Below are positions 1-64,000 of a stretch of 64,000 nt of DNA, piece by piece. Origin of the DNA: Curtobacterium herbarum (GTDB taxonomy: Bacteria; Actinomycetota; Actinomycetes; Actinomycetales; Microbacteriaceae); assembly GCF_016907335.1 (NCBI RefSeq), contig NZ_JAFBBT010000001.1, forward strand, positions 1,922,001 to 1,986,000. The letters are read 5' to 3'. Under the pieces are notes generated by a model that searched no databases, had not been told where the DNA came from, and saw nothing but the letters and a program-made list of their open reading frames with translations. The translations under genes were made by a program, and so were the position numbers. Numbering within the stretch: the first letter of the stretch is position 1; every line of letters starts with the position of its first letter.

Positions 1-860
1 TCGCCGGCGGGGTCGAGCACATGGGTCGCCACCCGATGGGCTTCAACGCCGACCCGAACCCGCGTTTCGTCGCGGAGCGCATGGTCGCACCCGACGCGCT
101 CGTGATGGGCAACACCGCCGAGCGCCTGCACGACCGCTTCCCCGCCATCACGAAGGACCGCACCGACGCCTTCGCCGTGCAGTCCCAGCAGCGCTACGCC
201 GCCGCCTGGGGCGCCGGCAAGCTGCAGCCGGACGTCATCCCGGTCGAGGTCAACACCGGTCAGGGCTGGGACATCGTCTCGGCCGACGAGCCGCCGCGTC
301 CCGGCACCACCCTGGAGGCCCTGGCCGCGTTGAAGACGCCGTTCCGGTCCCACGGACGGGTCACCGCCGGCAACGCCGCCGGCCTGAACGACGGCGCGAC
401 GATGAGCCTGCTGGCCTCGGACGCCGGCGCCAAGGAGCACGGGCTGCCGACGAAGATGCGCATGGTCTCGTTCGCCTTCGCGGGCGTCGAGCCCGAGGTG
501 ATGGGCGTCGGCCCGGTCCCCGCGACCGACAAGGCCCTGTCGAAGGCAGGACTGTCGATCGACGACATCGGCCTGTTCGAGATCAACGAGGCCTTCGCGG
601 TCCAGGTGCTCGCGTTCCTCGACAACTACGGCATCGCGCAGGACTCGCCGAACGTCAACGCCTGGGGTGGTGCGATCGCCGTCGGGCACCCGCTCGCCTC
701 GAGTGGCGTCCGGCTGATGACCCAGCTCGCGGCGCAGTTCGCCGAGCGTCCGGACGTCAAGTACGGCATCACGACGATGTGCATCGGGCTCGGCCAGGGC
801 GGCACCGTCATCTGGGAGAACCCGAACTTCAGCAAGTCCGCGGCACGGAAGGCGGCCTGA
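1..860 (+). CDS. fadA: acetyl-CoA C-acyltransferase (thiolase), 5' end outside window
   Basis: This is the C-terminal part of a thiolase, the last step of fatty acid beta-oxidation (3-ketoacyl-CoA + CoA to acetyl-CoA + shortened acyl-CoA). The frame is open from base 3, upstream of the first ATG at base 21, with VEHMGRHPMGFN-like thiolase sequence, so the gene starts before the window and the N-terminal nucleophilic Cys is not visible. The visible part holds the thiolase C-terminal signatures: NEAFAVQ, the GHP catalytic His motif (VGHPLASSG) and the second active-site Cys in CIGLGQGG near the end. It is followed 2 bp downstream by a FadB-type gene, the usual fadA-fadB operon. The family is secure; chain-length preference cannot be read. 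Confidence 0.93.
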   Translation, partial: AGGVEHMGRHPMGFNADPNPRFVAERMVAPDALVMGNTAERLHDRFPAITKDRTDAFAVQSQQRYAAAWGAGKLQPDVIPVEVNTGQGWDIVSADEPPRPGTTLEALAALKTPFRSHGRVTAGNAAGLNDGATMSLLASDAGAKEHGLPTKMRMVSFAFAGVEPEVMGVGPVPATDKALSKAGLSIDDIGLFEINEAFAVQVLAFLDNYGIAQDSPNVNAWGGAIAVGHPLASSGVRLMTQLAAQFAERPDVKYGITTMCIGLGQGGTVIWENPNFSKSAARKAA

Positions 861-862
861 CC

Positions 863-3001
863 ATGACCACCACCCCGATCGACCAGCTGACCGCCCTGAG
901 CGAGGACGAGGTCGTCACCCACTCGTACGTCAAGCACGTCGCGCTGCCCTCCGGTGGCACGCTCGCGCTCATCACGCTCGACAACGGCAAGGACTACAAG
1001 CGCCCCTCGACGCTCGGTCCGCGCACCATGCGTGAGCTGTCCGACGTGCTCGACGGGTTGCAGGCTGCAGCGGCGGCGGGCACCGTCCAGGCCGTCGCGA
1101 TCACCGGCAAGCAGTACTGCTTCGCCGCCGGCGCCGACCTGTCCCAGGCCGCCGCGCTGCCGTCCCGCGAGGTCGCGCACGAGCTCGGCGTGCTCGGCCA
1201 CGCCACGCTCCGGAAGTTCAGCGAGCTCGGTGTCCCGTCGTTCGCGTTCGTCAACGGCATCGCACTCGGCGGCGGGCTCGAGGTGGCGCTGCACTGCACC
1301 TACCGCGTGTTCTCGTCCGCTGCCCAGGGCATCGGCCTGCCCGAGGTCTTCCTCGGCATCATCCCCGGCTGGGGCGGCGCGACGCTGCTCCCCCGCCTGA
1401 TCGGTCCGGAGAAGGCCCTGCGGGTCATCGTCGAGAACCCGCTGAAGAACAACCGCCTGATGGACGGGAAGGCCGCGGTCGACCTCGGCATCGGCGACGC
1501 GCTGATCCCCTCGGTGACCTTCCTGCCGTCCGCGGTCGCCTGGGCCGACGGCGTCGTGTCCGGTCGCACCAAGGTCGTCCGGAAGAACGAACCCGGCATG
1601 ATCGAGAAGGCCGCCTGGGGCACCGTCGTCAAGGTCGCCCGCCAGCAGGTGACGTCGAAGATCGGCAGCGTCCCGAAGTCGCCGTTCCGCGCGCTCGACC
1701 TCGTCGCCGCCGCCAAGTCCGGGTCGCTCGAGGAACGCTTCGCCGGGGAGGACGACGCCCTCGCCGACCTGCTCGCCGGGGACCAGTTCGCGGCGTCGAT
1801 GTACGCGTTCGACCTGGTGCAGAAGCGGGCCAAGCGTCCGGTCGGCGCTCCCGGGGGCGTCGACGCGAAGAAGGTCACGAAGGTCGGCGTGCTCGGCGCC
1901 GGGCTGATGGCCTCCCAGTTCGCGCTGCTCTTCGCCCGCCGGCTCGGGGTCCCCGTCGTCATCACCGACGTCTCGCAGGAGCGCGTCGACGCCGGTGTCG
2001 CCCGGATCCGCCAGTCCGTCGACGAGATGCTCGCCAAGGGCCGGGTCTCGCAGGACGACGCGAACCGCATCACCGCGCTCGTCAGCGGTTCGGTGTCGTA
2101 CGACGCCTTCGCGGACGCCGACTGGGTGATCGAGGCCGTCTTCGAGGAGATGGGCGTCAAGCAGGAGGTGTTCCGGAAGATCGAGCAGGTCATCGCACCG
2201 GACGCGATCCTCGCGACGAACACCTCGTCCCTGTCGGTGGACGAGATGGCGTCGGTGCTCGAGCACCCGGAGCGTCTGGTCGGCTTCCACTTCTTCAACC
2301 CGGTGGCCGTGATGCCGCTGCTCGAGGTGGTGCGTGCGGCGAAGACCTCCGACGAGGCCGTCGCCACCGCGCTGGCCGTCGCGAAGACCCTGAAGAAGAC
2401 GGCGATTGTCACGGCCGACCAGCCGGGCTTCGTCGTCAACCGGGTGCTCGCACGCGTCCTCGGCGAGGCCATGCGTGGCGTCGAGGAGGGCACCTCGTTC
2501 GAGACCGTGGCCGAGGGCGCCGCTCCCCTGGGTCTGCCGATGTCGCCGTTCGAGCTGCTCGAGCTCGTCGGTCTGCCGGTCGGGGCGCACGTGCTCGACT
2601 CGCACCACGCGGCCTGGCCGGAGCGCTTCTACCCCGGCGACGGCCTGAAGAAGATCGCCGAGCACGGGACGATCCTGACCCGCGACAAGAAGGGCAACGC
2701 GACCGGGTACGACTCCGCTGCCGTGAAGCTCGTCACCCCGTCGAAGAAGGACGCCCACCCGGTCGACGCTGCCGAGATGCAGCGCCGGTTCGAGGACGCC
2801 CTGGCCGACGAGGTGCACCGCATGCTCGAGGACGGGGTCGTCCAGCACGTGGAGGAGATCGACCTCGGGCTCATCCTCGGCGCGGGCTACCCGTTCCAGG
2901 CCGGCGGCATCAGCCCGTACCTCGACCGCAGCGGGGCGTCCGAGCGCGTCTTCGGCGGCACGTTCCACGAGCCGCCGATCGTCGGCCCCGCCTCCCGCTA
3001 G
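863..3001 (+). CDS. fadB: multifunctional fatty acid oxidation protein: enoyl-CoA hydratase / 3-hydroxyacyl-CoA dehydrogenase
   Basis: 712 aa, cytoplasmic, catalyses hydration and NAD-dependent oxidation of acyl-CoA in beta-oxidation. N-terminal crotonase domain (about residues 15-230) has the oxyanion segment FAAGADLSQ and both catalytic glutamates, Glu140 (GIALGGGLE) and Glu161 (LPEVFLGIIPGWGG). The dehydrogenase starts near residue 337 with a Rossmann loop (VLGAGLMA) and has the catalytic His476 in GFHFFNPV, then the C-terminal 3HCDH domains. The ATG at 863 lies 2 bp after the thiolase stop, with GGAAGG-like Shine-Dalgarno bases inside the thiolase end, and matches the family N-terminus; an open frame upstream of it has no support. 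Co-transcription with the thiolase is expected. Family assignment is firm. Confidence 0.95.
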   Translation: MTTTPIDQLTALSEDEVVTHSYVKHVALPSGGTLALITLDNGKDYKRPSTLGPRTMRELSDVLDGLQAAAAAGTVQAVAITGKQYCFAAGADLSQAAALPSREVAHELGVLGHATLRKFSELGVPSFAFVNGIALGGGLEVALHCTYRVFSSAAQGIGLPEVFLGIIPGWGGATLLPRLIGPEKALRVIVENPLKNNRLMDGKAAVDLGIGDALIPSVTFLPSAVAWADGVVSGRTKVVRKNEPGMIEKAAWGTVVKVARQQVTSKIGSVPKSPFRALDLVAAAKSGSLEERFAGEDDALADLLAGDQFAASMYAFDLVQKRAKRPVGAPGGVDAKKVTKVGVLGAGLMASQFALLFARRLGVPVVITDVSQERVDAGVARIRQSVDEMLAKGRVSQDDANRITALVSGSVSYDAFADADWVIEAVFEEMGVKQEVFRKIEQVIAPDAILATNTSSLSVDEMASVLEHPERLVGFHFFNPVAVMPLLEVVRAAKTSDEAVATALAVAKTLKKTAIVTADQPGFVVNRVLARVLGEAMRGVEEGTSFETVAEGAAPLGLPMSPFELLELVGLPVGAHVLDSHHAAWPERFYPGDGLKKIAEHGTILTRDKKGNATGYDSAAVKLVTPSKKDAHPVDAAEMQRRFEDALADEVHRMLEDGVVQHVEEIDLGLILGAGYPFQAGGISPYLDRSGASERVFGGTFHEPPIVGPASR

Positions 3002-3009
3002 CCCCCTCT

Positions 3010-3079
3010 GCAAAACACCGGTGTTCGTCCAACACATCGCGTCATGACGCGGTGTCACGGACGAACACCGGTGTTTTGC
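3010..3079. terminator. 70-nt near-perfect hairpin between convergent fadB and dxs
   Basis: Two 21-nt arms (3010-3030 and 3059-3079) are perfect reverse complements. The interior is also self-complementary around the same centre (3044/3045), giving a 35-bp stem with three mismatches and one G-U pair. Each arm itself contains the palindrome ACACCGGTGT. The position between the stop codons of two converging genes suggests a bidirectional terminator; there is no U-tract. Confidence 0.7.
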
Positions 3080-3106
3080 GGGCCGGGCGGCCGGGCGCGC
3101 CGCGCG

Positions 3107-5038
3107 TCAGCGCTCCGCGGACTCCCGCGAACGCGCCGGCTTCGCCTGGGGCACCTTCGTGCCGACGACCTGGTCGATGACGTCGCGCGCGATCGCCTGC
3201 GCCGTGAGCCCGGCGTCGGCGAGGATCTGACTGCGGCTGGCGTGGGCGATGAACTCGTCCGGCAGGCCGAGCTCGTTCACCCCCGTGTCGACACCGGCAG
3301 CGCGCAGGTCCTGCCGCAGTCGGGTCCCGACGCCGCCGACGCGGACGCCGTCCTCGATCGTGATCACCAGCCGGTGGTCGCGGGACAGGTCGATGAGCGA
3401 CGCCGGGATCGGGACCACCCAGCGCGGGTCGACGACGGTCACGCCGATGCCCTGCGCCTCGAGCAGTGCAGCCGCCTCGAGCGCGGTCGGCACCATCGAC
3501 CCGACGGCCACGATGAGCACGTCCTCGACCCCGTCGGCGGCGTCGTGCAGCACGTCCACGCCGTCGTCCAGCCGCCGGAGTGCGGGGATGTCCGACCCGA
3601 CCTGACCCTTGGACCACCGGAGGACCGTGGGCGCGTCGTCGACGGCCACTGCCTCCCGGAACTCCTCACGCAGGGTGACGGCGTCACGCGGGGCGGCGAT
3701 CCGCACGCCCGGCACCACCTGCAGCAGCGCCAGGTCCCACATGCCGTGGTGCGAGGGACCGTCCGGACCCGTGATGCCGGCCCGGTCGAGGACGAACGTG
3801 ACCCCGGCCCGGTGCAGCGCGACGTCCATCAGCACCTGGTCGAACGCCCGGTTGAGGAACGTGGCGTACAGGGCGACGACGGGGTGCAGTCCGCCGTAGG
3901 CCAGGCCGGCGGCGGTCGTCACGGCGTGCTGCTCGGCGATCCCGACGTCGATCACCCGGTCGGGGTGGGCCTGCTGGAACAGGTGCAGGCCGGTGGGCCG
4001 GAGCATCGCGGCCGTGATGGCCACGATCCGCGGGTCCTCGTGGCCGACCTCGGCGAGCGTGGCGGCGAAGACCGACGTCCACGACGGCCCTGACGCCTTG
4101 TCGAGCGACTCGCCCGTCTCCGGGTCGATGTGCCCGACGGCGTGGAACTGGTCCGCCTGGTCACGCAGGGCGGGCTCGAAGCCGTGCCCCTTCTCGGTGA
4201 TCACGTGCACGATGACGGGCGAGCCGTAGCCCTTCGCCTGCCGGAGCGCCGCCTCCATCGCCTGCTGGTCGTGTCCGTCGACCGGCCCGATGTACTTGAT
4301 GTCGAGGTTGGAGTACAGCGCCTCGTTGTTCGTGAAGCGCGACAGGAAGCCGTGCAGCCCGCCCCGGAGGCCGCGGTACACCGCACGCCCGGGCGCGCCG
4401 AAGTGGTCGGCAGCCGCACGGCTCTTCTCGTACAGCGTGCGGTACTCGCGACGGGTGCGGACCGAGCTGAGGAACCGGGCCATCCCACCGATCGTCGGCG
4501 CGTACGACCGGCCGTTGTCGTTGACCACGATCACCAGTCGGCGGTCGTTCTGGTCCGAGATGTTGTTGAGCGCCTCCCACGTCATGCCACCCGTGAGGGC
4601 ACCGTCACCGACGACCGCGACGACCGTGCGGTCGGACTGCCCGGTCTGCTGGAACGCGCGGGAGATGCCGTCCGCCCAGGACAGCGACGAGGACGCGTGC
4701 GAGGACTCGACGATGTCGTGCTCCGACTCGCTGCGCTGCGGGTAGCCGGCGATGCCCCCGCGTTCACGCAGGTGTGAGAAGTCCTGGCGGCCGGTGACGA
4801 GCTTGTGCACGTACGACTGGTGGCCGGTGTCGAAGACGAACGGGTCGTGCGGCGAGTCGAAGACCCGGTGCATGGCGAGGGTCAGCTCGACGACGCCGAG
4901 GTTCGGCCCGAGGTGCCCACCGGTCTTGGCGACCTCGGCGACCAGGAAGGTGCGGATCTCGGCGGCGAGGTCGATCATCTGTGCGTCGGAGAGACGCTTC
5001 AGGTCGCGCGGCGACGTGATGCTGGCGAGCAGGCTCAC
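3107..5038 (-). CDS. dxs: 1-deoxy-D-xylulose-5-phosphate synthase
   Basis: 643 aa, the usual length. It condenses pyruvate and glyceraldehyde-3-phosphate to DXP, the first step of the MEP isoprenoid pathway, using thiamine diphosphate. His42 in GGHLGPNLG and His73 in TGHQSYVHK are the N-terminal catalytic/phosphate-binding positions; the TPP/Mg motif is GDGALTGG (144-151) ending in Asn158/Asn159. A transketolase pyrimidine-binding domain (ITGPDGPSHHGMWD) and a transketolase C-terminal domain follow. The start is GTG at 5038, with a good AAGGAG about 6 nt upstream. It lies downstream of acnA on the same strand but is separated by 176 bp holding two hairpins, so it probably has its own promoter. 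Confidence 0.97.
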   Translation of the reverse strand: MSLLASITSPRDLKRLSDAQMIDLAAEIRTFLVAEVAKTGGHLGPNLGVVELTLAMHRVFDSPHDPFVFDTGHQSYVHKLVTGRQDFSHLRERGGIAGYPQRSESEHDIVESSHASSSLSWADGISRAFQQTGQSDRTVVAVVGDGALTGGMTWEALNNISDQNDRRLVIVVNDNGRSYAPTIGGMARFLSSVRTRREYRTLYEKSRAAADHFGAPGRAVYRGLRGGLHGFLSRFTNNEALYSNLDIKYIGPVDGHDQQAMEAALRQAKGYGSPVIVHVITEKGHGFEPALRDQADQFHAVGHIDPETGESLDKASGPSWTSVFAATLAEVGHEDPRIVAITAAMLRPTGLHLFQQAHPDRVIDVGIAEQHAVTTAAGLAYGGLHPVVALYATFLNRAFDQVLMDVALHRAGVTFVLDRAGITGPDGPSHHGMWDLALLQVVPGVRIAAPRDAVTLREEFREAVAVDDAPTVLRWSKGQVGSDIPALRRLDDGVDVLHDAADGVEDVLIVAVGSMVPTALEAAALLEAQGIGVTVVDPRWVVPIPASLIDLSRDHRLVITIEDGVRVGGVGTRLRQDLRAAGVDTGVNELGLPDEFIAHASRSQILADAGLTAQAIARDVIDQVVGTKVPQAKPARSRESAER

Positions 5039-5093
5039 GGGCGCTCCTTTCGTACGGCTGTCGGCCCACTCTATGCGCGCGACCAGCAGACGG

Positions 5094-5132
5094 ACTGGAG
5101 GCGCGGTGCCAGCCCGCCACGCGCCTCCCGTC
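5094..5132. repeat. GGGAGGC-family imperfect hairpin upstream of dxs
   Basis: The left arm GGAGGCGCGGTGCC and right arm GCGCGCCTCC-like bases (about 5094-5132) form a short imperfect stem. The core is the same as in the hairpins at 16322, 18981, 33885 and 59001. It sits between acnA (upstream, same strand) and dxs. Confidence 0.5.
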
Positions 5133-5133
5133 C

Positions 5134-5209
5134 TCCGCGAAACGCAACCTGGGCGACTGCTCGCAACGGAGTACCGCTGCGGGCAGCCGCCCAGGTTGCG
5201 TGTTGCGGG
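5134..5209. terminator. 76-nt hairpin after acnA
   Basis: Bases 5142-5155 (ACGCAACCTGGGCG) pair perfectly with 5188-5201, and pairing continues inwards (5157-5169 with 5174-5186) and outwards (CCTCCGCGA with TTGCGGGAGG-like bases), with few mismatches around one centre. The structure ends 6 nt before the acnA stop codon, on the side where acnA transcription terminates. It starts with GCGAAACGC, like the hairpins near 3010 and 46517. Confidence 0.65.
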
Positions 5210-5214
5210 AGGGG

Positions 5215-8052
<2,838 letters not shown>

Positions 8053-8159
8053 TGTGCCGCCTCCCTGTTGATCGGTGTGCCCTCATCCTCGCGGGCCGCG
8101 GGACGTCCCACCAGCAAGGTGAACCTAAACCCGGGGACTCCGTCGTGCCCGGGGGAAAG

Positions 8160-8177
8160 TGTCTTGACGTCGAGACA
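8160..8177. promoter_or_regulatory. 18-bp palindrome upstream of acnA
   Basis: TGTCTTGAC-GTCGAGACA is a reverse-complement palindrome with one mismatched pair. It lies about 110 bp upstream of the acnA start and just past the DUF3159 stop, a reasonable place for a repressor site on the acnA promoter. The regulator is not identified. Confidence 0.45.
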
Positions 8178-8180
8178 ACT

Positions 8181-8945
8181 CTACACCGCGGCGGGTTCGT
8201 CCTTGACGAAGACGGTTCGGACGAGCAGCCAGGTCACCCAGAGCAGCGCGGCGTAGAGCGGGACGCCGGTGATGAGCTTGATGCCGGCGAGCAGTTCGAC
8301 CTGCGCCGCCAGCCAGAGCGGGATCTCGAAGGCGAGCCGGAAGGCGAAGAGCCCGGCCCACATCCAGGTCGCCACGGTCAGCACACGGCGTTTCGCCGGG
8401 TCGTCCCGCCAGCCGTGACCGTCCTCGTCGCCCGGCACGAGCAGCCCGACGATCAGGCCGATCAGCGGCCGGCGCATCGCCAGGCTGACGAGGATCACCG
8501 CCAGGAAGACCGCGTTGATGACGATGCCGGGGATGAAGTTGCTCTCCGCGCGGCCGGTCAGCAGTGCGAGGCCAGCCGAGATCGCGACGCCGAAGATGCC
8601 CGCGAAGGACATCATGATCGACTGGCGCTGGAGCAGGCGGAGCACCACGAAGACGAGCCCGATCGCGACCGGGACGACGACGCTCGGCACGACCTCCTTC
8701 GTGATCGCGTAGACGATCAGGAAGGCGAAGCCCGGCAGTACCGACTCGGCGAGCCCACGGACGCCACCGACGGCCGTCAGCAGGGCCTTGCCGGACGGTG
8801 CCTCACCCGGGGCGACCTGCCCGATGCCCGCGTTCCGCACCGCGTCCCGGAGCTGGGCCTGCAGCGACAGGGGTTCGGCGCGCTCCTCGGCGAAGGGGTC
8901 CGGGGTGACCGCGTCGGGACGCGAGCGGTCGTCGTGGTCCGTCAC
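8181..8945 (-). CDS. DUF3159 family membrane protein
   Basis: 254 aa with about six hydrophobic helices (from around residue 68: SVLPGFAFLIVYAITKEVV, VPVAIGLVFVVLRLLQ, and so on), and a charged N-terminal tail. The pattern matches DUF3159, an actinobacterial integral membrane family of unknown function usually found next to DUF3710 and dut, as here. The start is GTG at 8945, 40 bp after the DUF3710 stop, so it is probably the last gene of the dut-DUF3710-DUF3159 unit. I see no catalytic motif. Confidence 0.85.
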   Translation of the reverse strand: MTDHDDRSRPDAVTPDPFAEERAEPLSLQAQLRDAVRNAGIGQVAPGEAPSGKALLTAVGGVRGLAESVLPGFAFLIVYAITKEVVPSVVVPVAIGLVFVVLRLLQRQSIMMSFAGIFGVAISAGLALLTGRAESNFIPGIVINAVFLAVILVSLAMRRPLIGLIVGLLVPGDEDGHGWRDDPAKRRVLTVATWMWAGLFAFRLAFEIPLWLAAQVELLAGIKLITGVPLYAALLWVTWLLVRTVFVKDEPAAV

Positions 8946-8985
8946 CGGGCCTCCAGGCTGGTTCGTCGGGGCGGCCGCAGCCGCG

Positions 8986-9705
8986 TCAGATGGTCGACTG
9001 CGCCGACTTCGGCATGTGCAGCGGGATGAGGTCGCGCGGCGGCATCGGGGTCGTGCCGCGCACGACGACGACGCTGCGGAACAGTTCCTCGATGTCGGCG
9101 GAGTCGTCGGGCTGGTCGGCGGCCTTGCCGGCGATCACGCCACGGAGGAACCAGCGCGGGCCGTCGACGCCGACGAAGCGGGCCGCACGGACCCCGTCGG
9201 TGACGCCCTCGCCACCGACGACGGGCACCTGGGCGCGGAGTTCCGGGCCGAACGGTCCGTCGACCTCGGTCACGACCCCGCCCTGCTGCTGGATCTGCTC
9301 CGCGATCTGCGCGCGGATCTCGTGCCAGAGCCCGGTCGACCGCGGTGCGGCGAAGGGCTGCACCTGCAGGGTCGAGTCGTCGAAGTCGAGCCCGACGGCG
9401 ACCACGCGCTGCGAGTCCTCTTCCACCTCGAGGCGGAGGTGGAGACCTTCGCGCGGCAGGATCTTCACGCCGCCGAGGTCCACGTACGGACGGACCAGGT
9501 TCGCCTCGGTCTCGTCGAGGGGGCCGTTGTCGCTGCGGTCGAGCGGTGCCGACTTGTCGGTCGACTCGGTGGCCAGGACCTCGTCGAAGCCGGCGTCGGC
9601 GTCGTCGGCGAGTTCGATCTCGGGCGAGGGCCCGCCGACCTCGACGTCGTCCGCCACGGCCTCGGCGACCTCGACCTCGTCGCGCTTGCGTCGTCCGATC
9701 CTCAT
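8986..9705 (-). CDS. DUF3710 family protein
   Basis: 239 aa, soluble. An N-terminal basic patch (MRIGRRKR) and a low-complexity acidic stretch (residues 10-60) precede the conserved domain, with segments such as RPYVDLGGVKILPREGLHLRLEVEE, WHEIRAQIAEQI and GPRWFLRGVIAG. This is the DUF3710 family, actinobacterial, function unknown. Its ATG overlaps the dut stop codon (ATGA), so translation is coupled to dut, suggesting a link to nucleotide or DNA metabolism. That link rests only on gene order. Confidence 0.85.
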   Translation of the reverse strand: MRIGRRKRDEVEVAEAVADDVEVGGPSPEIELADDADAGFDEVLATESTDKSAPLDRSDNGPLDETEANLVRPYVDLGGVKILPREGLHLRLEVEEDSQRVVAVGLDFDDSTLQVQPFAAPRSTGLWHEIRAQIAEQIQQQGGVVTEVDGPFGPELRAQVPVVGGEGVTDGVRAARFVGVDGPRWFLRGVIAGKAADQPDDSADIEELFRSVVVVRGTTPMPPRDLIPLHMPKSAQSTI

Positions 9706-10256
9706 GACCGCGTCCCTTCCAGACCCTGCTCGTGCATGTCGACGGGCGTTCCCGCTCCGTCGTTCCGTTCGGTGTCCCGCTCGGCGTCGACGACGTCGGC
9801 GGACCGCTGCTGACCGGTGCGGTCACCGTAGCCCGACGAACCGAAGCCGCCCTGTCCGCGCACGCTCTCCGGCAACGCGGTGACCTGCGTGAACGTCACG
9901 CGGGGCACCGGCATGACGATGAGCTGCGCGATCCGGTCGCCGACCTGGACCGCGTACGGCTCGGTGGCGTCCGTGTTGAGCAGCGCGACCCTGAGCTCGC
10001 CCCGGTACCCGGAGTCGATGGTGCCGGGTGCGTTCACGATGGTGATGCCGTGCTTGGCGGCGAGCCCGCTGCGGGGCACGACGAAGCCGACGTGCTGGTC
10101 CGGCAGGGCGATCGCGACCCCGGTGCCGACCAGGCGGCGTTCTCCGGGCGCGAGCACGAAGGACTCGGCGGACACCAGGTCGGCCCCGGCGTCACCGGGC
10201 TTGGCGAAGACGGGGGCGGTGGTGCCGGTCCAGAGGACGTCGACTGCTTCGGTCAC
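9702..10256 (-). CDS. dut: dUTP diphosphatase
   Basis: 184 aa trimeric dUTPase: dUTP to dUMP + PPi, keeping uracil out of DNA and feeding dTMP synthesis. Motifs: PRSGLAAKHGI (motif 2), NAPGTIDSGYRGEL (motif 3 with catalytic Asp and Tyr), GDRIAQLIV (motif 4) and GQGGFGSSG (motif 5, the P-loop-like C-terminal arm). A roughly 35-residue tail after motif 5 is longer than in E. coli Dut. The GTG start at 10256 gives the normal N-terminus; the frame is open far upstream, but that part has no dUTPase similarity and overlaps the divergent DUF3093 gene. Stop and next start overlap (ATGA). Confidence 0.95.
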   Translation of the reverse strand: MTEAVDVLWTGTTAPVFAKPGDAGADLVSAESFVLAPGERRLVGTGVAIALPDQHVGFVVPRSGLAAKHGITIVNAPGTIDSGYRGELRVALLNTDATEPYAVQVGDRIAQLIVMPVPRVTFTQVTALPESVRGQGGFGSSGYGDRTGQQRSADVVDAERDTERNDGAGTPVDMHEQGLEGTRS

Positions 10257-10332
10257 GAGTCGAGGGTAGTGCAGACCGTGACCGATCCGTGACCTGCTCC
10301 GAGCACGCAGCGGCTCGTGGTCGAATGGAGGG

Positions 10333-10797
10333 GTGACCGTGTACCGCGAACGACTGTGGGCCCCGCCTGCCCTGTACCTGGCGACGGCGCTCGTCATCCC
10401 CGCGAGCCTGCTCGTCTTCCTCCCCATCAGTGCGACGGCCGGGGTCGCCGTCGCCATCGGCATGGAGCTCGGGGTGCTCGTCCTCCTGTGGGCACTCGCA
10501 CCCGTCATCGAGGTGACGGACACCGAGTTCCGCGCCGGACGGGCCCACCTGCCACGCTCGGTCGTCGGCGAGGTCGCCGGGTTCGACGGTGCGGCGGCCA
10601 CGAGCCAGCGCGGGCCGGAGCTCGACGCGCGCGCCTGGACGCTGTTCCGCGGCTACGTGCACGGGGTCGTCAAGGTCGAGGTCCGGGACCCCGCCGACCC
10701 GACGCCGTACTGGCTGGTGAGCGTCCGCGACCCGCAGGCCGTCACGCGCGCCCTGACGAGCGGCGCCACGCAGACGAACGGCCCCGGACCGGCCTGA
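10333..10797 (+). CDS. DUF3093 family membrane protein
   Basis: About 154 aa. Two hydrophobic helices at residues 12-32 and 35-57 are followed by a soluble C-terminal domain (VIEVTDTEFRAGRAHLPRS, WLVSVRDPQAVTRAL). This is the DUF3093 family, commonly divergent from dut in actinobacteria, as here. Function unknown. GTG at 10333 directly abuts the GGAGGG ribosome-binding bases, so the in-frame GTG at 10339 (VYRERLW), spaced about 7 nt from GGAGG, is a better physical start. Family call good, start uncertain by two codons. Confidence 0.8.
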   Translation: MTVYRERLWAPPALYLATALVIPASLLVFLPISATAGVAVAIGMELGVLVLLWALAPVIEVTDTEFRAGRAHLPRSVVGEVAGFDGAAATSQRGPELDARAWTLFRGYVHGVVKVEVRDPADPTPYWLVSVRDPQAVTRALTSGATQTNGPGPA

Positions 10798-10851
10798 ACA
10801 CGGATCCCGGTCCGACCGCGGATCCCGCCCAGACCTCGGACCCCGCACGTG

Positions 10852-10889
10852 CGGAACGGCCCGCATCCACTTGGATGCGGGCCGTTCCG
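10852..10889. terminator. perfect 17-18 bp hairpin between DUF3093 and DUF4193
   Basis: GGAACGGCCCGCATCCA and its exact reverse complement close over a tiny CT loop. The hairpin lies between convergent genes, so it is a likely bidirectional terminator. Confidence 0.8.
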
Positions 10890-10905
10890 GCGTTCGGTCG
10901 GTGTC

Positions 10906-11205
10906 TCAGAGTGCCGCGCACTCCATGCAGACCGGGCCGAGCTTCGTCTCGTGGTCGAGCTGCGAGCGGTGCTTCACCAGGAAGCACTCCACACAGGTGA
11001 ACTCGTCGACCTGCGGGGGCAGGACGACGACGTCGAGGTCGACGTCGCTGAGGTCCTGGCCCGCGAGCTCGAAGCTGCCCGGGTTGTCAGAATCGTCGTC
11101 GACGACTCCCGACATCTTGTCGGGGACGCGCTCCTTGAGGGCCTCGATCGACTCCGAGTCAGAGTTGTCGTCGGTCTTCCGAGGGGCGTCGTAATCGGTG
11201 GCCAT
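10906..11205 (-). CDS. DUF4193 small protein with a two-CxxC putative zinc site
   Basis: 99 aa. An acidic, Asp/Ser-rich N-terminal part is followed by FTCVECFLVKHRSQL and a C-terminal VCMECAAL: two CxxC pairs about 23 residues apart, consistent with a zinc ribbon. This matches the actinobacterial DUF4193 family, function unknown. ATG at 11205 gives the family N-terminus MATDYDAPRK; an in-frame ATG two codons upstream (11211) is a weak alternative. It is divergent from sepH, sharing a 254-bp upstream region. Confidence 0.85.
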   Translation of the reverse strand: MATDYDAPRKTDDNSDSESIEALKERVPDKMSGVVDDDSDNPGSFELAGQDLSDVDLDVVVLPPQVDEFTCVECFLVKHRSQLDHETKLGPVCMECAAL

Positions 11206-11459
11206 GCCCATCCATTTCTCGTATCGAGAGGTCGTCGCCGGATTCGGCGGCGACAGTTTGCACCACGGCCCGTCCGAGTGCAAACCGAGTACTCGAGCGG
11301 TGCGTTCTGGCCGTGCAACCCGGCGCGCGTCCCGCCCATTCCCACTGCCGGGGACCAGACGCGCGGCACGCCGGGTGCCTGCGGGGAAAGTGCTGCAGCG
11401 GCCTGCATACTCCTCGGGTACGACGCACGACCGTACGCAGGCAGCGGAAGGCGGAACCC

Positions 11460-12479
11460 ATGCAAGACGTGAGAGTCATCGGAGTCGAATCCGGGTCACT
11501 GCTCCTGGCGACGGACGGCGGGACCGAGTTCCGGCTGCCCGTCACCGCGTCGCTCCCGGGCCAGGTCCGGCAGGCGAACCCCGACTCCGGGCCGCAGAAG
11601 CGCGTCTCCCCGAAGGACGTCCAGGCGCGGATCCGCAGCGGTTCCGACGCCGCCGACGTCGCCGCCGTCCTCGGGGTCGAGGTCGACTACGTCCGCCGCT
11701 TCGAGGGCCCCGTGCTCGCGGAGCGCGCGTTCGTCCTCGACGCCGCGCGTCGCGTCAGCGTGACCCCGGTCGACGACGAGTCGCCCGACACCTTCGGCGC
11801 GGCCATCACAGCCCGTCTCGAGTCCGGGGACGCCACCGACATCGCCTGGTCGAGCTGGAAGCACGCCGAGAACGGCTGGCAGGTGCAGGTCCGCTACACC
11901 GCCGCCGAGGTCGAGCACGACGCCCAGTGGCGCTTCGACCCGAAGACCGCGACGCTCGTGCCGGACAACGGCGACGCCCACCGCCTGTCGCACACCGAGG
12001 ACGAGGGCATCGCCCCGCGCCTCCGCGCCGTCGAGTACGAGCGTCAGGACGAGGACGGCACCCGGTTCGACTCCGGTGCCTTCCACGTCGAGGAACCCGT
12101 CGCCGCCGAGGAAGCCGCTGCCCCCGAGGCCGTCGAGCGGACCACGCTGCGTCCCCCGCTCCCCCGCATCGGGACCTCGTACGTCGAGGAGCGCGCGCCC
12201 GGCAACGAGACCGCCGACCTGCTCGAAGCCCTCCGTCGTCGTCGCGGTGAGCGCGAGGCCGCGTCCTTCCCCGACCAGCAGGACGCCCCGCGTGGCCCGT
12301 CCGTCGGCCTCGTCGACCTGCCCGTCTCGCCCGAGGACGACTCGGACACCGCCCCGCAGCCGGAGGCCCGTCCCACCGCCGTCCCGGACGCCGACGGTCG
12401 CCGGAAGCGCAACCGCCGGGCGATGCCCAGCTGGGACGAGATCGTCTTCGGGACCCGCCCGGACGACGACACCGTCTGA
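11460..12479 (+). CDS. sepH: SepH-like septation protein (DUF3071)
   Basis: 339 aa. The N-terminal DUF3071 domain (about 1-170) contains a helix-turn-helix-like segment (VSPKDVQARIRSGSDAADVAAVLGVEVDYVRRFEG region, split here as positions 51-82). The remainder is a long acidic, Pro-rich linker and a basic C-terminal tail (DADGRRKRNRRAMPSWDEIVFG). SepH proteins of Actinobacteria bind and stimulate FtsZ assembly at the septum, so this is probably a cell division factor. The ATG at 11460 is preceded by GGAAGGCGG. The TACTCC-like element and long leader suggest its own promoter. I recognise the family by its N-terminal pattern and the conserved PSWDEIVFGT ending. Confidence 0.85.
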   Translation: MQDVRVIGVESGSLLLATDGGTEFRLPVTASLPGQVRQANPDSGPQKRVSPKDVQARIRSGSDAADVAAVLGVEVDYVRRFEGPVLAERAFVLDAARRVSVTPVDDESPDTFGAAITARLESGDATDIAWSSWKHAENGWQVQVRYTAAEVEHDAQWRFDPKTATLVPDNGDAHRLSHTEDEGIAPRLRAVEYERQDEDGTRFDSGAFHVEEPVAAEEAAAPEAVERTTLRPPLPRIGTSYVEERAPGNETADLLEALRRRRGEREAASFPDQQDAPRGPSVGLVDLPVSPEDDSDTAPQPEARPTAVPDADGRRKRNRRAMPSWDEIVFGTRPDDDTV

Positions 12480-12493
12480 CCCGACCGACCTGC

Positions 12494-12531
12494 CAGGAGG
12501 CCCGTCCCACGTCCGTGGGGCGGGCCTCCTG
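12494..12531. terminator. hairpin after sepH
   Basis: CAGGAGGCCCG pairs with CGGGCCTCCTG, continuing through CCCAC/GTGGG to a short loop. It sits 15 nt after the sepH stop, facing the convergent phosphatase gene. Confidence 0.8.
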
Positions 12532-12534
12532 TCC

Positions 12535-12594
12535 GTCTCGGGGCCGGCTGTCTCGGGGCCGACGGTCTCGGGACCAGCGTTCCGAGGCCGGCCG
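12535..12594. repeat. 15-bp imperfect tandem repeat, four copies
   Basis: Units of the form GTCTCGGGGCCGGCT, the next two with 2-4 differences and the last more diverged, run head to tail between the sepH terminator and the stop of the convergent gene at 12601. Confidence 0.7.
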
Positions 12595-12600
12595 TGCCGG

Positions 12601-13752
12601 CTACTGGGCGAACGCGCCGGCGAGCCGCAACGGCACGAGCAGTTCGTCGTCGCTCATCGCCCCGTGCTGGCCGATCATCCGGCCGGGCTCGGTGCCGGCC
12701 CGGACGTCGCGGTCGTCGTTGAACGCCCACGACCCCTTCGCGACGAGCAGCACGTCACCGATGCGCGGCAGGACCGCGTCGTCGACCGGGCCGAACCAGC
12801 CGGCGGCCACCGCCTCGTCGCGGCTGGCGACCACCGCACGCTTGCCCAGCGACGCCCGGAACGCCTCGACGAGTGCCGACACGTCCGTCCCCGGCGCGAC
12901 GGTCAGCTGCCGGCAGCGCGGGTCCCCGGCGACGCCGACGACGTCCACCAGCAGTGCGGGGTCCATCGCGACGTTGCCGTGCGGCGGGACGTCGAGCACG
13001 CCGTGGTCCGCCGTGACGAGCACCCCGACGTCCGGGGCCACCCGCGCGGCCAGTCGGGACAGTTCGGCGTCGACGAGCTCGAGCGCCGCGGTCCACCGGT
13101 CCGACTGCCAGCCGTGCTTGTGCCCGATCGAGTCGAGCTCGGGGATGTAGAGGTAGACGAGCTGTCGGCCGCTGCCGGTGGCGTCGAGCGCGGCGTCGAC
13201 ACGGGCCGGGATCGTGTCGCCGGCGACGAACCGTGCGCCGCCCAGCACGTTCGCCGTCATGCCGGAGGACCGGTAGCGGCTCGGGGCGACGACGACCGGG
13301 TCCACGCCGAGCCCGGACGCCGCGGTGAACACCGTCTCGGCGCGCAGCCACCCGGCGGGCACCTCGGTGTCCCACCCGCTGAGCAGGTTCATCACGCGCG
13401 ACCCGTTCGGGTCCCAGCCGCTGTAGCCGACGACACCGTGCGTACCCGGCGGACGGCCGGTGGTCAGGGTGGTCAGGGCCGCGGCGGTCGTCGTCGGGAA
13501 GCCGCTGTACAGGCGCTTCTTCGTCGCGGTCAGGAACCGGGCGTGGCCGGCGCGGGCCGCGAGGGCGTTCGCACCGAGGCCGTCGACCAGCACGACGATC
13601 GCGGAACGGGCGGGACGGAGCGCGATCCGGGCCTGCCGACCGGTGTCCCGCAACCAGGCGTCGTCGGCGGCGCCCAGCGCGACCAGGCAACTCGGCAGCA
13701 CGTCGGCGAGGTTCGCTGCGGCGTCGGGGGCCGTCGGTACGCTTGTTCCCAC
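12601..13752 (-). CDS. alkaline phosphatase superfamily protein (nucleotide pyrophosphatase/phosphodiesterase-like)
   Basis: About 383 aa. Two-metal alkaline-phosphatase-fold motifs are visible in order: the metal Asp in IVVLVDGLGANAL, a Thr nucleophile in FPTTTAAALTTLTTG, the Asp/His pair in PELDSIGHKHG, the Asp-His pair in VTADHGVLD and the last His in GRMIGQHG. This is the type I phosphodiesterase/nucleotide pyrophosphatase branch; the substrate cannot be predicted. It lacks an obvious signal peptide, so it is probably cytoplasmic. It is divergent from parC. The start is uncertain: GTG at 13752 gives VGTSVPTAPDA; the frame stays open into parC, but that part reads as antisense of parC. No strong ribosome-binding site is visible. 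Confidence 0.8.
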   Translation of the reverse strand: MGTSVPTAPDAAANLADVLPSCLVALGAADDAWLRDTGRQARIALRPARSAIVVLVDGLGANALAARAGHARFLTATKKRLYSGFPTTTAAALTTLTTGRPPGTHGVVGYSGWDPNGSRVMNLLSGWDTEVPAGWLRAETVFTAASGLGVDPVVVAPSRYRSSGMTANVLGGARFVAGDTIPARVDAALDATGSGRQLVYLYIPELDSIGHKHGWQSDRWTAALELVDAELSRLAARVAPDVGVLVTADHGVLDVPPHGNVAMDPALLVDVVGVAGDPRCRQLTVAPGTDVSALVEAFRASLGKRAVVASRDEAVAAGWFGPVDDAVLPRIGDVLLVAKGSWAFNDDRDVRAGTEPGRMIGQHGAMSDDELLVPLRLAGAFAQ

Positions 13753-13795
13753 CCCCAGAGTCTTCCAGATCGAGCTGGGTCGGCAGGAAGGTGTC

Positions 13796-16282
13796 ATGGC
13801 ACGCACGGACGTCGTCGGGCTGCCCGACGGTGAGCGCATCGAGGACGTCGACGTCTCGGAGGAGATGCAGGGGTCGTTCCTGGAGTACGCGTACTCGGTC
13901 ATCTACTCCCGCGCACTGCCCGATGCCCGCGACGGCCTGAAGCCGGTGCAGCGCCGCATCCTCTACCAGATGGCGGAGATGGGCCTGCGGCCGGACCGCG
14001 GCCACGTGAAGAGCGCACGCGTCACCGGTGAGGTGATGGGCAAGCTGCACCCGCACGGCGACGGCGCGATCTACGACGCACTCGTCCGGCTCGCGCAGCC
14101 GTTCACCATGCGGGTGCCGCTCATCGACGGCCACGGCAACTTCGGCTCGCTCGACGACGGCCCCGCTGCCGCCCGGTACACCGAGGCCCGCCTGGCCGAA
14201 CCCTCGATGGCGATGACCGAGGGCCTCGGTGAAGACGTCGTCGACTTCGTCCCGAACTACGACAACCAGATCATGCAGCCGAGCGTGCTGCCGGCGGCGT
14301 TCCCGAACCTACTCGTCAACGGGGCCTCGGGCATCGCGGTCGGCATGGCGACGAACATGGCGCCGCACAACCTCGGCGAGGTCGTCGAGGCCGCGAAGCA
14401 CCTGCTCGTGCACCCGCAGGCCACCCTCGACGAGCTGATGGAGTTCGTGCCCGGGCCCGACCTGCCCTCCGGCGGCACGATCGTCGGGCTCTCCGGGGTC
14501 CGCGACGCCTACGCCACCGGACGCGGCACGTTCCGCACCCGCGCGAAGGTCTCGGTCGAGAACCTCACCCCTCGGAAGACCGGGCTCGTCGTCACCGAGC
14601 TGCCCTACCTGGTCGGCCCCGAGCGGGTCATCGAGAAGATCAAGGACGGGGTGCAGTCGAAGAAGCTCGTCGGCATCTCGGACGTCAACGACCTGACGGA
14701 CCGCAACCACGGCCTCCGGCTCGTCATCGGCATCAAGTCCGGCTTCAACCCGACGGCAGTCCTCGAACAGCTCTACAAGCACACCCCGCTCGAGGAGAAC
14801 TTCGGCATCAACAACGTCGCACTGGTCGACGGTTCGCCCCGCACCCTCGGGCTCCGCGACCTGCTCGACGTCTACGTCAAGCACCGCCTGTCGGTCGTCA
14901 CGCGCCGCACCCAGTACCGGCTGGCCCGACGTCGTGAGCGTCTGCACCTGGTCGAGGGACTGCTCATCGCGATCCTCGACATCGACGAGGTCATCCAGGT
15001 CATCCGCACCTCGGACGACTCCGAGGCCGCACGGAGCCGGCTGCGCGACGTGTTCGACCTGTCCGAGGTGCAGGCCGAGTACATTCTCGAACTCCGTCTG
15101 CGGCGCCTGACGAAGTTCTCGCGCATGGAACTCGAGGGCGAACGCGACCAGCTGCTCGCCGACATCGCCGCGCTCGAGGAACTGCTGGCCTCCGACGAAC
15201 GACTCCGCGCCCAGGTCGCGACCGAGCTCACCGAGGTGTCCGAGAAGTTCGCCACACCCCGGCGCACCCTGCTCACCGAGGCCGACGCCCCGGTCCGCGG
15301 CGGACGGAAGGCCACGGTCGACCCGGAGTCGCTGCAGGTCGCCGACGCCCCGTGCCGGGTGCTGCTCTCGACGACCGGGCGGCTGGTCCGTGTCGACATC
15401 CCGGCGGCCGAATCCGGCATCGTGCACGTCCCGAAGCGCTCGAAGCACGACGCCGTCCGGTCGACCGTCGTCAGCACCGTCCGCGGGCAGGTCGGCGCAC
15501 TCACGTCGACCGGGCGTGTCGTGCGGTTCTCCCCCGTCGACGTCCCCGCCGTCCCGCCCGCCTCGGTCCGGCTCGACGCCGGGGTCCGGGTCACCGAGTA
15601 CCTCGGTGTCCCGAAGACCGAGACCGTCGTCGCCCTGGTCTCGCTCGACGCGTCCGTGGCCGACTCGGTCGCGATCGGCACCGCGCAGGGCGTCGTCAAG
15701 CGCGTCGTCCCGGCCGCCTGGCCCGACAAGCCGGACTTCCCCGCCATCGGCCTGAAGCCCGGCGACCACGTCGTCGGTGCCACCCAGGCGCCGGAGTCCG
15801 ACGACCTGGTGTTCGTCACCTCGAACGCCCAGCTGCTGCGGTTCCCGGCCGCCGCGGTCCGACCGCAGGGGCTGCCGGCCGGTGGTGTCGCGGGCGTGTC
15901 GCTCGCCGGCGGTGCCAGCGTGATCTGGTTCGGCTCCGTCGCCGTCACCGAGGACACCGTCGTCGCCACCGTGTCGACCACCTCGAGCGCCCTGCCCGGC
16001 ACCGACGCCGGCCGTGCCAAGGTGTCGGCGCTGACCGAGTTCCCCGCGAAGGGCCGCGGCACCCAGGGCGTCCGGGCGCACGCGTTCCTCAAGGGCGAGG
16101 ACGGCATCACCGTCGCGTGGGCCGGCATCGCGCCCCCGCACGCGGTCGGCTCGGACGGCGCCGCCCGGACGCTGCCGGACTGGTTGTCGAAGCGCGACGG
16201 GTCGGGCAGCCCGCTCGACGCGGAGGTCGTCACCATCGGTGGCAGCGCTGCGGCGGTCGACGGGACGCGCGGCGAGGCCTGA
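13796..16282 (+). CDS. parC: DNA topoisomerase IV subunit A (GyrA/ParC family)
   Basis: 828 aa type IIA topoisomerase breakage-reunion subunit. The active-site Tyr128 lies in [33 protein letters not shown] (residues 33-54, written in part) and HPHGDG are family hallmarks. A coiled-coil tower region and a C-terminal beta-pinwheel follow, without an obvious GyrA-box heptapeptide, which with the convergent ParE-like gene argues for Topo IV rather than gyrase. The residue at the quinolone-contact Ser position is Gly90 ([10 protein letters not shown]), with Asp94 retained. The ATG at 13796 has AGGAAGG 6 nt upstream. Role: decatenation and relaxation of the chromosome. Confidence 0.92.
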
Positions 16283-16321
16283 CGCGGGCGCATCCGCCGC
16301 CGGGCGAGACGCCTGCGCCGA

Positions 16322-16369
16322 GACGGACGGGAGGCGCGGTGCGGGCTCGCACCGCGCCTCCCGTCCGTC
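16322..16369. terminator. perfect 22-bp hairpin between convergent parC and parE
   Basis: Bases 16322-16343 are the exact reverse complement of 16348-16369, leaving a GGCT loop. The core is GGGAGGCGCGGTGC, shared with other hairpins of the window. It is placed between two facing stop codons, so a bidirectional terminator is likely. Confidence 0.85.
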
Positions 16370-16391
16370 AGGCGGTCACGCCCACCGCCGG

Positions 16392-18563
16392 TCAGGCGTC
16401 GATGCGCTCGCGGTCCAGACCCTCGCCGGCCAGGATGAACTCCTTGCGGGGCGCGACGTCGTTGCCCATGAGCAGCTCGAAGACCTTCGCCGCGGACTCC
16501 GCATCCGACACGTTCACCCGGCGCAGGGTGCGGTGCGCACGGTCCATCGTCGTCTCGGCGAGCTGGTCGGCGTCCATCTCCCCCAGCCCCTTGTAGCGCT
16601 GGATCGGCTCGAGGTACTTCTTGTTCGACCGCTCGAGCTTCTTCAGCAGCGTCGCGAGCTCCTGCTCGGAGTACGTGTACAGCGTGTCGTTCGGCTTGCC
16701 CCGGTTCACGACCACGACCCGGTGCAGCGGTGGCACAGCGGCGAACACCCGGCCCTGCTCGATCATCGGTCGCATGTAGCGGAAGAACAGGGTCAGCAGC
16801 AGCGTGCGGATGTGTGCGCCGTCGACGTCGGCGTCCGACATGATGATGATCTTGCCGTACCGGGCCTGGTCGAGCTCGAACGTGCGACCGGACCCGGCAC
16901 CGATGACCTGGATGATCGACGCGCACTCGACGTTCGACAGCATGTCCGACACGGACGCCTTCTGCACGTTGAGGATCTTGCCGCGGATCGGCAGGAGCGC
17001 CTGGTACTCGCTGTTCCGGGCGAGCTTCGCGGTGCCCAGGGCCGAGTCACCCTCGACGATGAAGAGCTCGGTGCCCTCGACGTCGTTCGACCGGCAGTCC
17101 GCCAGCTTCGTCGGCAGCGAGGAGTTCTCGAGCGCGTTCTTGCGACGCTGCGTCTCCTTGTGGGCACGGGCCGAGATCCGGGTCTTCATCTCGGCGACGA
17201 CCTTCTCGAGGAGCCCGGCCGCCTGCGCCTTCTCGGTGCGCTGGGTCGAGGTGAGGATCTCCGTCATCCGCTTCGCCACGACCGAGTCGACGATGCGGCG
17301 GACGGCAGGCGTCCCCAGGATCTCCTTCGTCTGGCCCTCGAACTGCGGCTCCGGTAGCCGGACGGTGAGCACGGCGGTCAGGCCTGCGAGCACGTCGTCC
17401 TTCTCGAGCTTGTCCTGGCCGACCTTGAGCTTGCGGGCGTTCGCCTCGACCTGGGTGCGCACGGCCTTGACGAGACCCGCCTCGAACCCCGCTTGGTGCG
17501 TCCCGCCCTTCGGCGTGGCGATGATGTTGACGAAGCTGCGGAACACCGTCTCGTAGCCGTCGCCCCAGCGCAGGGCCACGTCGACCTCACACGTGCGCTC
17601 GACCTCGGTGGAGACCATGTGCCCCTTGTCGTCGAGCATCGGCACGGTCTCCTTGAACGTGCCGGAGCCCTGGATGCGCCAGACGTCGGTCTTCGCGCCG
17701 TCGAGGGCGAGGTGCTCGACGAACTCGCCGATGCCGCCCTCGTAGCGGAACCGCTCGATGACCGGACCCTGGTCGGCGGGGGCACTGGACGCACCGTCCG
17801 CGTCCGTCCCCGACAGTGCGGGTGCCGGCGCGGCCAGCGCGGCACGCTCCGCCGCGGCCCGGATCGACGCGGGCCGGGCGTCGGTGATGGTCAGCCCGAG
17901 CCCGGGCACCAGGAACGCCGTCTGACGCGCCCGGTTCACCAGGTCGCCGGTGCTGAACGCCGCGTCCTTCGTGAAGATCTGCCGATCCGCCCAGTACCGC
18001 ACGCGGGTGCCGGTGACGCCCTTCTTCACCTTGCCGATGACGCGGAGTTCGCTGCCCGAGGTGAAGGGCGCGAACGGGGCGTCCGGGCCGATGCCCTGCG
18101 CGTCGTCGAAGATGCCGGGCTCACCGCGGTGGAACGACATGGCGTAGGTCTTGCCACCGCGGTCGACCTCGACGTCGAGGCGCTCCGACAGCGCGTTCAC
18201 GACCGAGGCGCCGACCCCGTGCAGCCCACCCGAGGCCGCGTACGACCCGGAGCCGAACTTGCCGCCGGCGTGCAGCTTCGTGAACACGACCTCCACCCCG
18301 GTCAGACCGGTCTTCGGCTCGACGTCGACGGGGATGCCGCGGGCGACGTCGGAGACCTCGACCGACCCGTCCGCGTGCAGGATCACACCGATCTCGTCAC
18401 CGTGTCCGGCGAGGGCTTCGTCCACCGAGTTGTCGATGACCTCCCACAGGCAGTGCATCAGCCCACGGGAGTCCGTCGAGCCGATGTACATGCCGGGACG
18501 CTTCCGGACCGCCTCGAGTCCTTCGAGGACGGAGAGATGCCGTGCGGAGTAGTCGGAGCTCAC
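16392..18563 (-). CDS. parE: DNA topoisomerase IV subunit B (GyrB/ParE family ATPase)
   Basis: 723 aa. The GHKL ATPase domain starts with RKRPGMYIGS and has the Mg-binding Asn in IDNSVDEALAGHGDE. A transducer domain follows, then the TOPRIM domain with VEGDSALGTAKLARN and the metal-binding SDADVDGAHIRTLLL. GyrB usually reads EGDSAGGSAK; EGDSALGTAK is the ParE-like form of actinobacteria. A low-complexity insertion (residues about 225-275, Ala/Pro-rich) interrupts the transducer region. The start is GTG at 18563; the only strong Shine-Dalgarno-like run (GGGAGGTGAG) overlaps the start codon, and no alternative start lies before the essential GMYIGS motif. Acts with the convergently encoded subunit A. 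Confidence 0.93.
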   Translation of the reverse strand: MSSDYSARHLSVLEGLEAVRKRPGMYIGSTDSRGLMHCLWEVIDNSVDEALAGHGDEIGVILHADGSVEVSDVARGIPVDVEPKTGLTGVEVVFTKLHAGGKFGSGSYAASGGLHGVGASVVNALSERLDVEVDRGGKTYAMSFHRGEPGIFDDAQGIGPDAPFAPFTSGSELRVIGKVKKGVTGTRVRYWADRQIFTKDAAFSTGDLVNRARQTAFLVPGLGLTITDARPASIRAAAERAALAAPAPALSGTDADGASSAPADQGPVIERFRYEGGIGEFVEHLALDGAKTDVWRIQGSGTFKETVPMLDDKGHMVSTEVERTCEVDVALRWGDGYETVFRSFVNIIATPKGGTHQAGFEAGLVKAVRTQVEANARKLKVGQDKLEKDDVLAGLTAVLTVRLPEPQFEGQTKEILGTPAVRRIVDSVVAKRMTEILTSTQRTEKAQAAGLLEKVVAEMKTRISARAHKETQRRKNALENSSLPTKLADCRSNDVEGTELFIVEGDSALGTAKLARNSEYQALLPIRGKILNVQKASVSDMLSNVECASIIQVIGAGSGRTFELDQARYGKIIIMSDADVDGAHIRTLLLTLFFRYMRPMIEQGRVFAAVPPLHRVVVVNRGKPNDTLYTYSEQELATLLKKLERSNKKYLEPIQRYKGLGEMDADQLAETTMDRAHRTLRRVNVSDAESAAKVFELLMGNDVAPRKEFILAGEGLDRERIDA

Positions 18564-18742
18564 CTCCCGAGCCTACCGACCGAGACCGACACTGCCGGGG
18601 CGCCCGGCCGGTGTGCCTCGGCCTGGGGACAACCCTTGCGCGCAGAGCGAACGAGGGGGCTCAGGATGCCGGGCATCCAGCCAGGACGTGTTGGAATGGG
18701 TCCATTCACCGCACCGTACTGCGATCCGTGAGGAGCACAGCA

Positions 18743-18970
18743 ATGACCCAGACCGTGCAGGACCTCCCCGTCGACGAACTCAGCAACAACCACCAGCTCA
18801 CCGCGGCCGACCGTTGCGACAGCTGCGGTGCGCAGGCCTACATCCGCGCCACCATGGCCAGTGGTGAGCTCCTGTTCTGCGCGCACCACGGCGCAGAGTT
18901 CAAGGACAAGCTCGCCGCGACCGCGCTCGAGTGGCACGACGAGTCGTCGCGACTCCACGAGTCCAAGTAG
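18743..18970 (+). CDS. DUF7455 small zinc-ribbon-like protein
   Basis: 75 aa. The core CDSCGAQAYIRATMASGELLFCAHHG (residues 24-49, quoted in part) has a CxxC followed by CxxH, a small zinc-binding fold. This matches the actinobacterial DUF7455 family, usually close to sigA or topoisomerase genes; function unknown. AGGAG lies 7 nt before the ATG. A stand-alone gene: upstream is the divergent parE, downstream a strong hairpin. Confidence 0.85.
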   Translation: MTQTVQDLPVDELSNNHQLTAADRCDSCGAQAYIRATMASGELLFCAHHGAEFKDKLAATALEWHDESSRLHESK

Positions 18971-18980
18971 GCGACACACC

Positions 18981-19043
18981 CGCAACGCACCGGAGGCCCG
19001 GTGCCGGTTCTGAGAACCGGCACCGGGCCTCCGGTGCGTTGCG
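18981..19043. terminator. perfect 30-bp hairpin between DUF7455 and gatD
   Basis: Bases 18981-19010 are exactly complementary to 19014-19043 with a TGA loop, the longest perfect stem in the window. It contains the GGAGGCCCGGTGCC core of the hairpin family and lies between convergent genes. Confidence 0.85.
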
Positions 19044-19092
19044 CTGGCGGGCGGACCGGGCGCGTTGCCCTGGCGGGCGGACCTGGCGAGCG

Positions 19093-19866
19093 TCAGGCGA
19101 TGCGCTTGAACGCCTTGTCGACGTACCGGTCGATGGTCGCGCGGGCTTCGCCGGCGTACCGGTCGATCGTCGCGGTCCGCGCCGGGTCCGGCGTGTAGCC
19201 GCGGCCGAGGCGGGTCGTCGCGGCCGCGAGGACACCGTCGGTCAGCTGCGGGTTGAGCGGCAGGACCGGTCCCTGGGTGTGCGTGCCGAAGGAGTTCCCG
19301 GTGAGCGCACCCTCGACCGGTGACCCGGCCTGGTTGCCGCCGCCGGAGACGACGTCGGCGAACGGCGACACGCCGTCGGCGAGCTCAATGCGTGCGGCGT
19401 GATCCTCGAAGCCGGCCAGCCGGGTCGATGCGCCCGACAGCAGCGGGTACCGGGTCTCGAGGACGAAGTAGTTCACCCGACGCTCGGCGCCGCGGACGGC
19501 CCGTGCGTCGAACACACCGAAGCCGTCGATCGGTGCACCGTCGGTCGGGACCACCTGGTTCGTGGCGAGGTCGAACCCGCCACCGACGGCCACGACCGGC
19601 ACACCGGCGGTGGCGAGGTCGCGCAGCACGGCGCCGATCCGACCGACGTCAGATCCGAGCGAGCGCATCGCGCTGAGCGGACCGTTGCCGACCACGACGA
19701 CGTCGGCCGTGGTGGGCAGGACGTCGCCGGGCGCGTACTCGACGACCTCCGTGGCGATGTCCGCAGCGTCCGCACGACGGACCAGGGCCGCGACGTTGCC
19801 GCGGTCTCCCGAGACCCCCATCTGGCGGGGGTAGACGTGCAGGATGGTCAGGCGATCGGCCGTCAT
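19093..19866 (-). CDS. gatD: GatD-like glutamine amidotransferase with lost catalytic residues, partner of MurT
   Basis: 257 aa, class I glutamine amidotransferase fold of the GatD/CobQ type. In the MurT-GatD complex GatD hydrolyses glutamine to supply ammonia for amidating D-Glu of lipid II. Family landmarks are present: GVPVVAVGGG at the nucleophile elbow (residues 89-97), GFGVFD, GFEDHAARI and GTHTQGPVLPLNP (194-206). The nucleophile elbow, normally AICGGYQ, reads AVGGGFD, so Cys is replaced by Gly95; the HGP catalytic His is Gln198. No cysteine occurs in the protein. The glutaminase should be inactive as read. ATG at 19866 overlaps the murT stop (ATGA), so the pair is translationally coupled. 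The fold call is firm; the loss is read directly; any new role is inference. Confidence 0.85.
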   Translation of the reverse strand: MTADRLTILHVYPRQMGVSGDRGNVAALVRRADAADIATEVVEYAPGDVLPTTADVVVVGNGPLSAMRSLGSDVGRIGAVLRDLATAGVPVVAVGGGFDLATNQVVPTDGAPIDGFGVFDARAVRGAERRVNYFVLETRYPLLSGASTRLAGFEDHAARIELADGVSPFADVVSGGGNQAGSPVEGALTGNSFGTHTQGPVLPLNPQLTDGVLAAATTRLGRGYTPDPARTATIDRYAGEARATIDRYVDKAFKRIA

Positions 19867-21125
19867 GCGGTCTTCTCCATGTCCGGGTGGCCGAGGGCCT
19901 TCCGGGCGATCATCATGATCTCGTAGTTGACGATGAAGTTCTTCGTGCCGGTCGTCGTGGACCCGAGGCCCTGCATGTGCCGGATCGCGGACTCGACGTC
20001 CGGCTCGACGCGACCGATGCGGACACCGGCGTGCTCGAGTGCGACCGCGATCTGCCAGGCCTTGTCGCCCGAGACGACGTCCACGTGGTCGAGCTTCGAG
20101 AAGTCGATGTCGTAGATCCACGAGATGTCGGGCGTGCCCTCGTCGATCGCCATGAGGACCTGCTCCGGGTGCGCCGGCAGGGCGTCCAGGTTCAGCTGCA
20201 GGCTCGCCGCGTTCTTGAACATCGTGAACTCGGCCGACTCCCCCGCGATCGGCAGACGCTCGCCACGCCCGTAGGCCGGCTTCATCCGCTCGAACGCCTT
20301 GGTCACGGCGGCCGGACGGAACTGGTCGCCCAGCGCGGCACTGGCCGTCGCGGCGGCAGCGGCAGCGTCCACCGCGTAGTGCAGGCCGCGGGCCGGCAGG
20401 CGGACCGGGATCTCGGTGCCGGCGAACGCGATGGTCGCAGCGTCACCGGTGAAGGTCACGATCTCGGCGTCGGCGGTCGTCTGTGCCCGGTCGGCACCGG
20501 CGACGAAGTCGTCGGCGTTCTGCAGACCGTTCGGTGCGGCGGCGACGACGTCGGTGCTCGCGCCGAACCGCAGGACCCGCTGGGCGTCGACGGCCGAGTA
20601 GGCGTCGAGGAACTGGTCGTCGTGGTTCGTGATGACGTTCGCCGTCGACAGGGCCGCCGTGTCGAGCATCATCGTCGCGACGCGCTCGGTCTCGAAGAAC
20701 CGGTAGAGCTGGTCGACCTGGACGTTGAGCATCGTCACCGTGGACGGCGACAGGATGCCGGCGAGCTCGACCGCGAAGGCCTCGTCGACCTCGAGGATCC
20801 CGATGTCCGCCTTGAGCTTGCCGCCCAGCGAGACCTCGGACAGCAGCGCCGACGCGATGCCCTGCGGCAGGTTCGCGCCGGACGGGTTCGTGAACACCCG
20901 GAGGCCGTGCGCCCGCACGATCTCCGAGATCATGTGGGTCGTCGTCGACTTGCCGTTCGACCCGAGCACGAAGACGACGCCGTTCGGGAACTGCCGCGTC
21001 ACGTGCTGCAGGAAGTCCGGCACGAGCTTGAGGACGATGTAGCCCGGGTAGGCGGACCCCCCGCCCCGCGCTCGCGCGAGGGCACGGAGGATCCGCCCGA
21101 CCAGGATCGGGACCACGAAACGCAC
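19863..21125 (-). CDS. murT: MurT-like Mur ligase (DUF1727), atypical
   Basis: 420 aa. A Mur-ligase central ATPase domain has the P-loop GSNGKSTTT (55-63) and EVDEAFAV, followed by the MurT C-terminal DUF1727 domain with DISWIYDID (from Asp333) and VSGDKAWQIAVALEHAGV. MurT activates the alpha-carboxyl of D-Glu in lipid II with ATP. It differs from textbook MurT by lacking the Cys4 zinc ribbon inserted in the central domain; the protein contains no cysteine. The GTG start at 21125 lies 8 bp after the sigA stop with no clear Shine-Dalgarno, so expression probably depends on read-through from sigA. Downstream gatD overlaps by 4 nt. MurT-family identity is secure; the substrate of this variant is open. 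Confidence 0.88.
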   Translation of the reverse strand: MRFVVPILVGRILRALARARGGGSAYPGYIVLKLVPDFLQHVTRQFPNGVVFVLGSNGKSTTTHMISEIVRAHGLRVFTNPSGANLPQGIASALLSEVSLGGKLKADIGILEVDEAFAVELAGILSPSTVTMLNVQVDQLYRFFETERVATMMLDTAALSTANVITNHDDQFLDAYSAVDAQRVLRFGASTDVVAAAPNGLQNADDFVAGADRAQTTADAEIVTFTGDAATIAFAGTEIPVRLPARGLHYAVDAAAAAATASAALGDQFRPAAVTKAFERMKPAYGRGERLPIAGESAEFTMFKNAASLQLNLDALPAHPEQVLMAIDEGTPDISWIYDIDFSKLDHVDVVSGDKAWQIAVALEHAGVRIGRVEPDVESAIRHMQGLGSTTTGTKNFIVNYEIMMIARKALGHPDMEKTA

Positions 21126-21133
21126 CGGTCGGC

Positions 21134-22429
21134 CTACTCGAGGTAGTCGCGGAGCGACTGCGACCGGGACGGGTGGCGGAGCTTCGCCATCGTCTTCGAC
21201 TCGATCTGGCGGATCCGCTCACGCGTGACGCCGAACGTGTCGCCGATCTGGTCGAGGGTCTTCGGCTGACCGTCGCCCAGGCCGAAGCGCATCCGGATCA
21301 CGCCGGCCTCACGCTCGGAGAGGGAGTCGAGCAGGCTCTCGAGCTGCTTCTGCAGCATCGTGAAGCCCACCGCGTCGGCCGGCACGACCGCTTCGGTGTC
21401 CTCGATGAGGTCACCGAACTCGGAGTCACCGTCCTCGCCGAGCGGGGTGTGCAGGGAGATCGGCTCGCGACCGTACTTCTGGACCTCGACGACCTTCTCG
21501 GGCGTCATGTCGAGCTCGCGGGCGAGCTCTTCCGGCGTGGGCTCGCGACCGAGGTCCTGCAGCATCTGCCGCTGGACACGGGCGAGCTTGTTGATGACCT
21601 CGACCATGTGCACCGGGATGCGGATGGTGCGTGCCTGGTCCGCCATCGCGCGGGTGATGGCCTGACGGATCCACCACGTCGCGTAGGTCGAGAACTTGAA
21701 GCCCTTCGTGTAGTCGAACTTCTCGACGGCACGGATCAGGCCCAGGTTGCCTTCCTGGATGAGGTCGAGGAACTGCATCCCACGACCCGTGTAGCGCTTG
21801 GCGAGCGAGACGACCAGGCGGAGGTTCGCACCGAGCAGGTGCGACTTCGCGCGCTGACCGTCGCGGGCCACCCAGCGCAGCTCGCGCTCGGCCGGCTTGG
21901 ACAGCCCGGTCGAGTGCTGCAGCTTGTCCTCGGCGAACAGGCCGGCCTCGATGCGCATCGCGAGCTCGACCTCCTGCTCGGCGTTGAGCAGGGCGACCTT
22001 GCCGATCTGCTTGAGGTAGTCCTTCACCGGGTCCGCGGTGGCACCCGTGATGGTCGTCGAGTAGACCGGCGCTTCGTCGTCGTCGGTCTGCGAGATGACC
22101 AGGGCGCCGGCGGCGACCGCAGCCGCTTCCGTCGCGGGCTTCGCGGCCGAGTCGTCGTCCGAGTCCTCGGTCGCGTCGTCGGTGGCGTCCTCGGCCGGGG
22201 TCTCGTCCTCGGCGGTCGCCTCGTCGTCCTCCGACGCGGCGGCCTTCTTGCCGCTCGCCTTCTTCGGGGCCGCCTTCTTGGGGGCGGCCTTCTTGGTGGC
22301 GGTGGTGGTCCTGGTGGCGCGCTTCTTCGGCGCGACCGTGCCCTCCGTCGTGTCCGTGGCGTCTTCCGCCACGACGCCGTCGGGCGTGGTGTCCTTCGTG
22401 GGATCGACCGTCGTGCTCCGGGCAGCCAT
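21134..22429 (-). CDS. sigA: primary RNA polymerase sigma factor (RpoD/HrdB/SigA)
   Basis: 431 aa, sigma-70 group 1. An N-terminal Lys/Ala/Pro-rich basic tract ([18 protein letters not shown]) is followed by an acidic stretch (about 65-100), typical of actinobacterial HrdB. Then region 1.2 ([21 protein letters not shown]), regions 2.1-2.4 ([27 protein letters not shown] split over 205-235; [28 protein letters not shown]), region 3 and region 4.2 ([20 protein letters not shown]). The ATG at 22429 is preceded by GAGGAAGG. The frame is open further upstream, but that part has no sigma similarity. murT-gatD follow on the same strand only 8 bp away. Confidence 0.97.
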
Positions 22430-22600
22430 GCGATCACCTTCCTCGTCGTGCCACGTTCCTGGGGTCGTGGCCTTCCCTCGCCACCCAGGGCCACCGCCGC
22501 GGTCCCCCACGTCGTCTGGTCCTACCGTTCCGGGCAGCACTAGGACCCATGTCAAGTCCCCCGACGCTGAACGCAGGGAACCCGAAAGGGTCCGTGGTCA

Positions 22601-23920
22601 TTATTGCACGCGGCCGTTCCGGAAGCGTGCAACCAGTGCAACCCACAGCGGACCCACCCGTATTCCGTCCTCTGCGTGCAGCCGTGCACGCGTCCGGCGA
22701 CGGGCCAGGAGCAGCATCACCACGCCGAACCCGACGACCACGTACTGCACGGTCATCGCGATCCGGAAGTTCTGCCACGCGAACGTGTCGGTGCCGGAGG
22801 CCGCCGCCAGCACGTCCAGCAGCGACCCGATCGCGAACATCATCACGAAGGCCGCCAGGAACCCGCCGACGTTGACCACGCCGTTCGCGGACCCGAGCGA
22901 GCCGACCGGGTTGAAGGAGCGCGCGAAGTCGAACCCGATCAGGGACCCCGGGCCACCGACGCCCATCGCCACGACCAGCAGGACGAGCAGCCACGTCGGC
23001 GGCTGGTCCGGCCAGAGCAGCACCGCCGTCCACACGACACCGAGCGCCGTGACGATCCCGAGCACCAGGTTCGACCGACGCATCGGGAAGCGGGCGCAGA
23101 GCAGGCCGAGGACCGGTCCGGCGACGAACCCGACGACGACGATCACGGTGAGGAAGGTCGCGGCCTCGGTCGCCGAGTAGCCCAGGCCACGGAGCATCGG
23201 CACGCCCCAGAGCAGGCTGAACACGGTGCCGGAGGACTGCGTCACGTAGTGGGACCAGAAGCCGAGCTGCGTGCCGGGTCGCCGGAGGGCGTGCCCGAAG
23301 GTGTGGAACGCGGCACCCCACGAGTGCGGGATCGGGATCGTGTCGGTGCGGACCACGACCGGCCCGGCACGGACGAACACCACCGCCAGGACCAGCCCCA
23401 CGGCGCTGGCGATCGCCGCCACGCCGAACGCCGCGTCCCAGCCGACGGTGTGCAGGAGCAGGGCGAACGGGAACGCCGAGACGATCTGTCCGATCTGCCC
23501 GAGGTTGCCCGTCCACTGCGAGATCTGCGGCAGGAGCGGTCCGCTGAACCACATCGGCAGCAGGCGCATCACCGAGATGAACGTCATCGCGTCGCCGGCA
23601 CCGACCAACACCCGTCCGACGATCGCCGGTCCGATCGTCGGGGACAGCGCGACGACGGCCTGACCGAGCGTCAGCAGCAGCGCACCGAGCAGCACCAGGC
23701 GCCGCGGTCCGACCCGGTCGAGGGCGATGCCCACCGGGATCTGCAGCCCCGCGTACACCGCGATCTGCACCACCGCGAGCGTGGACAGGACGGCGGCGGA
23801 GACGGCGAAGCGGTCCTGCGCGTCGACCCCGGAGACCCCGAGGGACGACCGCTGCACGACCGCCAGGACGTAGGCCAGGACGGCGACGCCCCAGACGACG
23901 AAGGCACGGCGGGAGTTCAC
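22601..23920 (-). CDS. MFS transporter
   Basis: 439 aa with about 12 hydrophobic segments from residue 8 to 425 and MFS loop signatures such as GIALDRVGPRRLVLLGA between helices 2 and 3. This is a major facilitator, probably a proton-coupled carrier in the inner membrane. The substrate cannot be named; the adjacent genes (sigA, PAC2) give no hint. It begins with GTG at 23920 and has no visible Shine-Dalgarno. It ends with TAA, followed by the sigA promoter region on the same strand. Confidence 0.85.
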   Translation of the reverse strand: MNSRRAFVVWGVAVLAYVLAVVQRSSLGVSGVDAQDRFAVSAAVLSTLAVVQIAVYAGLQIPVGIALDRVGPRRLVLLGALLLTLGQAVVALSPTIGPAIVGRVLVGAGDAMTFISVMRLLPMWFSGPLLPQISQWTGNLGQIGQIVSAFPFALLLHTVGWDAAFGVAAIASAVGLVLAVVFVRAGPVVVRTDTIPIPHSWGAAFHTFGHALRRPGTQLGFWSHYVTQSSGTVFSLLWGVPMLRGLGYSATEAATFLTVIVVVGFVAGPVLGLLCARFPMRRSNLVLGIVTALGVVWTAVLLWPDQPPTWLLVLLVVAMGVGGPGSLIGFDFARSFNPVGSLGSANGVVNVGGFLAAFVMMFAIGSLLDVLAAASGTDTFAWQNFRIAMTVQYVVVGFGVVMLLLARRRTRARLHAEDGIRVGPLWVALVARFRNGRVQ

Positions 23921-23963
23921 CGGACCAGGCTACCGAGCAGCCGAGGGGCAGAGCAGGCGGCTG

Positions 23964-24881
23964 TCAGTCCTCGTCGGCTGCGCTGCGGCGGTCCGCCAGG
24001 AACCGCTCGAGCTCGGCGGCGATCGAGTCCGCCGTCGGGACCTGCCCGTCGGCCCCGGTGAGCGGCGAGGCGACCGGGTTGCCCTCCATGTACGTGTCGT
24101 GGCGCTGCTCGAGCGTGCCGACCAGGCGCTGCAGCTCCGCGTTGCCGGCCACCTGCTCGTCGACGCGGGCGAGGAACTCACGCCCCTCTTCGCGGAGCGC
24201 GTCCGTCGGGAAGATGAGACCGGTGGCCGCCGAGATGCCGGAGAGGGCAGCGACGGCGGCGTCCGGGAACTCGGTGTCCGACAGGTAGTGCGGCACGAGC
24301 AGCACCAGGCCGATGACCTGCTGTCCGAGCTCGGACAGACGGTGCTCGACCAGGTGCAGGACGTTCGCGGGGGCCTGGGTCTCGGGCTTCCAGACGCTCA
24401 TCGACTCGACCAGGTCCGCACGCGTGCCGGAGACCGTGACGCCGATCGACCGAGTGTGCGGCACCGGCATCGGGATCGCCTGCACCCACGTCGTGTCGAC
24501 GACCTGCAGGTCCTCGGCCAGGTCGATGACGGCCTGGACGAACCGGTTCCACTGGAAGTCGGGCTCGTAGCCGGAGAGGAACAGGAACGGCTGCCCGAGC
24601 TCGTCGCGCACCAGGTGCAGCGTCAGCCGGGGCGGTTCGACGGCCGTGATGTGGTCGTGCTCGAACGTGATGACCGGGCGACGGGCACGCCAGTCGAGCA
24701 GCACGTCCGGGTCGAACTCGGCCACGAGCTGCGACTCGAGCGAGCCGGTGATCGACGCCGTGATCTGCGCCACCGCCGAGCCCGCGTCCGCGAAACCCGT
24801 CAGGGCAGCGACGAGGTGCAGCCCGGCGGGCACCGTCGGGGCGGAGTCGTCGAGCAGGTAGAGGTCCTCGGGGTGGTTCAT
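23964..24881 (-). CDS. PAC2 family protein
   Basis: 305 aa. The family core appears as LVAALTGFADAGSAVAQ near the N-terminus, followed by ITFEHDHITAVEPPRLTL, FLFLSGYEPDFQWNRFV and the VSGTRADLVESM segment. The C-terminus (about 240-305) is helical and charged. PAC2 proteins in eukaryotes are proteasome assembly chaperones; in actinobacteria the role is unproven. ATG at 24881 is preceded by a TAGCAT -10-like element ending about 8 nt upstream (minus strand), so the transcript may be leaderless. It is divergent from pepA. Confidence 0.85.
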   Translation of the reverse strand: MNHPEDLYLLDDSAPTVPAGLHLVAALTGFADAGSAVAQITASITGSLESQLVAEFDPDVLLDWRARRPVITFEHDHITAVEPPRLTLHLVRDELGQPFLFLSGYEPDFQWNRFVQAVIDLAEDLQVVDTTWVQAIPMPVPHTRSIGVTVSGTRADLVESMSVWKPETQAPANVLHLVEHRLSELGQQVIGLVLLVPHYLSDTEFPDAAVAALSGISAATGLIFPTDALREEGREFLARVDEQVAGNAELQRLVGTLEQRHDTYMEGNPVASPLTGADGQVPTADSIAAELERFLADRRSAADED

Positions 24882-25009
24882 CACGCCAATGCTAGGCGGG
24901 GGCACCGACGCGACCCGGCTGGGTCGCGACGCCGACAGCGAACAGGTGCGGAGCCTCCCGGCCGGCGTCCGACGGGAGGCCCGTCCACCGCCCGTCGGTC
25001 CGCCGTCAG

Positions 25010-25022
25010 TAGGCTGGACGCA
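25010..25022 (+). promoter_or_regulatory. -10 element of pepA, leaderless start likely
   Basis: TAGGCT at about 25012-25017 lies 4-5 nt before the ATG at 25022, and no Shine-Dalgarno fits in between. Similar arrangements precede the DUF4191, map, PAC2, rnpB and GIY-YIG genes. Confidence 0.55.
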
Positions 25023-26527
25023 TGGTCCGACCGACGCTCTCCACCACTTCTTCGTCCCCTTCCTCCGTCGACGCCGACGTCCTCGTCCTGGGCGTCCGCC
25101 CGGGCGCCGACGGCGCGCCGGCCACCCTCGTGCCGTCCGCGGCCGGCCCCGTCGACGGGCTCGCCGACCTCGACCTCGCCGCCGTCGGCGCGACCGGCGC
25201 GAAGGACCAGCTCGTCCGGATCCCCGGCGGATCGGCCGTCGGCGTCGCCGCCGCGGGCATCGCCCTCGTCGGGCTCGGCAGCGCCACCGGCCCGGCCGCC
25301 GTCCGCACCGCTGCCGGCAGCGCGGTCCGTCAGCTGCCGCACGTCGCCGCCATCGCCCTGGCCCTGCCCACCGAGGACGACGCGACCGTCGCCGCGGCAC
25401 TCGAGGGCGCCGCGCTCGGCGCCTACTCGTTCACCCGCCACAAGGGCGCCGGCACGACCGGCCCGACCCGGGGCGACCAGCGCATCACGGTCGTCGCACC
25501 GGCCTCGGTCAACGCCGACGCCACCGTCCGCCCGGCGATCGTCGCGGACGCGGCCGCGCTGGTCCGCGACCTCGTCAACACCGCCGCCGGGGACCTGGGT
25601 CCGTCCGACGTCGCCGACGTCGCCCGCGCCCAGGCCGAGGGGCTGCCCCTCACCGTCGAGGTCCTCGACGAGACCGAACTCGCCGAGCAGGGCTTCGGCG
25701 GCATCGCCGGCGTCGGCCAGGGCTCGGTCCGGCCGCCCCGGCTCGTCGTCGTCCGCTACGAACCGGCCGGCGCGACGAAGCACCTCGCCCTCGTCGGCAA
25801 GGGCATCACGTTCGACTCCGGCGGGCTCTCGCTCAAGCCGGCGGCGTCGATGCTCGGCATGAAGACCGACATGACCGGAGCCGCCACCGTGCTCGCGGCG
25901 ACCGTCGCAGCCGCACGCCTGGGCCTCGACACGAAGGTCACCGCCTGGCTCTGCCTGGCCGAGAACATGCCGTCCGGGTCCGCCATCCGTCCGGGTGACG
26001 TCCTGACGCTGAAGAACGGCAAGACCGTCGAGGTCACGAACACCGACGCCGAGGGCCGACTCGTCCTCGGTGACGGCATGGCCGCGGCGTCGCTCGAGCA
26101 GCCCGACGCGATCGTCGACATCGCCACCCTGACCGGCGCCCAGATGGTCGCCCTGGGTGACCGCACCACCGGCCTGATGGGCAGCGACGACCTCGTCGCA
26201 CAAGTGCGTGCCCTCGCCGAGACCGTCGCGGAGCCGATCTGGCCGATGCCGCTGCCGGAAGAGCTCGACGGCCGTCTCAGCAGCGACGTCGCCGACATGG
26301 TCAACGCCACCGTCGGGCAGACCGCGGGCGGCATGCTGCTCGCCGCGAAGTTCCTCGAGCGCTTCGTCGGGGAGACCGCCGAGGGCACCACGATCCCGTG
26401 GGCACACCTCGACATCGCCGGCCCGTCCGAGAACCGCGGGGCCGGCTACGGCTGGCTCGGCAAGGGCGCGACCGCCGTGATGGTCCGCACCCTGGTCGCA
26501 CTCGCAGAAGACCTGCAGTCCAAGTAG
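25022..26527 (+). CDS. pepA: leucyl aminopeptidase (M17 family)
   Basis: 501 aa cytosolic metallo-aminopeptidase that removes N-terminal residues from peptides. The M17 C-terminal catalytic domain shows GKGITFDSGGLSLKP, the metal/catalytic segment MKTDMTGAATVL and the hallmark NTDAEGRLVLGDGM. The N-terminal macro-like domain (1-170) is divergent, as usual. Length is normal. The ATG at 25022 sits just downstream of a TAGGCT box (leaderless). It is followed by a 12-bp-stem hairpin (26536-26590) and then lpdA in the same direction. Confidence 0.95.
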   Translation: MVRPTLSTTSSSPSSVDADVLVLGVRPGADGAPATLVPSAAGPVDGLADLDLAAVGATGAKDQLVRIPGGSAVGVAAAGIALVGLGSATGPAAVRTAAGSAVRQLPHVAAIALALPTEDDATVAAALEGAALGAYSFTRHKGAGTTGPTRGDQRITVVAPASVNADATVRPAIVADAAALVRDLVNTAAGDLGPSDVADVARAQAEGLPLTVEVLDETELAEQGFGGIAGVGQGSVRPPRLVVVRYEPAGATKHLALVGKGITFDSGGLSLKPAASMLGMKTDMTGAATVLAATVAAARLGLDTKVTAWLCLAENMPSGSAIRPGDVLTLKNGKTVEVTNTDAEGRLVLGDGMAAASLEQPDAIVDIATLTGAQMVALGDRTTGLMGSDDLVAQVRALAETVAEPIWPMPLPEELDGRLSSDVADMVNATVGQTAGGMLLAAKFLERFVGETAEGTTIPWAHLDIAGPSENRGAGYGWLGKGATAVMVRTLVALAEDLQSK

Positions 26528-26535
26528 TAGGTTTG

Positions 26536-26590
26536 GTTCCGGCGGGGCCGCCGCGTCCGCGCGCGCTCCCCCGCCGGAACTGACGGGACG
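26536..26590 (+). terminator. hairpin after pepA
   Basis: GTTCCGGCGGGG and its exact reverse complement enclose a loop of about 31 nt, 9 nt after the pepA stop codon. Confidence 0.6.
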
Positions 26591-26698
26591 GGACCGGTAC
26601 AGACGGTCCGACCGCCGGACGCCGCCGCGCGGTGTCCACCGGGACGGTGTCCATGAGACGAGAAGCCGCCCCCGACACGCACGAGGGAGTTGCACCAG

Positions 26699-28072
26699 GT
26701 GACGGAACAGACTTACGACGTCGTGGTCCTCGGTGGCGGCAGCGGCGGCTACGCCGCAGCGCTCCGAGCCGCCGAACTCGGGATGAGCGTCGCGCTCATC
26801 GAGGGCGACAAGCTCGGAGGGACCTGCCTGCACCGCGGCTGCATCCCGACGAAGGCGCTGCTGCACTCGGCCGAGATCGCCGACGGCGCCCGCGACGCGG
26901 AGAAGTACGGCGTCATCGCCGAGTTCGCCGGCGTGGACGTGCCCAAGGTCATCGAGTACCAGCAGGGCGTCATCAACTCGAAGTACAAGGGCCTGCAGGG
27001 TCTCATCAAGGCCCGCGGCATCACCGTCGTCGAGGGCTGGGGTCGTCTGACCTCGCAGAACACCGTGCAGGTCGGCGACCAGACCGTCACCGGTCGCAAC
27101 GTCGTCCTGGCCACCGGCTCCTACTCGAAGTCGCTGCCCGGTCTCGAGATCGGCGGCCGGGTCATCACCTCCGAGACCGCCCTCCGCATGGACTACGTCC
27201 CGAACAAGGTCGTCATCCTCGGCGGTGGCGTCATCGGCGTCGAGTTCGCCAGCGTCTGGAAGTCGTTCGGGGCCGAGGTCACGATCGTCGAGGGCCTGCC
27301 GCACCTGATCCCGGCCGAGGACGAGTCGATGTCCAAGCAGCTCGAGCGCGCGTTCCGCAAGCGCGGCATCGAGTTCTCGCTGGGCGTCCGGTTCCAGGGC
27401 GTCGAGCAGCACGAGAACGGCGTCGTCGTGACGCTCGAGAACGGCAAGACCTACGACGGCGACGTCCTCCTGGTCGCCGTCGGTCGTGGCCCGCTGACGC
27501 AGAACGTCGGCTACGAAGAGGTCGGTGTCGCCATGGACCGCGGGTTCGTCACGACGAACGAGCGCCTCGCCACCAACCTGCCGAACGTGTACGCCGTCGG
27601 CGACATCGTCCCGGGCCTGCAGCTCGCCCACCGCGGCTTCCAGCAGGGCATGTTCGTCGCCGAGGAGATCGCCGGCCTCAACCCGGTCGTCATCTCGGAC
27701 ACGAACATCCCGAAGGTCACGTACTCCGACCCCGAGGTCGCCTCCGTCGGCCTGTCGCAGTCGAAGGCCGAAGAGCAGTACGGCGCCGACAAGATCGACT
27801 CGTACGAGTACAACCTGGCCGGCAACGGCAAGAGCCACATCATCGGCACGTCCGGTGCGGTCAAGGTCGTGCGCGTCATCGACGGCCCCGTCGTCGGCAT
27901 CAGCATGATCGGCGCCCGCGTCGGCGAGCTCATCGCCGAGGCCCAGCTCGCCGTGAACTGGGAAGCCCACCCCGAGGACGTCGCGCCGCTCGTGCACGCC
28001 CACCCGACGCAGAGCGAAGCGCTCGGCGAAGCGCTCCTGCACCTCGCGGGCAAGCCGCTCCACGCGCTGTGA
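26699..28072 (+). CDS. lpdA: dihydrolipoamide dehydrogenase (E3)
   Basis: 457 aa FAD flavoprotein that reoxidises dihydrolipoyl groups of 2-oxoacid dehydrogenase and glycine cleavage complexes. An FAD GGGSGGY loop (12-18), the redox disulfide Cys43-Cys48 (GTCLHRGCIPTKALL), the NAD-binding loop GGGVIGVEFAS and the C-terminal dimer motif HAHPTQSEALGEA with the catalytic His-Glu are all present. GTG at 26699 is chosen, since GAGGGAG lies 9 nt upstream and TEQTYDVVVLGG follows the family; a TTG 9 nt earlier is in frame. The E2 gene lies 67 bp downstream, a common actinobacterial lpdA-sucB order. Confidence 0.95.
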   Translation: MTEQTYDVVVLGGGSGGYAAALRAAELGMSVALIEGDKLGGTCLHRGCIPTKALLHSAEIADGARDAEKYGVIAEFAGVDVPKVIEYQQGVINSKYKGLQGLIKARGITVVEGWGRLTSQNTVQVGDQTVTGRNVVLATGSYSKSLPGLEIGGRVITSETALRMDYVPNKVVILGGGVIGVEFASVWKSFGAEVTIVEGLPHLIPAEDESMSKQLERAFRKRGIEFSLGVRFQGVEQHENGVVVTLENGKTYDGDVLLVAVGRGPLTQNVGYEEVGVAMDRGFVTTNERLATNLPNVYAVGDIVPGLQLAHRGFQQGMFVAEEIAGLNPVVISDTNIPKVTYSDPEVASVGLSQSKAEEQYGADKIDSYEYNLAGNGKSHIIGTSGAVKVVRVIDGPVVGISMIGARVGELIAEAQLAVNWEAHPEDVAPLVHAHPTQSEALGEALLHLAGKPLHAL

Positions 28073-28139
28073 GCGGCACCGTCGTGCGCACCACGAACAC
28101 CACAACCCAGAACCACGCCTGCGAGAAGGAGTCCACCCG

Positions 28140-29663
28140 ATGAGCGAATCCGTCAACCTCCCGGCGCTCGGAGAGAGCGTCACCGAGGGTACGGTCACCC
28201 GATGGCTGAAGAACGTCGGTGACCGGATCGAGGTCGACGAGCCGCTGCTCGAGGTCTCCACCGACAAGGTCGACACCGAGATCCCGTCGCCGGTCGCCGG
28301 CGTCATCGAGGAGATCCTCGTCCAGGAGGACGAGACCGTCGAGGTCGGCACCGCCCTGGTCAAGATCGGTGACGGCTCCGGCGGCAGTGACTCGTCCGAC
28401 CAGGGTGGGTCCGAGTCGACCGAGGCAGTCGCCGAGGACACCGAGCCGGAGACGGCGCCGAGCACGGAGCAGGACACCGAGGCGAAGGCCCCGGAGCCCA
28501 CCGAGCCCGAGCCGACCCCTGCTGGCCAGACCCAGCCGGCAGCACCCCAGGCACCGTCGGCACCGCCCGCCGCGTCGCCGGTGCCGCAGGCAGCGCCGGT
28601 CCCGCCGCCCGCCGCGGCCCCGCCGGCAGCCGTCCCCGCCCCGGCCAAGGCCGCACCGGCTCCGGCCGCTGCCCCCGCCGCCGCAGCCCCCTCGTCGACG
28701 CCGTCGGCCGAGGTCCCGAACCCCACCGCCAACGGTGCGGCCTCCGGGTACGTCACGCCGCTCGTGCGCAAGATGGCGAACGAGCAGGGTGTCGACCTGT
28801 CGACCGTCACCGGCACCGGCGTCGGTGGACGCATCCGCAAGGAGGACGTGCTCGCCGCGGCCTCCGCTGCTGCAGCCACCCCCGCCGCACCCGCGTCCGG
28901 CTCGTCGGCTCCGGCACCGTCCGGCCCGTTCGTCGCCGAGGTCTCGCCGCTCCGCGGGACCCGCGAGAAGATGACGCGCCTGCGCAAGGTCGTCGCCGAG
29001 CGTGCGGTGCAGTCGATGACCTCGACGGCACAGCTCACCAGCGTGGTCGAGGTCGACGTGACCAAGGTCGCGCAGTTCCGCGACGCCCACAAGGCCGAGT
29101 TCCTCGAGAAGACCGGCTCGAAGCTCTCCTTCATGCCGTTCTTCGCCCTGGCGGCGTCCGAGGCGCTCAAGGCACACCCGAAGATCAACTCGACCGTGGA
29201 CGGCGACGAGATCGTCTACCCGGAGTCCGAGAACGTCTCCATCGCGGTGGACACCGAGCGCGGCCTGCTCACCCCGGTGATCAAGGACGCGGCGTCACTC
29301 GACCTCGCCCAGTTCTCGAAGTCGATCGCCGACCTGGCCGAGCGCACCCGCAACAACCAGCTCAAGCCCGACGAGCTCGCCGGTGGCACGTTCACGCTGA
29401 CCAACACCGGTTCGCGCGGCGCGCTGTTCGACACCCCGGTGGTCTTCCTGCCGCAGTCGGCGATCCTCGGCACGGGCATCGTGACGAAGCGCCCGGCGGT
29501 CGTGAAGGTCGACGGACAGGAAGCGATCGCGATCCGCTCGTTCGTCTACCTGGCGCTGTCCTACGACCACCGCATCATCGACGGCGCGGACGCGTCCCGG
29601 TACCTGGTGGCCGTGAAGAACCGTCTGGAAGAGGGCAACTTCGCCCCCAACCTGGGCTACTGA
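28140..29663 (+). CDS. sucB: dihydrolipoamide acyltransferase (E2) of a 2-oxoacid dehydrogenase complex
   Basis: 507 aa. There is one N-terminal lipoyl domain with the lipoylated Lys43 (STDKVDTEIPSP), then an Ala/Pro/Glu-rich swinging linker (about 80-200), a peripheral subunit-binding domain (YVTPLVRKMANEQGVDL onward, about 205-240) and the catalytic acyltransferase domain ending with SYDHRIIDGADASRYL, which carries the HxxxDG active site. The sequence is of the succinyltransferase/SucB type annotated in actinobacteria, but it could also serve pyruvate dehydrogenase, because the acyl specificity is not visible. AAGGAG lies 9 nt upstream of the ATG. Only one lipoyl domain is present. Confidence 0.9.
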   Translation: MSESVNLPALGESVTEGTVTRWLKNVGDRIEVDEPLLEVSTDKVDTEIPSPVAGVIEEILVQEDETVEVGTALVKIGDGSGGSDSSDQGGSESTEAVAEDTEPETAPSTEQDTEAKAPEPTEPEPTPAGQTQPAAPQAPSAPPAASPVPQAAPVPPPAAAPPAAVPAPAKAAPAPAAAPAAAAPSSTPSAEVPNPTANGAASGYVTPLVRKMANEQGVDLSTVTGTGVGGRIRKEDVLAAASAAAATPAAPASGSSAPAPSGPFVAEVSPLRGTREKMTRLRKVVAERAVQSMTSTAQLTSVVEVDVTKVAQFRDAHKAEFLEKTGSKLSFMPFFALAASEALKAHPKINSTVDGDEIVYPESENVSIAVDTERGLLTPVIKDAASLDLAQFSKSIADLAERTRNNQLKPDELAGGTFTLTNTGSRGALFDTPVVFLPQSAILGTGIVTKRPAVVKVDGQEAIAIRSFVYLALSYDHRIIDGADASRYLVAVKNRLEEGNFAPNLGY

Positions 29664-29700
29664 GCCCGCGGCTCCTGGTCATCCGGGAGCTGACCAGTCC

Positions 29701-29743
29701 GACGGCGGCCCCGTCTCCCCCGGTGGGAGGCGGGGCCGCCGTC
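29701..29743 (+). terminator. 19-bp hairpin after sucB
   Basis: GACGGCGGCCCCGTCTCCC pairs with GGGAGGCGGGGCCGCCGTC (one G-U pair). It lies 38 nt after the sucB stop and before the convergent gene's stop at 29761. Confidence 0.85.
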
Positions 29744-29760
29744 GTTCCCGCAGGCGGCGG

Positions 29761-30585
29761 TCACCCCGCGCCCCACGAGCCGGCGACGACGACCCCGATG
29801 ACGACGACGAGTCCGGTGACCAGGCCGCGCACGCCGATCCGGTGCGACCCGATCAGCAGGCCCGAGCGCAGGAGTTCACGGCCTGCCTCGAGGAGGCGTC
29901 CGAGCGCCGAGTCCGACGCACCCGGCGCCGCGCTCCGTGGAGGCGGGCCACCGCCCGAGGACGTGCCACCACCGGCGTCCAGGGCGAACGTGAACGTCAT
30001 GGGCGGTGGGTCCCACCGCACCGGCCGCGGCGGCGCAGCCGCACGGATCCGACGCTCGAGCGCCAGCAGTGCCGCTCCGCCGTCCCGACGGGCATCCGTG
30101 CACGCCTGGTCGATGGCGTTCCGGCAGGTCTCGCGGGGATCCACCCGGTCCCAGACAGCCCGGACGGCGAGGACCAGCGCCTCGGTCCCCGGCACCAGGC
30201 CCGGACCGATCCGATCGGTGGTGCCGGGTGGACGGTCGACCAGGACGACGGCCCCGGCGTCGTCCACCAGGACGTCGTCCACCCCGGCACGACCGAGCAG
30301 GACAGCGCCCGCATCGGCGAGCCGTGCGAGCTCGAGCAGCGGGAGCGTCAGTGTGACGGCGACGCCCACCGTCGGCGCTCCGATGCGGTCCAGCGCCGCG
30401 GGCAGCGGCAGCCCTGCCGGTGCCGACGCCCGGGCGACGAGGGCACCGGTCTCGTCGCGCCCGACCTCGGCGACCCCGACCAGGTGGTCGTGCGTCACGG
30501 TGCTCCGGTCGGCGAGCCACGTGGCGAAGGCGTCGGCGGGCTCCGGTGCTCGCCAGCAGAGGTCGATCTGTTCCCAAGGTTCCAT
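29761..30585 (-). CDS. hypothetical membrane-anchored protein, possible degenerate kinase
   Basis: 274 aa. The soluble N-terminal 200 residues are followed by a Pro/Gly/Ser linker and a single C-terminal hydrophobic helix (VTGLVVVIGVVVAGSW), so it is tail-anchored with the body in the cytoplasm. The stretch AGAVLLGRAGVDDVLVDDAGAVVLVDRPP has the spacing of a protein-kinase catalytic loop and metal-binding loop (HRDLKPxNVLVDDDGxVxLxD), but lacks the catalytic Asp and Asn; no Gly-rich loop is evident. I therefore call it a possible pseudokinase with low certainty. ATG at 30585 was chosen because MEPWEQIDLCWRAP begins the folded part; the frame is open further upstream. Confidence 0.55.
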   Translation of the reverse strand: MEPWEQIDLCWRAPEPADAFATWLADRSTVTHDHLVGVAEVGRDETGALVARASAPAGLPLPAALDRIGAPTVGVAVTLTLPLLELARLADAGAVLLGRAGVDDVLVDDAGAVVLVDRPPGTTDRIGPGLVPGTEALVLAVRAVWDRVDPRETCRNAIDQACTDARRDGGAALLALERRIRAAAPPRPVRWDPPPMTFTFALDAGGGTSSGGGPPPRSAAPGASDSALGRLLEAGRELLRSGLLIGSHRIGVRGLVTGLVVVIGVVVAGSWGAG

Positions 30586-30713
30586 GGTGACCAGCGTGGC
30601 GGGCGGAGGGCGGGCCTCCCGGCCGGAACGGCGATCTGTGGAGAACTCCTGTTCGCCCACAGCCTGGCGACGAGCGGTCCCCGAACGGCGTGCCAGGCCG
30701 TATCCTTGTCGGC

Positions 30714-31427
30714 ATGGCACGCAGCAGTTCCTCCAGAACCCCGGCGAAGGAGCCCGGTCGTCTCAAGCAGATGTACCAGGTCTTCACCATGACCCGTCGG
30801 GCCGACCCCAGTTCCGTCTGGTGGTTCGCCCTCGCGTTCCTCGGGCCGGTCGTGGTCGGCGTCCTCGCGGCGCTGCTCATCCCGGGTCAGAACTGGCTCG
30901 CGATCACGCTCTGGATCATCGCCGGCGTGATGCTCGGTGTGCTGCTCTTCCTGATCGTGCTCAGCCGTCTCGCCGAGCGTGCCGCGTACTCGCAGATCGA
31001 AGGCCAGCCCGGCGCCGTCGGTGCCGTCCTGTCGAACTCACTGCGTCGGCAGTGGCGCTCCAGCGAGATGCCCGTCGCCGTCCACGGTCGGTCGCAGGCG
31101 GCCGTCTACCGTGCCGTCGGGAACCCGGGCGTCGTCCTGATCACCGAGGGCCCGGTCACGAACCTCACCCGTCAGGTCGAGGAAGAGCGTCGCAAGGTCG
31201 CACGTATCGTGCCGAACGTCCCGATCCACGTCGTCAACGTCGGGGACGCGGACGGCCAGGTCACGCTCCACAAGCTGCCGCGTGCGATGAACAAGTACAA
31301 GAAGGCGCTGAACCGCACCGAGGTCCTGGCGGTCTCGAACCGTCTCGACTCCCTCACCCACGGTCCGGCTGCGGCGATCCCGAAGGGCATCGACCCGACG
31401 CGGGTCCGTGCCGGTCGCCCGCGCTGA
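30714..31427 (+). CDS. DUF4191 family membrane protein
   Basis: 237 aa. A basic N-terminus is followed by two transmembrane helices (about 35-60 and 63-85) and a soluble C-terminal domain (QAAVYRAVGNPGVVLITEGP, NVPIHVVNVGDADGQVTLHKLP, KALNRTEVLAVSNRLDSL). It matches DUF4191, an actinobacterial family often beside lipoate and glutamine synthetase genes; function unknown. TATCCT at 30701-30706 is 7 nt before the ATG at 30714, so the mRNA is probably leaderless; an in-frame ATG at 30690 lies upstream of that -10 and is rejected. Confidence 0.85.
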   Translation: MARSSSSRTPAKEPGRLKQMYQVFTMTRRADPSSVWWFALAFLGPVVVGVLAALLIPGQNWLAITLWIIAGVMLGVLLFLIVLSRLAERAAYSQIEGQPGAVGAVLSNSLRRQWRSSEMPVAVHGRSQAAVYRAVGNPGVVLITEGPVTNLTRQVEEERRKVARIVPNVPIHVVNVGDADGQVTLHKLPRAMNKYKKALNRTEVLAVSNRLDSLTHGPAAAIPKGIDPTRVRAGRPR

Positions 31428-31447
31428 CACTGCGCACTCGCTGACGC

Positions 31448-31480
31448 GGCGCCCTCGGCCCCTTGCGGGTCGGGGGCGTC
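31448..31480 (+). terminator. 14-bp hairpin after DUF4191
   Basis: Bases 31448-31461 pair with 31467-31480 (three G-U pairs) over a 5-nt loop, 20 nt after the DUF4191 stop. Confidence 0.65.
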
Positions 31481-31693
31481 GTGCTGTGCGGGGCGGGCGG
31501 CAGCGCTGTGCCGGGGCGGATGTGGCGGTGGCACTCGAAGTCGCAGGAGATGCCGCCAGCCGAGAACCGGAGCGGCAGGTCGTGCGACCTCGGCGGAGGG
31601 GTCGCGGCACGTCGTACGACCTCGGCGGCTGCACGCGGGCCGACCGGGCCGACGAGGGCACGGGGCCGGTCAGGCCTCGGTACCGACCAGGCT

Positions 31694-32131
31694 TCAGCGC
31701 CGGACGAGCACCGTCCCGGCGACCGCGTCGTGCAGCGGCCGCCCGTCCTTCGCGTGGATGAGCACGGGGACGACGATGCAGAGCAGGACCGTGCGGACGA
31801 CCGGCCGCCACACCCCGACGTAGCCGCCGCGAACCGGCACCACCCGGAGTCCGACGCAGACGTGCCCGAAGGACCCGGACAGCAGTGCGATGAACACGAT
31901 CTGCAGTACGGCGAAGATCCCGAGCGTCACGAAGTTGCCCGCCGCACCGTAGGTCCCGAACGCCAGGGACAGCAGCGATGCCAGTGCCCAGTCGATGACG
32001 AGGCCCAGGAACCGGCGTCCGAAGGAGCCCATGCTGCGGGGTCCGGACTCCGGCAGCCCGAGGACCTTGCCCGGCCACTCGGTGCGCCCGGAACCGGCAG
32101 CGGGCGAGGAGGGCAGAGTGGAGCGGGCCAT
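31694..32131 (-). CDS. RDD family membrane protein
   Basis: 145 aa. The RDD domain begins RRFLGLVIDWALASLLSLAF (40-59) and ends with HDAVAGTVLVRR, with three to four hydrophobic helices. RDD proteins are small membrane proteins, some acting in Na+/H+ or ligand transport; the role here is unknown. ATG at 32131 is preceded by a TACGCT -10-like box about 6 nt upstream on the minus strand. It is divergent from glnA, a conserved actinobacterial neighbourhood; the GlnR box lies in the shared 142-bp interval and might affect both genes. Confidence 0.85.
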   Translation of the reverse strand: MARSTLPSSPAAGSGRTEWPGKVLGLPESGPRSMGSFGRRFLGLVIDWALASLLSLAFGTYGAAGNFVTLGIFAVLQIVFIALLSGSFGHVCVGLRVVPVRGGYVGVWRPVVRTVLLCIVVPVLIHAKDGRPLHDAVAGTVLVRR

Positions 32132-32159
32132 GTCCCCAGCGTAGGCGCTCCCCCGGCAC

Positions 32160-32197
32160 GTAACACGCTGGAAACAAACCAGTCACGTCCGGGAAAC
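32160..32197 (+). promoter_or_regulatory. GlnR-type nitrogen operator upstream of glnA
   Basis: The bases read GTAAC-n6-GAAAC-n6-GTCAC-n6-GAAAC, an exact fit to the actinobacterial GlnR consensus (gTnAC-n6-GaAAC, repeated). A TACCCT -10 box follows at 32208-32213, so GlnR would bind around the -35/-60 region, consistent with activation of glnA under nitrogen limitation. Confidence 0.8.
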
Positions 32198-32273
32198 TCC
32201 GTGTCAATACCCTCGTCGGAGGGTGCCTCCTGGTTCCCTCGACACCACCCAACCCCACAGGAGACCGACTCGT

Positions 32274-33698
32274 ATGTTCAGCGATTCCTCCGAGGTGCTT
32301 GCCTTCATCAAGGACACGGACGTCAAGTTCCTCGACATCCGGTTCACGGACCTCCCCGGGGTCCAGCAGCACTTCAACATCCCCGCATCAACGGTCGACG
32401 AGGACTTCTTCGCCGTCGGTCAGCTCTTCGACGGCTCCTCGATCCGCGGCTTCGCGTCGATCCACGAGTCGGACATGCAGCTCATCCCCGACGTGACGAC
32501 GGCCTACGTGGACCCGTTCCGTGCGGAGCGCACGCTGATCATGGTGTTCGACATCTACAACCCGCGCAACGGCGAGATCTACGGCCGTGACCCGCGTCAG
32601 GTCGCCAAGAAGGCCGAGAAGTACCTCGCCTCCACCGGCATCGCGGACACGGCGTTCTTCGCCCCCGAGGCCGAGTTCTACATCTTCGACGACGTCCGCT
32701 ACTCGGTGACGCAGAACGAGTCGTTCTTCTCGGTCGACTCCGAAGAGGGCGCCTGGAACTCCGGACGCGAAGAAGAGGGCGGCAACCTCGCCAACAAGAC
32801 GCCGTACAAGGGTGGCTACTTCCCGGTGTCGCCGGTCGACAAGACCGCCGACCTCCGCGACGACATCTCCCTCAAGCTGATCGACGCGGGCCTCGAGCTC
32901 GAGCGTGCGCACCACGAGGTGGGCACCGGCGGCCAGCAGGAGATCAACTACAAGTTCGACACGCTGGTCCACGCGGCGGACGACATCCTGAAGTTCAAGT
33001 ACATCGTGAAGAACACGGCCGAGCAGTGGGGCAAGGTCGCGACCTTCATGCCGAAGCCGCTCTTCGGTGACAACGGCTCGGGCATGCACACCCACCAGTC
33101 GCTGTGGTCCGACGGCAGCCCGCTGTTCTACGACGAGAACGGCTACGGCGGCCTGTCCGACCTGGCCCGCTGGTACATCGGTGGCCTGCTCAAGCACGCC
33201 CCGGCGGTCCTGGCCTTCACCAACCCGACGATCAACTCGTACCACCGTCTGATCCCGGGCTTCGAAGCACCCGTCAACCTGGTCTACTCGGCGGGCAACC
33301 GGTCGGCTTCGATCCGCATCCCGATCACCGGCACGAACCCGAAGGCCAAGCGCATCGAGTTCCGCGCGCCCGACGCCTCCGGCAACCCGTACCTGGCGTT
33401 CGCCGTCCAGCTGATGGCGGGCCTCGACGGCATCCAGAACCGCATCGAGCCGCACGAGCCGGTCGACAAGGACCTCTACGAGCTCCCCCCGGAGGAGGCG
33501 AAGAACATCCCGCAGGTGCCGGCCTCGCTCGGTGCTGCGCTGGACGCACTCGAGGCGGACCACGAGTTCCTCCTCAAGGGCAACGTCTTCACCGAGGACC
33601 TGATCCAGACCTGGATCGACTACAAGCGCGAGAAGGAGATCCTCCCGATGGCGCAGCGCCCGCACCCGTTCGAGTACGAGCTGTACTTCGGCGTCTGA
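32274..33698 (+). CDS. glnA: glutamine synthetase type I (adenylylation-regulated)
   Basis: 474 aa dodecameric GSI-beta: glutamate + NH3 + ATP to glutamine. Beta-grasp residues [12 protein letters not shown], the [11 protein letters not shown] active-site loop, NRSASIRIP and the adenylylation loop [13 protein letters not shown] with Tyr402 are present. The intact tyrosine implies control by the GlnE found 5.4 kb downstream. The ATG at 32274 has AGGAG upstream; a GlnR box and TACCCT -10 precede it, so both transcriptional and post-translational nitrogen control are indicated. A compact 15-bp hairpin ends the transcript. Confidence 0.97.
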
Positions 33699-33716
33699 CG
33701 CTCCACGCACCACCGC

Positions 33717-33750
33717 GAAGGGCCCCGCACCGTCAGGTGCGGGGCCCTTC
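33717..33750 (+). terminator. 15-bp hairpin after glnA
   Basis: GAAGGGCCCCGCACC and its exact reverse complement close over a GTCA loop, 18 nt after the glnA stop. Confidence 0.85.
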
Positions 33751-33784
33751 CGCGTGCCCGCGGCCGGCGGCCGGCCGGCGCGGC

Positions 33785-33852
33785 CGAGCCTCGGCTGGGC
33801 GGACACCCTGCGGCAAGCGGACGGCGCAGCGTGTCCGCCAGGCCGAGGCTCG
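33785..33852. repeat. 68-bp cruciform repeat, copy A
   Basis: The outer arms CGAGCCTCGGC and GCCGAGGCTCG are reverse complements, and the interior GCGGACAC...GTGTCCGC also pairs around the same centre. It is about 63/68 identical to copy B at 33958-34025. The outer stem can extend by two base pairs to 33783-33854. Confidence 0.85.
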
Positions 33853-33884
33853 GCGCACGCACGGCGGGCCGGCGGACGCACGGC

Positions 33885-33941
33885 GACGGCCGGGAGGCCC
33901 GGTGCCAGCCCGTCGGACCGGCACCGGGCCTCCCGGCCGTC
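33885..33941. repeat. GGGAGGC-family hairpin, 22-bp perfect stem
   Basis: Bases 33885-33906 pair exactly with 33920-33941 across a 13-nt loop. The core GGGAGGCCCGGTGCC matches the hairpins at 16322, 18981 and 59001. Confidence 0.85.
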
Positions 33942-33957
33942 ACCGCCACTGCGGCGG

Positions 33958-34025
33958 CGAGCCTCGGCTGCGCGGACATCCTGCGGCACACGAACGGCGC
34001 AGCGTGTCCGCCAGGCCGAGGCTCG
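33958..34025. repeat. 68-bp cruciform repeat, copy B
   Basis: Same orientation and length as copy A, starting 173 bp downstream of it, with five substitutions, mostly in the loop-side half; the pairing arms are conserved. Confidence 0.85.
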
Positions 34026-34064
34026 GCCACGGGCGGCGCGGCCGCGCGCGGCGTGGCCGCGCGC

Positions 34065-34092
34065 GGCGCGCGGCGCGCGGCGCGCGGCGCGC
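34065..34092. repeat. GGCGCGC heptamer, four tandem copies
   Basis: Four perfect 7-bp units directly adjoin the ugd stop codon; the preceding bases (34031-34064) are related GC-only sequence. Confidence 0.75.
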
Positions 34093-34093
34093 G

Positions 34094-35512
34094 TCAGCGG
34101 ATGGTGGCCAGGGCGTCGAGCGTGCCGGCGGCGACGCTCACGGGAGCGCCCGTGACCGGGGTCGGCCGGCCCAGGGAACGGACCGTCCAGCCCGCCGCGA
34201 CCCAGCGCCCGATCGGCAGGCAGTTGCGCGCGTCGATGACGACACGCTGGCCGACGACGGCGCCGAGGGCGACCGGATCGGCCTCGACGACGTCGTGCCA
34301 CTCGGTGAGGACGAGGACGAGGTCGGCGCCCTCGATCGCCTCGGTCATCGACGCGGCGTACGTGAGGGTCGGGAACGAGCGGCGGGCGGTCTCCATCGCC
34401 TCCGGGTCCCAGAGCGTGACCTGGGCACCGCGGAGGTGCAGTGCGGCGGCGACGTTGAGCGCGGGCGAGTCGCGGACGTCGTCGGTGAGGGGCTTGAACG
34501 CCGCCCCGACGACGGCGATGCGGCGGTTGAGGACCGATCCCCCGGCGGACTCGATCGCCATGTCGATGACCCGCTGGCGCTGGCCCATGTTGATCTCGTC
34601 GACCTGCTGCATGAGCCCGACCACCCGGCCGGCACCGATCTCGTTCGCGCGGTGCATCAGCGCACGGATGTCCTTCGGCAGGCAGCCCCCGCCGAAGCCG
34701 AGCCCGGCGTTCAGGAACTTCCGGCCGATGCGGGCGTCGTGGCCCAGGGCGTCGGCGAGCGTCGTCACGTCCGCACCGGCGATCGCACACATCTCGGAGA
34801 TCGCGTTGATGAACGAGATCTTCGTGGCGAGGAACGCGTTCGCGCTGACCTTGACGAGCTCGGCGGTGGCGAGGTCCGTCGTGATGACCGGGGTGCCCTC
34901 GCTGATGGGTGCGGCGTAGACCTCCCGGATCACGGCGTCGGCGGCCTCGGACGCACCACCCCAGACCAGACGGTCCGGGTGCAGGGTGTCCTCGACGGCC
35001 TTGCCCTCGCGGAGGAACTCCGGGTTCCAGATCAGCTCCGCGTCGATGCCGGCGGGCGTGAACTCGCTGACGATGCCGCGGAGCCGGGCCGCGGTGCCGA
35101 CGGGTACGGTCGACTTGCCGACGATGAGGCCCGGGTGGGTGAGGTTCTCGGCGACACCGCGGGTGGCGCTCTCGACGTACGCGAGGTTCGCGGCGTGCGA
35201 GCCGGCCTTCTGGGGTGTGCCGACGCACACGAAGTGGACGTCGGCAGCAGCGACGGCGGACGCGATGTCCGAGGTGAAGCGGAGCGCGCCGCTGGCCACG
35301 TGCTTCGTGATGAGCTCGGGCAGGCCGGGCTCGAAGAACGGGACCTCGCCGGCGGACAGCGCAGCGAGCTTCGCGGGGTCGACGTCCACGCCGATGGTCT
35401 CGAAGCCCATCTCGGCCATGGCGGCCGCGTGCGTGGCACCGAGGTACCCGGTGCCGATGACGCTGATGACGGGTGCGGGTCGGGTGTCGGCGGACTTCTT
35501 CGATGCGGTCAC
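34094..35512 (-). CDS. ugd: UDP-glucose 6-dehydrogenase
   Basis: 472 aa. Oxidises UDP-glucose to UDP-glucuronate with two NAD+. N-terminal Rossmann loop VIGTGYLGATHAA, the VGTPQ and GKSTVPVGT segments, ELIWNPEFLREG, and the catalytic Cys in FGGGCLPKDIRAL (usual form GGSCFPKD). A C-terminal UDP-binding domain (GAAFKPLTDDVRDSP) completes the family length. The GTG start overlaps the stop of the glycoside hydrolase gene (GTGA), so it is the last cistron of a three-gene exopolysaccharide operon. The product is a likely donor for the operon's GT2 synthase. Confidence 0.95.
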   Translation of the reverse strand: MTASKKSADTRPAPVISVIGTGYLGATHAAAMAEMGFETIGVDVDPAKLAALSAGEVPFFEPGLPELITKHVASGALRFTSDIASAVAAADVHFVCVGTPQKAGSHAANLAYVESATRGVAENLTHPGLIVGKSTVPVGTAARLRGIVSEFTPAGIDAELIWNPEFLREGKAVEDTLHPDRLVWGGASEAADAVIREVYAAPISEGTPVITTDLATAELVKVSANAFLATKISFINAISEMCAIAGADVTTLADALGHDARIGRKFLNAGLGFGGGCLPKDIRALMHRANEIGAGRVVGLMQQVDEINMGQRQRVIDMAIESAGGSVLNRRIAVVGAAFKPLTDDVRDSPALNVAAALHLRGAQVTLWDPEAMETARRSFPTLTYAASMTEAIEGADLVLVLTEWHDVVEADPVALGAVVGQRVVIDARNCLPIGRWVAAGWTVRSLGRPTPVTGAPVSVAAGTLDALATIR

Positions 35513-37050
35513 TTCTTGACCTCCTGCAGGTCGTAGTCGGTGTCGGTGCGGGCGATGCCGGCAGCGAACGCCGCCAGGCTGTCGGCACGGGAGTTGAGTC
35601 GCCAGTCGTTCGTGGTGCGGGCACCGTCGACGACCGTGGTGGCGGTCTCGCTGAAGTACGCGAACCCGATGACGTCCGAGTTGGCGGGGTCGGCGAGGGC
35701 GTCGAACAGCGAGTCGATCCACTGCGACTTCTGCCCGTTCGACACGGCGGCACCGGTCTCGGTCGCGCCGATCTCGCTGAGCAGGATGTGCTTGCCGGGT
35801 GCGACCTGCCGGATCTGCTCGAGCGTGCGACCGAAGGTGGTGGCGAAGGTCGGGGTCTCCTCGGCCTTGCGGTAGTACCCGCTCATGCCGACCCAGTCGA
35901 CGTAGTCCGCGCCCGGGTAGTACGCCCGCATGTAGTCGACGGTCTGGTACTTCGCGTTCCCCAGGGCGTCGATGCGGGTCGGCGACCAGTTCCAGATGAC
36001 GTAGTCGTTCGCACCCTCGCGCTGGAACACGTCGTGCACGTGCTTCCACATCGCCACGTACGAGCCCGGTGCGTTCTTCTGGTCGGTGCCGTCGGACCAG
36101 TTGTACCAACTGCCGTTCATCTCGTGGTCGAGACGGATCACGACGGGCTGCCCGTTCGCCTTGAGGGCGTCGGCGTACTTCGTCAGGTAGTCGTCGAACG
36201 CGCCACCGGTGATGTCGGCGTTCGAGTACCCGGCGACGAACGGCTGGTCGTTGCCGGTCGTGGCCGGCCGGGTCTCCCACGTGAGCATCGGGATGCGACC
36301 GTTGTTCCACGACCGCTGCACGGCGCCGACGTTGAAGTCCTGGTCGAATCCCTGGAAGTAGCCGACCATGTTCGTCGCCTTGCCGACCTGCCGTGACACC
36401 TCGTCGTACTCGGCCCAGTTGAAGGGCGACTGCGCGGTGTACAGGCCGTACCAGCGGGACTGCTGGGCGAGGACCTCGGCCTTGGTCGGGACGTCGACCG
36501 GGGTGCCGGGGTCCGGGTCGGTCGAGGGACCACCGTTGCCGGGCGCGACGGTCGGGCCACCGCCCTGACCGGAGCCGCCGGAGGTGGAGCCGGCCGCCTT
36601 GCCCGCCGTGACCGTCGTGCCGGAGGAGGACGAGCCTCCCGAACCGGACCCGGCCCCGTGGCCGGAGCCGTGCGCCGACGCTGCGGAGCGGGCGTGCCCG
36701 AGCTGCGACCGCAGGTCCGCGATCTGCGCCTTGAGCTGGGTGACCTGGTCACCGCGTGAGCCGGACTGCGCCGTGGTGCTCTGCAGCTTCCCCTCGAGCT
36801 TCCAGATCCGCTGCTGCGCGGCCGCGAGCTTCGCCTGCATGGCGTCGACGTCGGCCGACGGCTCCTGCTTGGTCGGGACGCCGAGCGCCCGGTTGACCGC
36901 GGTGGAGACCGGTCCGGAGGGCGAGATCCAGATGGACCAGGTGATGAGGGCGAGGACGGCGACGATGGCCGCCATGCCGAGCGCGGTGCGCTTGGCGTGC
37001 TTGGTGGAGGGTGCCCACCAGGCGGACGAGGGGCGGTCGAGATCAGACAA
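35509..37050 (-). CDS. membrane-anchored GH26-like glycoside hydrolase
   Basis: 513 aa. One N-terminal transmembrane helix (about 25-45, ALGMAAIVAVLALITWSIW), an extracytoplasmic coiled coil (about 65-110, AKLAAAQQRIWKLEGKL), a Gly/Ser-rich linker and a catalytic (beta/alpha)8 domain from about 190. VIRLDHEMNGSWYNW carries the probable acid/base Glu310, and ILLSEIG the probable nucleophile Glu426, the GH26 (beta-mannanase/lichenase-type) layout. Hydrolases like this in polysaccharide operons trim or release the polymer; the substrate is unknown. Start: TTG at 37050 with GGAGG 9 nt upstream, overlapping the GT2 stop by 8 nt; no ATG or GTG fits better. Confidence 0.8.
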   Translation of the reverse strand: MSDLDRPSSAWWAPSTKHAKRTALGMAAIVAVLALITWSIWISPSGPVSTAVNRALGVPTKQEPSADVDAMQAKLAAAQQRIWKLEGKLQSTTAQSGSRGDQVTQLKAQIADLRSQLGHARSAASAHGSGHGAGSGSGGSSSSGTTVTAGKAAGSTSGGSGQGGGPTVAPGNGGPSTDPDPGTPVDVPTKAEVLAQQSRWYGLYTAQSPFNWAEYDEVSRQVGKATNMVGYFQGFDQDFNVGAVQRSWNNGRIPMLTWETRPATTGNDQPFVAGYSNADITGGAFDDYLTKYADALKANGQPVVIRLDHEMNGSWYNWSDGTDQKNAPGSYVAMWKHVHDVFQREGANDYVIWNWSPTRIDALGNAKYQTVDYMRAYYPGADYVDWVGMSGYYRKAEETPTFATTFGRTLEQIRQVAPGKHILLSEIGATETGAAVSNGQKSQWIDSLFDALADPANSDVIGFAYFSETATTVVDGARTTNDWRLNSRADSLAAFAAGIARTDTDYDLQEVKK

Positions 37051-38614
37051 TGAGGAACGCCTCCAGAGCGAAGACCGCGATCCCGATGAGGTAGGGGATC
37101 GCTGCGTACGGGTTGAGTCGGCGGCGTGCGGGCTTCGCCGCACGCTGCGGGGCACGGTCGGTCGCGGTGGCGACATCACGGCGGGTGGCGAGCACGGTCG
37201 AGGTGGAGGCCGTGGTCGCGTCCGGTCCGAACAGTTCGTCGAACGCGCGGTCGACGTCGGCCTGGTCGGCCGGTCGGCCGGTCGGGGACGTCAGTGCACG
37301 GTCCACCGGGCTCATCGGCACGGTCGCGCCGGTGAGCTGCGGCTGCGCCGGGTCCTCCTCCATCGGTCCACCGGCGTACGCGCCGGCCCGGGTCCCCCAG
37401 CCGCTGGCGTGGGCCAGGCGGAAGAAGCCGATGAGCCGGATCGGCATGAGGAAGAACGTCGACACGATGATGAACATCGGCAGCCGGAAGAAGTCGGAGG
37501 GCTTCTCGGCCAGGTGCCGCATCTGACGGATCGCCATGCTCAGCACGCTGGAGACCACCATGAGTCCGGCCACGTAGACGAAGCCGGTGGAGAAGCCGTA
37601 CTGGTGCAGGATCCCCTGGTAGAGGTTCTGCCCCTGCCCGGTGAGCGCCCGGTAGATCCAGCCCGCGATCACGCCGAAGAGCATGAACGGCAGGATGATG
37701 TCGGTCACGAAGAACATCGCCAGGATCGGCGCGTGGCCGAGCATCCAGGGCAGCATCCGCAGCGTGTTGTACTGCGAGCCGCGGGCCCAGCGGAGCTGCT
37801 GCTTGAACAGCTTCTTCACCTGCAGCGGAGCGTCCGTGTACACGAGCGACGTGTACTGGTAGACGGTCCGGTAGCCCTCCTTGAGCGTCAGGTTCGTCAG
37901 GGTCCGGTCGTCGGACACCTCGAGGAAGACGCCCATGAACTTCTCGTGCATGAACTTGTCCATGACGCGCATGAGGATGTTCCGGCGGAACGCGATCGTG
38001 CGCCCGGGCAGGCAGCCGATCTGGCCGAGGACGCTCTGCGCGGGCATCGAGTACAGCGCGCGGGAGTTCTCCAGCCAGTCCGCCCAGCGGGTGATCCAGG
38101 AGCGCTCGGGCTCGAGGATGCGCTGCCGGGTGGTGACACCGCCGACGGACTCGTCGGCGAACGGGCGGAGCAGCTCCTCGAGCGCGCCGGGCGTCCAGAC
38201 GGTGTCGGAGTCGACGAGCACGGTGATGTCGCCGTTCGACATCTCGGTGCCGACCTTGACGGCGTTGCGCTTGCCGGGGATCGGCGTGTGGGTCCAGCGG
38301 ACGAGGGGGGCGAACTCGTCGCAGACCGCCTCGAGCGCCTCGTTCCGGGCGCCGTTGATGACGACGATGATCTCGCCCGGACGCTGCTCGACCATGCGGC
38401 CGATCACGTCACGGAACAGGTCGAGCGGCTCGTCCACGACGGGCACGACGACACTCGTCGTCCCGGTGTACGTGCCGGTGAAGGGGCGGTACCGGGCGGA
38501 GAGGACGACCTTGAGCAGCCAGAGCAACCAGATCACCAGTGAGTACACGGTGAACAGGTAGAACTCGGGGTGGCCGTCGACCATCTGGCGGATCTGGAGG
38601 ATGAAGGTGAACAT
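37043..38614 (-). CDS. processive family 2 glycosyltransferase (polysaccharide synthase)
   Basis: 523 aa integral membrane synthase of the HasA/NodC/cellulose-synthase type. An N-terminal membrane helix (FYLFTVYSLVIWLLWLLK), a GT-A domain with VNGARNEAL, the metal-binding D135-S-D137 (VDSDTVWT), then SDDRTLTN and the Q272QLRW276 motif that marks processive enzymes. Four to five C-terminal helices form the export channel, followed by a cytoplasmic tail and a last hydrophobic helix. With ugd and a GH26-like hydrolase in the same operon it probably makes a glucuronate-containing exopolysaccharide; the sugar composition is inference. The ATG at 38614 follows a GGGA; a TTG 15 nt upstream is in frame. 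Confidence 0.85.
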   Translation of the reverse strand: MFTFILQIRQMVDGHPEFYLFTVYSLVIWLLWLLKVVLSARYRPFTGTYTGTTSVVVPVVDEPLDLFRDVIGRMVEQRPGEIIVVINGARNEALEAVCDEFAPLVRWTHTPIPGKRNAVKVGTEMSNGDITVLVDSDTVWTPGALEELLRPFADESVGGVTTRQRILEPERSWITRWADWLENSRALYSMPAQSVLGQIGCLPGRTIAFRRNILMRVMDKFMHEKFMGVFLEVSDDRTLTNLTLKEGYRTVYQYTSLVYTDAPLQVKKLFKQQLRWARGSQYNTLRMLPWMLGHAPILAMFFVTDIILPFMLFGVIAGWIYRALTGQGQNLYQGILHQYGFSTGFVYVAGLMVVSSVLSMAIRQMRHLAEKPSDFFRLPMFIIVSTFFLMPIRLIGFFRLAHASGWGTRAGAYAGGPMEEDPAQPQLTGATVPMSPVDRALTSPTGRPADQADVDRAFDELFGPDATTASTSTVLATRRDVATATDRAPQRAAKPARRRLNPYAAIPYLIGIAVFALEAFLIV

Positions 38615-39137
38615 CGATCCCTGCTTCAACGTTCGGGGAGATTCCGCGCCATCGGGAAATCGGGGTCGGTTCGGGTGCCTTCATTCAGGCAGATCGCAGG
38701 CAGGCACTGCAACGTGTCCCTCGTGTGGGGGTGGTCGGCACACCGAGCGGGGTACAGATCGGTCCGCCGGATGTCGGACATCCCCGTGTCCTCACTGGTG
38801 CTGACAGCAGTTCCGTGGACCGGTCCCACGGCGAGCAGCGGTCGATCAGACCCCGCCACCGACCGGGAGGCCCGTCACCGGTCCGCCGGTAATCCCCGGT
38901 CAGCAGGCAGTTCCGTTCGGTGATGAGCATGCGCGCGAGCGGCACCCGGGACGTGTTCCGAAAGGCTGGTCACAGCCTGGCAACGGTTCCGCGTCGGAAT
39001 CGACCGGGGTACGGGCCTGGCGGCAACGGGGTACGGCTCGACGGCGGCGGAAAATGTCTTCGACGACTCTTCACCTTGGTGCGGAACGCGCTGCCTCGGG
39101 CGTGTCGCACGTCCAGCGGATCCGCTCGGACCGACGC
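38615..39137. other. 523-bp gene-free interval upstream of the exopolysaccharide operon
   Basis: No convincing gene. It is less GC-rich than its surroundings, holds a 15-bp perfect palindrome (38769-38783) and a degenerate GGGAGGC-type element (about 38855-38885), and must contain the GT2 promoter and the glnE 3' end. A short plus-strand frame (38920-39150) runs into glnE antisense and lacks a ribosome-binding site. Confidence 0.7.
38769..38783. promoter_or_regulatory. 15-bp palindrome in the exopolysaccharide operon leader
   Basis: GGATGTC-G-GACATCC is perfectly self-complementary around a central G, 155 bp upstream of the GT2 start. It is a candidate dimer-binding site; the regulator is unknown. 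Confidence 0.5.
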
Positions 39138-42113
39138 TCAGGCGCCGTAGAACTCGCGTTCGAACACCTGGCGGGCACGGCGTGTCACCGCGAGGTAGTC
39201 CTCCTCGAGCTGCGACGCCGACCCCGGCGGGTACTCGAGCAGCCGGGCGATGCCCTCGAGCTGCGTCCGTTCGACCGGCAGCACGTCCGTCGTCCGGCCC
39301 GACCAGAGCACCAGCGCGCTGCGGGTCCGGGACGCGAACCGCCACGCGGCCGCCAGGCGTTCGGCGTCCTCCGGGGCGACCCAGCCGGCGTCCGTCGCGG
39401 CCTGCAGCGCCTCGAGCGTCGAGGTCGTCCGGAGCGCCGGCTGTGCCCGGCCGTGCTGGAGCTGCAGGAGCTGCACGAACCACTCCACGTCGCTCAACGA
39501 GCCGCGTCCGAGCTTCAGGTGGCGGGCGGGATCGGCGCCGCGGGGCAGCCGTTCGGACTCCACCCGGGCCTTGATGCGCCGGACCTCGCGCACCTCCCGG
39601 TCCTCGATCGCGGCGGGGTACCGGGTGCGGTCGGCCAGGTGTTCGAAGTCGCGGAGCAGCTGCTCGTCCCCCACGGCACCGCGGGCACGGAGGAGCGCCT
39701 GGGCCTCCCACGTGAGCGACCAGCGGGCGTAGTACGCCGCGTACGAGTCGAACGAGCGCACCACCGGGCCGTTCTTGCCCTCGGGACGCAGGTCGATGTC
39801 GAGGTCGAACGGGTACATGGCGTCCTCGGTCAGCCGGTTCAGCTCGCGCACGACGACCTGTGACGCCCGGGACGCGACGTCGTTCGGCACCGTCGAGGAC
39901 CGGTAGACGAACAGGACGTCCGCGTCCGAACCGAACCCGAGCTCACGCCCGCCGTACCGTCCCATCGCGACGACGCCGAACTCCAGGCCCTCCGGCGCGT
40001 CCCGCCGGGCCAGGTCGAGCGCGCCGCTCAGGGTCGCCTCGGTGACGTCGGTGAGCGCCGGACCGAGGCCGTCGACGTCCAGGTGGCCGAGCACGGCGGC
40101 CATGCCGAGCCGGAGCGTCTCCCGCCGCCGGACCCCGCGGAGGAGCGAGGCCGCGGTGTCCACGGCGTCCCCGTGCCGCGCGGTCGTCGCACCGGTCTCG
40201 GCCAGCAGTGCCGGCAGCGGTCGGGGCCTGAGGAGCGTCTCCGGCTCGTCGAGCCAGGCCACGGCCTCCGGGAAGCGTTCGAGCAGCCCGGACAGGAACG
40301 CCGACTCGCTCAGGACGGTCGTCAGGCTGTGGGCGGCACCCGAGGAGTCGCGGAGCATCCGGAGGAACCAGCTCGACTCCCCCAGCACGTCGCTGAGCCG
40401 CCGGAAGGCCAGCAGGGCCCGGTCCGGAGCGGGCCCCTCCGCCATCCACCGCAGCAGCACCGGCAGCAGGTTCCGCTGGATCGCCGCACGCCGGGTGGTG
40501 CCCTGCGTCAACGCCCGGATGTGGGTGACGGCGCCGTCCGGGTCGGCGAACCCGATGGCGGTGAGCCGGTCGCGGACCTGGTTGCTCGTCAGGACGATCT
40601 CGCCCTCGGTCGAGGCCACCGCCGCGAGCATCGGCCGGTAGAAGAGCCGCTCGTGCAGGCCCCGGACCTCGAGCTTCACCGAACGCCACCGGTCCTGCAG
40701 CGCCGACGCCGAGGACGCCAGGCGGGTCGAGCGTGCCAGGACCCGCAGTTCGTCCTCGTCGGACGGCATCAGGTGCGTGCGCTGCAGCCGCCGCAGCTGG
40801 ATGTGGTGCTCGAGGACCCGCAGCAGGGCGTAGTCGGGCCCGAAGCGTGCCGCTTCCGGCCGTCCGACGTACCCGGCGCTCGCGAGCGCGTCCATCGCCT
40901 CCAACGTGGAGCGGACCCGCACCGACTCGTCGTCACGCCCGTGCACGAGCTGCAGCAGCTGCACGGTGAACTCGACGTCGCGCAGCCCGCCGGGACCGAG
41001 CTTCAGCTGCCGGTCGACCTGGGCGTCCGGGATGTGCGCGGTCACCCGCTCCCGCATCCGCTGCACGGACTCCACGAAGCCCGGGCGCTTCGACGAGTCC
41101 CACACGAAGGGGGCCACCGCGGCGACGTAGCGTTCCCCGAGGTCCGTCGAACCGGCGATCGCCCGCGCCTTGAGCAGCGCCTGGAACTCCCACCCCTTCG
41201 CCCAGCGCTCGTAGTACGCCACGTGCGACTCGAGCGTCCGGACGAGCGCGCCGTCCTTGCCCTCGGGGCGGAGGTTCGCGTCGACCTCCCACAGGGCGGG
41301 TTCGGCGGCGAGGTCCGTGATCACGTGCGTCGCCGCGATCGCCAACCGGGTCGCGATGAGCACGGCACGGTCGGTGCTGATCGCGGGTGCGTCGTCCCCG
41401 TCGGCGGGCTCGGTGGGCTCCGTCACGAAGATCACGTCGACGTCGCTGACGTAGTTGAGTTCCCGCGCGCCGGCCTTGCCCATCGCGATCACCGCGAGCG
41501 GGGTGGCGGCGACGTCCGCGGCGGGGAACGGGAGCTCACGACGCGCGACCGTCACGGCCGCGTCGAGCGCGGCCCCGGCGAGGTCGGCGAGGCCCGCGGC
41601 GACGTCCGGGAACGCCTCGGTCGGCGACGTGTGCAGGACGTCGAACAGGGCGATCTGCGCCAGGTGTCGGCGGTAGCGGACCCGCAGACGGCGACGGGCG
41701 GTCTCACCCGAGGCACCGTCGACGGCCTCGTCGAGCGACGCGGTGTACCGCTCCTGGGACCACGGCGGGGTCACCGGCTCGCGCAGCAGGGCGAGCTCGT
41801 CCGGGCGACGCTGCAGGAACTCCGCCAACCCGATCGAGGCGCCGAGCAGCCGGATCAGCCGTTCGGTCGCACCGGCGTCGGCCAGGACCGGCCGCAGCTG
41901 CTCCGGCGCCGACTCGATCAGCCGCTCGAGTGCCAGGAGCGCGCCGTCCGGGTCCGCAGTGGCGGCCCAGACCGACTCGGCGTCCGCGATCGGGACGTGC
42001 AGGTCGGACGCGGGGCGTGCCTCCAGGGCGGCGATCCGCTCCAGCGTGCCGGACAGGTCGGCGAAGCCGAGCCGCGCCAGCTGCGAACGCGAGGTCGCCG
42101 TCCTGCTGGTCAT
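39138..42113 (-). CDS. glnE: bifunctional glutamine synthetase adenylyltransferase/adenylyl-removing enzyme
   Basis: 991 aa with two nucleotidyltransferase domains. The N-terminal (adenylyl-removing) domain has the metal pair Asp223/Asp225 in YVSDVDVIFV; the C-terminal (adenylylating) domain has Asp730/Asp732 in FGSDADVLFV. Each is followed by its helical DLRPEGKxG segment. It modifies the GlnA tyrosine (Tyr402 of the glnA at 32274) according to nitrogen status. ATG at 42113, 37 bp downstream of glnA2 on the same strand, the classic actinobacterial glnA2-glnE arrangement, so co-transcription is likely. Confidence 0.96.
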   Translation of the reverse strand: MTSRTATSRSQLARLGFADLSGTLERIAALEARPASDLHVPIADAESVWAATADPDGALLALERLIESAPEQLRPVLADAGATERLIRLLGASIGLAEFLQRRPDELALLREPVTPPWSQERYTASLDEAVDGASGETARRRLRVRYRRHLAQIALFDVLHTSPTEAFPDVAAGLADLAGAALDAAVTVARRELPFPAADVAATPLAVIAMGKAGARELNYVSDVDVIFVTEPTEPADGDDAPAISTDRAVLIATRLAIAATHVITDLAAEPALWEVDANLRPEGKDGALVRTLESHVAYYERWAKGWEFQALLKARAIAGSTDLGERYVAAVAPFVWDSSKRPGFVESVQRMRERVTAHIPDAQVDRQLKLGPGGLRDVEFTVQLLQLVHGRDDESVRVRSTLEAMDALASAGYVGRPEAARFGPDYALLRVLEHHIQLRRLQRTHLMPSDEDELRVLARSTRLASSASALQDRWRSVKLEVRGLHERLFYRPMLAAVASTEGEIVLTSNQVRDRLTAIGFADPDGAVTHIRALTQGTTRRAAIQRNLLPVLLRWMAEGPAPDRALLAFRRLSDVLGESSWFLRMLRDSSGAAHSLTTVLSESAFLSGLLERFPEAVAWLDEPETLLRPRPLPALLAETGATTARHGDAVDTAASLLRGVRRRETLRLGMAAVLGHLDVDGLGPALTDVTEATLSGALDLARRDAPEGLEFGVVAMGRYGGRELGFGSDADVLFVYRSSTVPNDVASRASQVVVRELNRLTEDAMYPFDLDIDLRPEGKNGPVVRSFDSYAAYYARWSLTWEAQALLRARGAVGDEQLLRDFEHLADRTRYPAAIEDREVREVRRIKARVESERLPRGADPARHLKLGRGSLSDVEWFVQLLQLQHGRAQPALRTTSTLEALQAATDAGWVAPEDAERLAAAWRFASRTRSALVLWSGRTTDVLPVERTQLEGIARLLEYPPGSASQLEEDYLAVTRRARQVFEREFYGA

Positions 42114-42150
42114 CGCGCGTGCGCTCCCGTGGGGTGTCGGACCGGAACGG

Positions 42151-43488
42151 TCAGAGCATGCCGAGGTTGGTGTCCAGCTCGAAGGGGGTGACCTGGTCGC
42201 GGTACCGCTTCCACTCCTGGCGCTTGTTGAGGAGCACGAAGTTGAAGACCTGCTCGCCCAGGGTCTCGGCGACGAGCTCCGAGTCCTCCATCAGCGACAG
42301 GGCGTGGTCGAGGCTGGCCGGCAGCTGGCTGTAGCCGAGTGCCTTGCGCTCCGAGTCGGACAGGCTCCAGACGTTGTCCTCGGCCTCGGCGGGGAGCTCG
42401 TAGCCCTCCTCGATGCCCTTGAGACCGGCGGCGAGCAGCAGCGAGTACGCCAGGTACGGGTTCGCGGCGGAGTCGATGCCGCGGTACTCGATCCGGGCGG
42501 ACTGGCCCTTGTTCGGCTTGTACAGCGGCACGCGGACGAGCGCGGACCGGTTGTTGTGGCCCCAGGTCACGAATGACGGGGCCTCGTCGCCACCCCAGAG
42601 ACGCTTGTACGAGTTGACGAACTGGTTCGTCACCGCGGTGATCTCCGGCGCGTGCTTGAGCACACCGGCGATGAACTGCTTGGCCGTCGGCGAGAGCTGG
42701 TACTCGCCGCCGGGCTCGTAGAACGCGTTCTGGTCGCCCTCGAAGAGCGACACGTGCGTGTGCATGCCGGAGCCGGGCTGGCCGGAGAGCGGCTTCGGCA
42801 TGAACGTCGCGTAGACGCCCTGCTCGATCGCGACCTCCTTGACGACCGTGCGGAACGTCATGATGTTGTCCGCCATCGTCAGCGCGTCGGCGTAGCGGAG
42901 GTCGATCTCGTTCTGCCCCGGGCCGGCCTCGTGGTGGCTGAACTCCACCGAGATGCCGAGGTCCTCGAGCATCCGGACCGACCGACGACGGAAGTCGTGC
43001 GCGCTGCCGCCGGGGACGTTGTCGAAGTAACCGGCCTGGTCGACGGGCTTCGGGCCGCCGTCCTTCCAGTCGCGGTCCTTGAGCAGGTAGAACTCGATCT
43101 CGGGGTGCGTGTAGAACGTGAACCCGCGGTCGCTCGCCCGGGCCAGCGTGCGCTTCAGGACGTTGCGGGGGTCGGCCACGGCGGGCTGTCCGTCCGGGGT
43201 CGTGATGTCGCAGAACATCCGCGCGGTCGGGTCGATCTCCCCGCGCCACGGCAGGATCTGGAACGTCGAGGGGTCCGGGTGCGCGAGCACGTCGGCCTCG
43301 TACGAGCGGGTCAGGCCCTCGATCGCGGAGCCGTCGAAGCCGATGCCCTCGGCGAACGCGCCCTCCACCTCGGCCGGCGCGATGGCGACCGACTTGAGGG
43401 TGCCGATCACGTCGGTGAACCAGAGTCGGATGAACTTGATCCCGCGCTCCTCGATGGTGCGGAGCACGAAGTCCGTCTGCTTGTCCAT
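42151..43488 (-). CDS. glnA2: glutamine synthetase type I, GlnA2 (GSI-alpha)
   Basis: 445 aa, about 30 residues shorter than GlnA because it lacks the GSI-beta insertion and the adenylylation tyrosine; the equivalent region reads EDNVWSLSDSERKALG. Catalytic segments GSAIEGL, HHEAGPGQNEID, SGMHTHVSL and NRSALVRVP are intact. It makes glutamine or, as in some actinobacteria, a related gamma-glutamyl product; this cannot be told from sequence. ATG at 43488 with GGAAAGG 7 nt upstream. glnE follows on the same transcript. Absence of the Tyr means GlnE does not regulate it. Confidence 0.93.
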   Translation of the reverse strand: MDKQTDFVLRTIEERGIKFIRLWFTDVIGTLKSVAIAPAEVEGAFAEGIGFDGSAIEGLTRSYEADVLAHPDPSTFQILPWRGEIDPTARMFCDITTPDGQPAVADPRNVLKRTLARASDRGFTFYTHPEIEFYLLKDRDWKDGGPKPVDQAGYFDNVPGGSAHDFRRRSVRMLEDLGISVEFSHHEAGPGQNEIDLRYADALTMADNIMTFRTVVKEVAIEQGVYATFMPKPLSGQPGSGMHTHVSLFEGDQNAFYEPGGEYQLSPTAKQFIAGVLKHAPEITAVTNQFVNSYKRLWGGDEAPSFVTWGHNNRSALVRVPLYKPNKGQSARIEYRGIDSAANPYLAYSLLLAAGLKGIEEGYELPAEAEDNVWSLSDSERKALGYSQLPASLDHALSLMEDSELVAETLGEQVFNFVLLNKRQEWKRYRDQVTPFELDTNLGML

Positions 43489-43545
43489 GCACGACCTTTC
43501 CGAGTTCAGCTGGTCGGGTCCACGACCGTTGTCACAGGCTAGTGG

Positions 43546-43731
43546 TCAACCTTCCGTGTCCGCGGCGTCGGCGCGCTCGTTGTTGGACTGGATGCGGTCC
43601 AGGGCGTGCGCGGCCTCGTCACGCGTGGCGAAGGGGCCGATGTGGTGACGGTTGGTCGACTTGAGGCCCTGCTCGACCTCGCCGGTCTTGTCGTTGTACC
43701 ACCACTGGGATTCGATGCGCTCGTCGGTCAT
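43546..43731 (-). CDS. small conserved SPOR-like protein
   Basis: 61 aa: QWWYNDKTGEVEQGLKS, then HIGPFATRDEAAHAL. The WWYN-TGEVE-GP-T-EEA pattern is a widespread small actinobacterial protein located upstream of glnA2 or beside map and resembling a mini-SPOR domain. Highly charged, no signal peptide, function unknown. It is 57 bp upstream of glnA2 on the same strand. Confidence 0.75.
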   Translation of the reverse strand: MTDERIESQWWYNDKTGEVEQGLKSTNRHHIGPFATRDEAAHALDRIQSNNERADAADTEG

Positions 43732-43784
43732 GGGGCTGACCGTACCCGGGCCGGCCCGGGTCGTCCGGACGGGCGGGCCCGGGG

Positions 43785-43840
43785 CGGCGGTGCTGGCCGG
43801 GTCGGTCCGGGTCGGCGGTGCTGGCCGGGTCGGTCCGGGT
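43785..43840. repeat. 28-bp perfect tandem duplication upstream of map
   Basis: Bases 43785-43812 and 43813-43840 are identical (unit starts CGGCGGTGCTGGCCGGGTCG). It lies between the divergent small SPOR-like gene and map. Confidence 0.85.
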
Positions 43841-43865
43841 GCGCGCGGACGTCCGGCTCCGCGTT

Positions 43866-43915
43866 CGGGAGGCGGCGGTCGGCTCCGACACGGGAGGCGG
43901 CGGTCGGTTCCGACA
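43866..43915. repeat. 25-bp tandem duplication upstream of map
   Basis: 43866-43890 and 43891-43915 differ at one base (unit starts CGGGAGGCGGCGGTCGG). The second copy ends about 10 nt before the TAGAGT -10 of map, so it carries the map -35 region. Confidence 0.8.
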
Positions 43916-43922
43916 CGCCGCT

Positions 43923-43934
43923 AGAGTGGAGCGC
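43923..43934 (+). promoter_or_regulatory. -10 element of map
   Basis: TAGAGT about 6-7 nt before the ATG at 43935, leaving no space for a Shine-Dalgarno: probably a leaderless transcript. Confidence 0.55.
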
Positions 43935-44798
43935 ATGCCACGGGACGAACACGGACACCTGACCGCTGGCCGCATCTCCCCGCAGCGGCCCGTCCCGCGG
44001 GACGTCGAGCGTCCCGAGTACGTCGGCAAGGTCGAACCGCACGAGCACGGCCTCGGCGACAGCTACACGCCGGACGAGGTCGAGCGCATCCGCACCGCGG
44101 GCCGCATCGCCTCGCAGGCCATCGACGCCGTCGGCGCGGCGATCCGCCCGGGCGTCACGACCGACGAACTCGACCGGATCGGCCACGAGTTCATCGTCGG
44201 CCACGGTGCCTACCCCTCGACGCTCGGCTACCGCGGGTACCCGAAGTCGCTCTGCTCGTCGCTGAACGAGGTGATCTGCCACGGCATCCCCGACGACACC
44301 GTGCTGCAGGACGGCGACATCGTGAACATCGACATCACCGCGTACAAGGACGGCATGCACGGCGACACCAACCGGACCTTCGTGGTCGGGCAGGTCGCGC
44401 CGGAGGTCCAGGACCTCGTCACCCGCACGGAAGAGGCGATGCACCGCGGCATCCGCGCCGTCGCCCCGGGCCGCCAGGTGAACGTGATCGGCCGCGCGAT
44501 CGAGTCGTACGCCAAGCGCTTCGGCTACGGGGTCGTCCGCGACTACACCGGACACGGCGTCGGTCGGGCCTTCCACTCCGGGCTGGTCATCCCGCACGTG
44601 GACGACGTCCGCTACGACACCGTGATCGAGCCGGGCATGGTGTTCACGATCGAACCGATGCTGACCCTCGGCGGCATCGACGCCGACATCTGGGCCGACG
44701 ACTGGACCGTCACCACGCGCGACCGCTCCTGGACGGCCCAGTTCGAGCACACGCTCCTCGTGACCGAACGCGGCACCGAACTCCTCACCGTCTCCTGA
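43935..44798 (+). CDS. map: type I methionine aminopeptidase
   Basis: 287 aa. Removes initiator Met from nascent proteins. An N-terminal extension of about 40 residues ([17 protein letters not shown]) of the actinobacterial MetAP-Ic type precedes the pita-bread fold. The metal ligands are visible in order: Asp in [11 protein letters not shown], Asp in MHGDTNRTF, His in [11 protein letters not shown], Glu in VFTIEPML and Glu in QFEHTLLV; the first catalytic His is in EVICHGIPD. Start ATG at 43935 after a TAGAGT box. ppgK follows 70 bp downstream. Confidence 0.95.
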
Positions 44799-44868
44799 TC
44801 CCCCGCGGCGCACCCGATCCCGGGACCGTGCCGGACACCCGCGTCACCTACGGAAGGCACCGCTCCCC

Positions 44869-45621
44869 ATGACCTCACTCGCAGTCGGCGTCGACATCGG
44901 CGGAACAGGCATCAAGGGCGCGATCGTCGACACGGCGACCGGCGAACTCACCACCGAGCGGATCAAGAAGGCGACCCCGGAGGGCGGCAAGCCCCAGGAC
45001 ATCGTCGAGGTCGCCAAGTCGATCCTGGACGACCTGTCCCCCGCCTCGGACGTCCCGGTCGGCGTCTGCTTCCCGGCGATCGTCCGCGACGGCAAGACCA
45101 TGTCCGCGGCGAACGTGTCGAAGAAGTGGATCGGCTTCGAGGCCGAGGCGCTCTTCGAGAAGGAGCTCGGCCGCTCCATCCACTTCGTCAACGACGCCGA
45201 TGCCGCCGGGTTCGCCGAGCAGCAGTTCGGCGCGGCGAAGGGCCGTGACGGGCTCGTCATTATGACGACGCTCGGCACCGGCATCGGCACCGCGCTCATC
45301 AACGACGGCGTGCTCATCGTCAACGCCGAGCTCGGGCACCTGGAGATCGAGGGCGTCGACTACGAGACGAAGGCGTCCTTCGCTGCCAAGGAGCGGGACG
45401 ACCTGACGTGGAAGCACTGGGCGAAGCGTCTGCAGAAGTACTACTCGCGACTCGAGGCACTGCTCTCCCCGGAGCTCTTCGTCGTCGGCGGTGGCGTGTC
45501 GAAGCAGTACGAGGAGTTCCTGCCGCTGCTCGACCTGCAGGCGGAGATCATCCCCGCGACACTCCGCAACAACGCGGGCATCATCGGCGCGGCGACCCTG
45601 GCGGCACGCAGCTCCCGCTGA
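44869..45621 (+). CDS. ppgK: polyphosphate/ATP glucokinase
   Basis: 250 aa ROK-family kinase that phosphorylates glucose using polyphosphate or ATP. Motifs: the phosphate-1 loop VDIGGTGIKGAIVD, the catalytic Asp in FVNDADAAGFAEQQFG, the GTGIGTALINDG adenosine/phosphate loop and ELGHLEI. The short length without an ROK zinc cluster and the GGTGIKGA loop match PPGK rather than ordinary ROK glucokinases. GGAAGG lies upstream of the ATG. It is downstream of map and upstream of the rnpB promoter region. Confidence 0.93.
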   Translation: MTSLAVGVDIGGTGIKGAIVDTATGELTTERIKKATPEGGKPQDIVEVAKSILDDLSPASDVPVGVCFPAIVRDGKTMSAANVSKKWIGFEAEALFEKELGRSIHFVNDADAAGFAEQQFGAAKGRDGLVIMTTLGTGIGTALINDGVLIVNAELGHLEIEGVDYETKASFAAKERDDLTWKHWAKRLQKYYSRLEALLSPELFVVGGGVSKQYEEFLPLLDLQAEIIPATLRNNAGIIGAATLAARSSR

Positions 45622-45834
45622 CCTGCCCCGCCCTGCCCGGCACCCGGGCGCGCCCGCCTGCCCGGCGCCGACCGGTCACGACACCCCGCAGGCTCCCCGT
45701 CGAGCGGTCACGAAACGTCGTTCTCCACGCCCGAGACCGACGATCTGCGACCGCTCGGCGGACGACGTGCGGCGTGTCGGGGTCGGTCGACCGGACGCAC
45801 CTCGGAGACGGGCCGGGAGGATCGGGCGGGCCGG

Positions 45835-45840
45835 TACACT
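45835..45840 (+). promoter_or_regulatory. -10 element of rnpB
   Basis: TACACT ending 6-7 nt before the predicted 5' end of RNase P RNA. Confidence 0.6.
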
Positions 45841-45846
45841 CGTCGG

Positions 45847-46214
45847 AGCGAACGGGTCGGTGAGACGGTCGCGTCACTCCCCCGGGAGTGCCGAGGAACG
45901 TCCGGGCTCCACAGAGCAGGGCGGTGGGTAACACCCACCCGGAGCAATCCGCGAGACAGTGCCACAGAGAACAGACCGCCGGTGGCGACACCGGTAAGGG
46001 TGAAACGGTGGTGTAAGAGACCACCAGGGATCCGGGTGACCGGATCTGCTCGGTAAACCTCGCCCGGAGCAAGGTCAGACAGAGGACGCTGAGGCTGCTC
46101 GCCGAGTCCTCGGGTAGACCGCTGGAGGCCGACGGCAACGTCGGTCCGAGAGAGATGGCCGTCACCGCGACCTCGGTCGCGGGACAGAACCCGGCGTACG
46201 GCCGGCCCGTTCGC
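45847..46214 (+). ncRNA. rnpB: RNase P RNA (bacterial type A)
   Basis: The catalytic RNA of RNase P, which matures tRNA 5' ends. Conserved blocks are present in order: GAGGAACGTCCGGGCTCC (CR-I), ACAGTGCCACAGAGAACAGACC, GGTAAGGGTGAAACGGTGGTG, GTAAACC, and AGAGAGATGG plus GGGACAGAACCCGG near the 3' end. The P1 helix is formed by CGAACGGGTCGG near 45849 and CCGGCCCGTTCG near 46201-46212, which sets the ends to within a few bases. A TACACT box precedes it and a strong hairpin with a GCGA loop follows. Confidence 0.95.
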
Positions 46215-46229
46215 CCCAGACCGTACGAT

Positions 46230-46267
46230 CACGACAGCCCGGTACCGCGAGGTGCCGGGCTGTCGTG
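46230..46267 (+). terminator. 17-bp hairpin with GNRA loop after rnpB
   Basis: CACGACAGCCCGGTACC pairs with GGTGCCGGGCTGTCGTG (one G-U) across a GCGA tetraloop, about 15 nt after the RNase P RNA. Confidence 0.85.
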
Positions 46268-46602
46268 TCCAGGCCGCCGACACCGCGAGACACCAGGAAG
46301 CGCACGAGACGCCCCCGGATTCCGCGGCTTCTCACGCACGCAGCGGCGTCTCACGCACGCACCGGCGTGTCGCGTCGGCAGCGGCGTCTCGCCCGGACGA
46401 CGGCGTCGCATGCGGACGGAAGCGTCTCGGCGGCCGGGAGGCCCGCAGCCAGCCCGCACCGCGCCTCCCGCCCGGCATGCCCCCGGACTCTGGCTGGCGC
46501 CCGCCGCCGCGAGACACCGCGAAACGCACGAGACGCCGCCGGATTCGGCGGCGTCTCGCGGAAGCGGCGGCGTTTTGCGGCGGCGGCGCCGGCCGGCAGC
46601 GC
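46268..46602. other. gene-free, repeat-rich interval downstream of rnpB
   Basis: 335 bp with no credible gene. It contains a 44-nt imperfect direct repeat (46285-46328 and 46509-46552), several GGCGTCTC-containing short repeats, a degenerate GGGAGGC-family element (about 46434-46482) and a nested hairpin (46517-46580) next to the stop codon of the following minus-strand gene. Confidence 0.7.
46517..46580. terminator. nested hairpin downstream of the zinc-ribbon-like gene
   Basis: An outer stem CCGCGAAACGC/GCGTTTTGCGG encloses a perfect 13-bp stem (46529-46541 with 46546-46558) closed by GATT. It lies 23 nt from the stop of the minus-strand gene at 46603, so it probably terminates that gene. 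Confidence 0.65.
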
Positions 46603-47337
46603 CTACAGGCCGGACTCGGCCGTCCGCACCAGGATCGCGTCGCTGTCCGGGCAGAGCACGACGTCGTCCGGCGCCGCGGCCCGGATCGAGGCCAGGTCGG
46701 AGTTGTTCAGCGCCACGCCGGACGCCGTCGACACGCCGCCCTGCAGCAGCGACGCCCCGAAGCCGTACCGGGCTCGCTGCCGCTCGTACAGTGCGAGGAG
46801 GTCGGCCGGCACCTTCGCGGCGACGTCGGCGCGGGACTGGACGGCGGCGACGCGGTCCTTCTCGAACCGGGCGATGCCGTCGTCGCGGACGCCCATCAGC
46901 CGGCCACGCTCGGCGTCGATGTCGGCGAGCTGCTTCTCGATGTCGCCGACACGGGCGCGGAGGCGGTCGAGCGTCTCCATCACCTCGAGCTCCTGCGTCT
47001 CGAGGTCGTTCGTCCGACGGTTCAGCGAGTCGAGCTCGTTCTGCAGGCCGGCGGCGTCCTTGGCGTTGCCGACGCTCTGCAGCAGCGTGGTGTCGCGCTC
47101 GATGCGGGCCTGCGCGGTGGCGGTGTCCGACTCGAGGCGGGCGAGGTCGCGCTCGGCGTCCTCGACGTCCCCGGTGGCGGCGGCGAGCTGGCTGCGCAGG
47201 CCGGCGGCCCGGGTGCCGAGCTCGGTGAGGTGCTCGCCCTTCTGCAGGGAGCTGATCCGGTGTGCCAGCCGGGTGATGTCGTTGTCGAGTCGCTGGACGT
47301 CGAGCAGGATGGCCTGGTCCTCGGGTGCTGCCTTCAT
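46603..47337 (-). CDS. coiled-coil protein of the C4-type zinc ribbon (CT398-like) family, degenerate ribbon
   Basis: 244 aa, mostly a long coiled coil (about 10-180: QRLDNDITRLAHRI, LARLESDTATAQARIERD, MEKTLDRLRARV-like heptads). The C-terminal region aligns with the family's C4 zinc ribbon (usual: CxxC near SGSDL, then CPxC before ILVRT). Here it reads STASGVALNNSDLASIRAAAPDDVVLCPDSDAILVRT, so three of the four cysteines are gone. Zinc binding is therefore unlikely. It is paired with Nif3, 2 bp downstream of the Nif3 stop; this order is conserved in actinobacteria. Function unknown. Confidence 0.85.
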   Translation of the reverse strand: MKAAPEDQAILLDVQRLDNDITRLAHRISSLQKGEHLTELGTRAAGLRSQLAAATGDVEDAERDLARLESDTATAQARIERDTTLLQSVGNAKDAAGLQNELDSLNRRTNDLETQELEVMETLDRLRARVGDIEKQLADIDAERGRLMGVRDDGIARFEKDRVAAVQSRADVAAKVPADLLALYERQRARYGFGASLLQGGVSTASGVALNNSDLASIRAAAPDDVVLCPDSDAILVRTAESGL

Positions 47338-47339
47338 GG

Positions 47340-48173
47340 TCAGGCTCCTTCGTTGGGGGCGGATGGCAGGACGGCGAAGTCCCACGGGTCGGTGCGGAGG
47401 TCGCTCACGGTGACGCGGACCCCGGTGGCGGCGCGCAGCTGTTCGGCGGCGACGTCGAGCCAGAGCCACTCGGTCGCCCAGTGCGAGGTGTCGATGAGCG
47501 CGGGGCCGTCCGCCACCATCGCCTGCTCGCGGAACTCGGAGGCGGGGTGGTGCCGCAGGTCGCTCGTGACGTAGACGTCGGCGGCCCGGACCTCGGGGTT
47601 GCCGAGGTAGGCGTCACCGGCGCCGGCGCAGAGGGCGACGGTGCGGACGGGTCGGTCGTACTCCCCCGACACGCGGACCCCGGTCGCGGTGGCGGGCAGG
47701 ACGTCGACGATCCGCCGGGCGAGCACACCGAGGGGCACCGGCTCGGCGAGGACGCCGACCCGTCCGATCCCGGTGACACCGTCGGCTGCGGGCTCGAGCG
47801 GACGCTGCTCCTGCAGGCCGATCCGGTCCGCGAGGACGGCCGAGGTGCCGGTGGTCACGACGTCGGCGTTCGTGTGGGCCGCCAGGAGCGCGCACCCGCC
47901 ACGGACGAGGGTGGCGAGGACGGAGCCCTTGTAGGTGGACTCGTCGATCGTGGTCACGCCGCGCAGCAGCAGCGGGTGGTGGGTCAGGAGCAGGTCTGCC
48001 CCGGCGGCGACGGCTTCGCGCGCGGTGTCCGGCACGGCGTCGACCGCCAGGTGGACGTGCTCGACCACGGCGTCCGGGTCACCCGAGACGAGGCCGACGG
48101 AGTCCCAGGACTCCGCCCCGGCCGCCGGCCACAGGGACTCGACGACGGACTGCAGTTCTCGGAGCGTCGGCAT
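47340..48173 (-). CDS. Nif3-like dinuclear metal centre protein
   Basis: 277 aa, NIF3/YbgI/DUF34 family, with LLLTHHPLLLRGV (metal-binding His pair), ALLAAHTNAD and a C-terminal HWATEWLW segment. Members form hexameric toroids with a dinuclear metal site; some act as GTP cyclohydrolase I-like enzymes, others are of unknown use. ATG at 48173 gives MPTLRELQSVVESLWP, the family start; upstream open frame is an overlap with another gene's antisense. It is co-directional and nearly contiguous with the coiled-coil gene (2-bp gap). Confidence 0.9.
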   Translation of the reverse strand: MPTLRELQSVVESLWPAAGAESWDSVGLVSGDPDAVVEHVHLAVDAVPDTAREAVAAGADLLLTHHPLLLRGVTTIDESTYKGSVLATLVRGGCALLAAHTNADVVTTGTSAVLADRIGLQEQRPLEPAADGVTGIGRVGVLAEPVPLGVLARRIVDVLPATATGVRVSGEYDRPVRTVALCAGAGDAYLGNPEVRAADVYVTSDLRHHPASEFREQAMVADGPALIDTSHWATEWLWLDVAAEQLRAATGVRVTVSDLRTDPWDFAVLPSAPNEGA

Positions 48174-48211
48174 CCCGTCAGTGTACCGAGACGACGGGGT
48201 CGGCCCGGGTG

Positions 48212-49354
48212 TCAGCGACGGCCGACGAGGCGCAGCAGGCGGGCGACGAGACGCGACCACCAGCCGGTCGGGGCGATCGACGCGGTGTCGGCACGGGCCT
48301 CCCGATCGGATGCGTCCACGACGGCGGTGGCGACGGTGTCGTCGGCGTCGTCGGTGGCCTCGGGGGTGGCGACCGGCGCGGCCACCGGCACCGCGACGGA
48401 GACGACCGGCTGCTCGCCGGTGTGGGCGCGGATCACGGCGGCGAACGCCTCGCGGTCGATGACCGTCGGGCCGGTCGCCGGCTGCACCAGCGGGGTCGGC
48501 CGGCCGGAGGCGGGGACCGGCGGCGACGAGGGCGACACGGTCTGGAGGCTCGACACCGGTCGGACCGCGGCCTGCGGTCCGTCGGTGGTCACCACGGCGT
48601 CGGCGTCGGCCTGGTCCGCCGCGGACACGTCGATCGAAACCGGTTCGGCGACCGCACGGTGCGGTGCCGGCAGGAGGGGGCGAACGACTCCGACGCGGAC
48701 CGGCGCGGTGGCGGCGCGGCGGAGCGCGGCACGCTCGCGGCGGTCGGCTTCGCGGGCGGCGTCGGCGAGGAGGTCGGCGAAGACCTCGCGGGCGAAGGCC
48801 CGGGCCCCCTCGACCTCGGCGTCGGTGCTGTCGGCGACGACGGCCTCCCACGCGGCCAGGCGGGCGAGGTCCTCGTCGCGGACGCGGACCTCGTCCTCGA
48901 GCAGGTCGATGCGCTCGATGGTGGTGCGACCGCTCGAGGCGTCGAGCGCGACGGCGAGGTCGTCGAACCGGAGCGCGAGGCGCTCGGGCGGTTCCGGGAA
49001 CGACGGAGCGCAGACGGCGACGTGGCGGGCGCGGTCCCGGTCGCGGCGGAAGGCGCGGTCGTCACCGGAGGTCGTCTCGACCGCAGCGGTGGTCTCGGGT
49101 GCGGGGAGCTCGGCTGCCGCGTGCTCGGCTGCCGCGTGCTCGACCACCGGGAGCTCGGCTGCCGGCACGTCCGCGACCGGCTCCTCGACGTCCACCGGGG
49201 GCAGGACCGGACGGCGGACCGGACCGGTGACCGGCGGCACGACGAGGTCAGCGAGGTACGGCGACCGCGTGGCCGGGGCGTCGCGCAACCACTCCTCGAG
49301 TTCGCGACCGAAGGGGTCCACGAGGGGCGTGCGTGCTCCGGACTGCGTCTCCAT
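48212..49354 (-). CDS. hypothetical protein, low-complexity with C-terminal amphipathic helix
   Basis: 380 aa, not recognised. The N-terminal motif PLVDPFGRELEEWLRDAPATRSPYLADLVVPP is followed by an Ala/Glu/Val/Pro-rich stretch (residues 60-110), a charged helical segment (about 150-225, ERIDLLEDEVRVRDEDLARLAAWE) and a basic aromatic C-terminus WWSRLVARLLRLVGRR that could bind membranes or nucleic acid. No catalytic motif. ATG at 49354 follows a CATACT -10-like box by 6 nt on the minus strand (leaderless). The composition resembles actinobacterial lineage-restricted proteins. It overlaps no other strand gene of note. Confidence 0.6.
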   Translation of the reverse strand: METQSGARTPLVDPFGRELEEWLRDAPATRSPYLADLVVPPVTGPVRRPVLPPVDVEEPVADVPAAELPVVEHAAAEHAAAELPAPETTAAVETTSGDDRAFRRDRDRARHVAVCAPSFPEPPERLALRFDDLAVALDASSGRTTIERIDLLEDEVRVRDEDLARLAAWEAVVADSTDAEVEGARAFAREVFADLLADAAREADRRERAALRRAATAPVRVGVVRPLLPAPHRAVAEPVSIDVSAADQADADAVVTTDGPQAAVRPVSSLQTVSPSSPPVPASGRPTPLVQPATGPTVIDREAFAAVIRAHTGEQPVVSVAVPVAAPVATPEATDDADDTVATAVVDASDREARADTASIAPTGWWSRLVARLLRLVGRR

Positions 49355-49474
49355 GTGAGGAGTATGAATATCGCGGACCCGATCGGTACGGACATCCCCG
49401 GAGTGTCGCGGGATCCGGTGGCATGTCGCTCCCGCACGAACCACCCGTCGCCGCGTCGGGACCGGTCGCTCGGG

Positions 49475-50443
49475 TCAGCCGTGCAGGGTGTCGCGGGGGT
49501 ACTCGCCGAACCGCCGGGCGTACGCCGCCGAGAACCGACCGAGGTGCGCGAAACCCCAGTCGACGGCGACGCTCGCCACCGTCGTGTCGGCGGGAGTGCC
49601 GGCGCGGAGCTCGTCGCGGACCCGGTCGAGTCGGATGCCACGGAGCAGGGCGTTCGGGGCGATGCCGACCTGGCGCTGGAACGCCTGCTGCAGGCCGCGG
49701 ATGCTCAGGCCGACGTGCTCGGCGACGTCGGTCGTGGTGATCGGCGTGTGCGCGGCGGCGTGCATGTACTCGATCGCCGACCGCACGCGTCCGGTGGCGC
49801 CGGCGGGCAGCGGGACCTGGCGCGCGGTGATCCGGTGCGGGAAGGTGCTGAGGAGCGCCAGGGCGGTCCGCCGGGCGGTGTCGGCGAGGGCGAGCACGGA
49901 CACCGGCGTGTTGCCGAGGACGATGCGGGAGGCTTCCTGCACCTGGTGGTTCCAGGCGCGCACGGCCTGCGCCCCGGGGATGGCCGTGTGGTCGAAGACC
50001 AGGGTGCCGGGCTCGGTGCCGTAGGCCTCGGCGGCGATGCGCTCGAGGAACGTGCGATCGAACTGTACGACGCTCTGTCGCACGTCGGCCAGGTCGAAGC
50101 GGTAGGGACGGCCGATCGGGAACACCACCGGGCGCCCCGGTGCGAGGGCGACCTCGTCACGGCCGACGTCGAGTACGCCGCCGCCGTCCGTCACCCACGC
50201 CACGCTGACCTGGTCGCCGGAGTCGACCTCGCCGACCATCCGCGCGTCGAAGCGGGTGGACCGCAGCGACATCGTCTGGTCGCCGACGGACCGGAAGCGG
50301 TACCCGAAGGCCCGCTCGGTCCGCTCGGGCAGGAAGCCGGATGCCTCGTAGGTCTGCTCGAACATCGACCGAGCAGCGTCGAGGTCGGAGCCGGACGTCT
50401 CGAAGACGGTCCTGGATTCCGTGGTGGTGGTCATCCCGGGCAT
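49475..50443 (-). CDS. AraC family transcriptional regulator
   Basis: 322 aa. The N-terminal cupin-like ligand domain (about 20-200, VALAPGRPVVFPIGRPYRFDLADVRQ) is of the AraC-binding-like type. The C-terminal double helix-turn-helix (about 220-320) shows TTTDVAEHVGLSIRGLQQAFQRQVG and VASVAVDWGFAHLGRFSAAYARRFGEYP, the AraC/XylS signature. The target is unknown; no divergent catabolic gene is adjacent. Two starts compete: ATG 50443 (with GAGAGG about 10 nt upstream, preferred) and ATG 50434. Confidence 0.88.
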   Translation of the reverse strand: MPGMTTTTESRTVFETSGSDLDAARSMFEQTYEASGFLPERTERAFGYRFRSVGDQTMSLRSTRFDARMVGEVDSGDQVSVAWVTDGGGVLDVGRDEVALAPGRPVVFPIGRPYRFDLADVRQSVVQFDRTFLERIAAEAYGTEPGTLVFDHTAIPGAQAVRAWNHQVQEASRIVLGNTPVSVLALADTARRTALALLSTFPHRITARQVPLPAGATGRVRSAIEYMHAAAHTPITTTDVAEHVGLSIRGLQQAFQRQVGIAPNALLRGIRLDRVRDELRAGTPADTTVASVAVDWGFAHLGRFSAAYARRFGEYPRDTLHG

Positions 50444-50500
50444 CGTGGCACGCACCTCTCGAACTCCATGCATCCGGATGAATCCGACGCGGGAAGCGGC

Positions 50501-50929
50501 TCACACCGCGCGGGTGGCCTTCCGGACGGTCCACCGGTTCTCGTCGCCGAGTCGGTCGTAGCGCAGCTCGTCCACGACCATCTGCACGAGGGCCAGGCCG
50601 CGGCCGCCCTCCGCCATGTCGTCCGGCAGGGTGGCACCGGCCACGTCGACGGACGCGGGGCGGCCGTCGTCGGTGATCCGGGCCTCCAGGGCGTCGCTGG
50701 CGACCGCGAGCGTCAGCGAGCACGTGACCTGCCCGCCGCCGGCCGCGTGCTCGATCACGTTGGACGCGAGCTCGATGATCGCGAGTTCGAGGGCCATGCG
50801 GTCCTCGACGCTGACGGCGGGCTCAGCCGTCCAGACGTCGCTGAGGAAGTCGTGCACCGAGGAGACGTCGTCGGGCGGCGACGCGAAGTCCAACCGGTGC
50901 TCGCCCACGCCGACCCCGGTCAGACCCAT
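50501..50929 (-). CDS. RsbW-like anti-sigma factor serine kinase (HATPase)
   Basis: 142 aa GHKL ATPase of the RsbW/SpoIIAB type: the N-box ELAIIELASNVIEHA, the G1 box EARITDDGRPA and the G2 box EGGRGLALVQMVVDEL. Such kinases hold a sigma factor and phosphorylate an STAS antagonist. It overlaps the upstream STAS gene by 10 nt (50920-50929), so the two form a partner-switching pair. No sigma factor is adjacent, so the target must be elsewhere. Confidence 0.88.
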   Translation of the reverse strand: MGLTGVGVGEHRLDFASPPDDVSSVHDFLSDVWTAEPAVSVEDRMALELAIIELASNVIEHAAGGGQVTCSLTLAVASDALEARITDDGRPASVDVAGATLPDDMAEGGRGLALVQMVVDELRYDRLGDENRWTVRKATRAV

Positions 50930-51258
50930 TCGCGGACGGCTTCGTCACCGTCGGCGTAGCTGCGGAGGATCTTGTCGATGTTCGACAGCTTCAGCACCAT
51001 CGCGACCTGCTCGGACGGTGCGGCGATCCGGAGGTCACCACCGGCCTGCCGAGCGGTCTTCAGCGCCCCGACGAGCGCACCGAGCCCCGAGGAGTCGAGG
51101 AACTCGACGTGGGAGAGCTCGACGGCGACACGAGGACGACCGTTCTCGATGACCGTCGCGACGGTCTCACGGAAGGCGGGTGCCGACACCATGTTGAGGC
51201 GGCCGGAGCACTCCAGCACCGCCGCTTCCGTTCCGGCTTCGTGTACGACGATGTCCAT
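50920..51258 (-). CDS. STAS domain anti-anti-sigma factor (RsbV-like)
   Basis: 112 aa. STAS fold with the phosphorylation loop VEFLDSSGLGALVGALKTAR, where one of the two Ser residues is the expected phospho-site, and GGDLRIAAPSEQV. Start ATG at 51258 behind a GAGGGGG run; an open frame upstream lacks similarity. Its stop lies inside the RsbW-like gene start, implying coupled translation and equimolar synthesis with its kinase. Confidence 0.88.
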   Translation of the reverse strand: MDIVVHEAGTEAAVLECSGRLNMVSAPAFRETVATVIENGRPRVAVELSHVEFLDSSGLGALVGALKTARQAGGDLRIAAPSEQVAMVLKLSNIDKILRSYADGDEAVREWV

Positions 51259-51366
51259 TGTGTGTGGGGCCCCCTCGAGAGTCTGCGCGTGCCTCATCGG
51301 AGGCTAACGGGTCGTGACGACCGGGGGAACAGGACGCGCTGGCGCCCGTACCCCCGGTCCGGGGGA

Positions 51367-54024
51367 TCACCCCGTGTTCTGCAGGCCGGCGGCGATGCCG
51401 TTCACGGTCAGCAGGAGCAGCCGGTGGTCGCCGTCGGTGGGGTCGGAGCTGCCGGACGAGCGGATCGCCCGGAGTGCCCGCAGCTGCAGGTGCGACAGGG
51501 CGTCGACGTACGGAGAGCGCAGCCGGACGGCCCGCGCGAGCACCGGTCGGTCCTCGAGGACGTCCTCGGCGCCGCTGATCCGCAGCACCCACGAGCGCGT
51601 GCGGTCCATCTCGTCGAGGACCTTCTGGCCGAGGTCGCTGCGGTCCGCGAGCTCGAGGTAGCGCCGGGCGATCTGGACGTCGGTCTTCGCGAGCGACATC
51701 TCGACGTTCTTGATCAGCGCTGCGAAGAGCGGCCACTCGGCAGCCGCGGTACGGAGCAGGTCGAGGTCGCCGACCGCCTCGAGCGCGGAGCCCAGGCCGT
51801 ACCAGCCGGCGAGGTTGATGCGGGCCTGCGTCCACGAGAACACCCACGGGATCGCCCGGAGGTCCTCGAGCGACTCGACACTGAGGCCGCGCCGGGCCGG
51901 ACGGGACCCGAGCGGCAGGAGCCCGAGCTCCTCCATCGGGGTGACCCGGGCGAACCACGGGGCGAAGCCGTCGGCCTTCACCAGGTCGTAGAACGCCGCG
52001 CGGGAGACGTCGTCGAGCTGCTGTGCCAGGTCGGCGAACCGGGTCGCGGCAGCAGCGGTGCGGGCCTCGTTCGTCGGCGAGGACGCGAACAGGGTGGCCG
52101 AGGCCATCTGCTCGAGGTGCCGGGCCGCGATGTCCTGGTCGCCGTACTGGGCGAAGATGACCTCGCCCTGCTCGGTGAGCTTGAGCCGCCCGTCGATCGA
52201 CCCCGGCGGCTGCGCGAGCACGGCTTCGTTCGCCGGGCCGCCACCGCGGCCGAGCGAACCACCGCGGCCGTGGAAGAGGGTCAGTTCGACGTCGTGCTCC
52301 GTCGCCCAGGTCGCGATCCGGGCCTGCGCGTCGTACAGCGCCAGGTTCGCGGACACCGGTCCGACGTCCTTCGAGGAGTCGGAGTACCCGAGCATCACCT
52401 CGAGCCGACGCCCGGTCGCGGCGAGGCGACGCTGGAACGGCTCGGTGCGGACGGCCTCGTCGAGGATGTCGACGCTGGCGTGCAGGTCGGCGAAGGTCTC
52501 GAACAGCGGGATGACGTCGAGCACCGGAGCGGCCTCGACCGACCCGAGTGCCGCCACCGCGAGCTCGTGCACGTTCGCCAGGTCCGCGGCGGACTGGGTG
52601 AACGAGACGATATACCGGCGGGCCGACCGGACCCCGTACCGGCGCTGCAGGTCGGCGATGGTGCGGAACACGGCGAGGACCTCTTCGGTCATCTCGCTCA
52701 GGGCTCCCCCGGCACGGATCTCGGCGAGGGCCGTGCGGTGCACCTGGGAGTGCTGGCGGATCTCGAGCTCGGCCAGGTGGAACCCGAAGGTCTCGACCTG
52801 CCAGACCAGGTTCTGCAGCTCACCGTTCGCGGCACGGAGGGCCCCCGCAGCGGTCAGTGACGCCTGCACGACGTGGAGGTCGGCGAGTAGCTCGTCCGGG
52901 CCGCCGTAGGCCAGCGGACGATCGTCGCGACGGGTGGCGTCGATGCGGGCGGCGATGAACAGCAGCGCCCGACGGTGGGTCTCGTTCGGGGCGCGGATGC
53001 CGATGCGCTCGGCGACGTCCGGGTCGAGCGCTTCCTGCGCCGCCACCAGTGCGGTGAGACCGGCGTCACCCGGGGTGTGGTCGGCGTCGAGGGTCAGGGC
53101 GCTGCCGATGCGGGTCGCGGCCCGGGCCAGCCCGAGCAGGATGTGCTCCGCGGCGATCTCGGCAGCCTGGCGGGTGACGTCGGCGGTGACGTGCGGGTTG
53201 CCGTCACGGTCACCACCGATCCAGGTACCGAAGCGCACGAACGCCGGCGCCTGCACCGGGGCACGGCCGGCGTCGTCACCCTGCAGGCGGTCGTCGAGCA
53301 GGCGGTACACCTGCGGCACGATCTCGAACAGGGTCTGGTCGAACACGCTCATCGCGGTGCGGACCTCGTCGAGCGGGGTCGGCCGGGTGGTGCGGAGCGG
53401 CGAGGTGCGGAGCAGCGTCGCGATCTCCTCGAGGAGCCGACGCTCGTTCTCGGCGCGGGCGGTCGCGTTCTTGCTGCGGTCGCGCTCGTCGATGAGGTCC
53501 GTGATGCGCCGGACGCCCGTGGTCACCGCGCGACGGCGGGCCTCGGTCGGGTGGGCGGTCAGGACCGGGTGGAAGCGCAGTCCCTCGAGCCGGGCTGCGG
53601 CCTCGTCCGGGCCGACCTGCTCGACGAGTTCGACGAACGTCGCGGGGAACGAGTCGCCCGGCTGCCCGCCGTCGTCACCGCGGGCGCGGAGGACCCGCAC
53701 ACGGTGGTGCTCCTCGGCCAGGTTGACCAGGTGGAAGTACGAGGTGAACGCCCGGGCGACCTCTTCGGCACGCTCGGCGGAGAACGTGGCGACCACCGCC
53801 TCGGCACGGGCGGCTCCGTCGTCGTCGGTGCCCTCGTACGCGTCGATGACCGCCTGGCGCAGCGACTCGACGTCGCGCAGCAGGTCGTCACCGCCGGTCT
53901 CGCGGAGCACCCGCCCGAGCAGGTTGCCGAGGTACCGCACGTCAGCGCGGAGGTCACTGTCGACCGCTCCGCTGACGTCGTCACGCGCGCGTCCGAAGCG
54001 CGTCGAACCGTCGATCGCCGTCAT
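51367..54024 (-). CDS. ppc: phosphoenolpyruvate carboxylase
   Basis: 885 aa. PEP + bicarbonate to oxaloacetate, the anaplerotic feed of the TCA cycle. Catalytic His158 in LTAHPTEARRR, Lys552 in GYSDSSKDVGP, the FHGRGGSLGRGGGP loop, and the invariant C-terminal ...LQNTG ending are present. The length is normal for actinobacterial PEPC. ATG at 54024 with GGAAGG 6-7 nt upstream; an earlier in-frame start (54090) lacks this. It is transcribed alone; no obvious regulator site is seen. Confidence 0.96.
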   Translation of the reverse strand: MTAIDGSTRFGRARDDVSGAVDSDLRADVRYLGNLLGRVLRETGGDDLLRDVESLRQAVIDAYEGTDDDGAARAEAVVATFSAERAEEVARAFTSYFHLVNLAEEHHRVRVLRARGDDGGQPGDSFPATFVELVEQVGPDEAAARLEGLRFHPVLTAHPTEARRRAVTTGVRRITDLIDERDRSKNATARAENERRLLEEIATLLRTSPLRTTRPTPLDEVRTAMSVFDQTLFEIVPQVYRLLDDRLQGDDAGRAPVQAPAFVRFGTWIGGDRDGNPHVTADVTRQAAEIAAEHILLGLARAATRIGSALTLDADHTPGDAGLTALVAAQEALDPDVAERIGIRAPNETHRRALLFIAARIDATRRDDRPLAYGGPDELLADLHVVQASLTAAGALRAANGELQNLVWQVETFGFHLAELEIRQHSQVHRTALAEIRAGGALSEMTEEVLAVFRTIADLQRRYGVRSARRYIVSFTQSAADLANVHELAVAALGSVEAAPVLDVIPLFETFADLHASVDILDEAVRTEPFQRRLAATGRRLEVMLGYSDSSKDVGPVSANLALYDAQARIATWATEHDVELTLFHGRGGSLGRGGGPANEAVLAQPPGSIDGRLKLTEQGEVIFAQYGDQDIAARHLEQMASATLFASSPTNEARTAAAATRFADLAQQLDDVSRAAFYDLVKADGFAPWFARVTPMEELGLLPLGSRPARRGLSVESLEDLRAIPWVFSWTQARINLAGWYGLGSALEAVGDLDLLRTAAAEWPLFAALIKNVEMSLAKTDVQIARRYLELADRSDLGQKVLDEMDRTRSWVLRISGAEDVLEDRPVLARAVRLRSPYVDALSHLQLRALRAIRSSGSSDPTDGDHRLLLLTVNGIAAGLQNTG

Positions 54025-54130
54025 CTCGTCCTTCCCGGGTCGGTCCGGGCTGTCCCGGCGTGGCAGCAGCGTACCGGGCGCCGACACCACGTGACGACGA
54101 CCGTCCGGACGGCCTGCTGCGGCGGACTCG

Positions 54131-54210
54131 GAACCCGGCTCGGGCGGTGCGCGCTCGGCTCAGGCGGTGCGCGCTCGGCTCACGCGGTGCGCGCTCGGTT
54201 CACGCGGGTT
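54131..54210. repeat. 20-bp tandem repeat, four copies
   Basis: Units at 54131, 54151, 54171 and 54191 (consensus GCGCTCGGCTCACGCGGTGC) are stacked between the ppc start and the heme oxygenase stop; the first and last copies are degenerate. Confidence 0.8.
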
Positions 54211-54270
54211 CGGCTCAGGCGGGGTCGGCGAGGGCGGGCTCGGCTCGGGCGGGGTCGGCGAGGGCGGACG
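54211..54270. repeat. 30-bp tandem repeat reaching into the heme oxygenase gene
   Basis: Two 30-bp units (54211-54240, 54241-54270) with a few differences. Because 30 bp is in frame, they encode repeated ALADPARAEP-type decapeptides at the protein's C-terminus. Confidence 0.8.
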
Positions 54271-54913
54271 GCAGACGCATCCCGTCCACGGCGGCGAGCA
54301 GCCCGGCGTCGAGACGGTAGGCCAGCTCGACCTCCGCGATCACCCGCTCCCGTTCCTCGTCGCTCCACGGCGCCGCGTCGAGCTCCGCCCGGTACGTGTC
54401 GGTGAACGCGGCGGGGTCGGCGACCTGGTCGAAGATCCAGAGCAGCACGCCGTTGGTCTCGAAGCCGAACTGGTCGGCGAGCAGGCGTCCGATGGCGTGG
54501 CCGCCGGTCAGGTCCCCGAGGTAGCGCGTGTAGTGGTGCGCGACGAAGCCGCCGGGCCACGTCGCCGCGACCTCGTTGAGCCGGCGCACGTACGCCGTCG
54601 TCGCGGGCAGCGGCGTGAGCAGCTCGTCCCAGTCCGGCCCGACCAGGTACTCGAGATCGGCGCGGATGCCCGGCATGCGGGTCAGTCGGCTGGTCACGAA
54701 GGGTGCGGCGACCGGGTGGTCCGCCATCCGGTCGGCTGCGCACTCGAGGGCGTCGTACACGAAGGCGTACTGCCCCAGGAGCGTGGCGTAGTCCGCGACG
54801 TCACAGCGCCCCTCGACCAGGTCGTGCATGAAGCCGTGGCCGGCGGAGACCCCGTGCGAGCGCCGCGTCCGGACCCGCAGGGCCTCGGAGAACGGGACGA
54901 CGTTCGTGCTCAT
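54215..54913 (-). CDS. biliverdin-producing heme oxygenase (HmuO family)
   Basis: 232 aa. Opens heme with O2 to give biliverdin, CO and Fe2+. The proximal-ligand region reads LRVRTRRSHGVSAGHGFM (His20), and the distal helix HHYTRYLGDLTGGHAIGR is intact. The C-terminal 15 residues (ALADPARAEPALADPA-like) are encoded by a 30-bp tandem repeat and are not part of the fold. ATG at 54913; the iron-box palindrome lies 4 nt upstream, shared with the divergent siderophore-interacting gene. This suggests iron-limited expression for recovering iron from heme. Confidence 0.9.
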   Translation of the reverse strand: MSTNVVPFSEALRVRTRRSHGVSAGHGFMHDLVEGRCDVADYATLLGQYAFVYDALECAADRMADHPVAAPFVTSRLTRMPGIRADLEYLVGPDWDELLTPLPATTAYVRRLNEVAATWPGGFVAHHYTRYLGDLTGGHAIGRLLADQFGFETNGVLLWIFDQVADPAAFTDTYRAELDAAPWSDEERERVIAEVELAYRLDAGLLAAVDGMRLPSALADPARAEPALADPA

Positions 54914-54916
54914 GAG

Positions 54917-54932
54917 GTGAGGCTAACCTCAC
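54917..54932. promoter_or_regulatory. DtxR/IdeR-type iron box between heme oxygenase and siderophore-interacting genes
   Basis: GTGAGG-CTAA-CCTCAC is an inverted repeat resembling the DtxR-family box (TTAGGTTAGSCTAACCTAA), with the central GGCTAACCT conserved. It overlaps the probable start region of both divergent genes. Confidence 0.65.
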
Positions 54933-54989
54933 AAGGTGTCCGTCGTCACCCTCCGACGGGAAGACCCAGGAAAGGAGGCTCGTCCACCG

Positions 54990-55835
54990 ATGAGCCCGAA
55001 GCCGAACCGCCCGCAGCACGTCCTGGTCGTCGACCACACCGAGCGCCTCACCCCGCACATGGTGCGCGTCCACCTCGGCGGCCCCGGGTACGACACGTTC
55101 GTCGAGCACGCCGACCCCGAGCGCCTGGCCACCACGGACAAGTACGTCAAGCTCCTGCTCCCGCAGCCCGGCACCGGCCTGCAGCCGCCGTACGACCTCG
55201 AGGCCCTCCGCGCGACGATGCCGAAGGCGGACCTGCTCGCCCGCCGCACCTACACCGTCCGTGCCGTCGACCCCGTCGCGCGGACCATCGCGATCGACTT
55301 CGTCGTGCACGGCACCGACGGGCTCGCGGGGCCCTGGGCCGCGGCAGCCCGGCCCGGCGACCGCATCGCCCTCTCCGGCCCCGGCGGTGGCTGGGCCCCC
55401 GCCGCGGACCCCGAGGTCACGCACGTGCTGCTCGGTGACGACAGCGCCCTGCCCGCGATCGGCGCCGCCCTGGAGGCCATGCTCCCGTCCGCCACGGGTG
55501 TCGCCCTGGTCGAGGTGGCCGGCCCCGCCGACGAACAGCCCCTCGCGCACCCGGCCGGCGTCGAGCTGCGCTGGCTGCACCGCGACGCGGCGGGTGCCCA
55601 GCCGGGCACGCTGCTGCTGGCGGCGACCCGGGAGCTGGCACGTCCCTCCCGAGCGGTGAGTGTCTTCGCGCACGGCGAGCGGGCCGCCGTCAAGGCGATC
55701 CGTCGGGTGCTGCAGGACGACTGGGGGCTGGAGAAGTCCGACCTGTCGCTGTCGGCGTACTGGGCGCTGGGGCGTGCCGAGGACCGGTTCCAGGAGGAGA
55801 AGCGCGAGCCGATCGGCGTGGTCTTCGAGGACTGA
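54990..55835 (+). CDS. siderophore-interacting FAD-binding protein (ferric-siderophore reductase family)
   Basis: 281 aa. N-terminal FAD-binding domain with the RxYT motif in LARRTYTVRAVDP and the GPGGGWAPAADP segment, then the SIP C-terminal domain (LLGDDSALPAIGAALEAML and SAYWALGRAEDRFQEEK). Members reduce ferric siderophores in the cytoplasm to release iron. ATG at 54990 is preceded by AAAGGAGG at 54971-54978, which I prefer to the GTG at 54936 that would be leaderless after TAACCT. Divergent from heme oxygenase across an iron box; both act in iron recovery. Confidence 0.9.
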   Translation: MSPKPNRPQHVLVVDHTERLTPHMVRVHLGGPGYDTFVEHADPERLATTDKYVKLLLPQPGTGLQPPYDLEALRATMPKADLLARRTYTVRAVDPVARTIAIDFVVHGTDGLAGPWAAAARPGDRIALSGPGGGWAPAADPEVTHVLLGDDSALPAIGAALEAMLPSATGVALVEVAGPADEQPLAHPAGVELRWLHRDAAGAQPGTLLLAATRELARPSRAVSVFAHGERAAVKAIRRVLQDDWGLEKSDLSLSAYWALGRAEDRFQEEKREPIGVVFED

Positions 55836-55873
55836 GCCCGGCCGCGTCGGTGGCCGTCGGTAGCGTGCCGCGC

Positions 55874-56449
55874 ATGGTCCGGTCGGAGAGCCCTGCTCGC
55901 TGCTGCGTCCCCGGCTGTGCTGCGGTCAGCTCCCCCGACGCCCCGGTACCGCTGTGCACCGGACACGTGGGGCTCGTCGGGGAGTTCGCGGCCGAGCACG
56001 TCGGGGTCGAGGACGTCCTGCCCGGACCGTGCCTGGTCTGCGGCGGCCGGGTCGGGGTGCGGTTCCCCTCCGGCGCGGTGTGCGCCGTGTGCGAGTGGCG
56101 CTTCGGCGACGTGCCGGACGGCGAACTCGGCGCACCGCGGGTCGACGTCGTGTACTACCTGCGGATGCGCGACGACACCGGGGACCGGATCAAGATCGGC
56201 ACGACCGCGAACCCACGGCAGCGCCTCGGTCGGATCGCCCACCAGGACCTGCTCGGGTTCGAGCGCGGCGACCGCACCCTGGAACGGCAGCGGCACGCGC
56301 AGTTCGCCGCTTCGCGGTACCCGGGCACCGAGTGGTTCCGGGTGACGCCGGAGCTGTTGGCGCACGTCGACGTCGTGGCCGCCGGTGTGCCGGACCCGTG
56401 GGCGCTGCACACGCGGTGGATGAGCGAGGCGCTGGCGCTGCGGGGCTGA
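55874..56449 (+). CDS. GIY-YIG (T5orf172/MUG113-like) protein with Cys-rich N-terminus
   Basis: 191 aa. The C-terminal part starts VVYYLRMRDDTGDRIKIGTTANPRQRLGRI and ends with EWFRVTPELLAHVD: the GIY-YIG-type T5orf172/MUG113 domain, with the KIGxTxxxxxR strand-helix and the conserved Glu/His region (TLERQRHAQF). The N-terminal 80 residues contain Cys-rich clusters (CCVPGC...LCTGH, CLVCGG, CAVCEWRF) that may bind zinc. These domains occur in phage and defence-linked proteins; the function is unproven. ATG at 55874 lies 7 nt after TAGCGT (leaderless); a GTG 24 nt earlier is also in frame. Confidence 0.75.
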   Translation: MVRSESPARCCVPGCAAVSSPDAPVPLCTGHVGLVGEFAAEHVGVEDVLPGPCLVCGGRVGVRFPSGAVCAVCEWRFGDVPDGELGAPRVDVVYYLRMRDDTGDRIKIGTTANPRQRLGRIAHQDLLGFERGDRTLERQRHAQFAASRYPGTEWFRVTPELLAHVDVVAAGVPDPWALHTRWMSEALALRG

Positions 56450-56675
56450 GCCGAGCCCGGGCCGGCGTCGGCCGGCTCTCGTCGTGCGTCGACACGGTCG
56501 GCTGCCGGCGCACCGGCCCGGCTCGCGCTGCGTCGGTTCGGCGTGGACACGCACCACCGGCACCGGTTCGCACCGTGGGAAACCCTGGCGCGGACCGGTT
56601 CTCGTTGTGCGGCGACCCAGCCGGCTGAGCCGGGTCGGGCACGGCCGGGCACGGCCGGGCACGGCCGGCCCGACG

Positions 56676-57692
56676 TCAGCGCGCGTAGGCGTCGACGAAC
56701 AGCGGGCCGCGGATCTCACGCAGGACGTCGACGAGCCGGTCGATGGTGCGGCCGGACACCCCGGACTCCTGCAGGTCCCAGGGCCCGAGGACCGGCAGGC
56801 GCCCCGTGCGGATCCGGACGACCTCCCACCCGACGGCCCGGGTGGCGCGGTCCTTCCGGCGGTCGGACGCCTCGCGCGAGCCGACGTGCTCGAGCCCGTG
56901 TCGACCGGTGGAGTCGTACTCGATCGCGACGCGGAGCTCCGGCAGGATGATGTCCGGCCAGACCTCGACGTGCTCGTGGAAGGGCCGGTCCAGGCGGATC
57001 GCGGTGTGCTCGAACGTCAGATCGAGGCGGTCGCGCAGCCCGGCCCGGAGCTCGGCCTCGACCGCCGAGGCCGGCGCCGGCGCGCACTGGCTGACGAACG
57101 ACTCCCCCGACGGCAACCGCGGGGTCTTCGGGCAGATCGTCCGGGGCGCGGTCGTCCGGGTGCTGCGCCCCCGTCCGGCGCTGCTGCCGGCGCTGCCGCC
57201 GCCCCGGGTGCGCGTGGGCACGCGTCGGGACGACGCGACCGCACCACCGGGCAGCCCGCGTGCCGGTGCGGCCGGCAGGGTCTGGCGTCCGGCCGACCGA
57301 ACCGCTCGCTGCGGGACCGGAACCGCAGACGGCCAGTCCTCGGGCAGCACCGGCCACCGCTGCGGCTGGGCGAGCACAGCACACTCCGGGCACCACACCG
57401 ACCGCCGGCGCTCACGACCGGGACGGGACCGCTGCTCGCTCGGCGTGGCGACGAAGACGTGGCCGACGTCGCACTCCCACGTCAGCAGGACGTCAGCCGC
57501 CGGCGGGATCTGGGTGAGGACGACGCCGGCGTTCCAGTCGGGGTGGTACTGCCGCACCAGGACGGGCCACGACGCCCACTCCGCACGGAACTCGCCCACG
57601 GCGTACGGCACCGGCACACCGCGCGACCACTGCCGCCGGCGCCACCACGCATCCACTGGTTCGGCCACGACCCGCACGGTAGGACGAGCCAC
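56676..57692 (-). CDS. zinc-ribbon (DUF4379-like) and PD-(D/E)xK nuclease-like protein
   Basis: 338 aa. The N-terminal half has a DUF4379-type probable zinc ribbon: HPDWNAGVVLTQIPPAADVLLTWECDVGHVF then SVWCPECA. After a basic Ser/Arg linker (about 145-195), the C-terminal domain reads HVEVWPDIILPELRVAIEYDSTGRHG and GWEVVRIRTG, the strand order and acidic residues (D-xn-E/D) of Vsr/DUF559-type PD-(D/E)xK folds. A nucleic-acid nuclease is the best guess. GTG at 57692 is 24 bp downstream of the RES toxin stop on the same strand, so it may be the third gene of that operon; GTG at 57677 is an alternative start. Confidence 0.7.
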   Translation of the reverse strand: MARPTVRVVAEPVDAWWRRRQWSRGVPVPYAVGEFRAEWASWPVLVRQYHPDWNAGVVLTQIPPAADVLLTWECDVGHVFVATPSEQRSRPGRERRRSVWCPECAVLAQPQRWPVLPEDWPSAVPVPQRAVRSAGRQTLPAAPARGLPGGAVASSRRVPTRTRGGGSAGSSAGRGRSTRTTAPRTICPKTPRLPSGESFVSQCAPAPASAVEAELRAGLRDRLDLTFEHTAIRLDRPFHEHVEVWPDIILPELRVAIEYDSTGRHGLEHVGSREASDRRKDRATRAVGWEVVRIRTGRLPVLGPWDLQESGVSGRTIDRLVDVLREIRGPLFVDAYAR

Positions 57693-57716
57693 CGACAGCA
57701 GCGGTGCAGTACTCCG

Positions 57717-58397
57717 TCAGCGCGGCGGGGTGACGAACGTGAACCGCTCGGGCCCGGCCTGCGAACCGTCCTCGAGCACCCGGATGCCGGACTCCCGACA
57801 CGCCGCGATGCCGTCGCGGTGCACCCGCTCCGGGCGCGGCTTCCGTGGGACGCCGGCGTCGCCGAAGACCGCCCACGCGTTCGCCGCGGCGGCGCTGGTG
57901 AACCGGGTGCTGTACCGGACGCCGGCGAACCCGGCCGCGTCGAACGCCCGCGCCCAGGCCTGCGGCACCCGGTAGTCGCCCATCGTCTGCAGCTCGGCGC
58001 CGACCCCGGAGCGCACCGCCGCGGGGTCGGTGACGTCGGCGAACCGTCGACCCCGGGAGGCGCGGGCCGCCACGACGACCATCTCGCGCGCCCGGGCAGC
58101 GAACACCGTGTTCGTGTGGAGGGTGTGGTGCGCGAGCCGTTCCCGCACCGCGACCTCGACCGAGTCCGCCCAGTAACAGGTGCCCCGCGGGTCGGCGAGG
58201 TCGAACCGGCCGCCGTCCACACCGTCGGCGTCCGCGGGCGTCGACGCGAACCACCACGCCCCACGGTCGTGGCGCTTCGCCCGGTAGAAGGTGGTGCCGC
58301 GCGACTCGGCAGCCGGGAAGTCCGTCAGGTCGAGGTCGTCGGCCGGGACCCGCTGGGCGACGTCGGTCCGAGCCGGTTCCCGGTCAGGCGTCGGCAT
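57717..58397 (-). CDS. RES domain toxin of a RES/ParS-type toxin-antitoxin module
   Basis: 226 aa. The RES domain shows the Arg in FYRAKRHDRGAWWF, the GGRFDL segment, GTCYWADSVEVAVRERLAHH (with the catalytic Glu region) and the Ser-containing VRYSTRFTSAAAANAWAVFG. RES toxins of the MbcT/PseT group degrade or modify NAD+. The ATG at 58397 overlaps the upstream antitoxin stop by 14 nt. It is longer than the roughly 160-aa typical RES domain owing to an N-terminal extension of about 35 residues and a C-terminal one of about 45. Type II toxin by context. Confidence 0.85.
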   Translation of the reverse strand: MPTPDREPARTDVAQRVPADDLDLTDFPAAESRGTTFYRAKRHDRGAWWFASTPADADGVDGGRFDLADPRGTCYWADSVEVAVRERLAHHTLHTNTVFAARAREMVVVAARASRGRRFADVTDPAAVRSGVGAELQTMGDYRVPQAWARAFDAAGFAGVRYSTRFTSAAAANAWAVFGDAGVPRKPRPERVHRDGIAACRESGIRVLEDGSQAGPERFTFVTPPR

Positions 58398-58935
58398 GCC
58401 AGGCGTGCGCGGCTCGGCGGGCGGCGACCAGGACCGGCTCGACCCGACCGTCGCGGAGCGCCTGCGCGGCCGTCGTCCCGCCGAACTCGTCGGCGACCGT
58501 GTTGAGCCACAGCGCGCTGCCCCACGGGTCGATGCCGTCCCGGTCGATCAGGTCGAGCACCTGGCGCAGGTGCGGCAGCGGGGTTCCGGTCCGACCGAAC
58601 TGGAACGCCGGGAAGACCCGGGTGCCGTCGCCGATCTTCAGCCCGATGAGGTCGCGCTTCTGGGTCGCCTTGTGGATCGCCTGCCGGGTGACGCCACGCC
58701 AGTTCGCCAGCGAGGCGGTGTCGTAGAACGGCCCGATCAGCGCGTCGGTCTCGTGCTTGACGGTCGGCAGCGCGGCGAGCATCCGCTCCGCCAGCGCGTC
58801 GACGTCCGCGGTGTCGGTGAGGGCGGCGTCCGCCTCGCCCAGGCGGATCCGCTCGGTCAGCGCCTGCAGCAGCGCGGACTCGGCCGGGCTCAGCTCCTCG
58901 GCCGCGGATCGCGTGCGGTGCAGTGTCGATTCCAT
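58384..58935 (-). CDS. Xre/MbcA/ParS-like antitoxin of the RES toxin
   Basis: 183 aa. A central DNA-binding-type region (ASLANWRGVTRQAIHKATQKRDLIGLKIGDG, about 75-110) looks like a helix-turn-helix, and the C-terminal ParS/MbcA toxin-binding part reads DPWGSALWLNTVADEFGGTTAAQALRDG. The latter two elements define antitoxins of RES toxins. ATG at 58935. Upstream lie four CGTCAACC-type octamers that are probably its own operator, so autoregulation is expected. Overlap with the toxin start couples their translation. Confidence 0.85.
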   Translation of the reverse strand: MESTLHRTRSAAEELSPAESALLQALTERIRLGEADAALTDTADVDALAERMLAALPTVKHETDALIGPFYDTASLANWRGVTRQAIHKATQKRDLIGLKIGDGTRVFPAFQFGRTGTPLPHLRQVLDLIDRDGIDPWGSALWLNTVADEFGGTTAAQALRDGRVEPVLVAARRAAHAWHADA

Positions 58936-58946
58936 CAGGCCCCTCT

Positions 58947-58997
58947 CGTCAACCGCGTCAACCCGACGGTACTCCCCCACCGACAACCACGTCAACC
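58947..58997 (-). promoter_or_regulatory. operator repeats upstream of the ParS-like antitoxin
   Basis: CGTCAACC occurs at 58947, 58956 and 58990, and CGACAACC (one mismatch) at 58981. The four direct repeats form two pairs with 9-bp spacing, the pair starts being 34 bp apart. On the transcribed strand they read GGTTGACG and include a -35-like TTGAC, so binding would block RNA polymerase. Confidence 0.7.
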
Positions 58998-59000
58998 GCC

Positions 59001-59043
59001 GGACGGGAGGCGCGGTGCGAGTCCCGCACCGCGCCTCCCGTCC
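59001..59043. terminator. GGGAGGC-family hairpin, 19-bp perfect stem
   Basis: GGACGGGAGGCGCGGTGCG and its exact reverse complement over a 5-nt loop, downstream of the His-rich gene (minus strand) and upstream of the antitoxin operators. Confidence 0.8.
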
Positions 59044-59090
59044 GGTCGTGCCCGCGCTGCGATCAGCGCCGGGCGGTCACCGTGCGACGA

Positions 59091-59276
59091 TCAGTGCTCG
59101 TCGTAGTGGTCCTCGTGACGCGCGTGGCGGTGGCCGTCGTGCACGAAGTCGACGTGGTCGCCGTGCTCGACCTGCTGGTGCTCGCCGCCGTCCTGCTCGT
59201 GGTCGTGCTCGGCGACGCCGTGCTCGGCGATGCGGTGCTCGTCGCCCTGGGGGACGTCGGGGGTGGTGTCGGTCAT
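59091..59276 (-). CDS. small histidine-rich acidic peptide, putative metal binder
   Basis: 61 aa with 13 His, many Asp/Glu, no Cys and no hydrophobic helix: EHRIAEHGVAEHDHEQ and HDGHRHARHEDHYDEH. This suggests a cytoplasmic zinc/nickel buffer or chaperone. ATG at 59276 is preceded by AAAGGA (8 nt). A 17-bp palindrome GTGAGA-TCGAT-TCTCAC lies 15-32 nt upstream and resembles actinobacterial Zur boxes. I recognise no named family, and the opposite strand is open in a Val-rich frame that I regard as a shadow. Gene reality is supported by RBS plus operator. Confidence 0.6.
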   Translation of the reverse strand: MTDTTPDVPQGDEHRIAEHGVAEHDHEQDGGEHQQVEHGDHVDFVHDGHRHARHEDHYDEH

Positions 59277-59291
59277 GGGTACCGTCCTTTC

Positions 59292-59308
59292 GTGAGATCG
59301 ATTCTCAC
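59292..59308 (-). promoter_or_regulatory. Zur-like palindrome upstream of the His-rich gene
   Basis: GTGAGA-n5-TCTCAC with an inner ATCGAT; similar in length and symmetry to Zur/Fur-family boxes (TGAnAAT-nATTnTCA). Located 16 nt before the ATG. Confidence 0.55.
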
Positions 59309-59383
59309 CTGCATCGTAGAGGACGTCGGGCGGATCCGGCAGTGATCCGTGCAGACACTCAGCCGTCGTGCCAGGGTCGGAAC

Positions 59384-60352
59384 GTGTACACCGACATCAC
59401 CGGACCGGACCTCACCTCGTACCGCGGCAGCGTCGCCGAACCGGACGACTTCGACGACTTCTGGCGACGCACCCTCACCGCAGCCCGCGAGCACCCGATC
59501 GCCGTGCAGGCCGACCGGGTCGACACGGGCCTGACCACCGTCGACACCTACGACGTCTCGTTCGCCGGGTGGGACGGGCAGCGGATCGCCGCGTGGCTCA
59601 CCGTCCCGGCCGGCAGCGGTGCCGACGCCCCGCTCCCCGCCGTCGTCGAGTACATCGGGTACGGCGGCGGACGCGGCCTGCCCACCGAGCGGCTGCTCTG
59701 GGCCTCCGCCGGCGTCGCCCACCTGCTCATGGACACACGCGGGCAGGGCTCGGGCTGGGCGACCGGCGACACCCCCGACCCGGACGGCACCGGGCCCGCG
59801 ATCCCCGGGGTCATGACGCGCGGCATCGAGTCACCCGACACCTACTACTACCGACGGCTCACCACCGACGCCGTCCGTGCCGTGGACGCCGCACGCGACC
59901 TGGACCTGATCGACAGCGACCGGATCGCGGTCCTCGGCGGCAGCCAGGGCGGCGGGCTGGCGATCGCCGTCGCCGGGCTGGTCGAGGGGCTGGCCGGGGT
60001 CTTCCCACGCGTGCCGTTCCTCTGCGACCACCGGCACGCGACGCAGATCACCGACGCCTACCCGTACCACGAGCTCGTCGACTACCTGGCGACGCACCGC
60101 ACCGCGACGGACCGGGTCTTCGGCACGCTCGCCTACTTCGACGGGGTGCTGCACGCCGCCCGCGCGAGTGCGCCGGCGTGGTTCTCGGTGGCGCTGATGG
60201 ACCCGATCTGCCCCGCGTCGACGGTGTACGCCGCCTACAACGCGTGGGCGGGGCCGAAGGAGATCACCGTCTGGGAGTACAACGGCCACGAGGGCGGCGG
60301 TCCGCACGAGGACGCCGACACGCTCCCCCGCCTGCGCGCGCTGTTCGGCTGA
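59384..60352 (+). CDS. acetyl xylan esterase / cephalosporin C deacetylase family (CE7) hydrolase
   Basis: 322 aa alpha/beta hydrolase with the family N-terminus PDDFDDFWRRTLTAAREH, the oxyanion RGQG motif in MDTRGQGSGWATGD, the nucleophile in VLGGSQGGGLA, the catalytic Asp in ALMDPICPAS and the His in YNGHEGGGPHEDAD. CE7 enzymes deacetylate xylo-oligosaccharides and cephalosporins; for a plant-associated microbe a hemicellulose role is plausible. The start GTG at 59384 after AGGGTCGG is preferred; GTG at 59342 would add 14 residues. It is cytoplasmic (no signal peptide), as expected for CE7. Confidence 0.9.
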   Translation: MYTDITGPDLTSYRGSVAEPDDFDDFWRRTLTAAREHPIAVQADRVDTGLTTVDTYDVSFAGWDGQRIAAWLTVPAGSGADAPLPAVVEYIGYGGGRGLPTERLLWASAGVAHLLMDTRGQGSGWATGDTPDPDGTGPAIPGVMTRGIESPDTYYYRRLTTDAVRAVDAARDLDLIDSDRIAVLGGSQGGGLAIAVAGLVEGLAGVFPRVPFLCDHRHATQITDAYPYHELVDYLATHRTATDRVFGTLAYFDGVLHAARASAPAWFSVALMDPICPASTVYAAYNAWAGPKEITVWEYNGHEGGGPHEDADTLPRLRALFG

Positions 60353-60385
60353 CGCGGGCTGGTCGGCCGACGCGCGCGCCACGCG

Positions 60386-61870
60386 TCACCACGCGATGCG
60401 GTCGAACTCCGCCCGGAGCCGCACGGCCTGGGCCGGGTGCACCTGGGCGACCCAGCCGATCCGGCCGAGCAGGTGCGCCCGGAAGTCCGCATGGCCGCCG
60501 CGGTCCTGTGACACCGGGCCGTGCACCACGCAGTTGTGCAGGACGGCGTGCAGCCGGTCGACCTCGCGACGTCCGGGTGCGGTCCGCTCGTTGACGACCA
60601 CGCCGGTCACGGACTGGCGGACGCCAGCACGACGGACCCGCGTCTTCGGGGCGTTGAGCCGGTACCCCTGGTCGGTGACGATCCGCTCGACACCCCGCAG
60701 GAACGCGTCCGGCCGACGCGCCAGCTCGGCACCGCCGCTGAACGTCAGGTCGTCGGCGTACCGCGTGTAGGCCGCACCGACCGACGCCGCCCATCCCGCC
60801 AGCCGGGCGTCGAGGTGTCGCAGCACGGTGTTCGCCAGGGCCGGCGAGGTCGGGGCGCCCTGCGGCAGGTGGGAGTCGGCGAGCAACCGGCGCAGTGCAC
60901 CCCGCTCGTCCGCGTCGCCCCCGGGCGGCATCGCGGTGAGGACGTGCACCGGAACCCGGTGCGTGCAGAGGCCGGTGAGGACGTGCGCGAGCGGCTCGGC
61001 GAGCCCGGCGCTCCGGAACACCCCGTACACCGACGGCGCTCGCACGCTGGCGAAGAACGTGGTCAGGTCCGCCGACACCACGACCTGCTGACCGACGTGG
61101 ACCCGAGCGCCCGTCACGACGCTGCGGCCGGGGACGAACCCGTGCGCCGCGTCGTGCACCGGCAGCATCGCGAGCAGCTCGTCGAGCACGGTGCGCTGCG
61201 TCCGACGGAGCAGGTCCATCGGCTTCTCGAGCAGTCGCGGCGTCCGCCCGGGTCGGTGCACCCACTCGTGACGGTGGTGGTGCAACGGGCTGGCGGGTCC
61301 CGGTCGCCGGTTCCACCCGCGGGTGTCCGCGAGCCAGAGCAGCCGCCCGACGGTCACGTCGAGCTCCCGGGCGAGCTCGGGCAGCGTGTCGACGAGCAGG
61401 CGGCTCGACACGGTCGGCACCGCCTGCACCGCGACCGCACGGCGGAGCAGCACCCGGACCGGTCGGCGGTCGCGCCGCGCGTCGTGCAGGCGCACCAGCG
61501 GCGGGGACCCGGCCAGGGCCGCGGCCAGCTGGCGGGGCGCACCGACGGGAGGCCGTGGGTACGTCTCGAGAGCGGCCCGGACCGCGAGTCCCACGTACGC
61601 ACGTTCCAGACCGACGACGTCGTAGCCGGCGGCGGTCAGGTGGTCGACGTCCCACGCGTCCGCCGCGAGGAACGCGTCGGCCAGTGCGGTGGCGACGACG
61701 TCGAGGGGCGTGGGGTTCCCGGGGGACCTGTCGGTGCCTCCGTGAGGACGCGCGCGCGGAGCGCGCCGAGCCTCTCGGGGCGTGTGGTCCTGCTGGTCCT
61801 GCGTGCCCCGGGGTGACCCCGGAGAGGTCGACGCGTCACGCGCGCCGTCCGCCTCCCCCGGGAACTCCAC
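60386..61870 (-). CDS. retron-type RNA-directed DNA polymerase (reverse transcriptase), solitary
   Basis: 494 aa from the GTG at 61870. The RT domain covers about 200-490: motif A VVVSADLTTFFASV with Asp268, the retron NAxxH-equivalent GARVH, LPQGAPTSPALAN (motif B'), the active site YADD at 371-374 (YTRYADDLTFSG), and the VTG motif (SVTGVVVNERTAP). The N-terminal 190 residues are uncharacterised, rich in Arg/Leu helices. No maturase or integrase domain and no msr-msd-like RNA has room: only 64 bp separate it from the divergent gene and 33 bp from the next one. The start is uncertain; the frame is open to 61948. Likely a defence or unknown-function RT. Confidence 0.85.
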   Translation of the reverse strand: MEFPGEADGARDASTSPGSPRGTQDQQDHTPREARRAPRARPHGGTDRSPGNPTPLDVVATALADAFLAADAWDVDHLTAAGYDVVGLERAYVGLAVRAALETYPRPPVGAPRQLAAALAGSPPLVRLHDARRDRRPVRVLLRRAVAVQAVPTVSSRLLVDTLPELARELDVTVGRLLWLADTRGWNRRPGPASPLHHHRHEWVHRPGRTPRLLEKPMDLLRRTQRTVLDELLAMLPVHDAAHGFVPGRSVVTGARVHVGQQVVVSADLTTFFASVRAPSVYGVFRSAGLAEPLAHVLTGLCTHRVPVHVLTAMPPGGDADERGALRRLLADSHLPQGAPTSPALANTVLRHLDARLAGWAASVGAAYTRYADDLTFSGGAELARRPDAFLRGVERIVTDQGYRLNAPKTRVRRAGVRQSVTGVVVNERTAPGRREVDRLHAVLHNCVVHGPVSQDRGGHADFRAHLLGRIGWVAQVHPAQAVRLRAEFDRIAW

Positions 61871-61934
61871 GTGCCCACCATAGGAGGAAGCCGCTACCGT
61901 GACGAGCGACACCGCCGTCCCAGTGAGGAGCACC

Positions 61935-62447
61935 ATGCCCGACACCACCGGAGCCCGCTACCGCGACCTGCCGACCGACGAGAAGCTCGCCGTGCTGCTG
62001 GCCGAGGAGCGCGAACTCGACCACGACGCGTTCGACCTCGACGACGCCTGGGCGGTGGGCTCGTGGTTGCGCACCACTGCCCTCGAACGCGGGCTCGGCG
62101 TCGGCTTCACGGTGGCCTTCGGGGAGCAGCGGGTCTTCCACGCGGCGACGCCCGGGTCCGCCGCCGTCAACGACGCCTGGCTCGACCGGAAGTTCCGGGT
62201 CGTCCGGCACTTCGCGCACAGCACCCTGGCGGTGCGGACGCAGTACGAGCTCGGCGGGTCCTCGTTCGACGAGGCCGCGGCGCTCGACCCTCGGCAGTAC
62301 CAGGCGGCCGGCGGCGGGTTCCCGCTGTTCGTCCGCGGCGCCCTCGTCGGAGCGGTCGGCGTCAGCGGCCTCGAGATGCACGACGACCACGCCCTCGTGG
62401 TCGAGGCCCTGCGCGCACACCGCGCACGACGGGACGAGCGCGCGTGA
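61935..62447 (+). CDS. UPF0303 (HbpS/GlcG-like heme-degrading domain) protein
   Basis: 170 aa. The pattern ERELDHDAFDLDDAWAVGSWL, FHAATPGSAAVNDAWLDRKFRVVRHFAHS, and GGGFPLFVRGALVGAVGVSGLEMHDDHALVVEALR identifies the UPF0303 family, structurally related to HbpS/GlcG heme-binding domains. Function unknown. ATG at 61935 follows GAGGAG; the GTG at 61899 with AGGAGG upstream would add 12 residues. The stop overlaps the next start (GTGA), making the first gene of a three-gene operon with HIT and RidA. Confidence 0.85.
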   Translation: MPDTTGARYRDLPTDEKLAVLLAEERELDHDAFDLDDAWAVGSWLRTTALERGLGVGFTVAFGEQRVFHAATPGSAAVNDAWLDRKFRVVRHFAHSTLAVRTQYELGGSSFDEAAALDPRQYQAAGGGFPLFVRGALVGAVGVSGLEMHDDHALVVEALRAHRARRDERA

Positions 62448-62881
62448 CGGGGACGGACCCTGCGGACGACTGCGTCTTCTGCCACCTCATCGAGCACGAC
62501 GACCAGGGCACGGCCTGGGTCGAGCGAGAGCCCGACGCGGTGGCGTTCCGGCCGCTGCCCGAGTCGGAACTCGCCCCGGGTCACACGCTGGTGGTCCCGC
62601 GGGAGCACGCCACGGGCCTCCTGGACGTCGCACCGGACGCGCTGCGGGCGACGACCCTGCTCGCCCAGCGGGTCGGACGGGCGATGCGTGCCGCGCTCGG
62701 GGCGACCGGGGTCGTCGTGCTCAGCGCGACCGGGACCGACGCGGGGCAGAGCGTGCCGCACCTGCACCTCCACGTGGTGCCGTGCTGGTCCGACGACGGG
62801 GTGCTGCACTGGCCGGAGGCGCGGTCCGCCCACGTGGTCGAGGGGGACGCGACGGCGATGCTCGCGGAGATGTTCGAGTGA
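62444..62881 (+). CDS. HIT family hydrolase
   Basis: 145 aa histidine-triad protein: CVFCHLIEHDD near the N-terminus, the family helix EHATGLLDVAPDALRATTLLAQ, and the HxHxH triad in SVPHLHLHVVPCW. HIT enzymes hydrolyse nucleoside phosphoramidates or dinucleoside polyphosphates. GTG at 62444 overlaps the preceding TGA, and its own TGA overlaps the following GTG. Therefore translationally coupled with UPF0303 and RidA genes. Confidence 0.93.
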   Translation: MTGTDPADDCVFCHLIEHDDQGTAWVEREPDAVAFRPLPESELAPGHTLVVPREHATGLLDVAPDALRATTLLAQRVGRAMRAALGATGVVVLSATGTDAGQSVPHLHLHVVPCWSDDGVLHWPEARSAHVVEGDATAMLAEMFE

Positions 62882-63303
62882 CGGACGGCGGACGGCCCAG
62901 CGCGGTCGAGCTGATCCGGTCCAGCGTGCTCAGCCGGGCGGAGTACTCGCACGCCGCGACGGTGCCGGCTGACGCCCGTGTCGTCTTCCTCGCCGGATCG
63001 TGCCCGCTCGCCGCGGACGGCACGACCGTGGCACCGGGTGACCACGCCGCGCAGGCCGCGCAGTGCGTTGCGAACCTGCGGCAGGCCCTGGCCGACGCCG
63101 GCGCACGCATGACGGACGTCGTCAGCACCCGCGTCCTCGTCGCGTCGACGCAGCAGGCAGACCTGGTCACCGCATGGCGGGTCGTCCGCGATGCGTTCGG
63201 CGAGCACGACGTGCCGAGCACACTGCTCGGCGTCACGGTCCTCGGCTACGACGACCAGCTGGTCGAGGTGGAGGCGGTGGCCGCGGTCCTCGACGCACCC
63301 TGA
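62878..63303 (+). CDS. RidA (YjgF/YER057c/UK114) family protein
   Basis: 141 aa. RidA landmarks: VFLAGSCPLAADGT, QAAQCVANLRQALADAGARMTDVVSTRVLV, and PSTLLGVTVLGYDDQLVEVEAVA; the usual Arg before P/x in the catalytic loop is STRVLV. RidA deaminates reactive enamines/imines from PLP enzymes. It has a longer N-terminus (about 25 residues) than canonical RidA. GTG at 62878 overlaps the HIT stop. Confidence 0.88.
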   Translation: MTDGGRPSAVELIRSSVLSRAEYSHAATVPADARVVFLAGSCPLAADGTTVAPGDHAAQAAQCVANLRQALADAGARMTDVVSTRVLVASTQQADLVTAWRVVRDAFGEHDVPSTLLGVTVLGYDDQLVEVEAVAAVLDAP

Positions 63304-63398
63304 CCCGGCCTGCGAGACTGGTCGCACCGGTCGGTCCGCAGTCGCGTGGCCGACACCGGTGACGGCGCGGAGAGCGCCACGGGCGGAGGCGGGGGCCG

Positions 63399-64000
63399 AT
63401 GGGGACCGAGGGGTGGCGCGATCAGCGACGTGAACGGCGCGTGCGGAAGGGCAACGGGGAGCCGTTGCCGCCGCTGCGCTGGTGGCAGGTGGCGACCCGG
63501 TCGTTGTTCCAGATCCACCTGAGCGACCCCGGCACCACGATGGCGGCGAGCTACACGGTCGACGTGAACCACCTGGGCGACCGTGACGATGGCGCCGTCC
63601 GCGCCCGGCTGTACCGCGACGGCCGACTGCTCGCCCTCTCGTCGCTCCCGACGCGGTTCCCGGTGCCGGGCGGCCACATCGAGGTCGCCGTCGGGACCTT
63701 CGGGGTGCGCCGGTGCCACTTCGTCGCCGTCACGGGTGACGTGCGGCAACTGACGCCACTCCCCGACAGCGCCGAGGGCCGACGAGCCCGCCTGGCGGCC
63801 GAGCGCCCCGGACTGAGCCGGGCGATCGGCACCACCTCGACCCTGGTCGTCCTGGCGGGTGTGGGGCTCGCCGCACCGCAGCTGCTCGAGGGCATCACCG
63901 CCATCCCGCCGATCGGACAGGCCGTCGGGGCGTTCGAACTGGCGATCGAGATCCCGCTCGTGGTCAACATCGCGGCCGGCGTCGCGACGGTCGCGGGGAG
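63399..64000 (+). CDS. unknown membrane protein, 3' end outside window
   Basis: The ATG at 63399 follows GGAGG (about 11 nt) and opens a frame to the window end, about 200 codons visible. The N-terminal 140 residues are soluble: a basic start (RDQRRERRVRKGNG), then VATRSLFQIHLSDPGTTMAASYTVDVNHLGD, TRFPVPGGHIEVAVGTFGVRRCHFVAV. Two hydrophobic segments follow (TTSTLVVLAGVGLAAPQLL, IEIPLVVNIAAGVATVAG). I recognise no family. The gene is incomplete; codon use looks native. It is 95 bp downstream of ridA on the same strand. Confidence 0.65.
   Translation, partial: MGTEGWRDQRRERRVRKGNGEPLPPLRWWQVATRSLFQIHLSDPGTTMAASYTVDVNHLGDRDDGAVRARLYRDGRLLALSSLPTRFPVPGGHIEVAVGTFGVRRCHFVAVTGDVRQLTPLPDSAEGRRARLAAERPGLSRAIGTTSTLVVLAGVGLAAPQLLEGITAIPPIGQAVGAFELAIEIPLVVNIAAGVATVAG

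Follow-up and report, generated by a model that had tools for sequence, protein, structure and literature searches.

The gene pair described here most closely resembles MurT/GatD, the lipid II isoglutaminyl synthase of Staphylococcus aureus and Streptococcus pneumoniae. In group B cell walls, a taxonomic marker for decades, the cross-bridge is carried by the alpha-carboxyl of D-Glu. No paper naming an enzyme for this bond between D-Glu and the bridge was found in the open-licence PMC literature, nor was a description of a loss of the GatD catalytic residues or biochemical work on such a pair; PMC12786226 and PMC11915815 present a phylogeny of MurT or of MurT/GatD, and the excerpts of both leave such a loss unmentioned. 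In S. aureus, MurT and GatD are each inactive alone (PMC3266927, excerpt). In the GatD-C94G mutant the use of glutamine was stopped, and the NH3-dependent activity of MurT was unaffected at pH 8.5 and absent at pH 7.5; the donor table in the excerpt lists no amino acid (PMC3266927). The prolines of the GPxLxxNP stretch of S. aureus GatD contact MurT. In S. pneumoniae MurT, Lys59 is crucial, and activity is abolished when Asn85 or either part of the acidic pair is altered (PMC6085368, excerpt).

The pair under study lies in a stretch of 64,000 nucleotides of Curtobacterium herbarum (contig NZ_JAFBBT010000001.1, positions 1,922,001 to 1,986,000), referred to as the window; all coordinates given are those of the window. 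A pair is called dead, that is, glutaminase-dead, when the catalytic Cys of GatD is absent, and intact, or C/H, when Cys and His are both present. The gatD homologue (19093..19866, minus strand; the plus strand of this interval is interrupted by a stop) encodes 257 amino acids, and its partner, the Mur ligase family gene murT (19863..21125, minus strand), encodes 420; neither protein contains a cysteine and the two genes overlap by ATGA. GatD matches PF07685, and MurT matches PF08245 and PF08353. Upstream, on the strand of murT and 8 bases from it, lies sigA (21134..22555, minus strand), which forms one edge of the slot in which the pair is found. The downstream edge is a DUF7455 gene (18743..18970, plus strand), and a gene for a topoisomerase subunit B of the gyrB/parE type (16392..18563, minus strand) is a further neighbour.

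In the alignment to S. aureus GatD (E 9e-18) the catalytic Cys94 is opposite Gly95 (codon 19582..19584, minus strand) and His189 is opposite Gln198 (codon 19273..19275, minus strand); the motifs at these two positions read VPVVAVGGGFDLATN and GTHTQGPVLPLNP. A first-pass annotation, made from the sequence alone, had reported the replacement of both residues and the ATGA overlap, and alignment and sequence confirm them. Because the protein holds no cysteine at all, the catalytic Cys cannot be recovered elsewhere by realignment. A second MurT/GatD pair in the genome was considered and rejected, as the profile search gave a single MurT_C match; four proteins of the genome match PF07685, with the window GatD as the best of them. 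The pair scored far under the NCBIfam equivalog cut-offs for isoglutaminyl synthase (78.3 versus 450 and 94.9 versus 800). In the protein database 198 relatives of this GatD were found, and the Cys was absent from all of the 120 that were listed.

To determine the spread of the loss, 120 genomes of the family, recognised as Microbacteriaceae by named proteins, were searched with a profile of dead MurTs. A MurT-like protein was present in 99 genomes and only distant Mur ligases were found in 21. Pairs were read from 98 of the 99 (one, G035, is a fragment and was left out). Of the 102 pairs obtained, 88, from 87 genomes, have lost the Cys, and 14 have Cys and His. These 14 came from 11 genomes with only that pair and three genomes with both an intact and a dead pair. 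Outside the Microbacteriaceae, Cys and His were present in 119 of 123 readable pairs (all 49 read in the order search and 70 of the 74 read in the class and phylum searches), a non-random set of the best-scoring loci plus chosen weak ones, from which some genomes with weak MurT_C matches were left out (G428, G458, G899 and G937 among them). Two further loci outside the family (L167 and L200) had no readable GatD.

The four dead pairs from outside the family (L212-L215) carry a GatD with FTGNA and LxGP motifs, and a protein search with this type gave Collinsella and Clostridia names. A scan of named genomes for the FTGNA family kept 80 loci out of 204 relatives, MAGs for the most part; the Cys was absent in all 80, as the choice of query would lead one to expect. 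In two Collinsella-like genomes (G804 and G906; L213 and L215) MurT and GatD read as a single open frame of about 740 amino acids, and at L212 the best GatD match precedes MurT instead of following it.

In a MurT tree of 129 rows, the dead pairs of classes A-D formed one clade (SH-aLRT 100) beside intact Actinomycetales pairs, and a second clade was formed by class E and class F of the Microbacteriaceae, Coriobacteria and Clostridia. A single origin of the loss was rejected: forcing the dead pairs together gave a p-AU of 1.1e-5 on 66 rows, for which three long rows (L119, L059 and L221) were dropped, classes A-D and the intact pairs were represented by random subsets, and the clostridial pairs by the first seven. 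The glutaminase was thus lost twice, independently.

The residues of the ligase half have been retained. In the window MurT these include the P-loop GSNGKS (residues 55-60; 20946..20963, minus strand) with Lys59, Asn85 of the GAN motif (20871..20873, minus strand) and Asp333, the equivalent of S. aureus Asp349, which faces GatD. Lys59, Asn85, Glu115 and Arg287 were kept in all 88 dead pairs, Asp114 in 86 and Asp333 in 78; the catalytic Cys was kept in none. Asp333 is part of the motif AIDEGTPDISWIYDIDF (residues 326-342; 20100..20150, minus strand), for which intact pairs have AINDDGRDxSW or similar. Across the C/H pairs this motif is of the IN(D/A/G/S)DGxDxSW type with few variants, and dead pairs have other motifs. 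Loss of the MurT zinc ribbon was considered as a mark of dead pairs and rejected, since many intact pairs of the same order do not have the four cysteines and most dead pairs of class E do.

On the side of GatD, classes A-D keep the MurT-contacting GPxLxxNP stretch, with Asn205 and Pro206 99% kept. The pocket is not kept. In 91 Cys-less rows (including three duplicate reads) the Cys column contained G (61), A (16), H (7), S (3), N (3) or T (1), and His was retained in the His column of 54 of these 91 rows. Four positions at which intact pairs do not vary (Gly at column 61, Asp at 64, Gln at 67 and Gln at 99) are changed in classes A-D; class E and its relatives retain the Gln at column 67. Since ligase residues and interface were kept and the pocket was lost, selection has acted on the ligase half and the interface and not on the glutaminase. 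The GatDs of class E, Coriobacteria and Clostridia have near-invariant residues of their own (Glu 9, 14, 64 and 99, Gln 67, Asn 96 and Arg 125, window numbering), and these shared polar residues may form a new ligand pocket.

The window GatD has lost both catalytic residues along with others of the pocket, which could mean that the pair is decaying or is a remnant with a purely regulatory role. For gatD, dN/dS among three Curtobacterium genomes was 0.14-0.20, and for murT 0.09-0.22; five other dead gatD pairs gave 0.13-0.23. The AlphaFold2 model of GatD (pLDDT 92.7) had S. aureus GatD as its best PDB match (6gs2_A, TM 0.82); the model of MurT (pLDDT 77, from 39 rows at 21-24% identity) served for fold only. 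The low dN/dS, the GatD fold and the Cys-less relatives indicate that the loss is not due to chance or decay. With dN/dS at 0.09-0.23 over the pairs tested, the ligase residues of MurT kept, two independent losses and a conserved slot, a remnant is very improbable.

The position of the dead pairs proved to be constant. Of the 88 dead pairs, 85 lie behind sigA and in its orientation; the distance is within 100 bases for 81 of them and 131-705 bases for the other four. Those not behind sigA are the pairs of G049 and G005 and the second pair of G111. In the flanks read, sigA adjoined none of the 14 C/H pairs, and in genomes with only a C/H pair the slot was empty in all nine whose sigA locus was fetched (of 11). 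Where the flank reached far enough, the dead pair was usually followed by DUF7455 and then by the topoisomerase B gene, which is inverted at four loci (L097, L098, L100 and L101). The slot is common to classes A-D and the distant class E, even among species of one genus (g34, g38, g44).

In 14 of the 21 family genomes without MurT the slot contained a CofE-like gene (PF01996), in 12 of these together with an ATP-grasp gene (PF14397). A fifteenth MurT-less genome with a CofE-like gene (G040) has a contig that ends at the slot. Nine more MurT-less genomes, from g78 and g73, all had both the CofE-like and the ATP-grasp gene in the slot. Altogether, the CofE-like gene was found in 17 of 120 genomes, namely 15 of the 21 MurT-less genomes plus G049 and G112 (both class F), and in none of the other 97; a weak match in G079 (46 residues, E 9e-5) was left out of this count. 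The association with the absence of MurT gave a Fisher p of 1.5e-14, in a test that ignores relatedness. No full-length CofE-like gene was found alongside classes A-E. Both states of the slot, dead pair and CofE-like gene, occur within g7, g9, g53, g54, g73 and g78. The similarity of its GatDs to named proteins (61-76%) assigns g78 to Microbacterium, and of the 12 genomes sampled there 4 had a dead MurT.

Four family genomes lacked MurT and also had no ligase in the slot. At two loci (L354 and L367, in G045 and G108) the slot genes resemble an amino-acid ABC transporter (binding protein, permease and ATPase), as judged by sequence, and no ligase was found there. An ATP-grasp gene elsewhere in the genome was considered as the ligase that the exception genomes lack and rejected: 18 were tested, with weak partial matches in G012 and G047 and none in 16. 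In G049 the sigA slot holds only two racemases (L387), and the CofE-like, MurT and GatD genes of class F lie together some 260 kb away. In G112 (L400) all of these, with both racemases, are in the slot, and the CofE-like gene is situated between sigA and the dead pair.

Several of the slot partners are related to amino acid supply. Racemase-family genes were present in 24 of 87 dead-pair genomes (flanks read) and in 13 of 23 CofE-type slots; ATP-grasp genes lay beside the pair in 5 of 87 dead-pair genomes, four of them class E. A class-III aminotransferase in the slot of L350 and another directly 3' of the clostridial dead pair L293 scored 601.8 and 582.7, respectively, on TIGR02407, both over the EctB equivalog cut-off of 552.2, which identifies them as diaminobutyrate transaminases. 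Relatives of EctB were found by BLAST in the slot of L356 and directly after the clostridial pairs L247 and L258. The transaminase is therefore present in two Microbacteriaceae slots (L350 and, by similarity, L356), and ectB directly follows 3 of 80 clostridial dead pairs (L293 and, by similarity, L247 and L258). The ATPgrasp_ST gene directly precedes the clostridial pairs L308 and L310. The CofE-like protein of the slot scored 31.3 on TIGR01916 (cut-off 180.65) and is by that test not an F420 ligase. Such supply genes are linked to the ligase in a minority of loci, the window excluded: in 51 of the 87 dead-pair genomes, the window genome among them, reading as far as the end of the slot revealed no partner gene. 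The window genome has no racemase in the slot, and its search found no CofE-like or close ATP-grasp gene.

The racemase genes of the slot encode two proteins that resemble alanine racemase. They were seen at L348, L352, L356, L357, L365, L370, L371, L373, L375, L387 and L400, and beside dead MurTs at L014, L018, L021, L035, L103 and others. One of the two keeps the PLP lysine motif in 37 of the 38 genomes where the motif could be read, the exception being a likely false motif match; the other has R, G, S, T or D in place of the PLP lysine in 23 of 23. The one Lys-bearing copy tested (L348) scored 145.3 on TIGR00492, under the cut-off of 168. Judged by these motifs, the slot racemase is likely a two-subunit enzyme with one dead subunit.

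MurT might still make D-isoglutamine, from free ammonia and with GatD as a mere scaffold, and the retained ligase residues would fit this, as would the use of NH3 by S. aureus MurT/GatD-C94G at pH 8.5 (PMC3266927, excerpt). However, the same mutant was inactive with NH3 at pH 7.5, and ammonia as donor leaves the racemases, the DAB transaminase and the CofE-like and ATP-grasp partners of the slot unexplained, as well as the replacement of the MurT motif typical of intact pairs. In addition, three genomes hold an intact pair beside the dead one, so that amidation would be covered there. We consider this explanation unlikely.

For the walls of Curtobacterium, in which D-ornithine may be the diamino acid and donor, and for those of Aurantimicrobium, no statement of the diamino acid was found in the literature searched. 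The diagnostic wall amino acids across the genera of the Microbacteriaceae include diaminobutyrate, lysine and ornithine (PMC7033078, excerpt). Rhodoluna lacicola has a B2beta wall with D-Dab and with D-Ala-D-Dab and Gly-D-Glu peptides (PMC4156110, excerpt), and in the genome taken as this species the slot is filled by a dead pair. The table gives DAB and type B10 for Glaciihabitans and Lys and B2beta for Parafrigoribacterium (PMC7033078); Glaciihabitans sp. INWT7 (GatD 100% identical) has a dead pair with racemases, and the named GatD of Parafrigoribacterium is dead. The genome taken as Pontimonas salivibrio also has a dead pair, and the one taken as Aurantimicrobium minutum an intact pair and an empty slot. 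Lysinibacter, listed with L-Lys and a peptidoglycan structure given as unknown (PMC7033078), has an intact pair. In Microbacterium, L-Lys, D-Orn and DAB are swapped within close clusters of species (PMC10757982, excerpt), which resembles the swapping of slot contents.

The first-pass annotation had predicted that the loss should track group B. This did not hold. The cross-link of Leucobacter is given as type B in six table columns (PMC4804768, excerpt), yet the nine named Leucobacter proteins that were read are all intact, and in Leucobacter G088 the slot is empty and the intact pair lies outside it. Moreover, 21 of 120 family genomes are MurT-less, 15 of them with the CofE-like gene. Collinsella and Clostridia, in which the second dead lineage occurs, may or may not be of group B. 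Strict tracking was rejected on account of Leucobacter, and the intact pair of Leucobacter and the empty-slot genomes show that the loss does not simply follow group B.

Leucobacter and the empty-slot genomes must build their walls without a slot ligase, and ATPgrasp_ST is named for sugar-transfer contexts, so one could suppose that the slot makes another amino-acid amide, in a wall polymer or small metabolite, and that the bridge ligase lies elsewhere. Against this, MurT is known to act on the D-Glu alpha-carboxyl, and for that site the Asn, Asp/Glu and Arg have been retained, the DAB transaminase and the racemases fit wall amino acids, and the five neighbours of the L293 ectB gave no match to an ectoine-pathway domain. 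We think this explanation improbable.

The reading we prefer, at a probability of roughly 65%, is that MurT and GatD of the dead pairs aminoacylate the D-Glu alpha-carboxyl of a wall precursor. As the ammonia half was lost, the bonding half was kept and the slot is occupied in relatives by other ligases and racemases, an amino acid is probably attached in the cross-bridge. From this pattern we infer substrate, product and donor as follows. MurT with GatD would work as an ATP-dependent ligase: like canonical MurT, it would activate the D-Glu alpha-carboxyl of the peptidoglycan precursor, and it would join the activated D-Glu to the amine of an amino acid (a diamino acid or glycine) and not to ammonia. 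The product would be the bond with which a group-B-type cross-bridge begins. GatD would no longer hydrolyse glutamine and would stay as an obligate scaffold of MurT, perhaps as part of the amine site. Candidate donors are D-Orn, Dab and Gly, and the gene content of the slot points to diaminobutyrate as much as to D-Orn.

That MurT and a glutaminase-dead GatD could act as an amino-acid ligase had been proposed in the first-pass annotation, and the proposal is supported in part. The single pair, the kept MurT residues and the exchange of the slot with amide ligases speak for it, and its strict link to group B had to be given up. The slot partners, the exchange of ligases in situ and the C94G mutant lend it independent support, the NH3 activity of the mutant being an experimental precedent for a MurT that accepts amines on a dead GatD scaffold.

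The sigA slot of the Microbacteriaceae would then be an exchangeable cassette for the D-Glu-bridge step, containing MurT/GatD of either dead lineage or a CofE-like ligase, usually with ATP-grasp, together with racemases in some genomes and a diaminobutyrate transaminase in two. A wider version of this proposal, which we offer tentatively and at slightly less than even odds, is that the interval from sigA to the topoisomerase B gene serves as a swappable cassette for the peptidoglycan bridge (pseudo-glutaminase Mur-type ligases that evolved twice, CofE-like and ATP-grasp ligases, two-subunit racemases and DAB transaminase), which is replaced even within a genus and sets the D-Orn, L-Lys or Dab chemotype on which taxonomy has long relied, with class E relatives doing the same job in Collinsella and gut Clostridia. 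If so, these last organisms carry amino-acid-bridged D-Glu, of which we know of no description. The dead pair is thus a concrete candidate for the group B bridge bond, the sigA slot may predict wall chemistry, and the CofE-like and ATP-grasp ligases enter as possible wall enzymes. It would also be an example from nature of an amidotransferase that, on two occasions, apparently became an amine-accepting ligase through the loss of its ammonia source.

Among known systems, MurC-F and the archaeal pMur ligases join an amino acid or dipeptide to an ATP-activated carboxylate. The window MurT aligns to these Mur ligases both in sequence and in modelled fold; they differ in having an N-terminal substrate domain and no GatD partner. 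CofE, the F420-0:L-glutamate ligase, shares the PF01996 domain with the slot protein of relatives, which differs from it in its low TIGR01916 score (given above). The S. aureus GatD-C94G protein with MurT has Cys replaced by Gly in the same column as the window GatD and can use NH3 in vitro at pH 8.5, but it is a one-residue laboratory mutant (PMC3266927, excerpt), whereas the pair described here belongs to a natural lineage, which in this genome has also lost the His, has a changed pocket and lies in a slot shared with other ligases in relatives. The isoglutaminyl synthase MurT/GatD itself (PDB 6gs2 and 6fqb) is like the window pair in its fold and overlapping genes, in the P-loop Lys, the GAN Asn, the DE pair, the Arg and the equivalent of Asp349, and in the stretch by which GatD contacts MurT. 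The window pair is distinguished from it by the absence of the catalytic Cys and His and the change of other pocket invariants in GatD, by the replacement of the INDDGRD motif in MurT, and by scores that miss the equivalog cut-offs.
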